Below, piece after piece: positions 1 to 64,000 of a stretch of DNA of 64,000 bases (position 1 is its first letter; every line of letters begins with the position of its first letter). The DNA is from Kutzneria viridogrisea (GTDB lineage: Bacteria; Actinomycetota; Actinomycetes; Mycobacteriales; Pseudonocardiaceae), in the NCBI GenBank assembly GCA_014138725.1, contig JACJID010000004.1:186001-250000 (forward strand), given 5' to 3'. Position numbers and translations under genes: made by a program. Below the pieces are notes generated by a model. It was given only the letters and a program-made list of their open reading frames with translations, was not told the origin of the DNA and made no database searches.

Positions 1-740
1 GTGGTGAGCCAGCACGATCCCATCCACACCGCGTCCGCGCCCAGCGCCAGCGCCGCGGCGATCTGCCGCCCGCTGCCGATGCCCCCGGCCGCGAGCACGG
101 GCACCTGCCCGCCGACCGCGTCGACCACCTCCGGCACCAGCACCATGCTGGCGACTTCCCCGGTGTGCCCGCCCGCCTCGTAGCCCTGGGCCACGACCAG
201 GTCCACCCCGTTGGCGACGTGCCGCCGCGCGTGCTCGGCGGTACCGGCCAGGGCCGCCACCGGCACACCCCGCTCGTGTGCCCGCTCGGTCACGTCCCGG
301 GGCGGCGAGCCCAGGGCGTTGGCGATCAGTCGCACCGGGTGGGCCAGCGCGACGTCCACGTGGGACCGCGCCACGGAGTGCAGCCAGCCCAGCACGCCGT
401 CACGCCGGTCGTCCTCGGGCAGCGGCGGCACGCCGAGGCGTTCGAGGGTGCGGTCCACGAACTCGCGGTGCCCGGCGGGGATCAGCGCGTCCAGGTCGAC
501 CGCCGCACCCTCGGTGGGAACGCTCGCGGGCATCACGATATCCACGCCGTAGGGCCTGCCCCCGGTGTTGGCGTCCATCCAGTGCAGGACCTCGTCCAGC
601 TCGGCGGCCTCGTTGAACCGCACGCAGCCCAGCACACCCAGGCCGCCGGCACGGCTGATCGCGGCGGCCACGTGCTCGGAGGGCGTGAACCCGAAGATCG
701 GGTGCTCGATGCCGAACCGCTCACACAGCTCGGTGCGCAT
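1..740 (-). CDS. Nitronate monooxygenase-family flavoprotein (C-terminus beyond window)
   Basis: About 246 residues are visible, read from ATG at 740 on the minus strand to the left edge. The protein has the TIM-barrel pattern of the 2-nitropropane dioxygenase/nitronate monooxygenase family: an N-terminal FGIEHPIFGF-like start, an AQGYEAGGHTGEV motif around residues 180-195, and an AAGGIGSGRQIAAAL FMN-phosphate loop near the edge. Family members are FMN oxidases or enoyl-reductase-like enzymes. The start codon overlaps the end of fadD19 by 20 nt, so the gene is probably translationally coupled to it and co-regulated by the KstR site upstream of fadD19. In this setting it more likely acts on a steroid CoA intermediate than on a nitroalkane (inference). 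ipdC at 35.7 kb is a second family member in this window. Confidence 0.85.
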   Translation of the reverse strand, partial: MRTELCERFGIEHPIFGFTPSEHVAAAISRAGGLGVLGCVRFNEAAELDEVLHWMDANTGGRPYGVDIVMPASVPTEGAAVDLDALIPAGHREFVDRTLERLGVPPLPEDDRRDGVLGWLHSVARSHVDVALAHPVRLIANALGSPPRDVTERAHERGVPVAALAGTAEHARRHVANGVDLVVAQGYEAGGHTGEVASMVLVPEVVDAVGGQVPVLAAGGIGSGRQIAAALALGADAVWMGSCWLT

Positions 741-2361
741 GGGCCTCACCCGCCGTCACCTCGTAGCGCACCGCGGGCTCGTGCTCCTCCACGTGCCTTC
801 GCGCCCAGCGGTAGTCCGGCTTGCCGCTGGGCAGGCGGCTCACCGAGTCGACCAGCCACAGGCTGCGCGGCACCTTGTAGCCCGCGATCCGGCCACGCAC
901 ATGTGCGTCCAAATCGGACAGTGAGACGGTACGACCGGGGCGGGGCTGCACGACCGCGGCCACACGCTGGCCGAGCCGCTCGTCCGGCACACCGAGCACC
1001 AGGGCGTCGAACACGTGGGGATGCGACTTGAGCACACCCTCGACCTCCTCGGGGAACACCTTCTCCCCCGCCGTGTTCACGCACATGTTGCCCCGCCCCA
1101 GCAGGGTCACCGTGCCGTCCTGCTCCAGCCGGGCGAAGTCCCCCGGCACCGCGTAGCGCTTGCCATCGACCTCGGTGAACAGCTCAGCGGTCTTGGCCGG
1201 GTCCTTGTAGTAGCCCAGTGGGACGTGTCCGCCGCGGGCCAGTCGCCCGACCACGCCGGGGCCAACGGGCGTGCCGTCCTCGCCGAGCACGATGCTGTCC
1301 GGGTCCGCCTTCACGCGCGGTCCACCGCGGTGTTCCTGCCCCTGTGCGACCACGCCGATGCCGGTGAAACCTGTTTCAGACGAGCCGATGGCGTCGGTGA
1401 TCACCACGTTGGGGAAGGTGGCCAGGTACTGGTCCTTGACCGCCTGGGAGAACAGGGCCGCGCTGCTGGAGATCGCGACCACCGAGGAGGCGTCCCACTG
1501 ACCGTCCCGATAGGACTCGATCAGGGGGCGGGCCATGGCGTCGCCGACGATGGCGAGCACGTTGACCCGGTGCCGCTGCACCGCCTGCCACACCTGCGCC
1601 GCGTCGAACTGCGCCACCAGCACGACCGTGCTCCCCGTGAACAGCGCACCCAGCGCGGCCCACTGCGCGGCGCCGTGGATCATCGGCGCGGCGCACAACC
1701 GGACCAGGCCGAAGTCCTTGCCCTGCCTGGCCTGCTGCCACTCGTCGGCGACCGGGACCCCCGTCACGAAGTCGATGCCGCCGCCGAGCACGCGCCACAC
1801 GTCCTCCTGGCGCCACAGCACGCCCTTGGGGTGACCGGTCGTGCCCCCGGTGTAGAGGATGTAGACGTCGTCCGGGCTGCGCTCGGGGAAGTCGCGCTCC
1901 GGCGAGGACTCCGCCAGCGCGGCCTCGTACTCCGTCGCCGGGTAGGTGACTGGCTCCGCCGAGCCGTCCTCGACCACGACCACGTGCCGGATCGAGTCCA
2001 CCTCGGGCAGCACCTCGGCGACCAGCGGCGCATACCGCCGTTGGTGCACCAGCGCGACCAGGTCCGAGTTGTCGCAGACGTAGCGCAACTCGGCGTGCAG
2101 GTACCGGTAGTTGATGTTGATGGCCACCGCGCGCAGCTTGTACGCGGCGAGCATGGTTTCCAGCATCTCCACGGAGTTGCGCGAGTAGACGCCCACGTGC
2201 GAGCCCGGCACGACTCCGTGCGCGGCCAGGTGGTGGGCGAGCCGGTTCGCGCGCGACTCCAGCTGCGCGTAGGTGACGTGGCGCTCGCCGCAGACGACGG
2301 CGACGCGCTCGGGGACGAGATCGACTGCGTGCTCGACGAGATCGGCTATGTTGAGGGCCAC
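721..2361 (-). CDS. fadD19: Steroid side-chain acyl-CoA synthetase FadD19
   Basis: ANL-family adenylating enzyme of 546 residues. The N-terminus (ALNIADLVEHAVD...) is very close to mycobacterial FadD19, including the GTG start. The P-loop YTGGTTGHPKG is at residues 170-180 and the A5 motif GSSETG near 326-331. FadD19 CoA-activates sterol side chains and is associated with breakdown of C24-branched sterols such as sitosterol and campesterol; that role is family knowledge. The divergent echA19 and the downstream Ltp3/Ltp4 aldolase pair support the assignment. A KstR operator lies 11 bp upstream of the start. A second perfect operator sequence is inside the coding region at 1365-1378. Confidence 0.92.
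   Translation of the reverse strand: MALNIADLVEHAVDLVPERVAVVCGERHVTYAQLESRANRLAHHLAAHGVVPGSHVGVYSRNSVEMLETMLAAYKLRAVAININYRYLHAELRYVCDNSDLVALVHQRRYAPLVAEVLPEVDSIRHVVVVEDGSAEPVTYPATEYEAALAESSPERDFPERSPDDVYILYTGGTTGHPKGVLWRQEDVWRVLGGGIDFVTGVPVADEWQQARQGKDFGLVRLCAAPMIHGAAQWAALGALFTGSTVVLVAQFDAAQVWQAVQRHRVNVLAIVGDAMARPLIESYRDGQWDASSVVAISSSAALFSQAVKDQYLATFPNVVITDAIGSSETGFTGIGVVAQGQEHRGGPRVKADPDSIVLGEDGTPVGPGVVGRLARGGHVPLGYYKDPAKTAELFTEVDGKRYAVPGDFARLEQDGTVTLLGRGNMCVNTAGEKVFPEEVEGVLKSHPHVFDALVLGVPDERLGQRVAAVVQPRPGRTVSLSDLDAHVRGRIAGYKVPRSLWLVDSVSRLPSGKPDYRWARRHVEEHEPAVRYEVTAGEAHAHRAV
1365..1378. promoter_or_regulatory. Intragenic KstR-like operator in fadD19
   Basis: TGAAACCTGTTTCA is a perfect match to the KstR consensus TNNAACNNGTTNNA and a 6-2-6 inverted repeat. 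It lies inside fadD19, over the codons for the conserved GSSETG motif. The codons used there (TCT GAA ACA GGT) are atypical for this GC-rich gene. The sequence match is seen directly; a regulatory role is inference. Confidence 0.45.
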
Positions 2362-2371
2362 ATCTGCAAAC

Positions 2372-2385
2372 TAGAACGTGTTACC
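2372..2385. promoter_or_regulatory. KstR operator, fadD19/echA19 divergent promoter
   Basis: TAGAACGTGTTACC carries the KstR core AAC-NN-GTT. It sits in the 52-bp gap between the GTG of fadD19 (2361) and the ATG of echA19 (2414). KstR is the TetR repressor of upper cholesterol catabolism in actinobacteria and is released by steroid-CoA ligands. The site is only 11 bp from the fadD19 start, so that transcript must have a very short leader. Confidence 0.8.
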
Positions 2386-2413
2386 GTTTTGGGCAATCCC
2401 CTGGGAGGCTTGC

Positions 2414-3214
2414 ATGACGGCGACGCAGGAGGCACCGCACTGCCTGGTGGAGCAGCGCGGGCACGTGCTGGTGGTGACGATGAACCGGCCGGGGGCGCGC
2501 AACGCGCTGTCCGGGCCGATGATGGCGATCATGCGTGAGGCCTGGGACCGGGTGGACGGCGAGGAGTCGATCCGGGCCTGCGTGCTGACCGGGGCGGGCG
2601 GCACGTTCTGCGCGGGCGCGGACCTGAAGGCCATGGCGCACAGCCATCCCGGGGACTCGTTCCGGCAGGGCGGCTGGGACCTGTCGGTGATCGAGCCGCT
2701 GCTCAAGGGGCGGCGGCTGAGCAAACCGCTGATCGCCGCGGTGGAGGGAGCGGCCATCGCGGGCGGTACGGAGATACTTCAGGCCACCGACATCCGGGTC
2801 GCCGGGCAGAGCGCGCGGTTCGGGGTGTCCGAGGCCCGCTGGGGGCTGTTCCCGCTCGGCGGGTCGGCGGTCCGCCTGCCGCGTCAGGTCCCGTACACCG
2901 TGGCGGCCGACCTGCTGCTGACCGGGCGGCACATCACCGCCGAGGAGGCGCTGCGGTTCGGGCTGATCGGCCACGTGGTGCCCGACGGGCAGGCCCTGGA
3001 CCGGGCGCTGGAGCTGGCCGAGCAGATCGCCGCGAACGGCCCCCTTGCCGTGCGGGCGATCCTGCGCACGATGCGGGAGACCGAGGGCATGCCGGAGAAC
3101 GAGGCGTTCCGGCTGGAGGCCGAGCTGGGCACGGCGGTGTTCCGCAGTGAGGACGCCAAGGAGGGACCGGCCGCGTTCGCACAGAAGCGCAAACCGGAGT
3201 TCCGCGGCCGGTGA
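2414..3214 (+). CDS. echA19: Enoyl-CoA hydratase EchA19
   Basis: Crotonase-fold protein of 266 residues, closely resembling mycobacterial EchA19 over its whole length. The oxyanion-hole segments are CAGAD (66-70) and [10 protein letters not shown] (111-120). The family's DSF, KGRRL and KPLIAAVEG stretches are present. It hydrates the unsaturated CoA thioester of the sterol side chain in beta-oxidation. ATG 2414 is chosen over the upstream ATG at 2378 because GGGAGG lies 5-6 nt before it and homologues begin here. It is divergent from fadD19 across a shared KstR site, the same arrangement as in Mycobacterium. The stop codon lies within a 12-bp tandem repeat. Confidence 0.92.
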
Positions 3215-3270
3215 CGCGGCCGGTGACGCGGCCGGTGACGCGGCCGGTGATGTGACCGGTGACGCGGCCC
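3204..3270. repeat. 12-bp GCGGCCGGTGAC tandem repeat at echA19 stop
   Basis: About five head-to-tail copies of GCGGCCGGTGAC, the last two degenerate. The first copy supplies the echA19 stop codon (TGA 3212-3214), and because each unit contains TGA, further in-phase stop codons follow. The array fills the short gap to the convergent DICT gene that ends at 3275. Confidence 0.85.
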
Positions 3271-3274
3271 GGGG

Positions 3275-4516
3275 TCAGGCCATCGCCTCGGCCAGGCTCC
3301 CGGTGCGCGGCGGCCAGTTCCGGTTGAGTGTGCCGCGCATCAGGTCCAGCGGCAGCGGGCGCTCGGTGGTGCGCAGGGTGCACACCGCCGGGACCGCCCC
3401 GATGAACGGGTACCTGGCGTGCAACGCGGCCAGGTCGGCGCTGATCCGTGCGCTGTGCGCGCTCAGCCCGTCCTGGCTCAGCGCGGGCTGGACCACCAGG
3501 AACTCGGTCAGCGACAGGCGGACGGCCCGGTCGATCGGGCGCAGGTGTGCCCGCAGGAGGTCGGCCACGTGGTTCTCCACCTGCATGGCCAACCGTGCGT
3601 CGTGGTGCTCGGCGAGCCCGGCGAGCTCGTCCACTCGGGCCAGGGTCAGGCCCAGCGGCAGGGTGCCCGCCGCCGAGGTGCCCAGCCAGCGGTACGCCGA
3701 GTCCAGGGTGTGCAGGCCGGTCCACGGGTCGCGCTGGTCACGGCGGTCGTCCTGACGGCTCACCCGCAGCCGGGCCAGCTCGCAGCCACGCCGCTCCAAC
3801 TGGCCAACGGTGTGCGTCAGCGCCGCCTCCACGCGCCGTTCGAGCTCGGCCGATGGCGGGTTGACCACCGTGCTGAGCACCTGTTCCACGCGGTTGCGCG
3901 CCGAGGGCGGCAGCCGGTCGCCCAGGGCGTCGCGCAGCCGCACGGCCTCCGCGTACGCCTCGTCCCTGCGCAGGCCCCAGCGGCCCTGGAACAGCCGGGC
4001 CGCCTCCAGTGAGGACTCGGCGGGGTTGACGTCCTGCAGGTCGTGCGCGACCACGGTGGCACCGAACTCGGCGGAGAGCACGACCACCGACCACTCCCTG
4101 GCCAGCGGTTCCTCCGGCCGCAGGAACACCGGGGTGACCCCGTGCGGCAGGTCGGGCCGGGTGTCGTCCACCATGCCGATCACCGTGGTGCGGGCGGTGC
4201 GGGCGATCTGCTCGTAGACGGCGTGCTCGCGGCGGAAGTACGGCAGCCGCTGGAACATCGCCAGCACGATCGCGTCGTCGAGGTCGGCACTGGCCAGCGC
4301 CGCACGCTCCACGGCGTGCGAAGCGAGCACCAGCGTCCTCTTGCTCAGCACACCGGCGCGCGCAACCGGATGGGGGACAGCCACAGTCGAAGCTCCTGGG
4401 GTGGAGGCGTGCACCGCGGTCGACAGCTCAGGGCCGGACACGGCATGCGTCACGAACGCCGCCACGTTACGAGAGTCCACTGCGGTGCGATAGTCACACG
4501 GACAGGTGAAGTGCAT
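3275..4516 (-). CDS. DICT-domain sensor protein with degenerate GGDEF-like domain
   Basis: About 413 residues. The N-terminal half, around LSKRTLVLASHAVERAAL and the following 130 residues, matches the DICT sensory domain. The C-terminal segment beginning DPWTGLHTLDSAYRWLG looks like a GGDEF fold that has lost the GG(D/E)EF signature, so cyclase activity is unlikely. DICT domains are associated with signalling proteins and have been proposed to take part in light responses. The photolyase gene ends 6 bp upstream of this start, so the two are probably one operon, which fits a light-related role. The start is uncertain: GTG 4522 or ATG 4516, and DICT proteins often begin even later. Its presence inside a steroid cluster is unexpected. 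Confidence 0.7.
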   Translation of the reverse strand: MHFTCPCDYRTAVDSRNVAAFVTHAVSGPELSTAVHASTPGASTVAVPHPVARAGVLSKRTLVLASHAVERAALASADLDDAIVLAMFQRLPYFRREHAVYEQIARTARTTVIGMVDDTRPDLPHGVTPVFLRPEEPLAREWSVVVLSAEFGATVVAHDLQDVNPAESSLEAARLFQGRWGLRRDEAYAEAVRLRDALGDRLPPSARNRVEQVLSTVVNPPSAELERRVEAALTHTVGQLERRGCELARLRVSRQDDRRDQRDPWTGLHTLDSAYRWLGTSAAGTLPLGLTLARVDELAGLAEHHDARLAMQVENHVADLLRAHLRPIDRAVRLSLTEFLVVQPALSQDGLSAHSARISADLAALHARYPFIGAVPAVCTLRTTERPLPLDLMRGTLNRNWPPRTGSLAEAMA

Positions 4517-4522
4517 GCGCAC

Positions 4523-5986
4523 TCAGAAGATCTCGCGTTCGCCTTCCTGTGCGAGAACACGTTCCCGATCGGCGAGTCGGCGCAACGAGTGCACGGCGCG
4601 GGCCATCCGGTGGTTGCGGCTCATGGGCTGTTCGTGCCGCTGCAACCAGGCCCAGTACCCCGCGGTGAACGGACACGCCCGATCACCGGTTCGCTTCCTC
4701 GGGTCGAACCAGCAGCCCGCGCAGTGGTCGGTCATCCGGTTGAGGTAGGCCCCGCCGGACAGGTACGGCTTGGTGGCGATCGCCCCGCCGTCGGCGTGCT
4801 GGCTCATGCCGATCACGTTGACCGGCATGACCCAGGGTGTGCCGTCCACGAAGGCCGTGGCGAACCAGTCGTTGAGGGCGCGCGGATCGAAACCGCGTTG
4901 CAGCGCGTGGTTGCCCAGCACCATCAGCCGTTGGATGTGGTGTACCCAGCCGCGGTCGCGCACACCCTCCAGCGCCGTACGCAGGCAGGCGGCCCTGACC
5001 CCGCCGGGACGCAGCCGGGACCACCACTCGGGCAGCTCGGACTCGGCGTGGAAGTTGTTGCGCGCCAGGTACTCCGGCCCGAGGTGCCAGTACAGGTGCC
5101 ACACGTACTCGCGCCAGCCCAGCACCTGCCGCACGAAGCCCTCGACCCCCGCCAGCGGCAGGTCGTGTTCGCGGTGGGCCCGCTCGGCCGCGCGCACGAC
5201 CTCCAACGGGTGCAGCAGCCCGTGGTTGAGCGGCACCGACAACAGCGAGTGCGCCATGGCCCAGTCCTTGCCCAGCACGGCGTCCTCGTGCGGTCCGAAG
5301 TGGGCCAGCCGGTGGTCGACGAACTGGCGCAGCGCGGCGAGCGCCTCCCCACGAGTGATCGCGAACCGGCGCGGCCCGTCCACACCGGTCGTCGGCGCGG
5401 CCAGCGCGTCGAGGTCGGCACGCACCTCCGCGTCGACCTCGTCCTCCTCCGGCCACCACGGCGGCGGCACGCCCAGTCGCGCCGACCCCCTCGGCGGCGG
5501 TTCCCGGTTGTCGGCGTCGTAGTTCCACCTGCCGCCGACCGGCTCGTCCCCGTCCAGCAGCACCCCGAAGCGCCGTCGCTGCTCGCGGTAGAAGTCCTCC
5601 ATCAGGAACTTCGTCCGGGCTCCTGCCCAACTCGCGAACTCGGCGCGGGACAGGGCGAACGCGGGGGTCGGCAGCACGCGGTCCACCAGGCCCTCGGCCC
5701 GCAGTGCGGCCACGAGCCGCTCGGCGGCGTGCGAGCCGGGTTCGTGCACGAGCACGGGTCGGCCGAACTCGCGCAGCGCTTCGCGGTAGGTGTTCGCGCG
5801 CAACAGGACCGCGCGATCGCCGAGTTCGCGGGCGAGATGGCGGATGCCGGACAGCACCAGGTGCAGCTTCTGCCGGTGGTAGGGCCTGCGCCGCAGCGCC
5901 GCACTGGACTCGACCAGCACCACCTGGTCGTAGCCCTCGTGGAAGTGGGGACCGAGTTGGTCGCCGAACAGCAGCAGCGGTGGCAC
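4523..5986 (-). CDS. FeS-BCP-type photolyase/cryptochrome (PhrB-like)
   Basis: 487 residues. The N-terminal Rossmann domain begins PPLLLFGDQLGPHF, as in the photolyase-related FeS-BCP group that repairs (6-4) photoproducts or acts as a photoreceptor. The C-terminal FAD-binding helical domain includes GWREYVWHLYWH. Near the end is the Fe-S cluster signature HCAGCWFDP...ACPF, with Cys422, Cys425 and Cys438; a fourth ligand is expected further upstream. This group carries a 4Fe-4S cluster and FAD. Translation starts at GTG 5986. The DICT gene follows immediately. It is probably cytoplasmic and light-dependent, and no link to steroid metabolism is apparent. Confidence 0.85.
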   Translation of the reverse strand: MPPLLLFGDQLGPHFHEGYDQVVLVESSAALRRRPYHRQKLHLVLSGIRHLARELGDRAVLLRANTYREALREFGRPVLVHEPGSHAAERLVAALRAEGLVDRVLPTPAFALSRAEFASWAGARTKFLMEDFYREQRRRFGVLLDGDEPVGGRWNYDADNREPPPRGSARLGVPPPWWPEEDEVDAEVRADLDALAAPTTGVDGPRRFAITRGEALAALRQFVDHRLAHFGPHEDAVLGKDWAMAHSLLSVPLNHGLLHPLEVVRAAERAHREHDLPLAGVEGFVRQVLGWREYVWHLYWHLGPEYLARNNFHAESELPEWWSRLRPGGVRAACLRTALEGVRDRGWVHHIQRLMVLGNHALQRGFDPRALNDWFATAFVDGTPWVMPVNVIGMSQHADGGAIATKPYLSGGAYLNRMTDHCAGCWFDPRKRTGDRACPFTAGYWAWLQRHEQPMSRNHRMARAVHSLRRLADRERVLAQEGEREIF

Positions 5987-6040
5987 CAGGCGAAACTAGC
6001 CGACCCGCCCGGATCGCGCAGGCCGAGGCTGGGCAGTGCC

Positions 6041-7576
6041 TCAGATCGCGCGCTCCTGCCCCGCCCAGTACGGGTCGCGCAGCTTTCGCTTGTACAGCTT
6101 GCCGTTCGGGTCGCGCGGCAACTCGGCCAGGTAGTCGATGCTGCGCGGCAGCTTGAACCGCGCCAGCCGCTGCCCCGCGTAGGCCAGCAACTCGGCGGTC
6201 AGCTCCGCGCCCGGCGACACCCCGTCGGCGGGCTGCACCACGGCCTTGACCTCCTCGCCCCAGTCGGCGTGCGGGATGCCGAACACCGCCACGTCGGCCA
6301 CCTTGGGGTGGCAGACCAGCTCGCCCTCCACCTCGGCCGGGTACACGTTGACCCCGCCGGTAATGATCATGTCGGCCCGCCGGTCGCACAGGTACAGGTA
6401 GCCATCGGCGTCCAGATACCCCATGTCGCCCAGGGTGAACAGGTCGCCGACCCGGCTGTTGCGGGTCTTCTCCTCGTCCCCGTGGTAGCTGAAGGTCGAG
6501 CCGCCCATGCGCATGTACACCGTACCGATCTCGCCAGCGGGCAGCTCCTCACCCCGCTCGTCGAGCACCTTGACCACCGAGCCCGGCCAGGGCAGCCCGA
6601 CCGAACCCGGTTTGCGCAGCCACTCCTGCGCCGTGATCGAGGTGCCACCGCCCTCGGTCGCGGCGTAGTACTCGGTGATCACCGGCCCCCACCAGTCCAG
6701 CATCTGGCGCTTGACCTCGGTGGGACACGGTGCGGCACCGTGGATCGCGACCCGCAGCGAGGACACGTCGTAGCCGCGGCGCACGGGTTCGGGCAGCGCG
6801 AGCAGCCGCCGGAACTGGGTGGGCACCATGTGCGAGTGGGTCACCCGGTGCTGCTGGACCAGTAGCAGCATCTGCTCGGCGTCCCAGCGGTCCATCAGCA
6901 CGCAGGTGTGCCCGAACTGGACGGAGTTGGCCACGAAGTTCAGCACGGCCGTGTGGTACAGCGGGGATCCGCACAGGTGCACGTGCCCGTCGAAGGGCGT
7001 GAGCCCGAAGATGCCGAAGAACCACTTGGCGGCCACGGGCACCTCGTCCGGATCGGCCCCGGTCAGCGGACGGCGCACTCCCTTGGGGCGGCCGGTCGTG
7101 CCCGAGGTGTAGAGCATCGGCGCGCCGAGCGTGCGGATCTCCGGCCGCGCAACGGGTTCGGCCGCGCCGAGTTCGCGCAGCGACTGGAACCCGGCGATCT
7201 CGCCCACCGAGAACTTCGGCACTGGTGCACCTGCTGCGACTGCCGTCTCAGTGAAGCGCTCGTGCGCGATGAAGGCCTTCGCCCCGGAATCCCCGATGAT
7301 GTAGGCGATCTCGGCGCCGGTCAGGTGCCAGTTGACCGGCACGAGGTGCAGGCCGGTCTGGAGGGTCGCGAAGAACACCGCCAGCAGATCGGCCCCGTTG
7401 GGCAGCAGCACGACCAGGCTGTCCCCCGGGCGCAGGCCCATCGCCTGCAGTCCTCGTCCGTACCGGTCCGCCGCGGCGGCCAGTTCGCGGTAACTCAGCG
7501 TCGCGCCGTTCGGGTCGACCACAGCCGCCAGCTCCGGCTGGTCCCGGGCGATGTTCCACAGTCCGATGGCCGTCAC
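6041..7576 (-). CDS. Acyl-CoA synthetase (FadD-type), KstR-linked
   Basis: ANL-superfamily ligase of 511 residues. The P-loop LYTSGTTGRPKG is at about residues 156-167, and there is a C-terminal catalytic PNGKLYKRKLRD lysine motif. It activates a carboxylate to its CoA thioester through an acyl-adenylate. It is distinct from FadD19, and I cannot assign a FadD number. A KstR operator lies 12 bp upstream of the GTG start, the same geometry as fadD19. That places it in sterol side-chain or propionate-tail catabolism (inference). It is transcribed in the same direction as the F420 oxidoreductase gene that ends at 7587. Confidence 0.85.
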   Translation of the reverse strand: MTAIGLWNIARDQPELAAVVDPNGATLSYRELAAAADRYGRGLQAMGLRPGDSLVVLLPNGADLLAVFFATLQTGLHLVPVNWHLTGAEIAYIIGDSGAKAFIAHERFTETAVAAGAPVPKFSVGEIAGFQSLRELGAAEPVARPEIRTLGAPMLYTSGTTGRPKGVRRPLTGADPDEVPVAAKWFFGIFGLTPFDGHVHLCGSPLYHTAVLNFVANSVQFGHTCVLMDRWDAEQMLLLVQQHRVTHSHMVPTQFRRLLALPEPVRRGYDVSSLRVAIHGAAPCPTEVKRQMLDWWGPVITEYYAATEGGGTSITAQEWLRKPGSVGLPWPGSVVKVLDERGEELPAGEIGTVYMRMGGSTFSYHGDEEKTRNSRVGDLFTLGDMGYLDADGYLYLCDRRADMIITGGVNVYPAEVEGELVCHPKVADVAVFGIPHADWGEEVKAVVQPADGVSPGAELTAELLAYAGQRLARFKLPRSIDYLAELPRDPNGKLYKRKLRDPYWAGQERAI

Positions 7577-7586
7577 CCGGTCAAAT

Positions 7587-8615
7587 CTAGAACGTGTTCC
7601 ACACTTCCGACAAGGCCCGCAGCTCGTCGACCCCGCGACAGCCGACGAGCAGGGTGGTCACCCCGGCCCGCGCCCAGCGCGCCACCTGCTCGCGCACGTG
7701 CCCTTCGGTACCGATGATCGCGATGTCGTGGACCAGTTCGTCGGGCACCGCCGCGGCGGCCCGTTCCCGGTCACCCTCCCGGAACAACCGCCCGATCGCC
7801 GCCACCTCGGCCGCGTACCCCATGCGCCGGAACACCTCGGCGTGGAAGTTCAGCTCCGGCGCGCCCATGCCGCCGATGTACAGCGCCAGCACGGGTTTCA
7901 TGCCGGCCACGGCCCGTTCCGGCTGGTCGGTGACGATCACCTGGGCGCTGGCCACCACCTCGAAGCCGGTGCGATCACGCGCGCCGAACCCCTCGTCCAG
8001 CCAGGTGTTGTACTGCTCGGCCAGCCGGGGCGAGTAGTAGACCGCCAGCCAGCCGTCGGCGATCTCGGCCGCCAGCGCCACGTTGCGCGGCCCCTCGGCC
8101 CCGAGCAGGATCGGCAGGTCCGCGCGCAGCGGGTGCGTGATCGCCCGCAGCGGCTTGCCCAGCCCGGTGGCCCGTTCCCCTCGGTAGGGCAGCGGGTAGT
8201 GCGGGCCGTCACCGCGCACGGGCGCCTCGCGGGCCAGCACCTGGCGCACGATCGACACGTACTCCCTGGTGCGGGCCAAGGGGCGCGCGAAGGGCTGGCC
8301 GTACCAGCCTTCGACCACCTGCGGCCCGGACACGCCCAGGCCGAGGGTGAACCGGCCACCGGTGAGGTGGTCCAGGGTCAGCGCGTGCATGGCGCAGGCC
8401 GTCGGGGTGCGCGCGGACAGCTGCGCCACGGAGGTGCCCAGCCGGATCCGGTTCGTGGCCGATCCCCACCAGGCCAGCGGGGTGAACGCGTCGGAGCCCC
8501 AGGACTCCGCGGCGAACACGGCGTCCCAGCCCAGTCGCTCGGCCTCGGCCACCAGCTCGCCGGCGTTGCCCGGCGGCGTGGCGCCCCAGTAGCCCAGTTG
8601 CAGTGCCAGCTTCAC
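7587..8615 (-). CDS. F420-dependent LLM-class oxidoreductase, Rv3520c-like
   Basis: Luciferase-like monooxygenase-fold protein of 342 residues. The start KLALQLGYWG and motifs LGLGVSGPQVVEGWYG and LGAEGPRN are those of F420-dependent oxidoreductases near Rv3520c in the mycobacterial sterol cluster. The predicted role is F420-dependent oxidation or reduction of a steroid intermediate; the substrate is unknown. The start is GTG 8615 with GGGAGGT just upstream. It is divergent from the OB-fold gene across a KstR operator at 8641. Its stop codon is embedded in the next KstR operator (7588). A paralogue of similar length lies at 44.1-45.1 kb. Confidence 0.85.
   Translation of the reverse strand: MKLALQLGYWGATPPGNAGELVAEAERLGWDAVFAAESWGSDAFTPLAWWGSATNRIRLGTSVAQLSARTPTACAMHALTLDHLTGGRFTLGLGVSGPQVVEGWYGQPFARPLARTREYVSIVRQVLAREAPVRGDGPHYPLPYRGERATGLGKPLRAITHPLRADLPILLGAEGPRNVALAAEIADGWLAVYYSPRLAEQYNTWLDEGFGARDRTGFEVVASAQVIVTDQPERAVAGMKPVLALYIGGMGAPELNFHAEVFRRMGYAAEVAAIGRLFREGDRERAAAAVPDELVHDIAIIGTEGHVREQVARWARAGVTTLLVGCRGVDELRALSEVWNTF
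7588..7601. promoter_or_regulatory. KstR operator upstream of the second fadD
   Basis: TAGAACGTGTTCCA matches TNNAACNNGTTNNA exactly. It overlaps the TAG stop codon (7587-7589) of the upstream F420 oxidoreductase gene, so a coding end and an operator share bases. It lies 12 bp from the acyl-CoA synthetase start and should give that gene its own KstR-controlled promoter. Confidence 0.8.
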
Positions 8616-8640
8616 GGCGCACCTCCCTTGCCGGTCAGTC

Positions 8641-8654
8641 TAGAACGTGTTTCA
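8641..8654. promoter_or_regulatory. KstR operator, Rv3520c-like/OB-fold divergent promoter
   Basis: TAGAACGTGTTTCA, an exact consensus match, in the 44-bp gap between GTG 8615 (minus) and ATG 8660 (plus). Only 5 bp separate it from the plus-strand ATG, implying a leaderless plus-strand transcript if that start is right. Confidence 0.8.
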
Positions 8655-8659
8655 CTTTC

Positions 8660-9619
8660 ATGGTGACCTCGATCTCGGAGCCGTTGAGCGCCCCGCTGGA
8701 CGTGGGGTTCGACTACACCCGGTCGCTGGGACCGGTGCTCGGCCGGTTCGCCACCGAGCTGCGCGAGCACCGCGTGTTGGGCGTGCGTGGCAGCGACGGC
8801 CGGGTGCACGTGCCGCCCGTGGAGTACGACCCGGTCACCGCGCAACCGCTCACCGAGTTCGTCCAGGTCGGCACCGAGGGCACCGTCACCACCTGGAGCT
8901 GGATCCCCGAACCCCTTGCCGGGCAACCGTTGCAGCGGCCGTTCGCCTGGGCACTGATCAAGCTCGACGGTGCCGACACGGCGCTGCTGCACGCCGTGGA
9001 CGCGGGCTCGCCGCAGGCGATGGCCATCGGCATGCGGGTTCGCGTCCGATGGACCGCCGAACCGGTGGGCGGCATCCGCGACATCGAGTGCTTCGAGCCG
9101 CTGGACGCGCCGGAGCGCGCGGTCGCCGCCACGCCCGAACCCGTCACGATGATCACCAGCCCGGTGCACCTGCGCTACCTGCACAGCGCCTCGCCCGAGG
9201 AGAGCCGGTACCTGCGCGGCCTCGCCGAAGGCAGGCTGCTCGGCCAGCGCTGCCCCGCCTGCGGCAAGGTCTACGTCCCGCCGCGCCCGGCCTGCCCCAC
9301 CGACGGGGTGCCCACCGAGGACGAGGTGGAACTGCCCGACCGCGGTGTGGTGACGACCTTCTGCGTGGTGAACGTGCCGTTCCTCGGCCAGCGGATCAAG
9401 CCCCCGTACGTGGCGGCCTACGTGCTGCTGGACGGGGCGGACATCGCGTTCCTGCACCTGGTGCTGGGCTGCGCGGCCGAGGAGGTGCGCATGGGCATGC
9501 GGGTGCGCGCGGTGTGGCGGCCCCGGGAGAGCTGGGGCACCACGCTGGAGAACATCGACCACTTCGCGCCGACCGGTGAGCCGGACGCGCCGTACGAGAG
9601 TTTCGCCCAGCACCTGTAG
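8660..9619 (+). CDS. DUF35/OB-fold partner of steroid aldolase, Rv3521-like
   Basis: 319 residues arranged as two OB-fold units. The second carries a zinc ribbon with Cys198, Cys201 and Cys212 (CPACGKVYVPP...ACP). DUF35 proteins form obligatory complexes with thiolase-like lipid-transfer proteins: the aldolase Ltp2 requires the DUF35 domain of ChsH2. This is the counterpart of Rv3521, directly preceding Ltp4 and Ltp3 as in Mycobacterium, and it probably supplies the OB-fold partner for one or both. The ATG at 8660 lies 5 bp after the KstR operator with no room for a Shine-Dalgarno sequence, so a leaderless mRNA is likely. It is the first gene of a five-gene coupled operon. Confidence 0.85.
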   Translation: MVTSISEPLSAPLDVGFDYTRSLGPVLGRFATELREHRVLGVRGSDGRVHVPPVEYDPVTAQPLTEFVQVGTEGTVTTWSWIPEPLAGQPLQRPFAWALIKLDGADTALLHAVDAGSPQAMAIGMRVRVRWTAEPVGGIRDIECFEPLDAPERAVAATPEPVTMITSPVHLRYLHSASPEESRYLRGLAEGRLLGQRCPACGKVYVPPRPACPTDGVPTEDEVELPDRGVVTTFCVVNVPFLGQRIKPPYVAAYVLLDGADIAFLHLVLGCAAEEVRMGMRVRAVWRPRESWGTTLENIDHFAPTGEPDAPYESFAQHL

Positions 9620-9629
9620 GGAGGCCGTC

Positions 9630-10643
9630 GTGGCGGGTGAGGTGGCAGTCGTGGGCTTCGCGCAGGCCCCGAACGTGCGGCGCACGCACGGCACCACCAA
9701 CGGGGTCGAGATGCTGGTGCCGGTCTTCGCCGAGCTGCTGGCCGCCACCGGACTGTCCAAACGCGACATCGGCTTCTGGTGCTCGGGGTCCTCGGACTAC
9801 CTGGCCGGGCGGGCGTTCTCCTTCATCGCGGCGGTGGACGCCATCGGCGCCTGGCCACCGATCGCCGAGTCGCACGTGGAGATGGACGCCGCCTGGGCGC
9901 TCTACGAGGCCTGGGTGAAGATCCGCACCGGCGAGGTGGACACCGCGCTGGTCTACGGGTTCGGCAAGTCCTCCGCCGGGGACCTGCGGCGTGTCCTTGC
10001 GCTGCAACTCGACCCCTACCTGGTCGCACCACTGTGGCCCGACTCGGTGGGTGTCGCCGGGTTGCAGGCCCGCCTCGGGCTGGCGGCCGGGCTGTGGACG
10101 CAGCGGCAGATGGCCGAGGTCGCCGCGCGCGGACAACGGGACGTGGACGAGCTGTTGGCGCGGCCGTACGTGGCGGACCCGTTGCGGGCCCACGACTGCG
10201 CGCCGATCACCGACGGGGCGGCGGCCGTGGTGCTGGCCTCGGCCGAGCGCGCGGGCGAACTGTGCGCGCGACCTGCGTGGATCACCGGTATCGAGCACCG
10301 GGTCGAAACGCCCAACCTCGGCGCGCGCGACCTGACCACCTCACCGTCCACGGTCGCGGCGGCCGAAGCCGCTGGCGCCGAAGGAATCGAACTCGCCGAG
10401 CTGCACGCACCGTTCAGCCACCAGGAGATCCTGCTGCGCCAGGCACTCGGGCTGGGCGAGCGGGTGCGGGTCAACCCCTCGGGCGGGGCGCTGGCGGGCA
10501 ACCCGATGTTCGCCGCCGGGCTGGCGCGCATCGGGGAGGCGGCGAGCCGGATCCACTCCGGTGCGGCGGGCCGGGTGCTGGCGCACGCCACGAGCGGCCC
10601 GCTGTTGCAGCAGAACCTGGTGTGCGTGATGGAGGGGCGCTGA
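9630..10643 (+). CDS. ltp4: Thiolase-like sterol side-chain aldolase Ltp4
   Basis: SCP-x thiolase-fold protein of 337 residues, the positional and sequence counterpart of Rv3522. The position of the thiolase nucleophile has no cysteine, and the usual GHP near the C-terminus is replaced (NPSGGALAGNP). This argues for retro-aldol cleavage rather than thiolysis. Ltp3/Ltp4-type enzymes are implicated in removing the C24 branch of phytosterol side chains. The start is GTG 9630 with GGGAGG 6 nt upstream, 10 bp after the OB-fold gene. The stop overlaps the Ltp3 start (TGATG), so the two are coupled and probably heteromeric. Confidence 0.85.
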   Translation: MAGEVAVVGFAQAPNVRRTHGTTNGVEMLVPVFAELLAATGLSKRDIGFWCSGSSDYLAGRAFSFIAAVDAIGAWPPIAESHVEMDAAWALYEAWVKIRTGEVDTALVYGFGKSSAGDLRRVLALQLDPYLVAPLWPDSVGVAGLQARLGLAAGLWTQRQMAEVAARGQRDVDELLARPYVADPLRAHDCAPITDGAAAVVLASAERAGELCARPAWITGIEHRVETPNLGARDLTTSPSTVAAAEAAGAEGIELAELHAPFSHQEILLRQALGLGERVRVNPSGGALAGNPMFAAGLARIGEAASRIHSGAAGRVLAHATSGPLLQQNLVCVMEGR

Positions 10644-11806
10644 TGGCCAAGCAGCTCGCGGCCGTGATCGGTACCGGCCAGACGCACCACACGGCCAAGC
10701 GGCAGGACGTGTCCATGGCCGGGCTGTGCCGGGAGGCGATCGACCGGGCCATGGCCGACGCCGGGGTGGACTGGCCCGAGATCGATGCGGTGGTGCTGGG
10801 CAAGGCCCCGGACCTGTTCGAGGGCGTGATGATGCCCGAACTGTTCCTGGCCGACGCACTGGGCGCCACCGGAAAACCGTTGCTGCGCGTGCACACCGCG
10901 GGATCGGTGGGCGGGTCGACGGGCAACGTGGCCGCCAGCCTGGTGCAGTCCGGGGTGCACCGCACGGTACTGGCCGTGGCCTTCGAGAAGCAGTCCGAGT
11001 CCAACGCCATGTGGGCGCTGTCCATCCTGCCGCCGTTCTCGATGCCGGTCGGCGCGGGCGCGGGCGGCTACTTCGCCCCGCACGTGCGCTCCTACATCCG
11101 CCGTTCCGGTGCGCCCGAGCACATCGGCGCGGTCGTGGCGGCAAAGGACCGGCGCAACGGAGCCCGCAATCCCTACGCGCACCTGAAACAACCCGACATC
11201 ACCGTGGAGTCCGTGCGCTCCTCCCCCATGCTGTGGGACCCGATCCGCTACGACGAGACCTGCCCCTCCTCCGACGGGGCCGCCGCCGTGGTGATCGCCG
11301 ACGAGTCCGTCGCGAGTGGACGGCCGGCGGCCTGGATCCACGCCACCGCCATGCGCACCGAGCCGACCACCTTCGCCGGGCGCGACCAGGTCAACCCCCA
11401 GGCGGGCCGGGACGCCGCCGCCGCGCTGTGGCGCGAGGCGGGCATCACCGACCCACTGTCCGAAGTGGATGTGGCAGAGATCTACGTGCCGTTCTCCTGG
11501 TTCGAGCCGATGTGGTTGGAGAACCTGGGTTTCAGCGAGCTCGGCCAGGGCTGGAAGCTCACCGAGGCGGGCGAGACCGCGCTGGGCGGCAGGCTGCCGG
11601 TGAACCCCTCCGGCGGGGTGCTGTCCTCCAACCCGATCGGGGCCTCCGGGCTGTTGCGCTTCGCCGAGGCCGCCATGCAGGTGATGGGCCGCGCGGGTGA
11701 GCACCAGGTGGACGGCGCGCGGATCGCGCTGGGTCATGCCTACGGTGGGGGTTCGCAGTACTTCTCGTTGTGGGTTGTCGGAGCGGAGAGGCCGGGTGCG
11801 CGGTGA
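10643..11806 (+). CDS. ltp3: Thiolase-like sterol side-chain aldolase Ltp3
   Basis: Thiolase-fold protein of 387 residues, counterpart of Rv3523. The nucleophilic-elbow region reads RVHTAGSVGGSTGN without cysteine, and the C-terminal NPSGGVLSSNPIGASG lacks the GHP histidine. Both features separate lyase-type Ltp proteins from true thiolases. It probably works with Ltp4 and the upstream DUF35 protein in C-C bond cleavage of the sterol side chain. Its ATG overlaps the Ltp4 stop, and its TGA overlaps the GTG of the next gene. Confidence 0.87.
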   Translation: MAKQLAAVIGTGQTHHTAKRQDVSMAGLCREAIDRAMADAGVDWPEIDAVVLGKAPDLFEGVMMPELFLADALGATGKPLLRVHTAGSVGGSTGNVAASLVQSGVHRTVLAVAFEKQSESNAMWALSILPPFSMPVGAGAGGYFAPHVRSYIRRSGAPEHIGAVVAAKDRRNGARNPYAHLKQPDITVESVRSSPMLWDPIRYDETCPSSDGAAAVVIADESVASGRPAAWIHATAMRTEPTTFAGRDQVNPQAGRDAAAALWREAGITDPLSEVDVAEIYVPFSWFEPMWLENLGFSELGQGWKLTEAGETALGGRLPVNPSGGVLSSNPIGASGLLRFAEAAMQVMGRAGEHQVDGARIALGHAYGGGSQYFSLWVVGAERPGAR

Positions 11807-12675
11807 AGTTCACGCTGTCGATTGCGATGAGCCCGATCGACCACCTGGTCGCGCTGGCCAAAACCGCCGAGGAGGCCGGGTTCAGCTCCATCGCCCTGCC
11901 CGACTCGCTGTTCTACTCCGAGAAGGTCTCCGCCGACTACCCGTACACCCCGGACGGCACGCGCTTCTGGACCGCCGACACGCCCTGGGTGGACCCGCTG
12001 ATCGCCGCCGCCGCGATGGGCGCGGCCACGAGCCGGATCCGGTTCTACACCCAGGTGCTCAAGCTCGGGTCGCGCAACCCGCTGCTGCTGGCCCGCCAGG
12101 TGGGCTCGGTGGCCGCGCTGACCGGCAACAGGTTCGGCCTCGGCGTGGGACTGGGCTGGTCGCCGGAGGAGTTCCGCTGGTGCGGCACGGAGTTCGAACG
12201 CCGAGGACCACGGGTGGACGAGATGATCACCGTGTTGCGGCTCGTGCTGGGCGGCGGCATGGTGGAGCACCACGGGGAGTTCTTCGACTTCGACCGGTTG
12301 CGGATGAGTCCGGCGCCGACCGAGCCCGTGCCGATCTACGTGGGCGGGCACTCCGAGGCGGGCCTGCGCAGGGCGGCCCGTGTCGGGGACGGCTGGACCT
12401 CGGCGATGATCCGGTTCGAGGAGCTGCGGGCGGTCGTCGACCGGCTGGCGGTGCTGCGCGCCGAGTACGGTCGTGAGCGGGAACCGTTCGAGGTGCAGGC
12501 GGTCTGCGTTGACAGGTCCGGAGTGGACGGTTACCGGGAGCTGGCCGGGATCGGGGTCACCGATGTGCTGGTGATGCCCTGGCTCGCGGAGGGCATCGGC
12601 TTCGACGGGGACCTGGGGTCCAAACAGGACTCGATCAGGCGTTTCGGCGAGACGGTCATCGGGGAGCTGTCGTGA
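11803..12675 (+). CDS. F420-dependent LLM-class oxidoreductase
   Basis: TIM-barrel luciferase-like protein of 290 residues: start KFTLSIAMSPIDHL, the GLGVGLGWSPEEF motif, and PIYVGGHSEAGLRRAARVGDGW. It is predicted to use F420H2/F420. The substrate is unknown, but KstR-operon membership implies a steroid intermediate. The start is GTG 11803, chosen because it overlaps the Ltp3 stop (GTGA) and gives the family's usual N-terminus; the longer frame from 11770 is unneeded. The stop overlaps the next GTG in the same way. Confidence 0.85.
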   Translation: MKFTLSIAMSPIDHLVALAKTAEEAGFSSIALPDSLFYSEKVSADYPYTPDGTRFWTADTPWVDPLIAAAAMGAATSRIRFYTQVLKLGSRNPLLLARQVGSVAALTGNRFGLGVGLGWSPEEFRWCGTEFERRGPRVDEMITVLRLVLGGGMVEHHGEFFDFDRLRMSPAPTEPVPIYVGGHSEAGLRRAARVGDGWTSAMIRFEELRAVVDRLAVLRAEYGREREPFEVQAVCVDRSGVDGYRELAGIGVTDVLVMPWLAEGIGFDGDLGSKQDSIRRFGETVIGELS

Positions 12676-13106
12676 TCACCTGGCAGGCCTCGCGCGTGGA
12701 GCACCCGGCCAGGACTGCCTCCTGGCGGTCCATGGAGGCGGTGGTGGCCGGGGACAAGGCGGGCTGGCTGGCGCTGTTCGCGCCGGACGGGGTGGTGGAG
12801 GACCCGGTCGGGCCCTCGGCCTTCGACCCGCAGGGGCTCGGCCACCACGGGCACGAGGCGATCGCGGCCTTCTGGGACAAGGCGATCGCGCTCGCCGAGC
12901 GGTTCGAGTTCACCATCGCCGACTCCTTCGCCGCGGGCAGCGAGGTGGCCAACATCGGCACGATCAGCGCCTTCCTGCCCAGCGGGCACCGGGTGGACAC
13001 CGAGGGCGTGTTCGTCTACCGGGTCGGCGCGGACGGCCTGATCCGGTCCATGCGCGCGTTCTGGGAGGTCGACCGGGCGATGGGCACGCTGCGCGCCACG
13101 AGTTGA
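12672..13106 (+). CDS. NTF2-fold ketosteroid-isomerase-like protein
   Basis: Protein of 144 residues with the cone-shaped NTF2/SnoaL/KSI pattern: an N-terminal helix (SMEAVVAGDKAGWLALFAPDG), a GPSAFDPQG segment, then alternating beta strands (TEGVFVYRVG). KSI-family enzymes isomerise delta-5-3-ketosteroids, but many relatives are hydratases or have unknown function. I cannot confirm the catalytic Asp/Tyr set without alignment. The start is GTG 12672, overlapping the previous stop (GTGA). It is the last gene of the KstR-controlled operon from 8660, so a steroid-related role is likely. Confidence 0.75.
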   Translation: MITWQASRVEHPARTASWRSMEAVVAGDKAGWLALFAPDGVVEDPVGPSAFDPQGLGHHGHEAIAAFWDKAIALAERFEFTIADSFAAGSEVANIGTISAFLPSGHRVDTEGVFVYRVGADGLIRSMRAFWEVDRAMGTLRATS

Positions 13107-13139
13107 CGCGTCGGAAATTCCCGACCTATCATCGGCGGC

Positions 13140-13510
13140 ATGAACATCACCGCGGTGCAGTTCCTCGCCGTGCCCGTCACCGACCTGGACCGGGCTGCCG
13201 AGTTCTACGTGGGCAGGCTGGGGTTCGAGGTGCGCGTGGACATCCCCGGCCCACACGGGCGCTTCCTGATGGTCGGTCCGAAGCACGGCCAGACCACGTT
13301 GGTGCTGACCGACTTCTCGAAGCTGGACCGGCCCGCGCCCGGTTCGGTGTACGTGCAGTTGCTGACCGGCGACGTGGACGCCGACGTGGCCGAACTGCGC
13401 ACGGCCGGGCTGACCGTGGCCGACCCGCAGGACGCGCCGTGGGGCCGCCTGGCCGAGGTCGCCGACACCGAGGGCAACTCGATCGGCCTTCTCCAGGCGG
13501 CGCAGGACTT

Positions 13511-13520
<10 letters not shown>
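13140..13520 (+). CDS. VOC (glyoxalase/bleomycin-resistance fold) protein
   Basis: Single VOC module-pair protein of 126 residues, with NITAVQFLAVPVTDLDRAAEFY at the start and WGRLAEVADTEGNSIGLLQ near the C-terminus. The glutamate in EVADTEGN is the usual metal-ligand position. The function cannot be specified (lyase, isomerase, dioxygenase or ligand-binding protein). It starts 33 bp after the sterol operon and may be its distal gene. It overlaps the convergent cyp125 by 10 nt tail to tail. Confidence 0.75.
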
Positions 13521-16013
<2,493 letters not shown>

Positions 16014-16068
16014 CTCCCGCCGTTCGCGCGGCCGACACCCGCTCGCCACCTTGTCCAGCCAGGTTATG

Positions 16069-16084
16069 ACTTGTCTGTACAAGG
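16069..16084. promoter_or_regulatory. Putative GntR/HutC-type operator upstream of dioxygenase-HD fusion
   Basis: ACTTGTCTGTACAAGG contains the inverted repeat CTTGT-N4-ACAAG. It ends 14 bp before the ATG at 16099. It resembles the palindrome upstream of the ABC importer (27910-27925); shared consensus ACTTRTCTRKMCAAGK. The spacing and TTGTC-NN-ACAA style fit GntR/HutC operators. Binding is inferred. Confidence 0.5.
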
Positions 16085-16098
16085 TGGAGGAGGAGCGG

Positions 16099-17646
16099 AT
16101 GGACCTGCCCGCCGTCTGGCTGCGCGACAACTGCCGCTGCGCCAAGTGCCGGGACCCGCGCACCGGCCAGAAGCTGTTCGGCATCACCGATCTGCCCGAC
16201 CCGATCACCGTCACCGACCGCGTCGAGGACGAGTTCGCCGTGCACCTGGTGTTCGGCCCCGACGGCCACCGCAGCACCTTCGACCGCGCCTGGCTGCACG
16301 AGAACCAGCCGGGACGTGGTGAGCAGGACTTCCGCGTGGAGTCGGCCAAGGACCTGTGGCCGAGCATCGACCCGCCCGTGTTCACCTGGGGCGGTCCGGA
16401 GCTGCCCTGGCTGGAATCGGTGCTGTGCCGGGGATTCGCCGTGCTGAGCGAGGTGCCGGTCGAGCCGGGTGCGGTGCTGCGCGTGGCCGAGTCCTTCGGC
16501 TACGTGCGCGAGACCAACTACGGGCGCCTGTTCCACGTACGGGTGGAGGCCGAACCGAACAACCTGGCGTTCACCGGGTTGCCGATCAGCCCGCACACCG
16601 ACAACCCGTACCGCGACCCGGTGCCGACCGTGCAACTGCTGCACTGCCTGGAGAACGCGGTGGAGGGCGGGGAAACCACGCTGGTGGACGGCTTCCACGC
16701 CGCCGCCGTGCTGCGCGAGCGCGACCCCGCGGCGTTCCGCGCGCTGAGCGGCACGCCGGTGACCTTCGAGTTCGCCGACCGGGACGCGGTGCTGCGGGCC
16801 AGCCGCCCGCTGATCGGGGTGGATCCGCGCGGACGGATCCGGGAGATCCGGTTCAACAACCGGTCCCTGCGACCGCTGGGCTGGTCGGCCGAGGAGATCA
16901 CCGAGTTCTACCGCGCCTACCGCGTGTTCGCCGAACTGCTCGCCGAGCCCGCGCACCAGGTGCGGATGCGGCTGAACCCCGGCGACTGCCTGGTCTTCGA
17001 CAACACCAGGGTGCTGCACGCCCGCACCGGGTTCGCCGACACGGGCAGGCGGCACCTCGAAGGCTGCTACGCCGACCTGGACTCGCTGGCCAGCCGCGTG
17101 GAGGTGTTGCGCAGGGAGCCGCTCGTTGCGCTGTCCGCACTGTTCGCCGGTGCCGGGGCACAGGACTACCTCGGCGAGGAGGTCACCCAGGCCGAGCACA
17201 TGCTGCAAGCCGCTGCCCGCGCGGAAGCCGCCGGTGCGCCGGACCACCTCGTGGCCGCCGCGCTGCTGCACGACATCGGCCACGTGCTGCCCGAGACCGG
17301 CCAGCACCACGACGAGGCCGGGGCGGCGTGGCTCGCGCGCTGGTTCGGGCCGGAGGTGACCGAGCCGGTGCGGCTGCACGTCGCGGCGAAGCGGTACCTG
17401 TGCGCCGTGGAGCCGGACTACTTCGGTCGGCTCTCGGCGGCCTCCGTGCACACCTTGTCCTTGCAGGGCGGCCCGATGACCGCCGAGCAGGCCGGGGAGT
17501 TCGCCGCGGGCCCGCACGCCGCCGACGCCGTCGCGGTGCGCCGCTGGGACGAGGCCGCCAAGGACCCGGCACTGGCCAGTCCCCCGCTGGAGCACTTCCT
17601 GCCCGTGCTGCGCCGGATCCTGAAGCACGCGGGCCGTCCGGGGTGA
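16099..17646 (+). CDS. Fused 2OG-dioxygenase/HD-oxygenase, TmpA-TmpB-like
   Basis: 515 residues in two catalytic parts. Residues 1-330 are a gamma-butyrobetaine-hydroxylase-type Fe(II)/2-oxoglutarate dioxygenase: N-terminal zinc Cys cluster (C12, C14, C17 in LRDNCRCAKC), HxD at H166/D168 (SPHTDNP) and distal H307 (VLHARTGF). From about 345 onward is an HD domain of the PhnZ/TmpB mixed-valent diiron oxygenase type: YLGEEVTQAEHML, LLHDIGH (H391/D392), KRYLCAV, LQGGPM. TmpA hydroxylates 2-(trimethylammonio)ethylphosphonate and TmpB cleaves the product to glycine betaine and phosphate, so one chain would carry out both steps. ATG 16099 is chosen for its GGAGGAGGAG ribosome site; an open TTG frame begins at 16051. 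The exact phosphonate substrate is inferred. Confidence 0.8.
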   Translation: MDLPAVWLRDNCRCAKCRDPRTGQKLFGITDLPDPITVTDRVEDEFAVHLVFGPDGHRSTFDRAWLHENQPGRGEQDFRVESAKDLWPSIDPPVFTWGGPELPWLESVLCRGFAVLSEVPVEPGAVLRVAESFGYVRETNYGRLFHVRVEAEPNNLAFTGLPISPHTDNPYRDPVPTVQLLHCLENAVEGGETTLVDGFHAAAVLRERDPAAFRALSGTPVTFEFADRDAVLRASRPLIGVDPRGRIREIRFNNRSLRPLGWSAEEITEFYRAYRVFAELLAEPAHQVRMRLNPGDCLVFDNTRVLHARTGFADTGRRHLEGCYADLDSLASRVEVLRREPLVALSALFAGAGAQDYLGEEVTQAEHMLQAAARAEAAGAPDHLVAAALLHDIGHVLPETGQHHDEAGAAWLARWFGPEVTEPVRLHVAAKRYLCAVEPDYFGRLSAASVHTLSLQGGPMTAEQAGEFAAGPHAADAVAVRRWDEAAKDPALASPPLEHFLPVLRRILKHAGRPG

Positions 17647-17684
17647 ATACTGGCGCGGGTCCGGACCTCAGCGAGGAGGAAGTC

Positions 17685-18332
17685 GTGAACGTGCCACCGA
17701 TCGTGTCGGCGGAACAGTGGCGGGCGGCCCGCGAGGAGTTGCTGGTCAAGGAAAAGGAGGCCACGCGCGCCCTGGACGCGCTGGCCGCCGAGCGCCGCAG
17801 GCTGCCGATGGTCGAGGTGGACCAGCCCTACGTGTTCGAGGGCCCCGAGGGCCCGGTCAGCCTGGCCGACCTGTTCGAGGGCCGCCGCCAGCTGATCGTC
17901 TACCAGTTCATGGACAACGGTCCGGAGGACTACTGTCCGGGCTGCGCCAGCTTCACCGACAACGTCGGGCGCCTGGAGCACCTGCACGCCCGCGACACCA
18001 GCTACGCCTGCGTGTCCGACATGCCGCTGCCCCAGCTCACCGCGTTCTGGCAGCGCATGGGCTGGACCGTGCCGGTCTACTCCTCGCGCGGCACGAGCTT
18101 CGGCCTGGACTGCGGCACCGGCGGCGGGTTCGGCCTCAGCGTGTTCCTGCGCCAGGACGAGGCCGTGTACCGCACCTACTTCACCTCCGGCCGCGGGGTG
18201 GACCGGCTCCGGCTGGACTTCAACCTGCTCGACCTGACCCCGTTCGGGCGTCAGGAGGAGTGGGAGGACTCGCCCGAGGGCTGGCCGCGGACCAAGCCGT
18301 ACACCTGGTGGCGGCTGCACGACGAGTACTGA
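17685..18332 (+). CDS. DUF899 thioredoxin-like family protein
   Basis: DUF899 protein of 215 residues. Typical segments are EQWRAAREELLVKEKEATRALD at the start, LIVYQFMDNGPEDYCPGCASFTDN with the family's CPGC motif, and the closing WWRLHDEY. The fold is thioredoxin-like and the family function is unknown. The start is GTG 17685 with GAGGAGGA 4-5 nt upstream. It follows the dioxygenase-HD fusion by 38 bp on the same strand, so co-transcription is possible, though no functional link is evident. Confidence 0.85.
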   Translation: MNVPPIVSAEQWRAAREELLVKEKEATRALDALAAERRRLPMVEVDQPYVFEGPEGPVSLADLFEGRRQLIVYQFMDNGPEDYCPGCASFTDNVGRLEHLHARDTSYACVSDMPLPQLTAFWQRMGWTVPVYSSRGTSFGLDCGTGGGFGLSVFLRQDEAVYRTYFTSGRGVDRLRLDFNLLDLTPFGRQEEWEDSPEGWPRTKPYTWWRLHDEY

Positions 18333-18353
18333 ACCGGGCTGAGCCGACCCGGG

Positions 18354-19100
18354 TCAGCGCAGGGCGGAGTAGGCCTGGCTCACGTAGTCCCACAGCCCAG
18401 TGGTGAACGCGGGGTCGGGCCCACCGGTCAGCGAGCGCATCACCTCGGTGCCGTGCTCGCGGAAGAACTTGGCCACCGCGGCGTTGAGTTCGGCGTCCCC
18501 GCCGGTGAAGGTCTCCATCAACGTGGTCAACCGCCGCGCGGAGCGCACCACCGCGGGATCGTCCACCGGGGTGCCCGCGCGGAAGTGCTCGGCCAGCTCG
18601 GCCAGGATCACCGGCCACTCCCCCTCCATCCACTCCCTGGCCTCCGCGTCGAGCTGCTCCCCGTGCTGGTCCAGGCGCCGCCCCTGCTCCTCGGTGAGGT
18701 ACTCGCCGAACACGCTGAGCTGCCCCAGCAGGGCCATCGGCCGCTCGGTGGCGAACGGGCCCGCACTGTCCAAGTGGGACAGCAGGGTTTCGGCCTGGCG
18801 ACGCAGGGCGTTGATCCGCCGCACCTGTTGGTCCAGCTCGTCCACCCGGGCGGCCAGCACCGGACGCAGGGCCCCCGGCTGGTCCAGCACCCCGCCGATC
18901 TCCTCCAGGGACAGGCCGAGTTCGCGCAGCAGTCGGATCTCGTAGAGCCGCCGCAGGTCCGGCTCGGTGTACCTGCGGTGGCCGGAGGCGGTGCGCTCGC
19001 TGGGACGCAGCAGCCCGAGCTCGTCGTAGTGGTGCAGCGTGCGCACCGTGAGCCCGGCGACCTTGGCCACCGCGCCGACACTCCACCTCTGCTCGCTCAC
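18354..19100 (-). CDS. MerR-family regulator with TipAS-like C-terminal domain
   Basis: 248 residues. The MerR winged helix is at the N-terminus (WSVGAVAKVAGLTVRTLHHYDELGLLRPSERT). A long linker coiled coil (about 75-120) and a C-terminal TipAS-like antibiotic-binding domain follow (FGEYLTEEQGRRLDQHGEQLD, VAKFFREHGTEVMRSLTGG). TipA-type proteins bind thiopeptides or other ligands and activate multidrug genes. GTG 19100 is chosen because it begins just before the HTH; the open frame upstream to 19238 is antisense to the methyltransferase gene. It is divergent from that methyltransferase gene, with a 36-bp gap. I cannot see a clear MerR operator. Confidence 0.85.
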   Translation of the reverse strand: MSEQRWSVGAVAKVAGLTVRTLHHYDELGLLRPSERTASGHRRYTEPDLRRLYEIRLLRELGLSLEEIGGVLDQPGALRPVLAARVDELDQQVRRINALRRQAETLLSHLDSAGPFATERPMALLGQLSVFGEYLTEEQGRRLDQHGEQLDAEAREWMEGEWPVILAELAEHFRAGTPVDDPAVVRSARRLTTLMETFTGGDAELNAAVAKFFREHGTEVMRSLTGGPDPAFTTGLWDYVSQAYSALR

Positions 19101-19136
19101 ACCACCAAACCCTAGGGCGTGGGGTTCAATACCGGG

Positions 19137-20123
19137 ATGTGGCTGTCCTGGCGTGAGGCGACGCAGGCCGCGCTGTACGGCGAGACGGGTTTCTTCCTGC
19201 GCAACAGCCCGGCCCAGCACTTCCGCACCTCCGTGCACGCCTCACCGCTGTTCGCGGGCGCCGTGTCGCGGCTGCTGCACGAGGTCGACCTGGCGCTGGG
19301 TGAGCCCGATCCGCTCGACGTGGTGGACCTGGGCGCCGGGCGGGCCGAATTGCTGTGCGGGCTCGCCGCGCTGGCGCCCGGCGGGCTGGCGGACCGGCTG
19401 CGGCTGACCGCCGTGGAGCTGGCGCACCGCCCGGAGGGGCTGCCCGCGGAGATCGGCTGGCGGCGGGACGTGCCGCAGGGCATCACCGGGCTGGTGATCG
19501 CCAACGAGTGGCTGGACAACGTGCCGGTGGACCTCGTGGAGCTGACCGGGCAGGGCCCGCGACTGGTCCTGGTCGACCCGGTCAGCGGCGAGCAACGCCT
19601 GGGCGGTCCGCCCAGCGCCGCCGACCTGGACTGGTTGGCGCGGTGGTGGCCGCTCACCGGGGTCGGCGACCGGGCCGAGGTCGGCGCACCGCGCGACGCG
19701 GCCTGGGCCGAGGTGGTGCGGAACATGTCGCGGGGTGTCGCCGTGGCCGTGGACTACGCACACCTGCGCGGTGCACGCCCGGCCGGGGGCACGCTGACCG
19801 GGTACCGGGACGGGCGCCAGGTGCGTCCTGTGCCGGATGGCGCAACTGACATCACCGCTCACGTGGCGCTGGACGCCTGCGCGGCGGCGGCACCGGGCCG
19901 TTCGTTCCTCACCACGCAACGCGTTGCGCTGGGCGCACTGGGCGTGGTCAGCGAGCCGCCCTCTGCCCAGCTGGCCGCCACGGATCCTGCCGCCTACCTG
20001 CGCGAACTGGCCAGCGCGGGCGAGGCGGCCGAGTTGCTGGACGAGTACGGTCTCGGCGGCTTCGGGTGGCTCACCCAGTTCGTCGCAACCTTCCCTAAAC
20101 TTCCCTATAGAATGACTCAATAG
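19137..20123 (+). CDS. MidA/NDUFAF7-type SAM-dependent methyltransferase
   Basis: 328 residues with the DUF185 (MidA/NDUFAF7) pattern: GETGFFLRNSPAQHF at the N-terminus, SAM motif VVDLGAGRAELLCGLA, then VIANEWLDNVPVDLVE and VAVDYAH. The mitochondrial relative dimethylates an arginine of complex I. Bacterial members are uncharacterised, so the substrate is unknown. ATG 19137 is preferred, with GTG 19119 as the alternative. No strong ribosome site is visible. The stop codon lies within an inverted repeat that may be the operator of the next gene. Confidence 0.75.
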   Translation: MWLSWREATQAALYGETGFFLRNSPAQHFRTSVHASPLFAGAVSRLLHEVDLALGEPDPLDVVDLGAGRAELLCGLAALAPGGLADRLRLTAVELAHRPEGLPAEIGWRRDVPQGITGLVIANEWLDNVPVDLVELTGQGPRLVLVDPVSGEQRLGGPPSAADLDWLARWWPLTGVGDRAEVGAPRDAAWAEVVRNMSRGVAVAVDYAHLRGARPAGGTLTGYRDGRQVRPVPDGATDITAHVALDACAAAAPGRSFLTTQRVALGALGVVSEPPSAQLAATDPAAYLRELASAGEAAELLDEYGLGGFGWLTQFVATFPKLPYRMTQ

Positions 20124-20126
20124 GGA
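20102..20126. promoter_or_regulatory. Inverted repeat TCCCTAT-N11-ATAGGGA before HTH operon
   Basis: A 7-bp perfect inverted repeat in an AT-rich stretch, with another TTCCCTA copy just upstream. It includes the stop codon of the methyltransferase gene and lies 40 bp before the HTH start. It could be an autoregulatory operator; the function is inferred from position only. Confidence 0.4.
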
Positions 20127-20165
20127 GTGTTAGAGTATTTTGCGTCAGGTTGGAGTCGACCGGTC

Positions 20166-20588
20166 ATGTCCCAGGAGCTGTACTCCGTCGAGCAGGTCGC
20201 CGAGCAGTTGGGCCTGCACGTGCGCACGGTGCGCAACTACGTGCGCGAGGGGCGACTGAAGGCGGTCCGCATCGGCAAGCAGTACCGGATCGCCGCCGAG
20301 GACCTGGCGGCGTTCACCGGCCAGCCTGACCGTCCACTCAGGACACAGCGGCACACCGACGTGTCCAGCGTGGTGCAGATCGAGGGCATCGACGCGACCA
20401 AGGCGGCACGGGTGGCCGCGATGGTCCTGGGCTGGGCGAAAACACGAGACCAAGGAGATCAACCCATGCGCATCGACACCATGCACGATCCGAACCGCGA
20501 CTGTCTGAAGATCGTCGTGCTGGGCGGCCTGTCCAGCAGCGCTGAGGTGTTGCGGCTCATCACGGAACTCGTCGAGGGCAAACCATGA
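20166..20588 (+). CDS. MerR/excisionase-type HTH DNA-binding protein
   Basis: 140 residues. The N-terminal 50 form a small winged helix of the excisionase/BldC kind (LYSVEQVAEQLGLHVRTVRNYVREGRLKAVRIGKQYRI). The C-terminal part (SSVVQIEGIDATKAARVAAMV and DCLKIVVLGGLSSSAEVLRLI) may form a ligand-binding or dimerisation domain that I do not recognise. It is the first gene of a coupled three-gene operon: its TGA overlaps the ATG of the hydrolase (ATGA). It probably regulates that operon through the upstream inverted repeat (inference). Confidence 0.8.
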   Translation: MSQELYSVEQVAEQLGLHVRTVRNYVREGRLKAVRIGKQYRIAAEDLAAFTGQPDRPLRTQRHTDVSSVVQIEGIDATKAARVAAMVLGWAKTRDQGDQPMRIDTMHDPNRDCLKIVVLGGLSSSAEVLRLITELVEGKP

Positions 20589-21421
20589 ACATCTTCCGTT
20601 CCACCGCAGGAGAACAACTCGTCCGGCAGCGCTACGAGCAGGAGCTGGCGAGTTGGCCGGTGCCGCACGAGCGGCGCACGGTGTCCACCCGCGAGGGCGA
20701 CACCTTCGTGCTGGTCTGCGGGCCGCGGGACGCGCCGCCGGTGGTGCTGCTGCACGGGTCCGGGGGCACCGCGACGAGTTGGCTGCACCGGATCGGTCCG
20801 TGGGCCCAGCAGTTCCGCCTGTACGCGGTGGACCTCATCGGCGAGCCCGGACTGAGCGCGCCTTCGCGTCCCCCGCTGGACACCGAGGCGCACACGCTCT
20901 GGCTGGACGACGTGTTCGCCGCCCTGTCGCTGGAGAAGGCGTCACTGGTCGGTGAGTCGCTGGGCGGCCGGGTGGCGCTGGACCACGCGATCCGCCGCCC
21001 CTGCCGAGTCAACCGGCTGGTGCTGCTCAACCCGACGGGCATCGGTCGGCAGAAGTTCGGACTGATCCTGAAGTTCCTGCTGCGCAAGGTCTTCGGCAGC
21101 GGTGCCGCGCGGGAGCAGATGTCGGCGGCCATCGGGTTCGAGGTCCCGCCGGACGCCTTCCCGCTGCTGGTCTTCCAGCACTTCCGGCCGCGGCTGGGCA
21201 AGATCCCCGTGTTCAGCGACGAGCAGTTGCGCGGGCTGAGCACTCCGCTGCTCGTGCTGCTCGGCGAGCAGGACGAGATGCTGGACGCCCCACAGACCGC
21301 CCGCCGACTGGCGACCACCCAGCCCGGGGCCGAGGTGCGGCTGCTGCCCGGCGAGGGCCACCTGCTGCTGGGCCACTCCGAGACCGTGCGGGACTTCCTC
21401 CAGGAGGTGAACCATGTCTGA
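20585..21421 (+). CDS. Alpha/beta-fold hydrolase
   Basis: 278 residues with the canonical hydrolase order: LLHGSGGT oxyanion loop, nucleophile elbow GESLGG, an LLVLLGEQDEM acid-bearing strand, and C-terminal GEGHLLLGH histidine. No signal peptide, so cytoplasmic. The substrate is unknown; it could be an esterase, lactonase or haloperoxidase-like enzyme. It is coupled at both ends: its start overlaps the HTH stop, and its stop overlaps the start of the DUF4180 gene by 8 nt. Confidence 0.85.
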   Translation: MNIFRSTAGEQLVRQRYEQELASWPVPHERRTVSTREGDTFVLVCGPRDAPPVVLLHGSGGTATSWLHRIGPWAQQFRLYAVDLIGEPGLSAPSRPPLDTEAHTLWLDDVFAALSLEKASLVGESLGGRVALDHAIRRPCRVNRLVLLNPTGIGRQKFGLILKFLLRKVFGSGAAREQMSAAIGFEVPPDAFPLLVFQHFRPRLGKIPVFSDEQLRGLSTPLLVLLGEQDEMLDAPQTARRLATTQPGAEVRLLPGEGHLLLGHSETVRDFLQEVNHV

Positions 21422-21767
21422 GACGAAGCGGCAGGTGTACGTCCACCCCGCCGAGGGCCCGGTGCTGGCCAGCGAGGCCGAAGCCGTCGAGCTGATAGGC
21501 GAGCTCTACCCGGTTCGCCCGGACGTGCTGGTCATCCCGGTGTCCCGGCTGGACGAGCGGTTCTTCACGCTGAGCACCCGCCTGGCCGGTGAGATGCTGC
21601 AGAAGTTCGTGCTGTACGGACTGCACGTGGTCATCCTCGGCGACATCAGCGAGCACGTGGCGCGCAGCACGGCACTGCGGGACTTCGTCCACGAGTCGAA
21701 CGAAGGTCGGCACGTGTGGTTCCTCGCCGACCTGCCCGCGCTGGAGGCCCGGCTGGCCGCGCGTTAG
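21414..21767 (+). CDS. DUF4180 protein
   Basis: 117 residues. VLASEAEAVELIGELYPVRPDVLVIPVSRLDERFFTLSTRLAGEMLQKFVLYG is characteristic of DUF4180, a family often found beside HTH regulators and of unknown function. The ATG overlaps the end of the hydrolase gene. It is the last gene of the HTH-hydrolase-DUF4180 operon and is followed at once by a strong hairpin. Confidence 0.8.
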   Translation: MSETKRQVYVHPAEGPVLASEAEAVELIGELYPVRPDVLVIPVSRLDERFFTLSTRLAGEMLQKFVLYGLHVVILGDISEHVARSTALRDFVHESNEGRHVWFLADLPALEARLAAR

Positions 21768-21776
21768 CGGGGGCCA

Positions 21777-21805
21777 AGCCCCCACCCCGCGACGGGGTGG
21801 GGGCT
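21777..21805 (+). terminator. Hairpin terminator after DUF4180 operon
   Basis: A 13-bp perfect stem (AGCCCCCACCCCG and its complement) with a CGA loop, starting 9 bp after the DUF4180 stop. There is no U-tract, as is common for actinomycete terminators. Confidence 0.75.
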
Positions 21806-22290
21806 GCCTGTAGTGGGTTGGTGGGCAGCGGACGCTGACGCCACGGCCCGACCCGCACCGGCACGACGTGCGGGCGCGGGTCGGGCAGCCACGGCGCCGA
21901 GTCGCTGACACCGCTCACCAACCTCACCCCCGCTGACCCGAAGCGCGGTTGAGCTCCTCGGCCGCGTCGCGGGGGCAGCGTGGTCATGGCGAACCCGGCG
22001 AGTGCCCCGTCCTGCTCGTCCATGGCGCTCCGCACGAAGCCGCGCTCGGTACGTTGTTGTGCGGTAAGCCCTTCCCCGCGCGCACTGTCCATCAAGGATC
22101 GGCCGGGTCCGATCGCCGCACGGTGGGAGCCGTGGTCCAGGCACCGCCTGGCATCTGGCAGAACGGTACGGCGGCCGATCGGCGGCTTGCCCCTTACTAC
22201 AGCGTTTTCCCTTGCGGTTGTTAAGGTGTGAAGGAGAACGCTCTTGCGCAGGTGAGCTCGTTGCACACCAGGTGGGGCACGTGTTCACAG
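21806..22290. other. Long non-coding stretch between DUF4180 and LPMO genes
   Basis: No convincing gene is visible here. Frames that stay open are composition artefacts without ribosome sites or recognisable domains. It contains a second long hairpin at 21846-21886: stem GCCCGACCCGC, 19-nt loop with an inner GCAC-GAC-GTGC stem. Its 3' end becomes AT-richer toward the LPMO promoter. Confidence 0.5.
21846..21886. other. Large stem-loop (11-bp outer stem plus inner stem)
   Basis: GCCCGACCCGC (21846-21856) pairs with GCGGGTCGGGC (21876-21886); the loop holds GCAC-GAC-GTGC. It may be a back-up terminator or a structured RNA element. The purpose is unknown. Confidence 0.5.
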
Positions 22291-22292
22291 TC

Positions 22293-22332
22293 TTGACCCT
22301 TTCCAGTTGCCGGATTATGGTCCAGACCAAAT
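22293..22332 (+). promoter_or_regulatory. LPMO promoter with DasR (dre) operator over the -10
   Basis: A -35 TTGACC at 22293-22298 and a -10 TATGGT at 22316-22321 are separated by 17 bp. The palindrome TGGTCCAGACCA (22318-22329) overlaps the -10 and matches the dre consensus TGGTCTAGACCA at 11 of 12 positions. DasR is the GntR repressor of chitin and N-acetylglucosamine genes in actinomycetes. Confidence 0.75.
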
Positions 22333-22456
22333 TCCCTGCAACTGAAGACTGACAGCGTCCGCCAATGCGGTCCCCCGCTCCCTGCCCGACCGCGGTGGTG
22401 TGTGCCGCTCCTCGCCGCGCACGCGCGCTGGCAGTCCGCCCAGAAAGGGCTGACTC

Positions 22457-23221
22457 ATGTCCCTGAAAGGAAAACTCGCGGCCGGTATCGGCCTGGCCCC
22501 CGTGCTGCTCCTCCTGCTGCCCGCCATCCCCGCGAGCGCACACGGCTACGTGTCCTCCCCGCCGAGCAGGCAGGCCCTGTGCGCGCAGGGCGTGGTGAAG
22601 AACTGCGGAGAGATCCAGTACGAGCCGCAGAGCGTGGAGGGCCCCAAGGGCCTGCGGTCCTGCAGCGGTGGCAACGCCCAGTTCGCCGAGTTGGACGACG
22701 AGAGCAAGGGCTGGCCCGCGACGAGGGTCGACAGCTCGCTGACGTTCAACTGGGTGCTCACCGCGCGGCACGCCACCAGCACCTGGCAGTACTTCATCGG
22801 CGGCACCAAGGTCGCCGAGTTCAACGACGGTGGCAAGATCCCCGGCGCCACCGTCTCGCACTCGGTCAACCTCGGCTCGTTCAGCGGGCGGCAGAAGATC
22901 CTGGCAGTGTGGAACATCGCCGACACCGCCAACGCCTTCTACAACTGCATCGACGTGGACATCAACGGGGGCGGCGGAACACCGCCCACGACCACCACCG
23001 CCCCGCCCACCACGACCACCACCCCGCCGCCGACCACCACGACCACGGTGCCGACGACCACCACCGCGGTGCCCGGCGGCACGGCGTGGACCGCGGGCAA
23101 CGCCTACAAGGCAGGCGATGTGGTGACCTACGACGGCGCCTCGTACAAGTGCTCGCAGGCGCACACCGCGCTGCCCGGCTGGGAGCCCTCGACCACGCCC
23201 GCGCTCTGGCAGAAGGTCTGA
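22457..23221 (+). CDS. Secreted AA10 lytic polysaccharide monooxygenase with CBM5/12
   Basis: 254 residues. The signal peptide is 1-28 with cleavage before His29, so the mature protein begins HGYVSSPPSR. That N-terminal histidine plus His105 (TARHATSTW) form the copper histidine brace of AA10 enzymes. The catalytic domain runs to about residue 173, a Thr/Pro linker follows, and a C-terminal CBM5/12 chitin-binding module (AWTAGNAYKAGDVVTYDG, W in LPGWEPSTTP) ends the protein. It oxidatively cleaves crystalline chitin outside the cell, supplying chitinases. ATG 22457 has AGAAAGGG upstream. A DasR operator over the promoter predicts induction by chitin-derived amino sugars. Confidence 0.93.
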   Translation: MSLKGKLAAGIGLAPVLLLLLPAIPASAHGYVSSPPSRQALCAQGVVKNCGEIQYEPQSVEGPKGLRSCSGGNAQFAELDDESKGWPATRVDSSLTFNWVLTARHATSTWQYFIGGTKVAEFNDGGKIPGATVSHSVNLGSFSGRQKILAVWNIADTANAFYNCIDVDINGGGGTPPTTTTAPPTTTTTPPPTTTTTVPTTTTAVPGGTAWTAGNAYKAGDVVTYDGASYKCSQAHTALPGWEPSTTPALWQKV

Positions 23222-23275
23222 ACCCGTTGGGCGGGGCCGTGATCCGGCCCCGCCCGCAGCCAGGAGGCGGCACCG

Positions 23276-23857
23276 ATGACACGACTCGCACTGGCGCTGC
23301 TCACCGCGGGCCTGCTGGCCGCGGCGGGCTGCGCGAGCACCCCGCACCAGCACCAGCACCAGGCACCCGCGGCGGCGACGGCGGAGTTCAACGCGCAGGA
23401 CGTGATGTTCCTGCAGATGATGATCCCGCACCACGGCCAGGGCGTGCAGCTCGCCGACCTGGCCGCGCGGCGCGCCACCCAGCCCGGGGTGCGGACCCTG
23501 GCCGCGGCGATCAAGTCCACCGAGCTCACCGAGGTGGACACGATGAAGTCCTGGCTCACCCAGTGGAAGCAGCCGCTGGCCATGTCCGGCTCGATGTCCG
23601 GGCACACGGGCATGACCGCGACCGACCAGTCCTTCATCGACGAGGTGGCCAAGGCTGGCGACCAGGACTTCGAGCGCCGGTTCCTGGACCTGTTGTCCGG
23701 GCACCAGGGCAACGCCGCGGAAATGGCGCGGGAGGAGGTCAAAAGCGGGCAGAGCAAGCAGGTCAAGGACTTCGCCGACCGCATCGACAAGTCCCGCACC
23801 GCGCAGGTCAAGCAGCTGCTGACCTTCACCGGGGAGCTGGGCACGCAGAGCGGCTGA
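23276..23857 (+). CDS. DUF305 lipoprotein (ferritin-like fold)
   Basis: 193 residues. The signal peptide ends in lipobox LLAAAGC (Cys19), so the protein is membrane-anchored outside. A His/Gln-rich spacer (HQHQHQ) follows. Two DUF305 repeats carry the family motifs FLQMMIPHHGQGVQLADLA and FLDLLSGHQGNAAEMAREE, forming four-helix bundles that may bind metal such as copper. The HH pair and Met-rich stretches (MSGSMSGHTGM) support metal binding. A GGAGG ribosome site precedes ATG 23276. It sits 54 bp after the copper-dependent LPMO and could help supply copper outside the cell (inference). Confidence 0.87.
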   Translation: MTRLALALLTAGLLAAAGCASTPHQHQHQAPAAATAEFNAQDVMFLQMMIPHHGQGVQLADLAARRATQPGVRTLAAAIKSTELTEVDTMKSWLTQWKQPLAMSGSMSGHTGMTATDQSFIDEVAKAGDQDFERRFLDLLSGHQGNAAEMAREEVKSGQSKQVKDFADRIDKSRTAQVKQLLTFTGELGTQSG

Positions 23858-23903
23858 GTTCGTGTCGGCGGGCACCGACACGTCGGCGACCTACCGTCGG
23901 GGC

Positions 23904-24527
23904 ATGACCGAGCACGTGACGATCACCCCGAGCATCCTGTACTTCGGCACGCCCGTGGTGCTGCTGTCCACCGAGAACGCCGACGGTACGACGAACCTGG
24001 CGCCCATGTCCTCGGCGTGGGCGCTGGGTGAGACGGTGGTGCTCGGGCTCGGCAGCGAGGGACACAGCGCGCGCAACCTCGGACAGCGGCCCGAGCTGGT
24101 GATCAACCTGCCAGGGCCGCGGCTCTGGCCCCAGGTCGAGGCGCTGGCCCCGCTCACCGGGCGCGATCCCGTACCAGCGGCCAAACGTGACGTGTTCCGC
24201 TTCGAGCCGGACAAGTTCGGCGCCGCCGGACTGCACCCGGAACCGGCCGAGCTCGTGCGGCCGAGCCGGGTCGCACAGTGCCCGATCCAGTTGGAGGCAA
24301 CGGCAATCCAGGTGCGACCTGCGGCGCACGGGTCGTTCACGATCATCGAGGCGCGGGTGCTGCGGGTGCACTGCGCACCCGAACTGGTCGTGCCCGGGAC
24401 ACAGCACGTGGACCCGCGGCGGTGGAGCCCGCTGATCTACAACTTCCGGCACTACTTCGGGCTCGGGCCCGAACTGGGGCACACCTTCCGCTCGCAGACC
24501 AGGCCCTCAGCGCAACTCGCCCAGTGA
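23904..24527 (+). CDS. Flavin reductase-like (split-barrel) protein
   Basis: 207 residues of the flavin-reductase/DIM6 split-barrel family: PVVLLSTENADGTTNLAPMSSAWALG at the N-terminus and EGHSARNLGQRPELVINLP in the middle. Such proteins bind FMN and act as NAD(P)H:flavin reductases or conserved hypothetical oxidoreductases. ATG 23904. Its last 21 nt overlap the convergent membrane protein gene. No pathway partner is adjacent. Confidence 0.8.
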   Translation: MTEHVTITPSILYFGTPVVLLSTENADGTTNLAPMSSAWALGETVVLGLGSEGHSARNLGQRPELVINLPGPRLWPQVEALAPLTGRDPVPAAKRDVFRFEPDKFGAAGLHPEPAELVRPSRVAQCPIQLEATAIQVRPAAHGSFTIIEARVLRVHCAPELVVPGTQHVDPRRWSPLIYNFRHYFGLGPELGHTFRSQTRPSAQLAQ

Positions 24528-25241
24528 GCGGGCGGTCGTCTCCGCGGTCTCCACCACACCGCGGCGGATGCCCTCCAGGCTGTCGCCCAGGTCCTGGAGC
24601 ACGGCCCCGCCCGCGAGCAGCGGCTCGGTACTGGTCGCCGACAGCTCGGCAACCCTGGCCACCAGGCTCTCCAACCCGAGCGTGCCCGATTCCAGCTGTG
24701 CCAACACCTTCGCCCGCGCCGAGGTGAGCCGGGCGCCGACCGCCAACTGGGTGTGCACCGAGTCCAGCGAGCGCTGCACCTCCTGTGCGATCTCGGGCGT
24801 GCCGTTCGCGGCCAGCAGCAGCCGATCTCGTTCGGCCAGCAGCGCGGGCTCGTCGATGCGGCGCAGGGCCCGCGCGGTGGTGGCGGACTGCTCGGCGAGG
24901 CGGCGCAGGGTGGCCACCGTCTGGTCCACCTGCTCGCGCAGACCGCCGACCTGCGCGGTGGCCGGGCCAGCGGGCAGTTCCGCGGCGGCCGAGCTGAAGT
25001 TCTCCGCGGCGCGGGCGGCCCGCCGGAGCCAGCCCTCCTCCACGGCGCCGAGCTCGGACTTCGGCGAACGTCCTTGCAGGGCACCGAATCCGGCGCGTAG
25101 CAACCACACTCCGACACCGACCCCAGCGATGGCGGCCACCGGCAACTGCACGGCCCAGGCGGCACCGGCCGAGGCCACCCCCATCAGCAGACCCCACCGG
25201 TCGGCCAGTTCCCGGCCGAGAAATTTACTGCGCAGTCGCAT
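24507..25241 (-). CDS. Membrane-anchored coiled-coil protein of unknown function
   Basis: 244 residues. Two hydrophobic segments near the N-terminus (WGLLMGVASAGAAWAVQLPVAAIAGVGVGVWLL, about 16-49) are followed by a long, largely helical Ala/Leu/Glu/Gln-rich region of predicted coiled coils. No catalytic motif is recognised. It starts 9 bp after the binding-protein/VWA gene and is probably co-transcribed, suggesting a membrane complex with it. Start at ATG 25241. Confidence 0.7.
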   Translation of the reverse strand: MRLRSKFLGRELADRWGLLMGVASAGAAWAVQLPVAAIAGVGVGVWLLRAGFGALQGRSPKSELGAVEEGWLRRAARAAENFSSAAAELPAGPATAQVGGLREQVDQTVATLRRLAEQSATTARALRRIDEPALLAERDRLLLAANGTPEIAQEVQRSLDSVHTQLAVGARLTSARAKVLAQLESGTLGLESLVARVAELSATSTEPLLAGGAVLQDLGDSLEGIRRGVVETAETTARSLGELR

Positions 25242-25250
25242 GGGAACCCG

Positions 25251-27032
25251 TCAGAAGTTGGAGATCACGGCGGTGAACACCGCGTCGATGCCGCCGGGGT
25301 CGGAGGAGTCGTACTCGGCCGCCGAGGTGGTCTGCGCGATCCTGCGCAGCACGTCCTGGTCGGCGTCGGCCCCGTAGGCGATGGTGAACACCCGCACCGG
25401 GGCGTTGGCGTCCTCGCTGTGCAGCTGGCCGAGCAGGGTGTTGAGGTCCCGGCCGCCGTCCTTCTCGTTGCGGCCGTCGGTCAGCACCACCACGGCGTTG
25501 ATCGCGTTCGGATCCAGGTGTGCCTTGACGTAGTCGTAGGCCGAGGCCGTGGTGTCGTACAACCCCGTGCCGCCCTGCGGGATCAGACCGTCCAAACGGG
25601 ACTTGAGCGTGTCGCGCTGGTCACCGACCAGGCCGACCGGAACCAGTTCCCGGTAGTTGGTGGCGAACATCCACAGGCCGACCTTGTCCTTGTCCCCGAA
25701 CTGGCCCAGTGCGGTGGTGGCCGCGTTCTTGGCCAGGTCCATCTTGGACTTTCCGGTGCCGTTGACCTGTTCCCCCATCGAGCCCGAGGTGTCCACCACG
25801 AGCAGCACGTTGGAGGCCTTGCGCAGGGTTGCCCATGAGGCGAGCAACTTGTCCATCACCTGCGGTCCGGGCGGCTTGAGTACGGACAGCTTGGCATCGC
25901 CCAGGATCCCGTTCTCCCTGGTGGCCTGCGGACCTGGCTCGTCGTGCCAGTTACGGAAGCCGTGGTCGGTGAACCGGGACTGCGCGGCGTCGGTGTGCAG
26001 GTAGTTCAGGAAGTCCTCGGCCACCGCCTTCTTGGCCGGGTCCAGGCCGCTCAGTTCGGCATAGGGGTGGTCGGAGACCAGGGTGCCGTCCGCGGGGTAC
26101 ACCGCGACCAGCGGCACCTTCGGCTTGGCGTGCTTGCCCGCGGTGGCCGGATCACCGCTGGGGTTGCCCAGGTTGTAGTCCAGCACCGAGTTCTCCTCCA
26201 CGGTGACCGCGGAGATGTAGGACATCGCGGCACCCCGGTCGTCGGCCTGCTGGAGGTTGGCCAGGAACGTCAGCGTGGTGTCCCCGTAGTGCACGATGGA
26301 CTGTTCCACGGTGCGCACGAAGCTCTGCACGCCCGCGGTGGCCAGATCGGCCTCGGTCAGGTCCGAGGTGGTGCCGGTCGCGGCGCGGTAGGCGCCGACG
26401 GTGGCGTTGAGACCGGAGGTGGACAGGTTCGGGTTGGTCTTGCCCAGCCGGAAGGCGCCCCACTCCGGGTGGCCGTAGCGGGCCCAGCCCTGCGGGTCAC
26501 CGGCCAGCGCGGCCAGGTCCTTCCAGCTGATCTGCTTGTCCGGCCAGCCCAGCGCCTGGGCCATCGGCTTGGGCATGGCGAAGACCAGCGGGGCGTTGAT
26601 CACCGACTGCGGGGTGCCCTCCGCGAGCACGGTGTGGTCCTGGGTGCTCCGCTGGCGCAGCAGGGTGAGCCAGGCGGTGGCCGCGGGCGTCCACACGTCG
26701 GGCTTCGGGCCGTCCACGGCCTCGTTCCAGCCCTTGGCCAGCGCGGCCATGGTGGCGCCGGAGTTCGCCGAGGTCACCACGACCTGGGCACACTGCCCTG
26801 CCACGGTCCGCCCGCTGTAGTCGGAGGCGACCTGCTTGAGCAGGCCCGCCTTCTCCGGCGAGGAGGTCACCGCGAGCCGCACCCCGGAGCCGGAGCACTT
26901 CGCCTGCGCCGCGTCCGGGCTGGGCGGTCCCGCGGTGACCATGCGCAGCACCACGATCACGACCACGGCCAGTGCGGCAACCACCACGAAGGGCCACCAG
27001 CGACGTCTAGCGGGATCACCAGCGTTGTTCAC
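25251..27032 (-). CDS. Extracellular binding-protein/VWA fusion, membrane-anchored
   Basis: 593 residues. A short cytosolic tail is followed by a transmembrane anchor (WWPFVVVAALAVVVIVVLRMV, about 12-32), then a periplasmic-binding-protein fold (about 45-370) and a C-terminal von Willebrand A domain whose MIDAS begins VVDTSGSMGEQ. VWA domains bind partners through a divalent metal. This architecture recurs in actinobacteria without an established function. The start is GTG 27032 (VNNAGDPARRR); the longer open frame is antisense to the GntR regulator gene region. The companion coiled-coil membrane gene is directly downstream, and the GntR gene ends 24 bp upstream on the same strand. Confidence 0.85.
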   Translation of the reverse strand: MNNAGDPARRRWWPFVVVAALAVVVIVVLRMVTAGPPSPDAAQAKCSGSGVRLAVTSSPEKAGLLKQVASDYSGRTVAGQCAQVVVTSANSGATMAALAKGWNEAVDGPKPDVWTPAATAWLTLLRQRSTQDHTVLAEGTPQSVINAPLVFAMPKPMAQALGWPDKQISWKDLAALAGDPQGWARYGHPEWGAFRLGKTNPNLSTSGLNATVGAYRAATGTTSDLTEADLATAGVQSFVRTVEQSIVHYGDTTLTFLANLQQADDRGAAMSYISAVTVEENSVLDYNLGNPSGDPATAGKHAKPKVPLVAVYPADGTLVSDHPYAELSGLDPAKKAVAEDFLNYLHTDAAQSRFTDHGFRNWHDEPGPQATRENGILGDAKLSVLKPPGPQVMDKLLASWATLRKASNVLLVVDTSGSMGEQVNGTGKSKMDLAKNAATTALGQFGDKDKVGLWMFATNYRELVPVGLVGDQRDTLKSRLDGLIPQGGTGLYDTTASAYDYVKAHLDPNAINAVVVLTDGRNEKDGGRDLNTLLGQLHSEDANAPVRVFTIAYGADADQDVLRRIAQTTSAAEYDSSDPGGIDAVFTAVISNF

Positions 27033-27055
27033 CGCCCGACGATAGCGCGCGATCT

Positions 27056-27820
27056 TCAGGCTTCGGCAGGCGTTGGCCGGGGAATGGACGGCAATCGTGA
27101 CAAGGCGCTGGCCTGAGCGGAGTTGTGCACCGAGAAGGCCACGGCGTCGCCGATGTACCGGTCGTCGGACCACTCCAGCGCCACCCCGGAGGGATCGGTG
27201 GTGCGCCGCCGCTCGCGCAGCAGCGGGGTGCGCGGGCGGATGTCCAGCAGGCGCGCGTCCTGCGTGGTGGCCGCCACCGCGTCGATCAGGTGCTCGGCGT
27301 CGGCGAAGATCACGCCAAGGGCCTGCAACCGCTCGGTGATCGACACGGTGTCCAGCTCCATGCCCGCCACCATGGCGCCGACCGGTTCGCGGTAGGCGCT
27401 GCGCTCGATCATCACCGGCCGCCCGGACAGCAGCCGCAGCCGGGTCAGGTGGTAGACCCGCGCCCCCTCGCCCAGTTCCAGGTGTACCCGTTCCTCCTCG
27501 GTGGCTGCCCGAAGTTCCATTGTCACCACGCGTCCGGCCGGTACCTCGCCGATCGCCCGTGCCCAGCGGGAGAAGCTGAGCAGCTCGGCGAAGCTCTGCA
27601 CGCGCGGGCCGCCGAGCACCACGCGGCGCGCCCCCTGCCGCGAGGAGATCACCCCGTCCGCGCGCAGTGCCGCGAACGCCTGGCGGATGGTGCCGCGCGA
27701 GGCACCGTAGCGCTGCGCGAGCTCGCTCTCCGAGGGCAGCCGGGCGCCGGCTTCGTAGGTACCGGAGGCGATCGCCGCCTTGATGTCCTCGGCGACCCTC
27801 CGGTACAGCGTCTGCTCCAT
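27056..27820 (-). CDS. GntR-family (HutC/PhnF-type) regulator
   Basis: 254 residues. N-terminal winged helix (YRRVAEDIKAAIASGTYEAGARLPSESELAQRYGASRGTIRQAFAAL), then a UTRA ligand-binding domain (VYHLTRLRLLSGRPVMIERSAYR, PLLRERRRTTDPSGVALEWSDDRY). HutC/PhnF-type regulators sense small metabolites including phosphonates or their breakdown products. It is divergent from the ABC importer, so it is the natural regulator. A palindrome in the shared intergenic region resembles one before the dioxygenase-HD fusion. ATG 27820 is preferred; GTG 27829 is possible. Confidence 0.87.
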   Translation of the reverse strand: MEQTLYRRVAEDIKAAIASGTYEAGARLPSESELAQRYGASRGTIRQAFAALRADGVISSRQGARRVVLGGPRVQSFAELLSFSRWARAIGEVPAGRVVTMELRAATEEERVHLELGEGARVYHLTRLRLLSGRPVMIERSAYREPVGAMVAGMELDTVSITERLQALGVIFADAEHLIDAVAATTQDARLLDIRPRTPLLRERRRTTDPSGVALEWSDDRYIGDAVAFSVHNSAQASALSRLPSIPRPTPAEA

Positions 27821-27909
27821 GTGGGGCACCGTATCCGAGCAATCGCGCGGTCACCGCCGGTAACCCCCGGAGAAACCCCGTGTTCACCCTGATGTCCAGT
27901 CATGTTCGG

Positions 27910-27925
27910 ACTTATCTAGCCAAGT
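27910..27925. promoter_or_regulatory. Putative GntR operator upstream of ABC importer
   Basis: ACTTATCTAGCCAAGT, a 16-bp palindrome centred on CTAG (12 of 16 symmetric positions), 62 bp before the binding-protein start. It shares 12 of 16 positions with ACTTGTCTGTACAAGG at 16069. It is probably bound by the adjacent GntR protein; binding is inferred. Confidence 0.5.
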
Positions 27926-27987
27926 GGTCAGCTTCGTGGCAGAGCCTCTGCGCAGCCCCAACCCCACCGGCACTCGTGGAGCTCACC

Positions 27988-29121
27988 GTGAACAGATCCC
28001 GCACCGCGCTGGCGGCCGGCCTGCTGGCCGCCGTGCTCGGACTCACCGCCTGCGGCGGGTCCGCCAGCAGCAGCGGCAGCTCGGACAGCAAGGCCGCCAC
28101 CGCCAAGAGCGCGGCCGACCTGGGCGGGATGGACGCGCTGGTCGCCGCCGCCAAGGCCGAGGGCGCGCTCAACGTCATCACGCTGCCGCACACCTGGGCG
28201 AACTACGGCGCGATCCTGGACGGCTTCAAGGCCAAGTACGGCCTCAAGATCAACGAGTCGAACCCGGACGGCACCAGCCAGGACGAGATCAACGCCGTCA
28301 AGCAGCTCAAGGGCCAGGACCGCGCGCCCGACGTGCTGGACCTGGGCTCCTCCTTCGCGCTCAGCGCCGCGGCGGGCGGGCTGCTCGCCCCGTACAAGGT
28401 GGCCACCTGGAAGGACATCCCCGACGCGCAGAAGGACGCCGACGGCCGCTGGTACAACGACTACGGCGGCTACATCTCCATCGGCTACGACGCGGCCAAG
28501 GTGCCCAACCCGCCGACCTCCTTCGCCGACCTGGCCAAGCCGGAGTACAAGGGCAAGGTCGCGCTGAACGGGGACCCGACCAAGGCGGGCGCCGCGTTCG
28601 CCGGGGTCTACGCGGCGGCGCTGGCCAAGGGCGGCAGCTTCGACAACATCCAGCCGGGCATCGACTTCTTCGGCGAGTTGCACCGCAACGGCAACTTCAT
28701 CCCGGTGGGCGCCACCCAGGCCACCATCCAGTCCGGGCAGACCCCGATCACCATCGACTGGGACTACCTCCAGGTCTCCGCGAGCAAGACCCTGGCGGGC
28801 AAGGTGGACTGGAAGGTGGCCGTGCCCACCGACGGCCACTACGCCAACTACTACAACCAGGCCATCAGCGCCAGCGCCCCGCACCCGGCCGCGGCCCGGC
28901 TGTGGCAGGAGTACCTGTACTCCGCGGAGGGCCAGAACCTGTACCTGAAGGGCTCCGCCCGGCCGGTGACCCTGGCCGCGATGCAGGCCGCGGGCACGGT
29001 GGACAAGACCGCGCTGGAGGCCCTGCCCAAGGTGACCGGCGAGGCGAGCTTCCCGAGCGAGAAGCAGTTGGACGCGGCCAAGAAGGTCATCGCCGACAGT
29101 TGGGCGAAGACTGTTGGCTGA
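27988..29121 (+). CDS. ABC importer substrate-binding lipoprotein
   Basis: 377 residues. The signal peptide ends in lipobox LTAC (Cys22). The mature part is a class-II binding protein of the iron/2-aminoethylphosphonate/putrescine type: GALNVITLPHTWANYGAILDGFKAKYG, then DVLDLGSSFALSAAAGG and YYNQAISASAPHPAAARL. GTG 27988 has GGAG 6 nt upstream. The specificity is not readable from sequence alone. The HutC-type regulator and the operator shared with a phosphonate-type oxygenase suggest an alkylphosphonate such as trimethylaminoethylphosphonate (inference). First gene of a four-gene importer operon. Confidence 0.87.
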   Translation: MNRSRTALAAGLLAAVLGLTACGGSASSSGSSDSKAATAKSAADLGGMDALVAAAKAEGALNVITLPHTWANYGAILDGFKAKYGLKINESNPDGTSQDEINAVKQLKGQDRAPDVLDLGSSFALSAAAGGLLAPYKVATWKDIPDAQKDADGRWYNDYGGYISIGYDAAKVPNPPTSFADLAKPEYKGKVALNGDPTKAGAAFAGVYAAALAKGGSFDNIQPGIDFFGELHRNGNFIPVGATQATIQSGQTPITIDWDYLQVSASKTLAGKVDWKVAVPTDGHYANYYNQAISASAPHPAAARLWQEYLYSAEGQNLYLKGSARPVTLAAMQAAGTVDKTALEALPKVTGEASFPSEKQLDAAKKVIADSWAKTVG

Positions 29122-29134
29122 CCGGGCATCCGGG

Positions 29135-29974
29135 ATGCGGCGGCGGCTCGACCTGCTCGGGCTGCTGCCGTTCCTAGCATACGTGCTGGTGTTCCTTGGC
29201 GTGCCCGCCGTGGCGGTGGCGGTCGGCGCGTTCCAGACCGACACCGGGAACTGGACGCTGGCCAACCTCACCGCCGCGGTCGGCGACCCGTACCTCAACG
29301 CCTTCGTGGTCAGCATCGAGACCTCCGCGCTGACCGCCGTGATCGGCGCGGTGGTGGGGCTGGCCATCGCCTTCGCGGTCAGCGCCTCGCCAGCGGGCGG
29401 GGTGCTGCGCCAGGTGGTGTCCACCGCCTCCGGTGTGCTGGCCTACTTCGCCGGGGTGCCGCTGGCCTTCGCGTTCATCGCCACCGTGGGCAGCCAGGGG
29501 ATCGTCACCAAGTGGCTGGTGTCGCTGGGCGTGGACATGAGCGGGTTCAGCCTGTTCGGCTTCCTGGGCATCACGCTGGTGTACGTGTACTTCCAGGTGC
29601 CGCTGATGGTGCTGGTGATCTTCCCCGCCCTGGAGGGCCTGCGCCCGCAGTGGCAGGAGGCCGCCGCCAACCTGGGCGCGACCCGCTGGCAGTACTGGCG
29701 CACGGTCGGCGGGCCGCTGCTGCTGCCGCCCTTCCTGGGTGCGCTGATGTTGTTGTTCGCCAACGCCTTCGCCGCCTACGCCACGGCGGCGGCGCTGACC
29801 AACGGGGTCATCCCGCTGGTGCCGATCCAGATCGCCTCGCTGATGAGCGGCAACGTGGCTGTGGGCCAGGAGAACCTGGGCAACGCGCTGGGGCTGGGCA
29901 TGATCCTGATCGTCGGGCTGGCGCTGGCCGGCTACGCGCTGATGCAGCGCAGGACCGCGAGGTGGTTGCGATGA
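29135..29974 (+). CDS. ABC importer permease 1
   Basis: 279 residues with about six transmembrane helices and the EAA loop AAANLGATRWQYWRTVGGPLLLPP. It begins RRRLDLLGLLPFLAYVLVFLGVP. It is a BPD-type permease that pairs with permease 2. ATG 29135 gives a good N-terminus; TTG 29114, overlapping the binding-protein stop, is the alternative. Its stop overlaps the next ATG (ATGA). Confidence 0.85.
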   Translation: MRRRLDLLGLLPFLAYVLVFLGVPAVAVAVGAFQTDTGNWTLANLTAAVGDPYLNAFVVSIETSALTAVIGAVVGLAIAFAVSASPAGGVLRQVVSTASGVLAYFAGVPLAFAFIATVGSQGIVTKWLVSLGVDMSGFSLFGFLGITLVYVYFQVPLMVLVIFPALEGLRPQWQEAAANLGATRWQYWRTVGGPLLLPPFLGALMLLFANAFAAYATAAALTNGVIPLVPIQIASLMSGNVAVGQENLGNALGLGMILIVGLALAGYALMQRRTARWLR

Positions 29975-30801
29975 GCCTGGTCGCCGATCCGGTGCGGGTC
30001 GCCAGCGGACCGCGCCGCAGGCACCGCCGCGGTGGGCGGGTCCTCGGCTGGGCGGTGTTGCTGGTGGCCGCGCTGTACTTCCTGGTTCCCGTCGCCGCCT
30101 CGGTGGAGTTCTCCTTGCGGGGCAAGGGCGACACCCACGACCTGAGCACCTGGTCGGCGCTGTTCGAGCAGCCCGGCTTCGCCGAGAACATGCCGACCTC
30201 GCTGGAGTTGGCGGTCGGCACGGTGCTGATCACGCTGCTGCTGATGGTGCCGACCACGGCGTGGGTGCACCTGCGGCTGCCCCGGCTGCGCCGCCTGGTG
30301 GAGAGCATCTGCGTGCTGCCGCTGGTGATCCCCGCCGTGGTGCTGGCCAACGGGGTGCTCGTGGCCTTCAAGGGATTCCCGAACTGGATCACCGGCACAC
30401 CCGTGATCCTGGCCCTGGAGTACGTGGTGCTGGCGCTGCCGTTCACCTTCCGCACCCTGGACAGCGGGCTGGCGGCGATCCCGCTGACCACGCTGGTGGA
30501 GGCCGCGCGCAACCTGGGCGCGAGCTGGCCGCACGTGCTGCTGCGCGTGGTGGTGCCCAACCTGCGCACCGCGATCCTCAACGCCGCGATCCTCAGCGCG
30601 GCCATGGTGCTCGGCGAGTTCACCATCGCCAACCTGCTGCTGCTCAACACCTTGCCGGTCTGGACGGTCCAGGCCGGTCAACAGGACGCGCAGGTGGCCA
30701 CCGCCGCCTCGATGCTGATCCTGCTCGTCTCGTGGGCGCTGCTGATGCTGATGTCGGTGTTCGGCCAGCGCGGCGCCCGCCGTACCCGGAGGTCCCGATG
30801 A
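29971..30801 (+). CDS. ABC importer permease 2
   Basis: 276 residues with a basic N-terminus and six transmembrane helices. The EAA loop is EAARNLGASWPHVLLRVVVPNLR. It forms the transmembrane heterodimer with permease 1. The ATG overlaps the permease 1 stop, and its TGA overlaps the ATPase ATG, giving tight translational coupling. Confidence 0.87.
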   Translation: MSLVADPVRVASGPRRRHRRGGRVLGWAVLLVAALYFLVPVAASVEFSLRGKGDTHDLSTWSALFEQPGFAENMPTSLELAVGTVLITLLLMVPTTAWVHLRLPRLRRLVESICVLPLVIPAVVLANGVLVAFKGFPNWITGTPVILALEYVVLALPFTFRTLDSGLAAIPLTTLVEAARNLGASWPHVLLRVVVPNLRTAILNAAILSAAMVLGEFTIANLLLLNTLPVWTVQAGQQDAQVATAASMLILLVSWALLMLMSVFGQRGARRTRRSR

Positions 30802-31868
30802 CCCTCAGCACCGCGACCGAGACCGCCACGGGCAGCCCGGTGCGGCTGTCGGGGCTGCGCCGGACCTACGGCGCGGTCACCGCGCTGGACGGGCTCGACC
30901 TGGAGATCGCGCCGGGTGAGCTGGTGAGCCTGCTCGGACCGTCGGGCTGCGGCAAGACCACCGCCCTGCGCATCGTGGCCGGGCTGGAGCACGCCGACTC
31001 CGGTGCGGTGCTGGTGGACGGCAAGGAGATCACCAGGGTGCCCGCGAACAAGCGCGGCATGAGCATGGTGTTCCAGTCCTACAGCCTGTTCCCGAACCTG
31101 ACCGCGGGCGAGAACGTGGCGTTCGGGTTGCGGCTGCGGGGCGTGTCCCCGGCGGCCCGCCGCAAGCGCGCCGCCGAACTGCTGGAACTGGTCGCGCTGG
31201 ACAACCACGCGAACCGCTACGCCCACGAGCTGTCCGGCGGTCAGCAGCAGCGGGTGGCGCTGGCAAGGGCGCTGGCGATCGAGCCGCGCGTGCTGCTGCT
31301 GGACGAGCCACTGTCCGCTTTGGACGCCAAGGTGCGGGTCCAGCTGCGTGACGAGATCCGTGGCCTGCAACGGCGTCTGGGCATCACCACGCTCTGCGTC
31401 ACGCACGACCAGGAGGAGGCGCTGAGCATGTCCGACCGGGTGGCCGTGATGAACGCGGGCCGCCTGGAGCAGTGCGCCAGCCCGGACGTGGTCTACACCA
31501 GGCCCGCGACCGCCTTCGTGGCGGCGTTCGTCGGCGCCATGAACCGGGTCGAGGGCGCGGTGGGCCCGGCCGGTGACGTGGTGGAGATCGCCGGTCAGCG
31601 GCTGCGCCTGGCCCGGCCGATCGGCAACACGCCCGGCGCGCTGGTCACCGCGCTGATCCGGCCCGAGTCGGTGCGGCTGACCCCGGCCGTGGACGGCACG
31701 GCCAAGGTGCTGCGGTCCAGCTTCCGCGGGCCGGTCACCCGGGTCACGGTGCTGCTGGGCGACGGCACGGAGCTGGACAGCGACCTGCCCAGTTCGGCGG
31801 CGGTGGACCTACGGCCGGGTGAGCTGGCCGAGGTGGGCTTCGTCGACGAGCCGGTGATGACGGTCTGA
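30798..31868 (+). CDS. ABC importer ATPase
   Basis: 356 residues. Walker A GPSGCGKTT (about 51-59), signature LSGGQQQRVALARAL, Walker B VLLLDEP and the H-loop VTHDQEEAL are all intact. The C-terminal third is a TOBE-type regulatory domain (ALIRPESVRLTPA). Its stop abuts the convergent SDR stop at 31869 with no intergenic space. Confidence 0.92.
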   Translation: MTLSTATETATGSPVRLSGLRRTYGAVTALDGLDLEIAPGELVSLLGPSGCGKTTALRIVAGLEHADSGAVLVDGKEITRVPANKRGMSMVFQSYSLFPNLTAGENVAFGLRLRGVSPAARRKRAAELLELVALDNHANRYAHELSGGQQQRVALARALAIEPRVLLLDEPLSALDAKVRVQLRDEIRGLQRRLGITTLCVTHDQEEALSMSDRVAVMNAGRLEQCASPDVVYTRPATAFVAAFVGAMNRVEGAVGPAGDVVEIAGQRLRLARPIGNTPGALVTALIRPESVRLTPAVDGTAKVLRSSFRGPVTRVTVLLGDGTELDSDLPSSAAVDLRPGELAEVGFVDEPVMTV

Positions 31869-32723
31869 TCAGGCCCCGTACACCGGCAGCGGGGCCGGGG
31901 CCCCGTCCAGCAGGCTGAGCAGGGCGGGGCCGAGTTCCTCCGGCGTCCAGCGGTGGTCGCGCCGCACGGACCGGCCCCGCTGCCAGCCGTGCAACAGCCC
32001 GACCCGGCCGCCCTCCACCTCGAACACCTGCCCGGTGACGGACCCGGACTGCTCGCTGCCCAGCCAGACCACCAGCGGGGAGACGTTCTCCGGCGCCATG
32101 GCGTCGAACCCCTCGATCGGCGCGGCCATCAGCTCGGCGAAGGTCTGCTCGGTCATCCGGGTGCGGGCGGCCGGGGCGATGGCGTTGACGGTGACCCCGT
32201 AGCGGGCCAGCTCGGCCGCCGCCACCAGGGTGAGCCCGAGGATGCCCGCCTTGGCCGCCGAGTAGTTGCACTGGCCCACACTGCCGAGCAGGCCCGCGCC
32301 GGAACTGGTGTTGATCACCCGCGCGGCGACCGGACGCCCCGCCTTGTGCTGCTCCCGCCAGTGCGCCGCGGCGTGCCGCAGCGGGGCGAAGTGGCCCTTG
32401 AGGTGGACCCGCACCACCGAGTCCCACTCCGCCTCGCCGGTGCTGACGATCATTCGGTCCCGCACGAATCCGGCGTTGTTCACCAGCACGTCCAGTCGCC
32501 CGAACGTGCTCAGCGCGCGGTCAACCAGGTTGGCCGCCCCGTCCCAGTCCGCCACGTCCCCGGCGCAGGCCACCGCCTGACCGGCGATCTCGTCCACGAC
32601 CCGTTCGGCCTGCTCGGCGTCCACGTCGTTGACGATCACCCCGTAGCCCGCGGCGGCGAAGGCCAGCGCGTGCGCCCGCCCGAGGCCCCGGCCCGCGCCG
32701 GTGACGATCACGGACCTGTTCAT
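31869..32723 (-). CDS. SDR oxidoreductase, Rv3548c-like, steroid ring C/D block
   Basis: Short-chain dehydrogenase of 284 residues: cofactor motif TGAGRGLGRA, NNAG, catalytic Ser (NTSSGAG) and YSAAK. The length and C-terminal extension (VGLLHGWQRGRS) fit the Rv3548c-type SDR of the KstR2 regulon. It probably oxidises or reduces a hydroxyl on a hydrindane CoA intermediate; the exact step is not assigned. ATG 32723 has GGGAGG upstream and overlaps the stop of the preceding SDR (ATGA). Confidence 0.85.
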   Translation of the reverse strand: MNRSVIVTGAGRGLGRAHALAFAAAGYGVIVNDVDAEQAERVVDEIAGQAVACAGDVADWDGAANLVDRALSTFGRLDVLVNNAGFVRDRMIVSTGEAEWDSVVRVHLKGHFAPLRHAAAHWREQHKAGRPVAARVINTSSGAGLLGSVGQCNYSAAKAGILGLTLVAAAELARYGVTVNAIAPAARTRMTEQTFAELMAAPIEGFDAMAPENVSPLVVWLGSEQSGSVTGQVFEVEGGRVGLLHGWQRGRSVRRDHRWTPEELGPALLSLLDGAPAPLPVYGA

Positions 32724-33478
32724 GGGACCTCCCGGTGCTCGGCGTTGCTGGCGGCCAGGAACGCGGGCAGTTCGCCGCCGCCGTGCACGGCCAAGGTCGC
32801 CCCGGAGACGTAGGAAGCCTGCTGGGAAGCCAGGAACACCGCGCACCGCCCCACATCCTCGGGCTCGGCGAGCCTGCCCAGCGGGATCGTCCTGGCCACC
32901 GCCGCCAGCCCCGACTCGTCCCCGTAGTGCAGGTGGGACAGCTCGGTGCGCACCGGCCCGACCGCCAGCGAGTTGACCCGGACCTTCGGCGCCCACTCCA
33001 CCGCCAGGCTGGCCGTCAGGTTGTCCAGCCCCGCCTTGGCCGCGCCATAGGCCGCCGTACCCGGTGAGGCGCGGCGCCCGCTCACGCTGCCCACCATGAC
33101 GATCGCCCCGCCCGAGTCCTGGCCCTGCATCACGGCGTTGGCCGCCTGCGCGAAGTTCAGCGGTGCCACCAGGTTCAGGCCGATCACCTTGGCGTGGAAC
33201 CGGGGTGAGGCGCTCGCGGCGAGGGCGTGCGGCGCTCCCCCGGCGTTGTTGACCAGCACGTCGAGCCTGCCGTGCCGGGCCAGCACCTGCTCCACCACGG
33301 CGCTGACCTGCTCGGGTTGTGTGACGTCACAGGGCAGGTGAGCCGTGACGGGCTGCTCGGCCGGCCGGCGGGCGCAGGTCAGCACCGTGGCCCCCGCGCC
33401 GAGGAACGCCCGCGTGATGCCCGCGCCGACACCCCGCGTGCCGCCGGTCACCAGCACCACCGATCCGCTCAGCTGCAT
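32720..33478 (-). CDS. SDR oxidoreductase, Rv3549c-like, steroid ring C/D block
   Basis: Short-chain dehydrogenase of 252 residues: TGGTRGVGAG cofactor loop, NNAG, GSVSGRR with the catalytic Ser, and YGAAK. It sits where Rv3549c does in mycobacteria, divergent from echA20 and upstream of the second SDR. ATG 33478 is chosen (QLSGSVVLVTGG follows, GAGGAAGG upstream) over the longer frame from 33523. A KstR2-like palindrome lies in the divergent promoter. Confidence 0.85.
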   Translation of the reverse strand: MQLSGSVVLVTGGTRGVGAGITRAFLGAGATVLTCARRPAEQPVTAHLPCDVTQPEQVSAVVEQVLARHGRLDVLVNNAGGAPHALAASASPRFHAKVIGLNLVAPLNFAQAANAVMQGQDSGGAIVMVGSVSGRRASPGTAAYGAAKAGLDNLTASLAVEWAPKVRVNSLAVGPVRTELSHLHYGDESGLAAVARTIPLGRLAEPEDVGRCAVFLASQQASYVSGATLAVHGGGELPAFLAASNAEHREVP

Positions 33479-33515
33479 GGGGGCCTTCCTCGGCTCGCCG
33501 ACGCCTGTTACCGTA

Positions 33516-33535
33516 CCAAGCAATCGCTAGGTTGG
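33516..33535. promoter_or_regulatory. Candidate KstR2 operator, SDR/echA20 divergent promoter
   Basis: CCAAGCAATCGCTAGGTTGG is an imperfect palindrome resembling the KstR2 motif AAGCAAGNNCTTGCTT on its left arm (AAGCAA). It is the only candidate in the 68-bp gap between the two divergent genes. KstR2 represses ring C/D genes and responds to HIP-CoA. Confidence 0.55.
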
Positions 33536-33546
33536 AAAGAAGGCCC

Positions 33547-34287
33547 ATGGGCATCTCCAGCAGCAGCAACGGATCCGGGATCGTGACGGTCACCGTGGAC
33601 TACCCGCCGGTCAACGCGGTGCCCGTGCGTGGCTGGTTCGACCTCGCCGAGGCCGTGCACTCCGCAGGGCAGGACCCGGACACCCGCGTGGTCGTGCTCC
33701 GCGCGCGGGGGCGCGGGTTCTGCGCGGGCGTGGACATCAAGGAGATCCAGAACGGCCACGGGCACGAGGCGCTGATCGGCGCGAACCGGGGCTGCGCGGC
33801 GGCTTTCGGCGCGGTGTACGACTGCGCGGTGCCGGTGATCGCCGCCGTGCACGGCTTCTGCCTCGGCGGCGGCGTGGGCCTGGTCGGCAACGCCGACGTG
33901 GTGATCGCCACCGAGGACGCGTCGTTCGGACTGCCCGAAGTGGACAGAGGGGCGCTGGGCGCGGCCACACACCTGGCCAGACTGGTGCCACAGCACCTGA
34001 TGCGCGTCCTGTACTACACGGCGCGGCGGATCAGCGCGCACGAACTGCACCACCACGGGTCGGTCTACCAGGTGGTGCCCGCGGCGGAGTTGGACACGGC
34101 GGCCTCGGCGCTGGCGGCGGAGATCGCGGCCAAGGACCCGAGGGTGATCCGCTGCGCCAAGGAGGCGATCAACGGCATCGACCCGCAGCCGGTGCACCGC
34201 AGTTACCGCTACGAGCAGGGATTCACCTTCGAGCTCACCCTGTCCGGGGTGGCCGATCGGGCCAGGCAGGCGTTCCTGGAGGGCTGA
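33547..34287 (+). CDS. echA20: Steroid ring D hydrolase EchA20 (crotonase)
   Basis: Crotonase-fold protein of 246 residues: PPVNAVPVRGW at the N-terminus, FCAGVDIKEIQNGHGHEAL, and oxyanion segment HGFCLGGGVGLVGNADVV. EchA20 hydrolytically opens ring D of the HIEC-CoA intermediate in steroid degradation. It is first in the tightly coupled echA20-ipdA-ipdB-ipdC set, as in Mycobacterium. ATG 33547 has GAAAGAAGG upstream; the frame open from 33532 lacks one. The stop overlaps ipdA (TGATG). Confidence 0.9.
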   Translation: MGISSSSNGSGIVTVTVDYPPVNAVPVRGWFDLAEAVHSAGQDPDTRVVVLRARGRGFCAGVDIKEIQNGHGHEALIGANRGCAAAFGAVYDCAVPVIAAVHGFCLGGGVGLVGNADVVIATEDASFGLPEVDRGALGAATHLARLVPQHLMRVLYYTARRISAHELHHHGSVYQVVPAAELDTAASALAAEIAAKDPRVIRCAKEAINGIDPQPVHRSYRYEQGFTFELTLSGVADRARQAFLEG

Positions 34288-35054
34288 TGCGGGACAAGAC
34301 GATGACCGCCGCCGAGGTGGCCGCGCAGGTCGCCGACGGCATGACCGTGGGCATTGGCGGCTGGGGGTCGCGGCGCAAACCCATGGCGCTGGTGCAGGCG
34401 TTGCTGGACAGCCCGGTGCGCGGGCTCACCGTGGTGTCCTACGGCGGGCCGGAGGTCGGTATGCTCTGCGCCGCGGGCAAGGTGGCCGAGCTCGTGTACG
34501 GGTTCGTCTCGCTGGACACCATCCCGTACGACCCGAACTTCCAGCGGGCCAGGCAGTCCGGGCAGATCGCGGTGCGCGAGCTGGACGAGGGAATGCTCCA
34601 CTGTGGACTCCAGGCGGCGGCGCACCGCCTGCCGTTCCTGCCGATACGCGCCGGGCTCGGCTCGGACGTGCTGCGCCTGAACCCAGGACTGAAGACGATC
34701 CGCTCCCCCTACGGTGGGGAGGAGCTGGTGGCCATGCCCGCGCTGGAGCTGGACGTGGCGCTGATCCACCTCAACCGCGCCGACCGGCACGGCAACGGCC
34801 AGTACCTCGGGCCCGACCCGTACTTCGACGACCTGTTCTGCCTGGCCGCCAAGCGCCGGTTCCTGTCCTGCGAGCGGATCGTGCCGACGGCGGAACTGAT
34901 CGCGGGCGGCCCGCCGCAGTCGCTGCTGACCAACCGGCTCATGGTGGACGGCGTGGTCGAGGCTCCCGGCGGGGCGGGCTTCACCTCCTGCGTGCCGGAC
35001 TACGAGCGGGACGAGTCGGCGCAGCGGCGCTACTACGAGGCGGCGATCTCGTGA
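34287..35054 (+). CDS. ipdA: Steroid ring C hydrolase subunit IpdA
   Basis: CoA-transferase-fold alpha subunit of 255 residues: MTVGIGGWGSRRKPMALV, DEGMLHCGLQAAAHRLPFLPIRAGLGSD, and PDPYFDDLFCLAAKRRFLS match IpdA strongly. IpdAB hydrolyses ring C of COCHEA-CoA. The usual C-terminal extension of about 35 residues seen in mycobacterial IpdA is absent, the chain ending soon after PDYERDESAQRRYYEAA. It overlaps both neighbours (TGATG and GTGA). Confidence 0.92.
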   Translation: MRDKTMTAAEVAAQVADGMTVGIGGWGSRRKPMALVQALLDSPVRGLTVVSYGGPEVGMLCAAGKVAELVYGFVSLDTIPYDPNFQRARQSGQIAVRELDEGMLHCGLQAAAHRLPFLPIRAGLGSDVLRLNPGLKTIRSPYGGEELVAMPALELDVALIHLNRADRHGNGQYLGPDPYFDDLFCLAAKRRFLSCERIVPTAELIAGGPPQSLLTNRLMVDGVVEAPGGAGFTSCVPDYERDESAQRRYYEAAIS

Positions 35055-35743
35055 GCCGCGCGGACGTGTGCGTGACGGCCTGCGCGGACCTGTTCACGGG
35101 CGACGGCGAGGTGCTGGCCAGCCCGATGGGCCCGATCCCCTTGCTGGGCGCCAAACTCGCCCGTGCCACGACGGAACCGGATCTGCTGCTGTCGGACGGC
35201 CAGGCCTACCTGCTCGGTGCGGAGGGCGTCGAGGGCTGGCTGCCCTACCGCAAGGTGTTCGACGTGGTGGCGCACGGCAGCAGGCACGTGGTGATGGGCG
35301 CGAACCAGATCGACCGGTTCGGCAACCAGAACATCTCGTGCATCGGCGAGCACGCGCGGCCGACCCGCCAACTGCTCGGCGTGCGCGGAGCACCGGGCAA
35401 CACCGCCAACCACAAGACGAGCTACTGGGTTCCCCGGCACAGCAAGCGGGTCTTCGTGTCCGATGTGGACGTCGTGTCGGGTGTCGGTTACAACAACGCG
35501 GCCGAACTGAGGTTCCACCACGTGCACCGCGTGGTGAGCAACCTCGGCGTCTTCGACTTCCCCGCGCCGGAGCACCGGATGCGCCTGCTGTCGGTGCATC
35601 CCGGCGTGACCGTCCAGGAAGTCCTTGACAACACGGGCTTCGACCTGGACACCTCCGGCACGGGACTGACCCGCGAGCCCACCGAGCGCGAACTCGCGCT
35701 CATCGAGCAGCTGGATCCCCAGCGGTCAAGGGAGAAGCTGTGA
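35051..35743 (+). CDS. ipdB: Steroid ring C hydrolase subunit IpdB
   Basis: CoA-transferase-fold beta subunit of 230 residues: SRADVCVTACADLFTGDGEVLASPMG, DLLLSDGQAYLLG, MGANQIDRFGNQNISCIG. Together with IpdA it opens ring C hydrolytically. The start is GTG 35051 overlapping the ipdA stop; its TGA overlaps the ipdC GTG. Confidence 0.92.
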   Translation: MSRADVCVTACADLFTGDGEVLASPMGPIPLLGAKLARATTEPDLLLSDGQAYLLGAEGVEGWLPYRKVFDVVAHGSRHVVMGANQIDRFGNQNISCIGEHARPTRQLLGVRGAPGNTANHKTSYWVPRHSKRVFVSDVDVVSGVGYNNAAELRFHHVHRVVSNLGVFDFPAPEHRMRLLSVHPGVTVQEVLDNTGFDLDTSGTGLTREPTERELALIEQLDPQRSREKL

Positions 35744-36828
35744 TCCGCACGGCACTGACCGAGCTGGTCGGCGTGCGGCACCCGGTGGTGCAGACCGGCA
35801 TGGGCTGGGTCGCCGGGCCCCGCCTGGTCTCGGCCACGGCCGAGGCCGGCGGTCTTGGCATACTCGCCTCGGCCACGATGACACTGTCCGAACTGGACTC
35901 CGCCATCGCGGAGACCAAGCAGCGCACGGACAGACCGTTCGGGGTCAACCTGCGGGCGGACGCGGTGGACGCCACGCAGCGCGTCGAGCTGCTGATCCGG
36001 CAACGGGTCCGGGTCGCGTCCTTCGCACTGGCCCCGCGCCCGGAGCTGATCGACCGGTTGAAGGACGCCGGAGTGCTGGTGATCCCCTCGGTGGGCGCGG
36101 TGCGGCACGCGGAGAAGGTGGCTTCCTGGGGCGTGGACGCCGTGCTCGTGCAGGGCGGCGAGGGCGGCGGGCACACCGGGGGCGTGGCGAGCACCCTGCT
36201 GCTGCCCAGGGTCGTGGATGCCGTGGACATCCCGGTGATCGCGGCGGGCGGCTTCTTCGACGGGCGCGGGCTGGCCGCCGCGCTGGCCTACGGTGCGGCC
36301 GGGATCGCCATGGGCACCCGGTTCCTGCTCACCAGGGAGAGCACGGTACCCGAGCAGGTCAAACAGCGTTACCTGGCCTGCGGCTTGGACGACACGGTGG
36401 TGACGACCCGTGTGGACGGCGTGCCGCACCGGGTGCTGCGCACGGAACTGGTGCGGCGCCTGGAACAGGCGAGCGGGCCGCGTGCGCTGCTCACGGCGCT
36501 GGCCAACGCGGTGCGGATGCGGGAACTCACCGGGCTGCGGTGGGCCGATCTGCTCCGCGAGGGGCGCGCGATGCGCAGGCGGCGCAACCTCAGCTGGGCG
36601 CAGGTCGTTATGGCAGCGAACACCCCGGTGCTGCTGCGGGCGGGGCTCGTGCAGGGCGACACCCGCGCCGGAGTACTGGCCAGCGGTCAGGTCGCCGGGG
36701 TGATCGAGGACCTGCCGAGTTGCGCGGAACTGGTCGCTGGGGTAGTGGCGCAGGCCGAGCAGGTGATGGACAGGATGACGAGAGGACACCGATGGCCGAG
36801 CAACGGCGCGGACGCCGCATCGCGATGA
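35740..36828 (+). CDS. ipdC: FMN-dependent steroid CoA reductase/dehydrogenase IpdC
   Basis: Nitronate-monooxygenase-fold protein of 362 residues: VRHPVVQTGMGWVAGP, GGEGGGHTGGVASTLLLPRVVDAV, AAGGFFDGRGLAAALAYGAAGIAMGTRFL. IpdC acts with IpdF in converting 5-OH-HIC-CoA to the ring D hydrolase substrate; this is family knowledge. The start is GTG 35740 overlapping the ipdB stop. It is the fourth member of the coupled operon and overlaps the PPOX gene by 37 nt. ipdF and fadD3 are not in this window. Confidence 0.9.
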   Translation: MIRTALTELVGVRHPVVQTGMGWVAGPRLVSATAEAGGLGILASATMTLSELDSAIAETKQRTDRPFGVNLRADAVDATQRVELLIRQRVRVASFALAPRPELIDRLKDAGVLVIPSVGAVRHAEKVASWGVDAVLVQGGEGGGHTGGVASTLLLPRVVDAVDIPVIAAGGFFDGRGLAAALAYGAAGIAMGTRFLLTRESTVPEQVKQRYLACGLDDTVVTTRVDGVPHRVLRTELVRRLEQASGPRALLTALANAVRMRELTGLRWADLLREGRAMRRRRNLSWAQVVMAANTPVLLRAGLVQGDTRAGVLASGQVAGVIEDLPSCAELVAGVVAQAEQVMDRMTRGHRWPSNGADAASR

Positions 36829-37253
36829 GCGAGCAGGAGGTGGACGCGTTCCTCGCGCAGGAACGCACCTGCCGGGTGGCCACAGCGGGCGCCGACGGGC
36901 CGCACCTGACGGCGCTGTGGTTCCTCTGGCACGAGCGCGCGTTGTGGCTCACATCACTGACCCGCGCCAAGCGCTGGGCCCAGCTCGCGCGCGACCCGCG
37001 GGTGTCCGTCCTGGTCGACGCCGGACACGAGTACGGGGAACTGCGCGGGGTGGAGCTGCGCGGCGAGGTGGAGTTCGTCGGCGAGGCGCCGCGTACCGGC
37101 CTGGACTGCCCTGACCTGGTCGAACCGGAGCGCCTGTTCGCCACCAAGTACTTCGGTCTCGACCAGATGATCCACGACGGCAGGCACGGCTGGCTGCGGC
37201 TGCGCCCGAACTCGGTGGTGAGCTGGGACTTCCGCAAGCTGGCAGGGTTGTGA
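36792..37253 (+). CDS. Pyridoxamine-phosphate-oxidase-fold F420/flavin protein
   Basis: Split-barrel protein of 153 residues: FLAQERTCRVATAGADGPHLTALWFLW, LTSLTRAKRWAQLARDPRVSVLVD and the closing RLRPNSVVSWDFRKL. This group contains F420-dependent reductases and flavin-binding proteins. Its start lies inside the ipdC end (37-nt overlap, AGAGGA upstream), so it belongs to the echA20-ipdABC operon and probably serves the steroid pathway. The reaction is unknown. Confidence 0.8.
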   Translation: MAEQRRGRRIAMSEQEVDAFLAQERTCRVATAGADGPHLTALWFLWHERALWLTSLTRAKRWAQLARDPRVSVLVDAGHEYGELRGVELRGEVEFVGEAPRTGLDCPDLVEPERLFATKYFGLDQMIHDGRHGWLRLRPNSVVSWDFRKLAGL

Positions 37254-37434
37254 CGGTACGAAACGCATCCAGGTACCTACCATCGTCGGGTGTCCGAGGT
37301 AGGTGACACGGGGTTAGTTTGCGTTTACTCGTCCCACGGGACGGACAACCGAATACACGCCGGGGGAAAGCGGTTCCTGCCCGTCGCCCGGCGTCGACGA
37401 CTCACCCTGCACAGTCGCCGAAAGGACCTTCGCC

Positions 37435-38145
37435 ATGCGCAAGTCCGTTGTCGCCGCCGTCCTCGCCGGCGCAGCCCTGGCCACCGGACTGCTGGGCGGC
37501 ACCGCCCAGGCCAGCACCGCCAGCCCGAGCATCATCGGTGGTGGCTCGGCAAGCAACGCGCCCTGGGGCGCGCAGATCTACTGGACCAACTCCGGTTCCT
37601 CCGACGGCTTCGAGTGCTCCGGCTCGATCATCGCTCCGCAGTGGGTGCTCACCGCCCAGCACTGCCTGAACAAGCCCGGCATGTACGTGCTGGTCGGCAG
37701 CCTGAACCTGGGCCAGGGCACCAAGGCCACCGTGGACAAGCAGTACGCCTCGCCCAGCGGGGACGTCGCCCTGCTGCACCTGAGCAGCTCGGTCAACGCC
37801 AGCTACATCAAGCTCGGCAGCGCCGACCCTGCGGTGGGCAGCACCAACCAGATCTACGGCTGGGGCCGCACCCAGGGCTCCAACCCGCCCAGCCCGGTGC
37901 TCAAGACCGCCAACGTCAAGGTGACCGGTTCCAGCACCGATGCCTTCGGTGGCAAGGCCATCGCCAGCAAGGGCGTGAACGGCGCCGCGTGGCACGGCGA
38001 CTCGGGTGGCCCGCAGATCGCCAATGGCGTGCAGGTCGGCGTCTGCTCCACCGGCAACAACAGCGGGTCCAACCCGCAGGGCACGCAGAACTACGCCAGC
38101 GTCGCCAGCAACCGCAGCTTCATCAAGAACACCGCCGGGGTCTGA
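37435..38145 (+). CDS. Secreted trypsin-like serine protease (S1), copy 1
   Basis: 236 residues. The signal peptide (RKSVVAAVLAGAALATGLLGGTAQA) is followed by a short propeptide and mature start IIGGGSAS. Catalytic triad: His in VLTAQHC, Asp in GDVALLHL, Ser in WHGDSGGP. The Cys pair FECSG/AQHC probably forms a disulfide. Extracellular. The preceding 180 bp contain no gene; an ACCTACC-N16-GGTAGGT inverted repeat is at 37275-37304. A paralogue follows directly. Confidence 0.92.
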   Translation: MRKSVVAAVLAGAALATGLLGGTAQASTASPSIIGGGSASNAPWGAQIYWTNSGSSDGFECSGSIIAPQWVLTAQHCLNKPGMYVLVGSLNLGQGTKATVDKQYASPSGDVALLHLSSSVNASYIKLGSADPAVGSTNQIYGWGRTQGSNPPSPVLKTANVKVTGSSTDAFGGKAIASKGVNGAAWHGDSGGPQIANGVQVGVCSTGNNSGSNPQGTQNYASVASNRSFIKNTAGV

Positions 38146-38153
38146 TCCCGCCC

Positions 38154-38188
38154 GACCGCCTCGCGCCACTGGTGCGCGCGAGGCGGTC
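38154..38188 (+). terminator. Hairpin terminator between the two proteases
   Basis: 13-bp perfect stem GACCGCCTCGCGC with its complement and a 9-nt loop, 9 bp after the first protease stop. Confidence 0.75.
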
Positions 38189-38232
38189 CTCGGCGTGTCT
38201 CCCAGTTCTGCCAACGTAAGGTGGGCTTCGTC

Positions 38233-38934
38233 ATGCGCAAGACAGCACTGGCCGCCGCACTGGTCGGCGTGGCGCTGACCGGGATCACGACCGCGCAGGC
38301 CGTGGCCGCCCCGACCATCATCGGCGGCACCGAGGTCAGCTCGGCCCCGTGGGGCGCGCAGATCTACTGGAACACCGGTGGCAGCGAGTTCGACGGCTTC
38401 GAGTGCTCCGGCACGATCATCGCCGCGCAGTGGGTGATGACCGCGCACCACTGCCAGAGCTCCGGCGGCATGCACGTCAAGATCGGTGACGTGCGCTTCG
38501 ACCAGGGCACCGAGGTGGCCGTGGACAAGCAGTACACCTCGCCCAACGGGGACATCGCCCTGCTGCACCTGAGCAAGGCCGTGACCACCACGTACATGAA
38601 GCTGGGCAGCGGGGACCCCTCGCGCGGTGCCACCAACCAGATCTACGGCTGGGGCCGCACCCAGGGGCAGAGCCCGCCCGCCTCGGTGCTGCGCACCGCC
38701 AACGTGCGGGTGACCGGCAGCAGCACCGACGCCTACGGCGGGCGCGCGATCGCCAGCACCGGCATCAACGGTGCCGCCTGGCACGGGGATTCCGGCGGGC
38801 CCGAGGTGTCCAACGGGGTGCAGGTCGGCGTGGCCTCGACCGCGGGCAACAGCGGGTCCAACCCGCAGGGTTCGCAGAACTACGCCAGCGTGGCCGCGAG
38901 CCGCAGCTGGATCCGGCAGACCTCAGGGGTGTGA
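38233..38934 (+). CDS. Secreted trypsin-like serine protease (S1), copy 2
   Basis: 233 residues, clearly paralogous to copy 1 over the whole length (IIGGTEVSSAPWGAQIYW, TAHHC, GDIALLHL, WHGDSGGP, NPQGSQNYASVA). Signal peptide 1-26. The cysteine in VGVCSTG of copy 1 is alanine here. The separating terminator suggests separate transcripts. ATG 38233 preferred over GTG 38221. Confidence 0.92.
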   Translation: MRKTALAAALVGVALTGITTAQAVAAPTIIGGTEVSSAPWGAQIYWNTGGSEFDGFECSGTIIAAQWVMTAHHCQSSGGMHVKIGDVRFDQGTEVAVDKQYTSPNGDIALLHLSKAVTTTYMKLGSGDPSRGATNQIYGWGRTQGQSPPASVLRTANVRVTGSSTDAYGGRAIASTGINGAAWHGDSGGPEVSNGVQVGVASTAGNSGSNPQGSQNYASVAASRSWIRQTSGV

Positions 38935-38961
38935 TCCGGCACACCCGGTAGGAGCCAGTCC

Positions 38962-38991
38962 GCCCGGCCCATCCTGCACGGTGGGCCGGGC
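38962..38991 (+). terminator. Hairpin terminator after second protease
   Basis: 10-bp perfect stem GCCCGGCCCA/TGGGCCGGGC with a 10-nt loop, 27 bp after the protease stop. Confidence 0.75.
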
Positions 38992-39122
38992 TGACACATG
39001 TCGCCGCGGTTCCGCACCGACGCGCCGGGGCGACGCGGCCTGGTCGGCGTCTGCGAGTCGCGCGCGCTCGCTCCCCTGCGGCGTCGGCCAGGCCGCCCGC
39101 CCGGTGTGCCAGGATTGTCCCC

Positions 39123-39665
39123 ATGGGGGCTGTGTTCGACGGTGACCGCATCCGGTTCACCGATTACAAGATCGTCTGCGCCAGCGTGCACCCGTCCGGC
39201 GAGCTGTCCGCCTCGCGGATCAGGGACGCCGACTGGTCGCCGGGCACGATGCCCGAGATCCGCACGCACGAGGGCGAGACCCTGTTCCTGCCTGTCGCGC
39301 AGGCCGATCGGCTCCGCGACTTCTGCCAGGTCAACGGCATTCCGCAGGTGCGCCGCCCACCCGTGTGGCAGGACCTGCTGGAGCCGTACGTGGACACCGA
39401 TCACAACGAAGAGCACCGCTCTCGCGTGGCCGAGCGTCTGGTGCGAGCAGGCCTCGACTCCGCCGAGGTGGAGCGGATCCGCGCCCGGGTCGGCGGCATG
39501 ATGGTCGCCTTCAACGCCAAGGTCATGGACTGGGCCGGGCTGTACCACCACGACGTGCTGCTGGCCGCCAGCGGAGCCCTGGTCCCCGCCGCACACGTGA
39601 CAGCCCTGGGCGACCCGGTGGAGTTCTACTGGTGGACCATGCGCATCGCCGACCGAACCCCCTAA
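39123..39665 (+). CDS. Hypothetical protein, 180 residues
   Basis: Not recognised. The sequence is soluble and mixed alpha/beta: MGAVFDGDRIRFTDYK at the start, ADRLRDFCQVNGIPQVRRPPVWQDLLEPYVDTDH in the middle, and LYHHDVLLAAS and VEFYWWTMRIAD near the end. No signal peptide or transmembrane segment. Codon bias is normal for the window, supporting a real gene. The TAA stop is followed with no gap by the first unit of a 21-bp repeat array running in the same direction. Confidence 0.7.
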   Translation: MGAVFDGDRIRFTDYKIVCASVHPSGELSASRIRDADWSPGTMPEIRTHEGETLFLPVAQADRLRDFCQVNGIPQVRRPPVWQDLLEPYVDTDHNEEHRSRVAERLVRAGLDSAEVERIRARVGGMMVAFNAKVMDWAGLYHHDVLLAASGALVPAAHVTALGDPVEFYWWTMRIADRTP

Positions 39666-40290
39666 CCCGAGTCCCGCTCTACGGCGCACCAGTCCCGCCC
39701 TACCGCAGCCGAGTCCCGGTCTCAGGAGCGCGAGTCCCGCCCACAGGAGCGCGAGTCCCGGTCTGGGGAGCACCAGTCCCGCCCACTGGCGCACGAGTCC
39801 CGCGCTCGGGAACGCCAGCCTCGCACTGGGGAGCACGAGTCCCGGCCTGGGGCGCACGAGTCCCGCGCTGAGGAACGCGAGCCCGCCCACAGGAGCGCGA
39901 GTCCCGCGCTGCCACAGCCCAGTTCCGCCCACAGCAGCGCGAGTCCCGGTCTGGGGAGCGCGAGTCCCGCGCAGAGGGCCCGAGTCCCGCACTGGAGCGC
40001 ACCAGTCCCGCCCTGGGGAACGCCAGTCCCGTCCTGAAGGACCCGAGTCCCGGCCTGGGGAACGCAAGTCCCGCTCTACCGCAGCCCAGTCCCGCTCTGG
40101 GACGCACCAGTCCCGGCCTGGGGAACGCAAGTCCCGTCCGCAGAAGCGCGAGTCCCGGCCTGGGGAACGCCAGTCCCACACTGAGGAGCGCGTCCCGTCC
40201 ACAGGAGTGCGAGTCCCGGCCTGGGGCGCACCAGTCCCGCCCTGGCACACCCGAGTCCCGCCCTGGTCAGCGCGAACCCCGCGACCGGCA
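39666..40290 (+). repeat. 21-bp GAGTCCCG tandem repeat array 1 (about 30 units)
   Basis: Head-to-tail 21-bp units of form [G/C]AGTCCCG followed by 13 more variable bases (often CTCTGGGGAGCGC-like), with a few 20-bp units. The array begins directly after the TAA of the gene at 39123-39665 and runs to near the convergent desulfhydrase gene. Long open frames here are a by-product of the 21-bp (7-codon) period. Four loci of this family occur in the window. Confidence 0.92.
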
Positions 40291-40313
40291 GCAGGCTCCC
40301 AGCAGGCACCCGC

Positions 40314-41168
40314 TCAACCAGTGATCACCGCGACGACCCGCGTGCCCGGGGCGATCTCCCCACGCCCGGCCATGGCGTAGATCCCGTACAGCATCTTGGC
40401 CACGTAGACCAGGTCCAGCCGCACCCCGTGCCGTGCACCGAAGTCGGCGGCGAACTCCACCAGCTCCGGCTTGGTCCGGGCGTAGCCGCCGAAGTGGAAC
40501 TCGCACTGCACCGCCCAGTTGTCGCCGACCCGCCCGAACTCGGCGAGTTGCAGCCGGGCGACCTCACCGGCGAGGAACTGCCCGCCGCGCAGCGCCGAGA
40601 AGCCCAGCGCGCGCTGACCGGGCCGCAGCGCCCCGGCGATACCGGCGAGCGTCCCGCCGGTGCCGCACGCACAGCAGATCAGGTCGAAGTCCTGGTCGAT
40701 CTCGGCTGGCAGCTCGGCGGTCCCGCGCACGGCCAGCGCGTTGCTGCCGCCCTCGGGCAGCATGTAGGCGGGGCCGAACCGGGCGAGCAGGTCGGCCACC
40801 AGCCCGGGGTCGGTCTTGCGCCGGTAGGTCCGCCGGTCCAGGTAGGTCAGTGTCATGCCGTGCGCGGTGGCGCGGGCCAGCGACTCGTTGAGCGGCAGGT
40901 GCTGCTCGCCGCGGATCACGCCCACCGTGCGGAACCCGTAGTGGTGGCCCGCGGCGGCGGTGGCGCGGATGTGGTTGGAATAGGCGCCGCCGAAGGTCAG
41001 CAGCGCCGTGTGCCCCTGTTCGCGGGCGGCCGTCAGGTTGTGCTTGAGCTTGCGCCACTTGTTGCCGGTCAACTCGGGGTGGATCAGGTCGTCCCGCTTC
41101 AGGTGCAGGGTCACCCCCAGCCGCGCCAGGCGTTCGTCGTGCACCAGGTTCAGCGGCGAGTGCGGCAC
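40314..41168 (-). CDS. PLP-dependent ACC deaminase/D-cysteine desulfhydrase family enzyme
   Basis: 284 residues of the fold-type II PLP family. The lysine is in LTGNKWRKLKHN, followed by FGGAYSNHIRATAAAG, LPEGGSNALAVRG, and phosphate loop ACGTGGTLAGIAG. Members deaminate 1-aminocyclopropane-1-carboxylate or desulfhydrate D-cysteine; the sequence alone does not decide, and D-cysteine desulfhydrase is the commoner activity. Start GTG 41168. It is divergent from the aldo/keto reductase with a 17-bp gap. Confidence 0.85.
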   Translation of the reverse strand: MPHSPLNLVHDERLARLGVTLHLKRDDLIHPELTGNKWRKLKHNLTAAREQGHTALLTFGGAYSNHIRATAAAGHHYGFRTVGVIRGEQHLPLNESLARATAHGMTLTYLDRRTYRRKTDPGLVADLLARFGPAYMLPEGGSNALAVRGTAELPAEIDQDFDLICCACGTGGTLAGIAGALRPGQRALGFSALRGGQFLAGEVARLQLAEFGRVGDNWAVQCEFHFGGYARTKPELVEFAADFGARHGVRLDLVYVAKMLYGIYAMAGRGEIAPGTRVVAVITG

Positions 41169-41185
41169 GGGTGGAGTATGGCCCT

Positions 41186-42160
41186 ATGGAGTACACGAAT
41201 CTTGGCCGGACCGGGCTGCGTGTGTCCCGGCTGTGCCTGGGCACGATGAACTTCGGTCCGGTGACCGAGGAGCCCGAGTCGCACGCGATCATGGATCAGG
41301 CGCACCAGCACGGGATCAACTTCTTCGACACCGCGAACGTGTACGGGTGGGGCGAGAACCGGGGCCGCACCGAGCAGATCCTGGGCAACTGGTTCGCCAC
41401 CGGCGGCGGTCGCCGGGACAAGACGGTGCTGGCCACCAAGGTCTACGGCTCGATGGGCGAGGGCTGGCCCAACGAGGACAAGCTGTCCGCGCTGAACATC
41501 CGCCGGGCCTGCGAGGCGTCCCTGCGCAGGTTGCAGACCGACTACATCGACCTCTACCAGTTCCACCACGTGGACCGGGACACCCCGTGGGAGGAGATCT
41601 GGCAGGCGCTGGAGACCCTGGTGGCGCAGGGCAAGGTGCTCTACGTCGGGTCCTCCAACTTCGCGGGCTGGCACATCGCGCAGGCACAGGCCAAGGCCGC
41701 CGAGCGCAACTTCCTGGGCCTGGTCAGCGAGCAGTCCATCTACAACCTGGCCCGCCGCGAGGTGGAGCTGGAGGTGCTGCCCGCCTGCGAGCACTACGGG
41801 CTGGGCGTGATCCCGTGGAGCCCGCTGTACTCCGGGCTGCTCGGCGGGGTGCTGCGCAAGCAGCGCGAGGGCAAGCGCCGCTACGACGATCGGGTCAAGG
41901 CCCGCATCGAGGAGCTGCGCGAGCCACTGGGTGCCTACGAGGACTTCTGCGAGGAACTGGGCGAGGAGCCCGGTGACGTGGGTCTGGCCTGGCTGCTGCA
42001 CCAGCGGGCGGTCACCGCGCCGATCGTCGGCCCGCGCAACGCCGAACAGCTCGACGGGGCCCTGCGTGCCCTGGAGATCACCCTGTCCCAGGAGCACCTG
42101 GACCGGCTGGACAAGATCTTCCCCGGCTACCGGACCGCGCCCGAGCACTACGCCTGGTGA
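41186..42160 (+). CDS. Aldo/keto reductase
   Basis: (beta/alpha)8 NADPH-dependent oxidoreductase of 324 residues: MEYTNLGRTGLRVSRLCLGTMNFG, DTANVYGWGENRGRTEQILG with catalytic Asp/Tyr, and GPRNAEQLDGAL cofactor loop. It resembles the YajO/voltage-gated-channel beta-subunit branch. Substrate unknown. ATG 41186. A strong 15-bp-stem terminator follows. Confidence 0.9.
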   Translation: MEYTNLGRTGLRVSRLCLGTMNFGPVTEEPESHAIMDQAHQHGINFFDTANVYGWGENRGRTEQILGNWFATGGGRRDKTVLATKVYGSMGEGWPNEDKLSALNIRRACEASLRRLQTDYIDLYQFHHVDRDTPWEEIWQALETLVAQGKVLYVGSSNFAGWHIAQAQAKAAERNFLGLVSEQSIYNLARREVELEVLPACEHYGLGVIPWSPLYSGLLGGVLRKQREGKRRYDDRVKARIEELREPLGAYEDFCEELGEEPGDVGLAWLLHQRAVTAPIVGPRNAEQLDGALRALEITLSQEHLDRLDKIFPGYRTAPEHYAW

Positions 42161-42168
42161 GGCGGCGG

Positions 42169-42209
42169 GCCGCGGCGGTGCCCCTCCCCGGAGCGGGCAC
42201 CGCCGCGGC
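42169..42209 (+). terminator. Hairpin terminator after aldo/keto reductase
   Basis: 15-bp perfect stem GCCGCGGCGGTGCCC and complement, 11-nt loop, starting 8 bp after the stop. Confidence 0.85.
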
Positions 42210-42275
42210 ACCAGCCTAACGTGTTGTGTCCAGTGTGGACAGTGCAATTCCGGGTACATTCGAACCGGGAGACAA

Positions 42276-42292
42276 TTTCGCCGAACGCGAAC
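42276..42292. promoter_or_regulatory. ClgR-like box upstream of clpP
   Basis: TTTCGCCGAACGCGAAC holds the palindrome TTCGC-N5-GCGAA, resembling the ClgR binding site of actinobacterial clp promoters. It lies about 220 bp before the clpP start in a 304-bp gap with no other gene. Binding is inferred. Confidence 0.55.
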
Positions 42293-42513
42293 AGTTATCC
42301 ACGCGAAATCGAAATGCGCCGGTCCGACACGCCGGACCCGTCCGGAATCGATCTCCATCTCCGCAGGTCAGCGCCTGCCCCACCCGGTGGCGTCCTGCTG
42401 TCGGCGAACACGGCCGTGCCGCCGGTCTCCCGACCACCCCGCTCGGCTAGAGTGAGCGCAGGAATCAGCAGTGCGAGCTGTACCAGGCTGAAACTAGAGA
42501 AGGCGGACAGAGA

Positions 42514-43113
42514 GTGGAACACCACATCGCGATGCGCTCCGGCGGCGCCGGGATGAACCTCACCGACTCGGTGTACGACCGGCTGCTCCGCGACCGCATC
42601 ATCGTGCTCGGCTCCGAGGTCGACGACGACGTGGCCAACCGCATCGTCGCCCAGCTGCTGCTGCTGACGGCGGAGAACCCCGAAGAGGACATCAAGCTCT
42701 ACATCAACTCCCCCGGTGGTTCGGTCACCGCGGGCTTCGCGATCTACGACACCATGCAGTTCGTGCAGCCCGACGTGCAGACCTTCGCGATGGGCCTGGC
42801 CGCGTCCATGGGGCAGTTCCTGCTGTCCTCCGGTGCCCCCGGCAAGCGGTTCGCGCTGCCCTACGCCCGGATCATGATGCACCAGCCCTCCGGTGGGGTC
42901 GGCGGCACCGCCTCGGACATCAAGATCCGCGCCGAGGTGTACGCGCTGTGGAAGAAGGAGATCGCCGAGCTCACCGCCCGGCAGACCGGCCGCAGCGTGG
43001 AGGAGGTCACCCGGGACGGTGACCGCGACCGCTGGTTCACCGCGCGCGACGCGCTGGAGTACGGCTTCATCGACCACGTCGTGGAGCGCTCCTCGGAGAC
43101 CCCGAACGGCTGA
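42514..43113 (+). CDS. clpP: ATP-dependent Clp protease proteolytic subunit (orphan ClpP)
   Basis: Serine peptidase S14 of 199 residues: [45 protein letters not shown], nucleophile Ser in [14 protein letters not shown], His in MMHQPSGG. It forms tetradecameric chambers with a Clp ATPase. No second clpP, clpX or popR gene is adjacent, so it is a stand-alone paralogue. GTG 42514 is the likely start, with ATG 42532 an alternative. A ClgR-like box upstream suggests stress control. Confidence 0.93.
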
Positions 43114-43181
43114 TCCACTCGCACGGCGGCGGCGCTACCCGGTCCGGGTGGCGCCGCCGCTGTCGTCGGGGGCTCGTCCGC

Positions 43182-44114
43182 TCAGCGGGACTCGCGCTCC
43201 ACAGAGCGGGACTCGCGCTCCACAGAGCGGGACTCGCGCAGCCAGGCGGGGTCGATGCCCTGGGGTGGGCCGCCCGCGCCGAGGTCGGCGGGGGTGTAGC
43301 CGGTGGGATAGCCCGGGTAGCTGGGGTTGCGCGGTTCGTTGGCCATGCGCGACGCGCGGCGTGGCGGCAGCAGGCGCACGAACTCGGAACGGGCGCGCAG
43401 CCCGGCCCTGGCCAGGGCGGTGACCCGCGCCGGTTCCGGGGTGAAGCCGAACGCGGTGATCATCCGCGGTTCGAGCAGTGCGGTCACCGCCCGGCGCACG
43501 GCGGGCCGCAGCGGGGCCGGGTACCAGGAGCACATCAGGTCCAGGGTGTAGATCCCGATGCGCCGGTTGTCCTCGGTGAACCGGAACGTGTCCCGCTCGA
43601 AGTCCCGCGCCCACCGCCGGAACTCCGCGTACCCGCTCGGGATGTCCTGGATGCCCATCCGCCTGCCCACCTCGCGGTAGAAGTGGAACGCGGCGAGCCG
43701 CTCGTGCTCGGTCAGCCGCCGCCAGCCGTAGCGGTGCAGCCAGCCGATCGGCTCGTAGATGAACGTGGACAGCACGTAGAGCATGTCCTCGTTGCTGATC
43801 CGGTACTGCCCGTGCATGCGGTTGACCACCCGCAGGCTCTCCTTGCCGCGCGGGGAGTCGTAGCCGTGCTCGGCCAGCTCCGCCATGAGCAGGGCCGTGT
43901 CGTCGTAGCGCTTCTGCGGCCTGTGCTCGAACTCCCCGGTGGCCACGAGCAGCGCGGAGATGCTGGGCACGCAGTAGGTCTTGTACAGCGCGAACTCCAG
44001 GGCGCGCTGGTAGTCCCAGGGGAACTCGAAGCCCGCGGAGATCCGGTAGATCTCCTGGTGGTCGCGTTCGGGGTCCAGCGACAGGATCCGGCGCAGCCAG
44101 TGCCAGCGGTCCAC
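43182..44114 (-). CDS. DUF2236/MpaB-family oxygenase with repeat-encoded C-terminal tail
   Basis: 310 residues of the oxygenase-MpaB/DUF2236 family, which includes the latex-clearing rubber oxygenase and binds b-type heme: DRWHWLRRILSLDPERDHQEIYRISAGFEFPWD, FIYEPIGWLHRYGWRRLTEHERLAAF, DTFRFTEDNRRIG. The last 17 residues, RESRSVERESRSVERESR-like, are translated from three copies of the 21-bp repeat, and the TGA follows directly. The start is GTG 44114, 3 bp after the F420 oxidoreductase stop, so the two form an operon. Substrate unknown. Confidence 0.85.
   Translation of the reverse strand: MDRWHWLRRILSLDPERDHQEIYRISAGFEFPWDYQRALEFALYKTYCVPSISALLVATGEFEHRPQKRYDDTALLMAELAEHGYDSPRGKESLRVVNRMHGQYRISNEDMLYVLSTFIYEPIGWLHRYGWRRLTEHERLAAFHFYREVGRRMGIQDIPSGYAEFRRWARDFERDTFRFTEDNRRIGIYTLDLMCSWYPAPLRPAVRRAVTALLEPRMITAFGFTPEPARVTALARAGLRARSEFVRLLPPRRASRMANEPRNPSYPGYPTGYTPADLGAGGPPQGIDPAWLRESRSVERESRSVERESR
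43185..43239 (-). repeat. 21-bp repeat locus 2 (3 units, inside MpaB-family CDS)
   Basis: Three near-identical units, with cores GCGGGACTCGCG at 43185, 43206 and 43227 on the plus strand (exact 21-bp spacing). In the sense of the overlapping minus-strand gene they read GAGTCCCGC and encode its C-terminal tail. Confidence 0.92.
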
Positions 44115-44117
44115 GGC

Positions 44118-45146
44118 TCAGCTCAGCCAGTCGCGCAGCTGCCGCACGTCGCCGATCGGGTCGGCGCCCACCGGGTTGACGTTGAGCATGGTGACCCCGG
44201 CCGCCCGGTACGCCTCGACGCGCTCCTTGACGTACCCTGCGGGGCCGATCAGCGTGCTCAGCTCGAGGAACTCGGCGGGCACCGCGGCGGCGGCCTCCTC
44301 CTTGCGCCCTTCCAGGTACAGGTCCTGGATCTTTTCCGCCTCGGCCTCGTAGCCGTAGCGGCGCATCAGGTCGTTGTAGAAGTTGCGGCCGCGTGCGCCC
44401 ATGCCGCCGACGTAGAGCGCCACCACGGGCCGGGCGTACTCGCGCAGCGCGGTGACGTCCTCACCGATGGCCAGCAGCCCACCGGCCACCACGTCCAACG
44501 GCCCCAGCTCCGGTGACCGCTTGGCGGCGCCCGCGCGCAGGGCCGCACCCCACACCTGGTCGGCCTTCTCCGGCAGGAACAGGGTGGGCAGCCAGCCGTC
44601 GGCGATCTCCGCGGTCAGCCGCACGTTCTTGTCGCCCAGCGAGGCCAGGTAGATCGGGATCGAGGGGCGGACCGGGCGGCTGAGGATCTTCAGCGGCTTG
44701 CCGAGGCCGGTGCCCTGCCCCTGCGGGAGCGGCACCGAGTAGATGCCCTCGTGCTCGATCACCTCGCGGCGCCAGATGCGGCGGCACAGGTCGACCACCT
44801 CGCGGGTGCGGCCCAGCGGCCGATCGTAGGGCACGCCGTGCCAGCCCTCGACGACCTGCGGCCCCGAGGCGCCCAGGCCGAGCAGCGCACGGCCCTCCGA
44901 CACCGCGTCCAGGCCCGCCGCCGTCTGCGCGATCAGCGCCGGGGTGCGGCTGTAGATCGGCAGGATGCCCGGGCCGATCAGCATGCGCTCGGTGCGCGCC
45001 GCCAGGTAGCCCAGCAGGGTCGGCGCGTCGAAGCCGTACGCCTCGGCCACCCAGACCGCGTCCAGCCCGGCCCGTTCCAGCACGACGACCTGTTCGATCA
45101 GTTCCCGGGGGTTCCCCGCGTACTGCAGGGGCACGCTCAGCCGCAT
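44118..45146 (-). CDS. F420-dependent LLM-class oxidoreductase
   Basis: TIM-barrel protein of 342 residues: MRLSVPLQYAGNPRELIEQVV, LLGLGASGPQVVEGWHGVPYDRPLGRTREVVDL, PIYLASLGDKNVRLTAEIADGWLPTLF. It resembles the Rv3520c-like protein at 7.6 kb, down to the C-terminal catalytic-domain motifs. It is predicted to use F420. ATG 45146 has CGAGGAGG upstream; ATG/GTG starts further 5' would enter the AT-rich operator region. It forms an operon with the DUF2236 gene. Confidence 0.85.
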   Translation of the reverse strand: MRLSVPLQYAGNPRELIEQVVVLERAGLDAVWVAEAYGFDAPTLLGYLAARTERMLIGPGILPIYSRTPALIAQTAAGLDAVSEGRALLGLGASGPQVVEGWHGVPYDRPLGRTREVVDLCRRIWRREVIEHEGIYSVPLPQGQGTGLGKPLKILSRPVRPSIPIYLASLGDKNVRLTAEIADGWLPTLFLPEKADQVWGAALRAGAAKRSPELGPLDVVAGGLLAIGEDVTALREYARPVVALYVGGMGARGRNFYNDLMRRYGYEAEAEKIQDLYLEGRKEEAAAAVPAEFLELSTLIGPAGYVKERVEAYRAAGVTMLNVNPVGADPIGDVRQLRDWLS

Positions 45147-45168
45147 CGCCGGCCTCCTCGTCTGGTTC

Positions 45169-45187
45169 ACATATCATATATCTTATT
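45169..45187. promoter_or_regulatory. AT-rich palindromic operator candidate, LLM/GntR divergent promoter
   Basis: ACATATCATATATCTTATT is a sharply AT-rich island in otherwise GC-rich DNA, with overlapping ATAT/ATGATAT symmetry. It lies 23 bp before the LLM start and 36 bp before the GntR start. A likely FCD-type GntR binding site and promoter. Confidence 0.5.
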
Positions 45188-45222
45188 CCCGGCCGGACAG
45201 ACAGTACTGAGGAGGAGGGACC

Positions 45223-45888
45223 GTGGCCAGCCCGCTGCTACCCAGACCACAGCTGTCCGACGAGGTGGCCGCCCACCTGCGGGAATCCATCATGTCCGGC
45301 GAGCTGCGGCCCCGCGAGTTCGTCCGGCTGGACGCGGTGGCCGCCGAGCTGGGGGTCAGCGTCACGCCCGTGCGCGAGGCCCTGCTGGCGCTGCGGGCCG
45401 AGGGCATGGTCGAGCTGCAACCGAGGCGCGGCTTCGTGGTGACCCCGCTGACCAGGCAGGACGTTCAGGACCTGTTCAGCCTGCAAGCCCACCTCGCGTC
45501 CCAGCTGATGGCGCGGGCCGCCGAGCGGATCACCGAGCAGCAACTGCTGGACCTGGAGCGGATGGCCGCCGACCTGGCCGCCGCCGCGCACGTGGGCAGC
45601 CAGTCGCTGGGCGCTCAGGAGTACGAGTTCCACCGGGCCATCAACCTGATCGCCCAGTCGCGCAAGCTGGCCCGGTTCATGGAGCTGGCCAGCCGGTATG
45701 CGCCCGGTCGGCTCTACACCGCCGACGAGGACTGGCGGCGGCAGGTGGTCGCCGACCACTCGGCGATCCTCACCGCGTTGCGCGAGCACGACGCCGAGGC
45801 CGCCAGGGCCGCGATCCTGCGCCACGCCGCCGACGGCGAACAGCGCCTGCTGCGGCACCTGGACTCGGTCGGCATCTGGGAGTCCTGA
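45223..45888 (+). CDS. GntR-family (FadR/FCD-type) regulator
   Basis: 221 residues. Winged helix at residues 9-65 (LSDEVAAHLRESIMSGELRPREFVRLDAVAAELGVSVTPVREALLAL), then an FCD ligand-binding domain with metal-ligand-type residues (EYEFHRAINLIAQ, DHSAILTALREHDAEAAR). GTG 45223 has GGAGGAGGG upstream. Its position divergent from the LLM/DUF2236 operon points to those genes as targets. Confidence 0.9.
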   Translation: MASPLLPRPQLSDEVAAHLRESIMSGELRPREFVRLDAVAAELGVSVTPVREALLALRAEGMVELQPRRGFVVTPLTRQDVQDLFSLQAHLASQLMARAAERITEQQLLDLERMAADLAAAAHVGSQSLGAQEYEFHRAINLIAQSRKLARFMELASRYAPGRLYTADEDWRRQVVADHSAILTALREHDAEAARAAILRHAADGEQRLLRHLDSVGIWES

Positions 45889-46074
45889 GCCGAACCGTCC
45901 GTCCACTATGGACGTACATGCTCGGTCACCGCGCGGCAGCACACCGTCACGCCGGAGCCGGCGTTGTGTCGACAGGTTGACGAGCAGGTCACGAAATGCC
46001 CCAACAGAACGAATTGCTGGGTGCCATTGTGCCTACTCTGCTGCACTCGACTCGCCGACTCGAAGGAGACTGGC

Positions 46075-46908
46075 ATGACCACGACCCTCGGCTTCGTCGC
46101 TCACCAGGACGACTGCATCCTGTTCATGAACCCCGACCTGTGGGGGGACATCTTCGCCGGCCGTTCGCTGTGGACCGTGTACCTGACCGCGGGTGAGGTC
46201 CCGTACAGAACGGGGAGAACCTACGGCGGCATGGACTACGCGGACATGCGCATCCAGGGTGCGCGCGCCGCCTACGCCGAAGCCGCCGGCGTACCCAACA
46301 GCTGGAGCTTCGAGGCGAAGACCTGGAACGGACACCAGGTCGCCACCAACCAGCTCGACGGCACCGACATCCACCTCGTGTTCTGCTTCATCCACGCCGC
46401 GGCCGCGCCGGAGGACCCGACCGGGGACCTGTACCGGATGCTGCACGACCCGTCCTTCGTCGCCAACCCGATCGACGGCCGGCCCGGCTACACGCGGTCC
46501 TCCTTCGTGGGCATGCTCAGCGCGATGATCAACGACATCGGGCCGGACTACATCAGGACCCAGTCCACGCGGGGCCACACGGACCTCGCGCCGAACCGGG
46601 ACCACGTGGACCACACCTCCGGCGCGATCCTGGCCGCCATGGCCAACCTCGACGCCTCCGGCCACACCCGGGTGCGCCGCGACGAGTACCTGGGCTACGT
46701 CATCCGCGACGACTCGACCTACCCCGAGGAGCCCTCCGGGCTGGCCGACTTCAAGACCACGATGTGGACCACCTACGCCCCGCACGACCCGGAGGTCTCG
46801 GTGAACACCTGGCTCCCGGTGATGGGCAAGCAGTACCGGAGGCAGGGCGGCAGCTACCTGCCCGGCGACCCGTGGACCGCGCCGGTGGACTTCACCAGCC
46901 CGGTCTGA
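46075..46908 (+). CDS. PIG-L-family zinc deacetylase
   Basis: 277 residues. The usual AHPDDE metal motif is present as AHQDDCILF (residues 8-16), with Gln for Pro and Cys for Glu, and the second motif HVDH is near residue 180. The family removes acetyl groups from N-acetylglucosamine-type sugars (mycothiol and glycopeptide biosynthesis). The variant motif leaves activity uncertain. ATG 46075 has AAGGAG upstream. No signal peptide. The downstream 730 bp is the repeat array belonging to the convergent XRE gene. Confidence 0.85.
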   Translation: MTTTLGFVAHQDDCILFMNPDLWGDIFAGRSLWTVYLTAGEVPYRTGRTYGGMDYADMRIQGARAAYAEAAGVPNSWSFEAKTWNGHQVATNQLDGTDIHLVFCFIHAAAAPEDPTGDLYRMLHDPSFVANPIDGRPGYTRSSFVGMLSAMINDIGPDYIRTQSTRGHTDLAPNRDHVDHTSGAILAAMANLDASGHTRVRRDEYLGYVIRDDSTYPEEPSGLADFKTTMWTTYAPHDPEVSVNTWLPVMGKQYRRQGGSYLPGDPWTAPVDFTSPV

Positions 46909-46956
46909 TCAACGTCGAACGGCAGCGCGCGGTCGGCCGGGACCGCGCGCCGCACG

Positions 46957-47679
46957 GCGGGACTGGCGCGCGTGGGAGCGGGACTCACGCGCTGGTGGGC
47001 GGGACTCGCGCACCAGCGGGCGGGACTCGTGCTCCGCTGGCCGGGACTCGCCCGCCAACTCGTGCACCTCAGACCGGGACTCGCGCGCCGCAAAGCGGGA
47101 CTCGGCTGCGGCAGAGCGGGACTCACGCACCCCCAGAGCGGGACCCGGCTGCCGCAGAGCGGGACTCACGCACTCCAGACCGGAACACGCGCACCACTCA
47201 GCGGGATTCGCGCACCGGCGGGCGGGACTCGCGCCCCTCTCAGCGGGACCCACGCACCAGCAGCCGGGACTCACGCTCCGGTGGCCGGGCCTCACGCGCC
47301 AGCGGGCGGAACGCGCCCACCCCTCAGCGAGACTTGCGCCCCCAGCGCGGGATTCGCGCACCGCAGAGCAGGACTCGCGCACCGCAAAGAGCGGGACTCC
47401 CCCACCGGCAGCCGGGACTCACACACCGGTGGGCGGGTCTCGCACACTCCAGACCGGGACACGCGCACCACTCAGCGGGACTCGCCCACCGGCGGGCGGG
47501 ACTCACGCGTCTCAGAGCGGGACTCGCGCTCCCCAAACCGGGACTCGCGCGCCGCAAAGCGGGACTCGGCTGCGGCAGCCGGGACTCACCCACCAGCAGC
47601 CGGGCCTCACCCACCAGCAGCCGGATCTCACGCCCACCTCAGCGGATCTCGCCCACCTCGGAGCGGGACTCGCGGGTGG
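46957..47679 (-). repeat. 21-bp repeat array 3 (about 34 units)
   Basis: Tandem 21-bp units with core GCGGGACTC on the plus strand (GAGTCCCGC in the sense of the minus-strand XRE gene), followed by 12 variable bases in a few recurring versions (for example GCGCACCAGCGG, GCGCGCCGCAAA, GGCTGCGGCAGA). Some units are 20, 22 or 23 bp and one is 33 bp. The last two units overlap the 3' end of the XRE gene. The array fills the 730-bp gap up to the PIG-L stop. No gene is supported inside it. Confidence 0.93.
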
Positions 47680-48505
47680 GGTGTTCGGTGGCCTGCCAGC
47701 TGGCGAGCAGGCGCAGGCGTTCCTCGGCAGGTGAGCCTGCCGGTGCCGCGTAGGTGATCAGCACCTGGTCGCTGTCCCCCCGCAGGGCCATGGTCACGTA
47801 GCTCAGTTCCAGCTCGCCCACCAGCGGGTGGTTGATCCGCTTGGCGCCGTTGGTCTTCTGCTTGACGGCGTGCTGGGCCCACAGCGTGCGGAACTCCGGG
47901 GACTTCATGGACAGCTCGCCGATCAGCGCGGCCAGCTCGGGGTCCTCGGGGTAGTTGCCCGCGTCCAGTCGCAGGAGGGCCACGGCCTCGGCGGCCACGG
48001 TGGGCCAGTCCGGGTAGAACTCGCGGGCCCCCGGCCACAGGAAGGTGTGCCGGGCGGAGTTGCGGAACTCCGGGGACTGCGTGCTGTAGCCGTACAGCGC
48101 GTCTGCCAGGGCGTTCCAGGCCAGGATCTGCATGCGGCGGCCCAACACGAAGGCGGGCACCTGCTCCATCATGTCCATGGTGCGCTGCACGATCGGGCGC
48201 ACCCGCTGCTGCTGCGGGGCCGACCGGGACCGCTTGGCGGGCCGCACGAGGTTGCGCAGGTGCACCCGCTCGGTCTCGTCCAGGCGCAGGGCGCCCGCGA
48301 TGGCGTCCAGTACGGCGTCGGACACCGTGGGGCTGCGGCCCTGCTCCAGGCGCACGTAGTAGTCCACACTGACCCCGGCCAACTGGGCCAGTTCCTCGCG
48401 CCGCAGGCCGGGGACGCGCCGCCGCCCGAACGAGGGCAGGCCCACCTCGGCGGGCTGGATGCGGGCACGCCGTGAGCGCAGGAACTCGCCGATGTCTTGG
48501 GCCAC
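47639..48505 (-). CDS. XRE-family regulator with MmyB-like ligand-binding domain
   Basis: 288 residues. N-terminal HTH (EFLRSRRARIQPAEVG...RVPGLRREELAQLAGVSVDYYVRLEQGR), then an MmyB-like PAS-type domain (QILAWNALADALYGYS, HTFLWPGAREFYPDW). These regulators typically control a divergent oxidoreductase, as here with the SDR at 48610. The final RESRSEVGEIR residues are encoded by two repeat units of array 3. GTG 48505 is chosen; the open frame upstream crosses the promoter. Confidence 0.87.
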   Translation of the reverse strand: MAQDIGEFLRSRRARIQPAEVGLPSFGRRRVPGLRREELAQLAGVSVDYYVRLEQGRSPTVSDAVLDAIAGALRLDETERVHLRNLVRPAKRSRSAPQQQRVRPIVQRTMDMMEQVPAFVLGRRMQILAWNALADALYGYSTQSPEFRNSARHTFLWPGAREFYPDWPTVAAEAVALLRLDAGNYPEDPELAALIGELSMKSPEFRTLWAQHAVKQKTNGAKRINHPLVGELELSYVTMALRGDSDQVLITYAAPAGSPAEERLRLLASWQATEHPTRESRSEVGEIR

Positions 48506-48609
48506 GTCGACCAGTATCGCCGCAGCGGCCGCTCCCAACCTGGTACTGCCACACCCACGGTAGAACCGTGCCCTGGGTAGGGCCTGGCGCGGGCCGCAGG
48601 GTTGTCGCC

Positions 48610-49374
48610 ATGACCTCCTACGAGAACCTGACCGACCGCACCGCACTGATCACCGGCGCCGCCAGCGGCATGGGCGAGGCCATCGCCCGGCTGCTGGGCG
48701 CCTCCGGGGCGCGGGTGGCCCTGCTGTCCCGGCGGGCCGACCGGCTGACCACGCTGGCCGACAAGATCATCGCCGACGGGGGCCGTGCGCTCGCGGTGCC
48801 CGCGGACCTGACCGACTCCGCCTCGGTGGACGCCGCCGCGGCACGGGTGCGTGCCGAGTTCGGGCCGGTGGACCTGGTGGTGAACAACGCGGGCGTGATG
48901 CTGCCCAACCCGATCACCGATGGCCGCGAGGACCAGTGGCAGCGCATGATCGACACCAACCTGGTCGGGGCGCTGCGCGTGATCAGGACGTTCGTGCCCG
49001 ACCTGGTGGAGTCCGCCCGCGCGGGCCGCACCGCCGACCTGGTCGACATCTCCTCGATCGGGGCGCACATGGTCTTCCCCAACTACGCCGTGTACAGCGC
49101 GACCAAGGCGGCGCTGACCCACCTGTCCGCCTCGCTGCGCAGCGAACTGGGGCCGCAGGACGTGCGGGTGACCAACATCGAGCCGGGCGCGACCCAGACC
49201 GAGTTGACCGACCACCTCGACAGCGCCGAGATGGTCGCGCAGCTCGACGCCCTGTTCACGACCACCGGCCTGCTCAGCGCCGAGGAGATCGCCGACGTGG
49301 TCGGCTACGTGACCAGCCGCCCCCGGCACGTCAACCTGCGGCAGATCGTGGTGCTGCCGACCAGGCAGGCGTGA
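48610..49374 (+). CDS. SDR-family oxidoreductase
   Basis: 254 residues of the classical SDR type: TGAASGMGEA, NNAGVM, catalytic Ser in DISSIGAHMV, YSATK, and ETGATQTEL-like IEPGATQTEL. Probably NADP-dependent given the SRR pair after the second strand. ATG 48610. Divergent from the XRE/MmyB regulator, its likely controller. Its stop is 4 bp from the convergent SARP gene stop. Confidence 0.9.
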   Translation: MTSYENLTDRTALITGAASGMGEAIARLLGASGARVALLSRRADRLTTLADKIIADGGRALAVPADLTDSASVDAAAARVRAEFGPVDLVVNNAGVMLPNPITDGREDQWQRMIDTNLVGALRVIRTFVPDLVESARAGRTADLVDISSIGAHMVFPNYAVYSATKAALTHLSASLRSELGPQDVRVTNIEPGATQTELTDHLDSAEMVAQLDALFTTTGLLSAEEIADVVGYVTSRPRHVNLRQIVVLPTRQA

Positions 49375-49378
49375 ACCC

Positions 49379-52216
49379 TCAGCCGTCGAGGTCGGCCAGG
49401 CGCTGGGCGACCTCCTCGGCCTCCGGGGCGCCCATGCCGGTGAGGATGTGCAGCGCCCTGGTCAGCGACTGCCGTGCCTGGTCCGTCCGCCCGCAGCCGA
49501 GCAGGGCCACTCCCCTGCTGTGCAGGGCACGGGCCAGGCCGAACCGGTCGTCGATCGACTCTCGCACCTCGATGGCCTGGTCGTAGTGGTCGACGGCCTC
49601 CTCGAACCGCTCCATGGCCAGGTGGACCTGGCCGAGCACGGTCAGTGCGGAGCCCACGCCGTGCACGTAGCCGACCTCGCGCCAGGCGGTGAGCGAGCGG
49701 TGGCCGTAGTCCAGTGCCTCCTCGTGGCGCCCCATCGCCAGGTACGCCGAGGCGGTGCCTTGTAGGGCCCAGGCCGCGCCCCAGTGGTTGCCGATCCGCT
49801 CGAACAGCTCGGCGGCCCGGCGCAGGCAGGGCATCGCCTCGTCGAACCGGCCCATGGCCACGTAGGTGTTGGCCAGCGCGTTGGTGGCGATGCCCTCCAT
49901 CCACCGGTCCTCGGTGTCCGGGTAGACCTCCAGCGCCAGCCGGTAGTGCGTCACCGCTTCCTCGTAGCGGCGCAGGTCGTTGTAGACCACACCCAGCGCC
50001 GCATGCCCGTTGGCGATGCCGGAGGTGCTGCCGTCCAGACCGGCCTGGTGCAGGGAGAGCTCCAGCATCTCCAGCCACAGGTCCCAGCGCTTGTTGTAGA
50101 CGTACCAGAAGCTGGACATCGTCTGCGGCAGCCGCCAGGCCACGCCGTGCTCGCCCAGCTGCGCGGCGCGGCGGATCGCGGAGACGATGTTGGCCTCCTC
50201 GGCGGCGAACCAGGCCCGGCACTGCGCGGGGTCGGCCGGGTCGGCGAAGGTCCAGTGCCGCGGCGGCGCGACGATGTCGTGCACCGCCTTCTGCGGGATC
50301 ATCACCCGGTCCGCCGAGTTGGCCGCGTGCAGGTACCACCAGGCCGACCGCCTGCCCGCCGCGTGCCTGGTCTCCTCGTCCTCCTCCTCGAAGGCGCGTT
50401 CCAGCGCGTACACCGCGAGCAGGTCGTGGAACTGGTAACGGCCGTCACCGCGCTCCTCCAGCAGGTGCGCCCGCACCAGCTCCTCGAGCAGCGCCTCGGT
50501 CTCCGGCCCGGTGACGTCGGCCAGCGCGCCCGCGGCGTGCCCGCTGATGTCCTCGCCCTCGTGCAGCCCCAGCAGCCGGAACATGCGGGCCGCCTGCGGG
50601 CTGAGCGCGTCGTAGGACCAGGAGAAGACCGCGCGCACGTTGGAACTCACGTCGTCGCCGGTGTCCAGGGCGTCCAGCCGGAAGTGGGCGTCGCGCAGCT
50701 CGTCCACGAACTGGGCCAGCGGCAGGTTCGGGCTGCACCAGGCGCGGGCCCCGACGATGCTCAGCGCCAGCGGCAGGCCCGCGCACAGCTGGATCAGCTC
50801 CTCGAAGGCGGCCCGGTCCTCGGCGATCCGCTCGGGGTCGAGGTAGCCCGCGAGCAGCTCGGCGGAGTCCTGCGGGCCGAACAGCCCGAGGGTGAGCTGG
50901 CGCGCGTCCCCGGTGGCGGCCAGGCCGTCCAGCCGGTTGCGGCTGGTGACCAGCACCACGCAGCTCTGGTTCGCGGGCAGCAGCGGGTGCACCTGCTCGG
51001 TGGACACGGCGTTGTCCAGCACCAGCAGCAGCCTGCGGCCCGAGGCGATGGAGCGGAACAGGGCGGAGCGCTCGTCCAGGGCGGTCGGGATCTTCTCCGA
51101 GGACACGCCGAACGCGGTCAGCAGGGTGTACAGCGCGTCGTGGGTGCTCACCGGGTCACCGGCCACGTCGAACCCGCGCAGGTTCAGGTACAGCTGGCCG
51201 TCCGGGAACCGGTCGCGCACCCGGTGCGACCAGTGCACCGCCAGCGAGGTCTTGCCGATGCCCGCGGTGCCCTCGATGGTGGTGATCACCACCGTGCCCC
51301 CGGTGGTCGGTGCCGTCAGCGGGGGCAGCAGGCCGTTGAGCCGGGTCAGCTCCTCGCCCCGCCCGGTGAAGCGGCGGGTGTCGTGCGGCAGCTGGGAGGG
51401 CACTGCCCTGGTCGGATCGGCCGCGGCGGGCTTGTCCCGCGCCAGCAGCGTGTCGTGCAGTTCGCGCAGCACCGGTCCCGGCTGCACACCCAACCGCTCG
51501 GACAGCACCTGCTCCCCGGCCTGGTAGACCTCCACGGCGCTGTCGCGGCGTCCCTGGGCGAGCAGGGCGCGGATGAGCAGCGCCCTGGCCGACTCCCGCA
51601 GCGGGTGGTCCGCCAGCACCGCGGCCAGCTCCTCCACCAGCTCCGCGTGCCGCCCCATGCGCAGCAGCACCTCGCCGCGCTCCTCCACCACGTCCAGGCG
51701 CAGCTCCGAGAGCCTGGCCCGCTCGACGTCGGCGAACGGTCCGGTGATCGTCCCCAGCGGGGTGCCCACGCACAGCCCCAGCGCCTGGTCCAGCGCCCGC
51801 AGGGCACCGGCGGCCTCCCCGGCGGCCAGCAGGGTCCGCGCCTGCTGGCGGGCCGCCGCGAACCGCTCGGCGTCCACCGACTGCTCGGGCAGTCGCAGGC
51901 AGTAGCCCGAGCCCGCGCTGACGAGCACCTGGTAGGGCGCGCCCTCGCGGCGGTCCGGCTCCAGCACGCGGCGCAGACCGGCCACGTAGGTGTGCACGTT
52001 GCCCGCGGCCGTGGCCGGTGGCGTGGCGCCCCACAGGGCGTCGATCAGCTCGGCGCGGGAGATCACCTGGTTGGCGTTGGTGGCCAGCACGGCGAGCAGC
52101 GCCTGCTGGCGGGGCGGCCCCACCGGCACCAGCCGCTCACCGATCCAGGCTCGCACGGGTCCCAGCAGCCCGATCCGAACGGGCGTCACGGCATCGAGCA
52201 CTGCGGGCACTGTCAT
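49379..52216 (-). CDS. AfsR/SARP-type regulator (BTAD, NB-ARC, TPR)
   Basis: 945 residues. DNA-binding winged helix (about 12-95: RIGLLGPVRAWIGERLVPVGPPRQQALLAVLA), bacterial transcriptional activation domain (about 100-250), NB-ARC ATPase with Walker A GTAGIGKTS near residue 318, and C-terminal TPR repeats from about 690 (HAALGVVYNDLRRYEEAVTHYRLALE and similar). Large SARPs activate antibiotic clusters in response to nucleotide and partner-protein signals. No biosynthetic cluster adjoins it here except the tryptophan-catabolic operon downstream in the sense direction of neither gene. Its targets may lie elsewhere. Confidence 0.92.
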   Translation of the reverse strand: MTVPAVLDAVTPVRIGLLGPVRAWIGERLVPVGPPRQQALLAVLATNANQVISRAELIDALWGATPPATAAGNVHTYVAGLRRVLEPDRREGAPYQVLVSAGSGYCLRLPEQSVDAERFAAARQQARTLLAAGEAAGALRALDQALGLCVGTPLGTITGPFADVERARLSELRLDVVEERGEVLLRMGRHAELVEELAAVLADHPLRESARALLIRALLAQGRRDSAVEVYQAGEQVLSERLGVQPGPVLRELHDTLLARDKPAAADPTRAVPSQLPHDTRRFTGRGEELTRLNGLLPPLTAPTTGGTVVITTIEGTAGIGKTSLAVHWSHRVRDRFPDGQLYLNLRGFDVAGDPVSTHDALYTLLTAFGVSSEKIPTALDERSALFRSIASGRRLLLVLDNAVSTEQVHPLLPANQSCVVLVTSRNRLDGLAATGDARQLTLGLFGPQDSAELLAGYLDPERIAEDRAAFEELIQLCAGLPLALSIVGARAWCSPNLPLAQFVDELRDAHFRLDALDTGDDVSSNVRAVFSWSYDALSPQAARMFRLLGLHEGEDISGHAAGALADVTGPETEALLEELVRAHLLEERGDGRYQFHDLLAVYALERAFEEEDEETRHAAGRRSAWWYLHAANSADRVMIPQKAVHDIVAPPRHWTFADPADPAQCRAWFAAEEANIVSAIRRAAQLGEHGVAWRLPQTMSSFWYVYNKRWDLWLEMLELSLHQAGLDGSTSGIANGHAALGVVYNDLRRYEEAVTHYRLALEVYPDTEDRWMEGIATNALANTYVAMGRFDEAMPCLRRAAELFERIGNHWGAAWALQGTASAYLAMGRHEEALDYGHRSLTAWREVGYVHGVGSALTVLGQVHLAMERFEEAVDHYDQAIEVRESIDDRFGLARALHSRGVALLGCGRTDQARQSLTRALHILTGMGAPEAEEVAQRLADLDG

Positions 52217-52322
52217 CGGCGCTGCTCCGAATGTGAGAGCGATCCCTCGGCTCGGTCAACGCTATACCACCCGAGTGGGGGAACAGCAGCCCTGGATTTT
52301 CGATCGGTCGGCGGCTGGCCAA

Positions 52323-52378
52323 GCGGGACTCGCGTGCTGGAGAGCGGGACTCGCGCACCCCAGAGCGGGACTCGCGGG
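52323..52378 (-). repeat. 21-bp repeat locus 4 (3 units) after formamidase stop
   Basis: Cores GCGGGACTC at 52323, 52344 and 52365 on the plus strand, exact 21-bp spacing. In the sense of the minus-strand hydrolase gene the array begins immediately after its TGA (52379-52381) as GACCCGCGAGTCCCGC. Confidence 0.92.
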
Positions 52379-53098
52379 TCAGGTCAGTTCGCGGACCACG
52401 AGCTCGCTCACCGGGTCGGCCGGGTCGGTGAACTGGAAGTGGTCCACACCCGGTGGCACCACGAGGCGCACCGACTCCCCCGCCGCCTCGGCGAACCGCT
52501 TCGCGAGCTCGACCGGCACGTGCACGTCGGCGTCACCGTGCAGCACCACCACCGGCACGTCCAGTGGCAGCAACGCCATCGGGTCGGTCTCCGGCAGCCG
52601 CTCGGCCACCCGGGCTCCCAGCAACTCCGTCACGGCGTTATCGCTCAGGCCCAGCTCGTGCGCCCTGGCCAGGTCGCACAACGGGGCCAGCGCGAGGACC
52701 TTGGCCACCTGCGGGCGGCTGTCCCGGTGCCAGCGACTCGTCGGCGGCAGGCGGTGCCGCCCGCTGGCCCACAGCGCGAGGTGGCCGCCCGCCGAGTGGC
52801 CGACCAGCACCAGCGGCCGCCCGCCCAGCAGCTCGGGCAGTGCGTCCACGGCCTGGGCCACGTCGTCGAAGGTGCCCGGCCAGCCGCCCGCGCCGCGGAC
52901 TCGCCGGTACTCGACCGACGCCACCGGGATTCCTTGCGCGGCAAGGTGTTCCGCGAACGGCACCAGGTAGGACCGGTCGTAGGTCTGCCGCCAGTAGCCG
53001 CCGTGCACCAGCACCGCGGCGGGCCGCTGCTCGCTGCCGGGCGGCTCCCACAGGTCGATCACCTGGTCGGCGTGCTCCCCGTAGCGGACGGTCCTCAC
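52379..53098 (-). CDS. Alpha/beta hydrolase, probable kynurenine formamidase
   Basis: 239 residues. The HGGYWR oxyanion motif, GHSAGG nucleophile, DADVHVPVE acid strand and VDHFQF histidine match the alpha/beta-hydrolase kynurenine formamidases. It would hydrolyse N-formylkynurenine to kynurenine. GTG 53098 overlaps the kynureninase stop (GTGA), so it is last in the TDO-kynureninase-formamidase operon, and that context supports the assignment. The 21-bp repeats start directly at its stop. Confidence 0.85.
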   Translation of the reverse strand: MRTVRYGEHADQVIDLWEPPGSEQRPAAVLVHGGYWRQTYDRSYLVPFAEHLAAQGIPVASVEYRRVRGAGGWPGTFDDVAQAVDALPELLGGRPLVLVGHSAGGHLALWASGRHRLPPTSRWHRDSRPQVAKVLALAPLCDLARAHELGLSDNAVTELLGARVAERLPETDPMALLPLDVPVVVLHGDADVHVPVELAKRFAEAAGESVRLVVPPGVDHFQFTDPADPVSELVVRELT

Positions 53099-54273
53099 GA
53101 GAGGACCTCCGCCAGCACCTCGGCGGCGCGCAGGGCGTCCACGTGGCGCGTGTAGAGCGGGGTGAAGCCGAAGCGCAGGATGTCCGGCGGCCGGTAGTCG
53201 CCGACGACCCCGCGGGCGATCAGCTCCCTCATGACGGTCTCGGCGTCCACACAGGACAGTGACACCTGGCTGCCACGCGACTCGTCGGCCGGGGTCACGC
53301 TGCGCACCCGGCCGGGCACCAACTCGTCCACGCAGCGCACGAAGAACTCGGTGAGCGCCAGGCTTTTCTGCCGCACCTGCGCGATGTCCACCCCGTCCCA
53401 GGCGTCCAGGGCGGCGTCCAGGGTCAACAGCGAGATGATCTCCGGCGTGCCCGCGCGCGCCCTGGCGATGCCCGGCGCGGGCCGGTACCTCGGCTCCATG
53501 CCGAACGGGTCGGCGTGCGAGCACCAGCCGGTCAGCGGCTGGTCCAGCTCGGGCAGCAGGTCCGGCCGCACGTAGAGGTACGCGGGCGCGCCGGGTCCAC
53601 CGTTGAGGTACTTGTAGGTGCAGCCCACGGCGAAGTCGACCCGGTGCCGGTCCAGTTCCACCGGCAGCGCCCCGCCGCTGTGCGAGAGGTCCCAGAGCAC
53701 GCGGGCGCCAGCGGAGTGCACGGCCCCGGTCAGCGCACCCATGTCCCACAACCGGCCGGTGCGGTAGTCCACGTGGTTGAGCAGTACCAGGGCGGTGTCC
53801 GGGCCCAGCTCCGCGGGCACGTCCTCGGGCCGCACCGCGCGCACCCTCGCACCGGTCATGCGTGCCGCCGACTCGGTGATGTAGCCGTCGGTGGGGAAGG
53901 TCGTGGCGTCCACCAGGACCTCGGTGCGGCCCGGGGTCATGCGCAGGGCCGAGACCACGGCGCGGAACACGTTGACGCTGGTGGAGTCGCCGACCACCAC
54001 ATGGCCGGGCCGGGCGCCGACCAGCGGGGCGATCCGGTCGCCGATCCGCTGCGGGGCGTCCCACCAGCCGCTCTCGGACCAGGAGCGGATGCGCAGCCGC
54101 CCCCACTGGTGACTGATCACCTCGGCCACCCTGGCGGGCACCGCGCGGGGCAGCGCGCCCAGCGAGTTGCCGTCCAGGTAGACCACGCCGTCGTCGAGGT
54201 CGAAGCGCTCGCGCACCCAGGCGAGCGGATCGGTCAGGTCGGCCTGCTCGGCCCAGTCGCGGAGGTCAGACAT
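53095..54273 (-). CDS. kynU: Kynureninase
   Basis: PLP enzyme of 392 residues: VYLDGNSLGALPR, DSTSVNVFRAV, NHVDYRTGRLWDM, and the PLP-lysine motif CTYKYLNGGPGAPAYLYVR. It converts kynurenine to anthranilate and alanine. ATG 54273 lies inside the TDO gene end (8-nt overlap), and its stop overlaps the formamidase start. The pathway in this operon thus runs tryptophan to anthranilate. Confidence 0.95.
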   Translation of the reverse strand: MSDLRDWAEQADLTDPLAWVRERFDLDDGVVYLDGNSLGALPRAVPARVAEVISHQWGRLRIRSWSESGWWDAPQRIGDRIAPLVGARPGHVVVGDSTSVNVFRAVVSALRMTPGRTEVLVDATTFPTDGYITESAARMTGARVRAVRPEDVPAELGPDTALVLLNHVDYRTGRLWDMGALTGAVHSAGARVLWDLSHSGGALPVELDRHRVDFAVGCTYKYLNGGPGAPAYLYVRPDLLPELDQPLTGWCSHADPFGMEPRYRPAPGIARARAGTPEIISLLTLDAALDAWDGVDIAQVRQKSLALTEFFVRCVDELVPGRVRSVTPADESRGSQVSLSCVDAETVMRELIARGVVGDYRPPDILRFGFTPLYTRHVDALRAAEVLAEVLS

Positions 54274-55090
54274 AGCTGCGTGCCGTCCAAAGCTCGGGGA
54301 ACACGATCTTATTGGCCCGCTTCTCCAGCCATGCAACTCCAGCGGAGCCGCCGGTGCCCTGCTTGGAGCCCATCGCCCTGCGGGTGGCCAGCAGGTGGTC
54401 GGTGCGCCAGCGCCCGACCAGCTCGGCGACGTCGGTCAGCGCCTCGCCCAGTTCCACCAGCTTCTCGTGCCTGGGGTCGGCATAGATCCGGGTCCACACC
54501 GCCTCCACCCCGGGGTGCGGTTCGTAGCGCTGGGACAGGTCGCGCTCCAGCACCTCGGCGGGCACCTCGAAGCCCTGCCTCGCCAGGTGGGCCAGCACGG
54601 CGTCGTACAGGCTCGGGCTGTGCAGCGCGGCCTCCAGCTCGGCGTGCACCCGCGGCACGCCCCGGTGCGGCTGGAGCAGGCTCGCGCTCTTGTCCCCGAG
54701 CAGGAACTCCAGGTGCCGGTACATCGCGGACTGGAAGCCCGAGCCCTCACCGAGGGCGGCCCGGTAGGAGTTGAACTGCCCCGGGGTCAGCGAGGCGATC
54801 GGCGTCCAGCTCGCGTTCAACGCGGTCAGTTGGGGCAGGCTGCGGCGCAGCGCGGCGAGCGCGTCCTGCGCGCGGTCCTGGGCCAGCGCGTCACGGGCGG
54901 TGCGCCACTCGTGCACGAGCAGCGTGAACCACAGCTCCATGACCTGGGTGGTGACCAGGAACGCCATCTCGGCGGGGTCCTCGGACCACGGCTCCTGCAA
55001 GGCGGTGAGCACGGACGCCTTGACGTAGCGGTCGTAGGGACTGGCCCCTGCGAACTCCAGTTTCGGCTCAGCGGTGTCCTTGGTGATCAC
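54266..55090 (-). CDS. kynA: Tryptophan 2,3-dioxygenase
   Basis: Heme dioxygenase of 274 residues: LVTTQVMELWFTLLVHEWRTARDAL, SGFQSAMYRHLEFLLGDKS, and the C-terminal heme-His segment RTDHLLATRRAMGSKQGTGGSAG. It opens the indole ring of tryptophan to N-formylkynurenine. Start GTG 55090. First gene of the operon; divergent from an Lrp-type regulator. Confidence 0.94.
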   Translation of the reverse strand: MITKDTAEPKLEFAGASPYDRYVKASVLTALQEPWSEDPAEMAFLVTTQVMELWFTLLVHEWRTARDALAQDRAQDALAALRRSLPQLTALNASWTPIASLTPGQFNSYRAALGEGSGFQSAMYRHLEFLLGDKSASLLQPHRGVPRVHAELEAALHSPSLYDAVLAHLARQGFEVPAEVLERDLSQRYEPHPGVEAVWTRIYADPRHEKLVELGEALTDVAELVGRWRTDHLLATRRAMGSKQGTGGSAGVAWLEKRANKIVFPELWTARSYV

Positions 55091-55163
55091 GCCAAGAATG
55101 GTGACTCACCAACAGGTCCCGGACCATGGCCGACGTGATGCCCGTTCACGTTCTGGAATTGTG

Positions 55164-55201
55164 ATCGTCAGACTGACAAGGATTTCGACTTACAATCGTC
55201 A
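55164..55201. promoter_or_regulatory. Direct repeats ATCGTCA, TDO/Lrp divergent promoter
   Basis: ATCGTCA at 55164-55170 and 55195-55201 are 31 bp apart, about three helical turns, in the 112-bp gap between the divergent genes; the second abuts the lrp ATG. Candidate binding sites for the Lrp-type regulator. Confidence 0.45.
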
Positions 55202-55202
55202 A

Positions 55203-55652
55203 ATGAGCCTCGATGATCTCGACTGGCGGCTGCTGGAGGAGCTGCAACAGGACGCGCGGACCTCCTTCAACGAACTGGCCCGCAGGGTCGGGGTCTCCGC
55301 ACCGACGGTGGCGCAGCGGGTGCGCAGGCTGGAGGAGACCGGGGTGATCACCGGCTACCGGGCGACCGTGGAGCCCGCGGCGGTCGGCCTGGACGTGCAG
55401 GCGCTGGTGAGCATGCGCTGCTACGGGCCGCGCTGCATCACGCTGCAACCCGAGCGGGTCGCCGACTGGCCGGAGATCCTGCAGATCGTCCGGTTGACCG
55501 GGGACATCTGCTCCATCGTGCACGTCGCCGCGACCAGCGTGCAGGAGCTGACCAGGGTGCTGGAACGACTGTGGGGCTACGGCGAGACTTCCAGCGCCAT
55601 GATCCTGTCGCTGCCGATCCCGCGACGACCGATCGTGCGCCCGTCGTCCTGA
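55203..55652 (+). CDS. Lrp/AsnC-family regulator
   Basis: 149 residues: HTH (LDWRLLEELQQDARTSFNELARRVGVSAPTVAQRVRRLEETGVITGYRA) and RAM/AsnC domain (LVSMRCYGPRCITLQPERVADWPEILQIVRLTGDICSIVHVA). Lrp proteins sense amino acids. Divergence from the tryptophan operon suggests it senses tryptophan or kynurenine. ATG 55203. Confidence 0.9.
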   Translation: MSLDDLDWRLLEELQQDARTSFNELARRVGVSAPTVAQRVRRLEETGVITGYRATVEPAAVGLDVQALVSMRCYGPRCITLQPERVADWPEILQIVRLTGDICSIVHVAATSVQELTRVLERLWGYGETSSAMILSLPIPRRPIVRPSS

Positions 55653-55669
55653 CCGAACCGGGGGTCCAC

Positions 55670-56395
55670 ATGCCAGTGCGCACTGAATACCGACAGGGCA
55701 CGCCGTGCTGGGCGCACCTGCGCACCGCCGAGGCCGTACGCGCGCAGGCGTTCTACGGCGGGCTGTTCGGCTGGCGGTTCGAGGGCGCGACGGCGTTGCT
55801 GGGCGACAAGCCGGTGGCCGCCGTCGACACTGGAGACGGTGCGCCCGCCTGGCACACGTACCTGTCCGTGGACGACCTGGACTCCGCCCTGACCGAGGTG
55901 CGCGCGGCCGGTGGCGCGGTCGGCGCGGTGCCGCCCGGCGAGGAGTCGGGGCGGGCGGCGTGGCTGGTCGACCCGGCCGGGGCCGCCGTCACGCTGTGGC
56001 AGCCCGGCACGCACTTCGGCGCCGGGCTGGTCAACGAGCCGGGCACGATGATCTGGAACGAGCTGCTGACCACCGGGGACGTGGCGGTCGCGCTGGCGTT
56101 CTACCAGCGGGTGCTGGGGGTGGGCGTGCTGACCGAGCAGGTGCTGGACATGCCGTACTCGATGTTCGAGGTGGACGGGCAGCCGGTGGCCGCCGTGCAC
56201 CCGGCGAGGACCGTGAGCACGCACTGGCGGGTGTACTTCGCCACGGCCGAGATCGAGCGGAGTGCCGCCGCCGTCACGGAGTTGGGCGGGGTCGTGGAGC
56301 ACCCGCCCACCCCGACGCCGATCGGGCCCATGGCGGGGATCCGCGACCCGCAGGGCGCCGTGTTCAGCCTGTGGCAGCGGGCAGAACCCGCATGA
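55670..56395 (+). CDS. Two-domain VOC family protein
   Basis: 241 residues made of two tandem glyoxalase/VOC units: GTPCWAHLRTAEAVRAQAFYGGLFGW and PGTMIWNELLTTGDVAVALAFYQRVLG. This layout is typical of the hydroxylase-like 27-kDa antigen group. Function unknown. ATG 55670, 17 bp after the lrp stop. It overlaps the convergent MarR gene by 32 nt. Confidence 0.85.
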   Translation: MPVRTEYRQGTPCWAHLRTAEAVRAQAFYGGLFGWRFEGATALLGDKPVAAVDTGDGAPAWHTYLSVDDLDSALTEVRAAGGAVGAVPPGEESGRAAWLVDPAGAAVTLWQPGTHFGAGLVNEPGTMIWNELLTTGDVAVALAFYQRVLGVGVLTEQVLDMPYSMFEVDGQPVAAVHPARTVSTHWRVYFATAEIERSAAAVTELGGVVEHPPTPTPIGPMAGIRDPQGAVFSLWQRAEPA

Positions 56396-56783
56396 GCAGG
56401 CCGTGCAGGGTGGCGAGTTCGGTCTTCGACAGGGGTGCGAAGGACTCGGCCAGCACCGCGTCCACGACCTGATCGCCCGCACGCAGCAACTGTGTACCGC
56501 GCTCGGTGAGCCGGTGGCGCAGGGCCCGGCCGGGGCCCGGCACCCGTTCGATCAGCCCGCGTTCGACCATGCGCCCGGCCAGCGCGCCGAAGGACTGGTC
56601 GGTCTGGAAGGTCAGCTGCGCCAGGGCGTGCAGTGAGGCCTCGGGGTTCGCCGCGAGGTGCCGCAGCGCGTCCCACTGCGCCAGGCTGACGCCGAGCTCC
56701 GTCAACCGCGTGTCCAGCGTGCGGTGGTGCCGGTTCTGCACGCGCTTCACGGCCAGTCCCACGTCCTGCAAGGTCGGTTCCAC
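56364..56783 (-). CDS. MarR-family regulator
   Basis: 139 residues with the MarR winged helix: VSLAQWDALRHLAANPEASLHALAQLTFQTDQSFGALAGRMVERGLIERV, then TERGTQLLRAGDQVVDAVL. Start GTG 56783. It is divergent from the hydrolase at 56841, with a palindrome between that is likely its operator. Confidence 0.88.
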   Translation of the reverse strand: MEPTLQDVGLAVKRVQNRHHRTLDTRLTELGVSLAQWDALRHLAANPEASLHALAQLTFQTDQSFGALAGRMVERGLIERVPGPGRALRHRLTERGTQLLRAGDQVVDAVLAESFAPLSKTELATLHGLLMRVLPAATG

Positions 56784-56817
56784 GCGATCCAGGCTACCTC
56801 AGCTTGCTTATCTAAGT

Positions 56818-56833
56818 ATCCTTGCATAAGGAT
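56818..56833. promoter_or_regulatory. MarR-type operator over hydrolase ribosome site
   Basis: ATCCTTGCATAAGGAT, a perfect 6-4-6 inverted repeat. It contains the AAGGA Shine-Dalgarno of the hydrolase gene and lies 35 bp before the marR start, so one site could repress both genes. Confidence 0.6.
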
Positions 56834-56840
56834 GTTGGGC

Positions 56841-57530
56841 ATGACGACTCTCCTCCTGCACGGCGGCGCGGGGCCTCGGTCGGTGGCCGCCTTCGGTACA
56901 GCTCTGCAACAGCGCCACGGGGTGCGGGTGCTCACCCCGACGCACCCCGGGTTCGACGGCACCGACCACCCCGCCGAGCTGGACAGCACCCGTGCGCTCG
57001 CCCGCCACTACCGGGACCTGCTCGACCGCCTCGACCTGCGCGAGGTGACCGTGATCGGCTCCTCGATCGGCGGCTGGACCGCCGCCGAACTCGCCCTGCT
57101 GGGCACCGAGCGGATCAGCCGCCTGGTGCTCGTCAACGCCGTCGGCATCGAGGTCGAGGGCGCGCCGGTCACCGACATCTTCGGGCTGTCAATGCCCGAA
57201 CTCGCGGCGCTGAGCTACCACGACCCAGCGCCGTTCGCGGTCGAGCCGAACGAGCAGCAGCGCGCCGCGATGGCGGCCAACCGCGTGGCGCTGGGCAGGT
57301 ACGCCCCGTCCATGACCGACCCGACGCTGCGCGAACGGCTGCGCGCGGTCTGCGTGCCGACCCTGGTGGTGTGGGGCGAGAGCGACGGGATCGTCACCGC
57401 CGAGTACGGACGTGCTTATGCCGCGGCGATTCCCGGTGCGCGCTTCGAGTTGGTGGCCGGAGCCGGTCACCTGCCCCAGCTGGAACGCCCCGAGGCGATG
57501 CTCGACCTGCTCGCCGTCTGGGTCAGCTGA
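56841..57530 (+). CDS. Alpha/beta-fold hydrolase
   Basis: 229 residues: LLHGGAGPRSV, nucleophile GSSIGGW, LVVWGESDGI acid strand, AGAGHLPQLE histidine. Cytoplasmic, substrate unknown. ATG 56841 preferred (AAGGA 8 nt upstream); ATG 56832 is possible. Divergent from MarR and probably its target. Overlaps the convergent mug gene by 8 nt. Confidence 0.87.
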   Translation: MTTLLLHGGAGPRSVAAFGTALQQRHGVRVLTPTHPGFDGTDHPAELDSTRALARHYRDLLDRLDLREVTVIGSSIGGWTAAELALLGTERISRLVLVNAVGIEVEGAPVTDIFGLSMPELAALSYHDPAPFAVEPNEQQRAAMAANRVALGRYAPSMTDPTLRERLRAVCVPTLVVWGESDGIVTAEYGRAYAAAIPGARFELVAGAGHLPQLERPEAMLDLLAVWVS

Positions 57531-58080
57531 CCGCCGACCGCAGGCGGGCGAACTCGGCCGCCAGCTCCGGCAACTGCCAGTGCGCGTTGAGGCCGCTCGG
57601 ATTCGGCAGCACCCACACCAGGGTGTCACCGATCCGTTCCGGCCGCGCGCCGACACCCGCCTTCGGCTGGCCGAACGCCGTGCGGTAGGCGCCAAGCCCC
57701 ACCACCGCCAACGCCTTCGGCCGCACCCCGCGCACCAGGTCCGTCAGCACGGCACCACCGGCCCGCAGCTCGTCCGCGCTCAACTCCTCCGCCCGCGCCG
57801 TGGCCCTCGCCACCATGTTGGTGATCCCCAGCCCGTGGTCGAGCAGTGCCCGCTGCTGATCCGGTCGCAGTTGCACCGGCGTGAACCCCGACAGGTGCAG
57901 CGCGGGCCAGAACCTGTTGCCGGGCCTCGCGAAGTGGTGCCCCGTGGCCGCCGACAGCAGCCCCGGGTTGATGCCGCAGAAGAGCACGTCCAGACCCGGT
58001 GCCACCACGTCCGGGATCGTGCTGCCGTACGCCGCCGCCAACTCCGCCTTCGTCGGTCCCACGCGATCAGTGTGCGGCAT
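57523..58080 (-). CDS. mug: G/U mismatch-specific uracil-DNA glycosylase (Mug)
   Basis: 185 residues. Catalytic-site motif FCGINPG (about 35-41) and the NPSGLNAH loop are those of the Mug/TDG family, which removes uracil or ethenocytosine from mispairs. The central GNRFWPALHLSGF is conserved. ATG 58080, with GTG 58083 alternative. Confidence 0.92.
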   Translation of the reverse strand: MPHTDRVGPTKAELAAAYGSTIPDVVAPGLDVLFCGINPGLLSAATGHHFARPGNRFWPALHLSGFTPVQLRPDQQRALLDHGLGITNMVARATARAEELSADELRAGGAVLTDLVRGVRPKALAVVGLGAYRTAFGQPKAGVGARPERIGDTLVWVLPNPSGLNAHWQLPELAAEFARLRSAVS

Positions 58081-58273
58081 CACGGTTCGCGCTGCCGCCG
58101 GGGGATGCCGTCACCGCCGACAAGTATTCCAGCACAAGGAAAACCCCTTTGCTTCGGACACAAAGAGGGGTTGCGGATCACCGTCGAACGGGCATACTCC
58201 GGTGGCGCGAGGACCACACGGTTGCGCGACATCGGCGCGGCTTACCACACAACACAGAGGTGGCAGAACGGCG

Positions 58274-59083
58274 ATGAGCGAGTACCCCTTCGACAACGCC
58301 TCGACCGCGGCGTCCACGCGGATGTCCTCGCTGGAGGCCAGTTTCGACGAGAACACCGCGGACGTGCTCGACCGGCTGGGGATCGCACCGGGCTGGCGCT
58401 GCCTGGAGGTGGGCGCGGGCGGCGGCTCGGTGGCGCGGTGGATGGCCGGGGCCGTGGGGCCGACCGGGCACGTGCTGGCCACCGACATCGACACCCGGCT
58501 GCTGGCGGACATCGCCTCGGACAACCTGGAGGTGCGGCGGCACGACGTGCTGACCGAGGACCTGCCGGCCGGGGAGTTCGACCTGATCCACAGCAGGCTG
58601 GTGCTCATCCACCACCCCGGCCGGGACCAGGCCCTGACCAAGCTGGTGGAGGCCCTGGCGCCGGGCGGACTGCTGGTGCTGGAGGAGATCCTGCCCCACG
58701 AGCAGGTCGTGCTGCGCGAGCCGTGGACCGGTGCCGCCGAGGCGTTCTGGGCGGTGCAGAGCCGAGTGCTGGCAGAACTCACGGCCAGGGGATCGGACAC
58801 CAGGTGGGCCCTGAGCCTGCCGGAGCTGTACGCGGGCAACGGCCTGACCGGCATCGGCAGCAAGCGGGTGTGCCCCGCGGAGTGGCCCGGTGGCGGCGCG
58901 GGCGCGCGGCTGCTGGCGGCCAACATCGCCGAACTGCGCGAGGCACTGGTCGACCGCGGCGCGAGCGCCTCGGAGCTCGACACGTTCACCGGGCTGCTGG
59001 CGGACCCGGGGTTCGCGGTGTCCAGCTATCCCATGATGTCCGTGTGGGGCACCAAACCCGGTGCCAGCGAGCGGGACCACTGA
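58274..59083 (+). CDS. Class I SAM-dependent methyltransferase
   Basis: 269 residues: motif I CLEVGAGGGSVARWMA, then HVLATDIDTRLL and DLIHSRLVLIHHPGRDQALTKLVEALAPGGLLVLEE. This is the ubiE-like/secondary-metabolism O- or C-methyltransferase type. Substrate unknown. ATG 58274. The MFS transporter starts 4 bp after its stop, so export or uptake of a methylated compound is a possible link. Confidence 0.85.
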   Translation: MSEYPFDNASTAASTRMSSLEASFDENTADVLDRLGIAPGWRCLEVGAGGGSVARWMAGAVGPTGHVLATDIDTRLLADIASDNLEVRRHDVLTEDLPAGEFDLIHSRLVLIHHPGRDQALTKLVEALAPGGLLVLEEILPHEQVVLREPWTGAAEAFWAVQSRVLAELTARGSDTRWALSLPELYAGNGLTGIGSKRVCPAEWPGGGAGARLLAANIAELREALVDRGASASELDTFTGLLADPGFAVSSYPMMSVWGTKPGASERDH

Positions 59084-59087
59084 GCGC

Positions 59088-60425
59088 GTGCGCCCGGTGC
59101 ACCTGCCCGAGATCGCCGAGCGCATCGAACGGCTCCCGCTGTCCCGCTGGCACCTGATGGTGCGACTGCTGATCGGCACCGCGACCCTGTTCGACGGGTT
59201 CGACCAGTTGTTGATCTCCTATGCCCTGCCCGTGTTGCAGCGGCAGTGGGGATTCGGCCAGGCGACCGCCACCCTGTTGATCACTGCTGGGGCGGTGGGC
59301 ATGCTGGTCGGCGCACTGCTGGCGGGCACCCTGGCCGACACGATCGGCCGGATCCGAGCGGTGGTGGCGTGCATCGTGCTCTACTCCGTGCCGAGCCTGC
59401 TGATGGCCTTCGTCGACGACCCGCAGACCTTCATGGTGCTGCGCTTCGTGCAGGGCGTGGGCATCGGTGGCGAGGTGCTCGCCGCCGCGGTGTACATGAG
59501 CGAGATCGTCGGTGCCGCCCGGCGCGGCCGGTTCGTGCTGCGCTACGAGGTGGTCTTCGCCGCCGGGTTGCTCTGCGCCGCCCTGGTGTCCTCCTGGGTC
59601 ATCCCCGCCTGGGGCTGGCGCCCGCTGTTCGTCATCGGCGCCGCCCCGGTGCTGCTGGTGTTCCCCCTGCTGCGCTGGGTCCCCGAGTCCCCGCGTTGGC
59701 TGGCCGCACGGGGTTCGGCGCGCACCGAGGCCGTCATGGCGCGCATCGAGGCCGCCACCGCGGCGAGCGCGATCGTGGCACCGCCGGAGTCGCCCGCCGT
59801 CGAGCCGGAGCAGGCCGAGCCGGTCGCGCGGGGACGCTACGCGCGCAGGACCGTTGTGCTGGCAGTGGTCTGCCTCAGTGCTTTCCTGGTCAACTACGCG
59901 CTCTCCTCGTGGATGCCCGCCATCTACACCGGGCTGTTCAAGGTTCCGCTCGCCGATGCGCTGCGGTACAGCCTGTACTCGATGGTCGCGAGCTTCCTCG
60001 GCGCGGGTGTGCTGGCGATCGTGGTCGACCGGGCGGGACGGCGGATCAGCCTGGCCGTCGGCCTGGCCGGGGCCGGGGCGGCCCTGGCCGTGCTGGCCCT
60101 GACCGGCCCCCGTGACGGCGGGCTGGTCGCGGTGTTCGTGACGGTCAGCTCGCTGTTCATCTCGGCCACGAACATCGGCCTCTACCTGTACGTGCCGGAG
60201 TTGTACCCGACCAGGGCCCGCGCGCTGGGCAGCAGCGTCGCCGGGGTCTTCATCCGCCTCGGCGTCATCGTGGGGCCGATCCTGGTCGGCGTGCTGTCCA
60301 CCGGCTTCACCGGGTTCTCGGTCGCACTCGGTGTGCTGGCCGCCGTGGGCATGCTAGCGGCCATCGTGCTGATCGTGTTCGGCGAGGAGACCACCGCCCG
60401 CAGGCTGGAGGAGCTCTCCCCCTGA
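59088..60425 (+). CDS. MFS transporter (sugar-porter/AAHS-like)
   Basis: 445 residues with 12 predicted transmembrane helices and a charged central loop near residue 210-255. Motifs: GTATLFDGFDQLLISYALP in TM1, LADTIGRIRAVV (loop 2-3), RFVQGVGIGGEV, PESPRWLAARG, and YLYVPELYPTRARALG. This resembles the aromatic-acid:H+ symporter/metabolite group. GTG 59088. It forms a pair with the methyltransferase. Confidence 0.88.
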   Translation: MRPVHLPEIAERIERLPLSRWHLMVRLLIGTATLFDGFDQLLISYALPVLQRQWGFGQATATLLITAGAVGMLVGALLAGTLADTIGRIRAVVACIVLYSVPSLLMAFVDDPQTFMVLRFVQGVGIGGEVLAAAVYMSEIVGAARRGRFVLRYEVVFAAGLLCAALVSSWVIPAWGWRPLFVIGAAPVLLVFPLLRWVPESPRWLAARGSARTEAVMARIEAATAASAIVAPPESPAVEPEQAEPVARGRYARRTVVLAVVCLSAFLVNYALSSWMPAIYTGLFKVPLADALRYSLYSMVASFLGAGVLAIVVDRAGRRISLAVGLAGAGAALAVLALTGPRDGGLVAVFVTVSSLFISATNIGLYLYVPELYPTRARALGSSVAGVFIRLGVIVGPILVGVLSTGFTGFSVALGVLAAVGMLAAIVLIVFGEETTARRLEELSP

Positions 60426-60465
60426 CTGGCGCCACTGGCCCGGTGTGCGACCGGAGGAGCCGTCC

Positions 60466-61545
60466 TCACGGCGGACCGGGCTCGGCGATCGCCCGCGCAC
60501 GGGCCTTGTACTCGAACCCCAACGGCGTGATCCACCGCTGGATCCCGTCCGCACCCCGCGTGAACCGGTACCGACCGATCGTCTTCAGGCAGTGGTGCAC
60601 ATCGCAGAACGGTCCGAGATTGCGCTCATCCGTCTCACCACCCGAGGCAAAACCCCGCGCGTGGTCGATCTGACATTCCGCGACCGGCCGCAGACACCCC
60701 GGCGCCTGACACACCCGGTCCCGCACCATCACAAAATCCCGCAACGCCTTCGGCGGCCGATATCGTTTACGTCCGACCCCGATCGGCATTCCCACCTCAT
60801 CGGTGAGCACCTTCCGCCAGTCCCCTTGGCCAGCGATTTCACGAGCCAAGTTCGCGTCAACGTAGCCAACCCCGGCGATGTACCCAGGGTCGGCGGTCAA
60901 CCCCAGCAATGTCTGCACCAAAACGGTGACATCGGTCCACACCGTCACCGGCCGACCTGAGCCCAACATCCGATCGACGAACACATCGGCCTGCTTCTCG
61001 CCCCACGACCGGTCGTCATCCAGGGTCCCGGCATCGGCGTTGATCTGGTCGAAGATCGAACGAGCCTGCACGGCGTCCAGGTACGCGGTCAACTCCGCCA
61101 TGCCATCAGGCTTGGACACGTAGCGCACCTCGGACCGCCGCACGGCCTTGACGTGCCGACTCTCCTCCCCCAGCGGATCAACCAGGCACACCAGCCGCCC
61201 GACCTCGACCGTCAACTCCTTCGAGTTCAACTCCGCGGCCCCAACCAACCGGGCATCCACGCGGCGGGCCTTCGCCGAGTCGAGGTTCTCGGTCAGCTTC
61301 CGAACGACCTCGAACCGATCCAGGTCCAGCAACCCGTCCCGCATCAACCCCGCCAGCACCGGCAGCCGATCCAGCGCCGCCGCCTGTTCCTGGAGCCTCC
61401 TCGCCCTCCCCAACGGCATGCGGAGCAACAGGGCGATCTCGTGCGGATCATCAAGTTCGGCGGCGCAGCAGAGCAGATCGAATTCAGCGGACGCGAGGCG
61501 CTTCCACACCTCCACCATCCGCTCCGCAATCTCCCGCTGCCCCAT
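60466..61545 (-). CDS. DUF222/HNH endonuclease (13E12 repeat-like)
   Basis: 359 residues: DUF222 helical region (LPVLAGLMRDGLLDLDRFEVVRKLTENLD) and C-terminal HNH with CQAPGCLRPVAECQIDHA...TDERNLGPFCDVHH. This family is highly repeated in actinobacteria and related to mycobacterial 13E12. The HNH residues look intact. The gene appears somewhat less GC-biased in third positions than its neighbours, suggesting transfer. ATG 61545. Confidence 0.88.
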   Translation of the reverse strand: MGQREIAERMVEVWKRLASAEFDLLCCAAELDDPHEIALLLRMPLGRARRLQEQAAALDRLPVLAGLMRDGLLDLDRFEVVRKLTENLDSAKARRVDARLVGAAELNSKELTVEVGRLVCLVDPLGEESRHVKAVRRSEVRYVSKPDGMAELTAYLDAVQARSIFDQINADAGTLDDDRSWGEKQADVFVDRMLGSGRPVTVWTDVTVLVQTLLGLTADPGYIAGVGYVDANLAREIAGQGDWRKVLTDEVGMPIGVGRKRYRPPKALRDFVMVRDRVCQAPGCLRPVAECQIDHARGFASGGETDERNLGPFCDVHHCLKTIGRYRFTRGADGIQRWITPLGFEYKARARAIAEPGPP

Positions 61546-61637
61546 GTCACCATTCTACGCCGAATGGCCGACACCGAAGAGTGAATCCCCACGGGCAGTT
61601 TTTCCGGGTGGCAATTGGTCTCGAGTCAAACCACCCC

Positions 61638-64000
61638 TCACCCGCAGGGCGGCGAATACGCCAGCCCGGGGAAGTACCGCCCCCACTCCTGCTCACTGAT
61701 CACCGGCCAGGCGACCGCGCAGATCTGCGCGACGGCCGCGTGCGGGTCGGTGTCCCAGAGCCGGGTCACGTTGTCGAAGTCCACCGAGACGACCGTCCGC
61801 CCGTCGGCGGCGAAGGTGACCGAGGTGAGCGTGCTGGTGTCCGCGAGCAGATCCGCGACCGGCGCGGGCGAGCTCGGGTCGGCGAGGTCGAACAGGTGCA
61901 GCCCACCGCCGAGCGTGGACACGGCGAGCCGCCGGTCGTCCTGGCTGAAGGTGATGGCCAGTGCCCCGTTGGGCGTGGGCACCGAGCCCAGCTCGCGGGG
62001 GTGGGAGCGGTCGCTGATGTCCCACAGGGTCACGAAGTCCCCGCTGTCGGTGAACCTGCCGATCGCGAGCAGGCGCCCGTCGGTGCTGAACGAGCGCGGG
62101 GACTCCGCCAGCTTGCTCGCGAAACTCGCGAGCGGCTGCGGTCTGTCCAGCGAGCTGATGTCCCACAGCTTGCTCTCCCCCGAGCTGGACTGGGTGGCCA
62201 GCGTGCGGCCGTCCGAGGACAGTGCGGGCGCGAGGGCGTCGGTCAGTTCCGCGCGCTGCACGGGCTTGCCCGGATCGCTGAGGTCCCACAGCCGGATGGT
62301 CCGGGAGTCGACGGTGGTGACGAGCACGCGCCCGTCCCGGCTCAGCCGCAGGAACGGCACCTCCGCCGATCCACCGGGCAACGACCCGAGCCGACGTGGC
62401 GCACGGGGATCGGCCACGTCCCACAGCGACACGGACTTGTCCTCGAACGAGCTGACCAGCAGGTGCCCGACCTGGGCGAATTCCGCCGACACGGCAGCGC
62501 CGCCGCCGGGGACGACACCCACCGGGCCACCGGCGTCCGGCTTGCCCAGGTCCCACAGCGCGGTCCCGCCGCTGGCACGCGTGGCGAGCAGGCGGCCACT
62601 GGCATCGACCGAACCGAAGTTCATGCCCTGGGCCCCGTGCTGCCGCGCGCTCTGCGGCAGGTCCTGCACGGTGACGATCCCGTCCTCCGCACCGGTGGCC
62701 AGCTCGCGGCCGTTCGGGCTGAACACCACGGTGGTGATCGGCGCGGAATGCCCTGGCAGCACGGTGATGACGGCGGGGTGGGCCGGGTCGGACACGTCCC
62801 ACCAGCGTGTGGTCAGGTCGACCCCGCCGGTGGCCACGGTGCGCCCGTCCGGGCCGAAGGCCGCTGAGGTGATCACCCCCGAATGACCCGCCAGCAGTGA
62901 GACCTGCCTGGCGTGCCGTGGATCGGACACGTCCACCAGCCGCGCGGTGTTGTCGCTGGCCGCGACGAGCAGCAGGCGCCCGAACGGGCTGAACGCGATC
63001 GACATGACCGGGCCGCTGCCCGCCTCGATCGTGCCCACCTCCACCGGGTGCCGCAGGTCGGACACGTCCCACGCGGTCACGCTGCCCATGCCCGCGGTGA
63101 TCAGCAGGTGACCGTCCCGGCTGAACGCCACCGCGTTGTACGAGGCGCTGATCTCGGACAGCGGCTTGATCGCGGTGGGGTCGGAGACGTCCCACAGCCG
63201 CACGGTGTTCCCGCTGCTGGTGGCCGCCAGCGTGCGGTCGTCGGGGCTGAACTCCGAGGCGAGCCGGATGTAGGCACCGGCCGCCTCCGCCGGGGTCGGT
63301 GCCGCGAACACGGTCCGCGGCGCGCTGGGGTCGGTCACGTCCAGCAGGCTCGCGGTGCCGTCGTTGTGGCTCATCGCGAGCAGGCGCCCGCTGTGGCTGT
63401 ACGCGAGCGACCCGGCTGTGCCGGCACCGGTCACCGTGGCGGTGGTCCTGGGGTGGTGCGGGTCGCCGACATCGCGTAGCCGCACGGTGCGGTCGCCGCC
63501 CGCAGTGGCGAGTTGATGCCCGTGCGGGTTGAACGCGACGGCCCGGACCGGCGCGTTGTGGTCGGTCAGCCGGCTGGCGTAGGGCTGGGCGAGCGCGTTG
63601 AGCACCCCGCTGCGGGTGCGCGCCGAGTCCTCGATCCGGTACGCGGCCACCGCGAGCTGTGCGGCCAGGGCCGGGTTGCTGGCGCGCTGCGCGTTCGCCT
63701 CGCTCAACGCACCCTGCACGAGGGCCTGGTCCCGCTGACGGGTGTTGGCGTCCTGCATGTGCACGAAGCCGACCACGCTGACGACCGCCACCACCAGCAG
63801 CACGCTGAGCAGGCTGACCAGTTGCCGCAGCCGCCGGGTCCTGCGCCGGGAGTGGAACAGCTCGTCCGCCTCCGCGGCCAGGCTCGCGTCCAGGAAGGCC
63901 CGCTCCCGCGCGGTCAACTCCGAACCGTGCGCCTGCGACCAGTCCCGTGCCCGCGCCAGCCTGGTGCCGCGGAACAGCACGCCGGGGTCGTGCCGCAACG
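61638..64000 (-). CDS. WD40-repeat membrane protein, C-terminal part (nSTAND1-like)
   Basis: About 787 residues are visible, continuing beyond the right edge. A cytosolic helical part is followed by a transmembrane helix (LVSLLSVLLVVAVVSVVGFV), then SEANAQRASNPALAAQLAVAAYRI, typical of nSTAND1-type proteins. About 14 WD40 repeats follow (for example VAFNPHGHQLATAGGDRTVRLRDV). The missing N-terminus probably carries a P-loop NTPase and perhaps a DNA-binding or protease domain. Signalling scaffold, possibly conflict-related; function unknown. Confidence 0.85.
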   Translation of the reverse strand, partial: LRHDPGVLFRGTRLARARDWSQAHGSELTARERAFLDASLAAEADELFHSRRRTRRLRQLVSLLSVLLVVAVVSVVGFVHMQDANTRQRDQALVQGALSEANAQRASNPALAAQLAVAAYRIEDSARTRSGVLNALAQPYASRLTDHNAPVRAVAFNPHGHQLATAGGDRTVRLRDVGDPHHPRTTATVTGAGTAGSLAYSHSGRLLAMSHNDGTASLLDVTDPSAPRTVFAAPTPAEAAGAYIRLASEFSPDDRTLAATSSGNTVRLWDVSDPTAIKPLSEISASYNAVAFSRDGHLLITAGMGSVTAWDVSDLRHPVEVGTIEAGSGPVMSIAFSPFGRLLLVAASDNTARLVDVSDPRHARQVSLLAGHSGVITSAAFGPDGRTVATGGVDLTTRWWDVSDPAHPAVITVLPGHSAPITTVVFSPNGRELATGAEDGIVTVQDLPQSARQHGAQGMNFGSVDASGRLLATRASGGTALWDLGKPDAGGPVGVVPGGGAAVSAEFAQVGHLLVSSFEDKSVSLWDVADPRAPRRLGSLPGGSAEVPFLRLSRDGRVLVTTVDSRTIRLWDLSDPGKPVQRAELTDALAPALSSDGRTLATQSSSGESKLWDISSLDRPQPLASFASKLAESPRSFSTDGRLLAIGRFTDSGDFVTLWDISDRSHPRELGSVPTPNGALAITFSQDDRRLAVSTLGGGLHLFDLADPSSPAPVADLLADTSTLTSVTFAADGRTVVSVDFDNVTRLWDTDPHAAVAQICAVAWPVISEQEWGRYFPGLAYSPPCG

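Follow-up and report, generated by a model that had tools for sequence, protein, structure and literature searches.

Four repeat arrays and their adjoining genes

Within the 64,000-nucleotide stretch of Kutzneria viridogrisea DNA analyzed here (the window), four arrays share a 21-bp tandem unit built around the octamer GAGTCCCG. The genes beside them were called with our own codon-usage script and not taken from a curated annotation. The arrays and genes are as follows.

Gene, 39123-39665, plus strand: upstream of array 1 and in sense with it; from our own gene caller and its translation
Array 1, 39668-40268, plus strand: 601 bp, about 29 units of 21 bp; octamer GAGTCCCG, also CAGTCCCG
Gene, 40314-41168, minus strand: convergent, beyond array 1
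Array 2, 43186-43235, minus strand: 3 cores, wholly within the coding end of the gene at 43182-44114
Gene, 43182-44114, minus strand: C-terminus extended by array 2
Array 3, 46957-47679, minus strand: 723 bp, about 34 units; sets in within the final codons of the gene that ends at 47639 and continues past the stop
Gene, 47639-48505, minus strand: last codons supplied by array 3; start uncertain, with an alternative at 48646
Array 4, 52324-52373, minus strand: 3 cores, 3' of the gene at 52379-53098
Gene, 52379-53098, minus strand: upstream of array 4 and in sense with it

The octamer occurred 40 times in the window, compared with 6.1 ± 2.4 times in shuffled sequence, and 40 of the 40 copies lay inside the four arrays, which bears out the first-pass annotation of these places as repeat arrays, far above chance. 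Its observation that the cores run in the direction of the adjoining gene was likewise confirmed (4 of 4 arrays). It had also placed every onset at or within the last codons or 0-3 nt past the stop, and the positions found differ slightly from this. The first core of array 1 lies 3 nt past the stop and that of array 4 lies 5 nt past it; array 3 sets in about 30 nt ahead of the stop at 47639 and gives its gene the tail ...TRESRSEVGEIR; and array 2 is entirely coding, adding the tail ...RESRSVERESRSVERESR to its gene, whose stop comes after the array. Such arrays lengthen proteins (the ESRSVER tail), a warning for annotation. Convergent gene pairs host three of the four arrays, so that these three are also antisense to the 3' end of a second gene. 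A 12-bp tandem repeat of a different kind (CGCGGCCGGTGA, 5.6 copies) occupies 3203-3269, and Rfam at the gathering score returned 0 matches in the window and four 20-kb loci.

We then compared the ends of orthologous genes. For the gene carrying array 2, orthologues were found in five congeners at 66-68% identity, and the array was absent at all five of the ends examined: each protein ends in ...LRR plus zero or one residue, while in K. viridogrisea the frame runs from the same ...LRR point into the array. One of these orthologues, in the genome designated G003, has a near-match, GCGAGTCCGC, about 70 nt beyond its stop, which is not the octamer. The element was also absent at the four orthologous ends examined for the array 4 gene (G003, G004, G005, and G006; G001 and G002 were not included). 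Since the orthologous ends lack arrays, arrays 2 and 4 were either gained in the K. viridogrisea lineage or lost in the others. Neighboring gene pairs shared between genomes numbered 1 for G005 and G002, 21 for G005 and K. viridogrisea, and 3 for G002 and K. viridogrisea; one was informative, with an element in G005 and unrelated sequence in the K. viridogrisea gap.

Spread across genomes and placement relative to stop codons

Across the whole K. viridogrisea genome (G000; 10,249,642 bp in 11 contigs), there were 1071 pairs of exact GAGTCCCG at array spacing and 0 pairs of the reversed motif. We also counted GCGAGTCCCGC in 390 Pseudonocardiaceae genomes, using the reversed form as a control. 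Within the genus, six of the seven genomes were enriched: G000 (724 copies vs. 17 reversed), G005 (297 vs. 36), G004 (165 vs. 35), G002 (160 vs. 16), G003 (96 vs. 24) and, weakly, G001 (64 vs. 27), with no enrichment in G006 (7 vs. 11). Outside the genus, high counts were found in Herbihabitans rhizosphaerae (G218; 266 vs. 14), G263 (96 vs. 26), G260 (76 vs. 17), and G325 (69 vs. 8); a few other family genomes were moderately raised (e.g., G309, 46 vs. 14), and most were near the control. Spaced octamer pairs were scarce in the congeners, with 11 in G005, 5 in G001 (4 of them runs of a heptamer), 3 in G002, 2 in G003, and none in G004 or G006.

Arrays of three units were present in 24 of the 390 family genomes, compared with 4 for the reversed control, although two of the 24 (G001 and G086) were heptamer runs. 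When 298 genomes of the order were scanned for GAGTYCCG arrays, 9 of the 54 Pseudonocardiaceae and 3 of the 244 others contained them, against 0 and 3 for the control. In this draw, octamer arrays are limited to the Pseudonocardiaceae, with background outside the family. Since the octamer served as the search key, its conservation between genera is partly a matter of ascertainment, and a GAGTCCCG-type core cannot be called the sole core in use; an Amycolatopsis array (L073) mixes several cores. Among 80 loci listed from at least 86 matching stretches, 52 carried a run of the heptamer (GAGTCCC)n. Such runs occur in Xanthomonas, Lysobacterales, Craterilacuibacter, and others (L041, L046, L049, L117, and further loci) and are apparently a separate simple repeat, which we set aside. 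Of 17 other loci examined, five (L045, L048, L072, L082, and L090) have an array that begins no more than 2 nt ahead of a sense stop or 9 nt past it, and 12 have none so placed. Six stretches of viral contigs also matched the repeat scan. RAST repeat-region counts per Kutzneria genome have been published, with 3 for K. viridogrisea, and section 5 of that source does not describe the regions (PMC10232511).

To quantify placement, we analyzed 1.26 Mb of G000 (C1:1-800,000, C1:1,200,001-1,600,000, and the window), defining a cluster as two exact octamers or one GCGAGTCCCGC and dropping other single octamers. Of the 47 clusters obtained, 43 were intergenic and 4 were classed as lying within genes. 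A sense gene lay upstream of 32 of the 43 intergenic clusters, and the other 11 had none. A cluster was scored as near a stop when its start lay no more than 75 nt ahead of a sense stop or 30 nt past it. The counts were compared with 400 draws in which place and orientation were randomized within the gaps concerned, gap and cluster length being kept. Near-stop starts numbered 20 of 43 (16 after the stop, 4 before), while random placement gave 9.3 ± 1.6 and at most 14; this null places clusters evenly and never before a stop, while the observed count includes clusters that begin as much as 75 nt ahead of the stop. The excess was larger in G005, at 43 of 59 against 17.8 ± 2.9 (highest 28). In two small samples the random maximum equaled the observed count: Herbihabitans, with 6 of 9 against 2.7 ± 1.3 (maximum 6), and G002, whose name we infer to be K. 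chonburiensis, with 5 of 8 against 1.2 ± 0.9 (maximum 5).

Placement in G005 was also narrow, the distance from core to sense stop being 2-10 nt in 36 of 47 cases and most often 5 nt. Convergent gaps, 7.9 kb in total, contained 36 of its cores; tandem gaps (33.1 kb) contained 22, divergent gaps (21.6 kb) 4, and genes (708.5 kb) 9. The second G005 set, of 376 kb, had been selected for the listed cores in it. The tandem-gap cores were split into 11 sense and 11 antisense, as is expected of palindromes. In G000, octamers in tandem gaps were mostly in sense in C1:1-0.8 Mb (94 sense, 9 antisense) and mostly antisense in C1:1.2-1.6 Mb (6 sense, 11 antisense), and 19 octamers lay in divergent gaps.

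Taken together, the bias toward gene 3' ends in sense orientation is real but is not a rule, and it is looser in G000. The earlier statement that the repeat always begins at a gene's 3' end in sense has to be withdrawn, given the 32 and 20 of 43 clusters above. The bias that it proposed survives as an excess over random placement in G000 and G005, qualified by the 11 exceptions and by the antisense majority in the C1:1.2-1.6 Mb tandem gaps. The comparison with related genomes supports it: the 3'-end sense bias is clear in G005 and also appears in the second congener and in Herbihabitans, as small samples.

Palindromic relatives, the conserved octamer, and rival explanations

In two sampled congeners, the core forms the outer arm of a near-palindrome of 61-107 bp. 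The 28 such elements (26 in G005 and 2 in G002) had a mean folding energy of -54.7 kcal/mol, and their arms were more alike within elements than between them (0.72 vs. 0.63; 0 of 5000 permutations). The commonest core-to-core distance was 63 bp, or 3 × 21. Among the cases listed, facing core pairs at 49-52 bp made up 12 of 13 in Herbihabitans, where two A units (units holding the octamer) often face two inverted A units, and 3 were found in G215; among those listed in the G005 and G002 samples, seven facing pairs were 1.0-3.9 kb apart, a spacing at which an autonomous relative with the same ends might lie. The step between cores was exactly 21 bp in 161 of the 174 G000 steps of 18-33 bp, and 22 bp in 13 of 14 G218 steps. 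Judged by eye, the inner part of the palindrome resembles a second, 22-bp repeat family of G000 (module B), and the 21-bp unit seems, by a match likewise judged by eye, to be a half-arm of the palindrome that was amplified. Another palindromic intergenic repeat, with arms GAAGGTGCCGTT and AACGGCACCTTC or similar, was seen in G000 in the C1:1,329,800 (L202) and C1:42,400 (L158) regions.

We next asked which part of the unit is kept constant. Over the whole span of eight arrays chosen by the analyst, octamer positions 2-8 matched the consensus in 95.7% of cases and the spacer in 74.9%; since the units of an array are related and were treated as independent, the p value of 2.5e-50 is only indicative. 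The corresponding figures were 98% and 74% in array 1, and 92% (core) and 75% (spacer) in array 3. The higher conservation of the octamer suggests sequence-specific recognition. The best match to the data would be a putative factor that recognizes it on DNA, where each unit spans two helical turns.

These observations bear on whether the repeat is a neutral minisatellite, produced by slippage anywhere and surviving only where it does no harm, so that tiny convergent gaps would leave it hugging stop codons with no recognition and no function. Convergent gaps without a core are nearly abutting in G005 (median 2 nt), so part of the fit to two stops comes from packing; the arrays also lengthen proteins without obvious need, and G000 has its exceptions in position and orientation. 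We nevertheless think this explanation unlikely. It is opposed by the much better conservation of the octamer, by the interspersed palindromic form in relatives, and by the near-stop excess relative to random placement within the gaps; moreover, even where G005 tandem gaps are about 100-290 nt long, the element mostly still lies 4-7 nt behind the stop.

A second possibility is a function at the RNA level: the sense array would be an element of the 3' untranslated region, working through Rho loading, ribosome stalling, or control of decay. The sense bias and stop proximity would suit such a role, and Escherichia coli REPs within 15 nt of the stop have been reported to stall ribosomes, in a study cited in PMC12306157. 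When the 601-nt sense RNA of array 1 was folded, it folded worse than 20 of 20 shuffles (z +4.3), and its complement worse than 19 of 20 (z +2.0). The weak structure of the sense RNA is what a Rho site should have. An excess of C over G is typical of Rho sites. Of the 16 G000 arrays measured, only 6 showed it and 10 had more G than C in sense, and Rho loading found no support on this count. Covarying unit positions showed no consistent pairing, 11 of 43 clusters have no sense gene upstream, and the folded palindromes of relatives have no structure in common with the unfolded arrays of G000. RNA structure is not what the arrays conserve. The small GCG-AGUCC-CGC hairpin put forward earlier finds no support in these data as the working part of the core, and an RNA element as a whole appears distinctly improbable.

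The third explanation concerns a companion gene. In C1:1-500,000 of G000, eight composites (L157, L168, L171, L172, L173, L176, L177, and L179) consist of A units and a partly palindromic stretch of about 115 bp, with 22-bp B arrays in seven of the eight; their best alignments to one another are at 69-80%. Downstream of each, in the same orientation, lies a DUF222/HNH paralogue (one of these genes is in two pieces), and we take these DUF222/HNH genes to belong to the 13E12 family. All eight close DUF222 paralogues in the G000 sample (78-100% identity) have 5-23 cores within 1.5 kb upstream. A Herbihabitans DUF222 gene (G218 C1:380,380-382,027; L236-L255) has a similar layout, preceded by a palindromic stretch and a four-unit A array right behind the stop of the upstream gene. 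No array lies upstream of the other five DUF222 loci of the G000 sample and window, two of which have a single GAGTCCC upstream, or of five in the G005 sample. A distant DUF222/HNH relative at 60559-61428 of the window (minus strand; 29% identity) has no array upstream.

The repeats could accordingly be parts of DUF222/HNH mobile elements and the free arrays their remnants, but the eight genes are copies of one element, only one of six comparable Herbihabitans genes has an array beside it, and G260 has 0 DUF222 matches, yet 76 cores against 17 in the control, so DUF222/HNH is unlikely as a general source and we regard this explanation as distinctly improbable. Despite the strong local association, DUF222/HNH was also rejected as a general mover, the repeat not accompanying the gene throughout. 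The composites look like a mobile element that took up the modules, or one of their carriers.

A proposed modular gene-end repeat family compared with known systems

On balance, and with guarded confidence, we favor the view that the Pseudonocardiaceae have a dispersed family of modular 3'-end repeats, similar to REPs and MITEs, and that the arrays arose by satellite-like expansion of one of its modules. The family would be built of 21-22 bp modules, of which module A holds the octamer GAGTYCCG. Its usual form in the sampled congeners is a palindrome with A as the outer arm; one end usually lies a few nucleotides past a stop codon, and the density is highest between convergent genes. In G000, module A, and elsewhere also the 22-bp module B, would have grown into tandem runs, with slippage or unequal recombination as the probable mechanism. 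Tandem growth of a half-arm would yield arrays that run in one direction, that frequently set in at a gene end or inside it, and that are able to enter the coding part.

The octamer would then be the recognition site of a putative protein, most likely of the copying or insertion machinery, and the copies behind stop codons would be targeted there or selected. The palindrome may serve the host as a U-less hairpin terminator or a two-way gene-end boundary and be kept for that reason, by analogy with Streptomyces clavuligerus, for which it is reported that hairpin ends without a U tract may act as a gene-end boundary (PMC8269248). The long arrays would probably be by-products with at most a residual role. 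A more specific proposal, which we hold only tentatively, is that a putative Pseudonocardiaceae protein, in a system free of RAYT, reads GAGTYCCG at a spacing of two helical turns (21-22 bp) and places or maintains modules directly behind stops; between convergent genes these would take the form of palindromes, and some genomes would also have them as long one-directional arrays acting as gene-end boundaries.

Recognition is open to direct testing through the octamer, the almost constant step of 21-22 bp, and the narrow range of distances to the stop. The passage from interspersed palindromes to satellites can be studied, as a natural experiment, by comparing genomes that have only palindromes with genomes that have arrays. 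The earlier idea of a mobile repeat that targets stop codons comes close to our favored reading: the family is dispersed, biased in placement, and absent at the orthologous ends examined. The part of it that found no support is the mover, sought as RAYT, and the flanks of the palindromes, read by eye, gave no clear target-site duplication, and no clean empty site was aligned.

The first-pass annotation knew of no description of such an element. This was too sweeping, since REP elements are known near 3' ends (PMC3733652), although the literature searched held no description of this repeat family, its 21-22 bp modules, or its arrays. Like the GTAG and CGTC superfamilies of REP/BIME as described in PMC3733652, the family has a high copy number, palindromes, and a habitat in convergent or co-directional gaps near 3' ends, sometimes reaching into coding ends; this habitat was found in G005. 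That source also shows, for two species, that REPs between convergent genes mostly lie within 20 bp of both 3' ends. The differences lie in the size of the palindromes, 61-107 bp here and 20-40 bp in REPs (PMC3733652), and in the 21-22 bp modules and one-directional tandem arrays, those of the window not being palindromic. The tags are not in excess at the feet either: GTAG lay within 10 nt of either foot in 1 of 28 palindromes (expected 1.9), and CGTC in 1 of 28 (expected 5.2). A scan of the seven genus genomes for RAYT (PF01797) gave 0 matches in G000 and five other members, and one partial match in G003 (33 profile positions, E 3.1e-4). RAYT mobilization was rejected on the lack of a match in G000, and since neither the REP tag nor RAYT was found there, we do not file the family as REP.

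The other known systems resemble it in part. As in MITEs, the elements are short, multicopy, and apparently noncoding, and inverted arms are present in all 28 elements of G005 and G002; unlike MITEs, they show no target duplication by eye, no autonomous partner was found in the samples, and they lie strikingly close to stop codons. Minisatellites (VNTRs) share the head-to-tail arrays of diverged units but not the single octamer conserved far beyond its spacer, the hundreds of places, or the palindromic form in relatives. Very stable hairpins close behind the stop without a U tract, as in the congener palindromes (only 1 of the 28 has a T-rich foot), recall the U-less, "I-shaped" terminators of GC-rich bacteria described in PMC8269248; here, however, a conserved multicopy sequence takes the place of independent hairpins, and the window array RNA has no excess structure. 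The DUF222/HNH genes are alike in that eight of them in G000 are preceded by repeat-holding composites, and unlike in that the repeat also occurs free of them and in a genome without a DUF222 match. Overall, the gene-end habitat is REP-like, and the manner of working is perhaps REP-like as well. The known REP superfamilies are defined by their tag and, for one, by RAYT transposases; a gene-end multicopy family with neither feature in G000 suggests that other machinery can build REP-like repeats.
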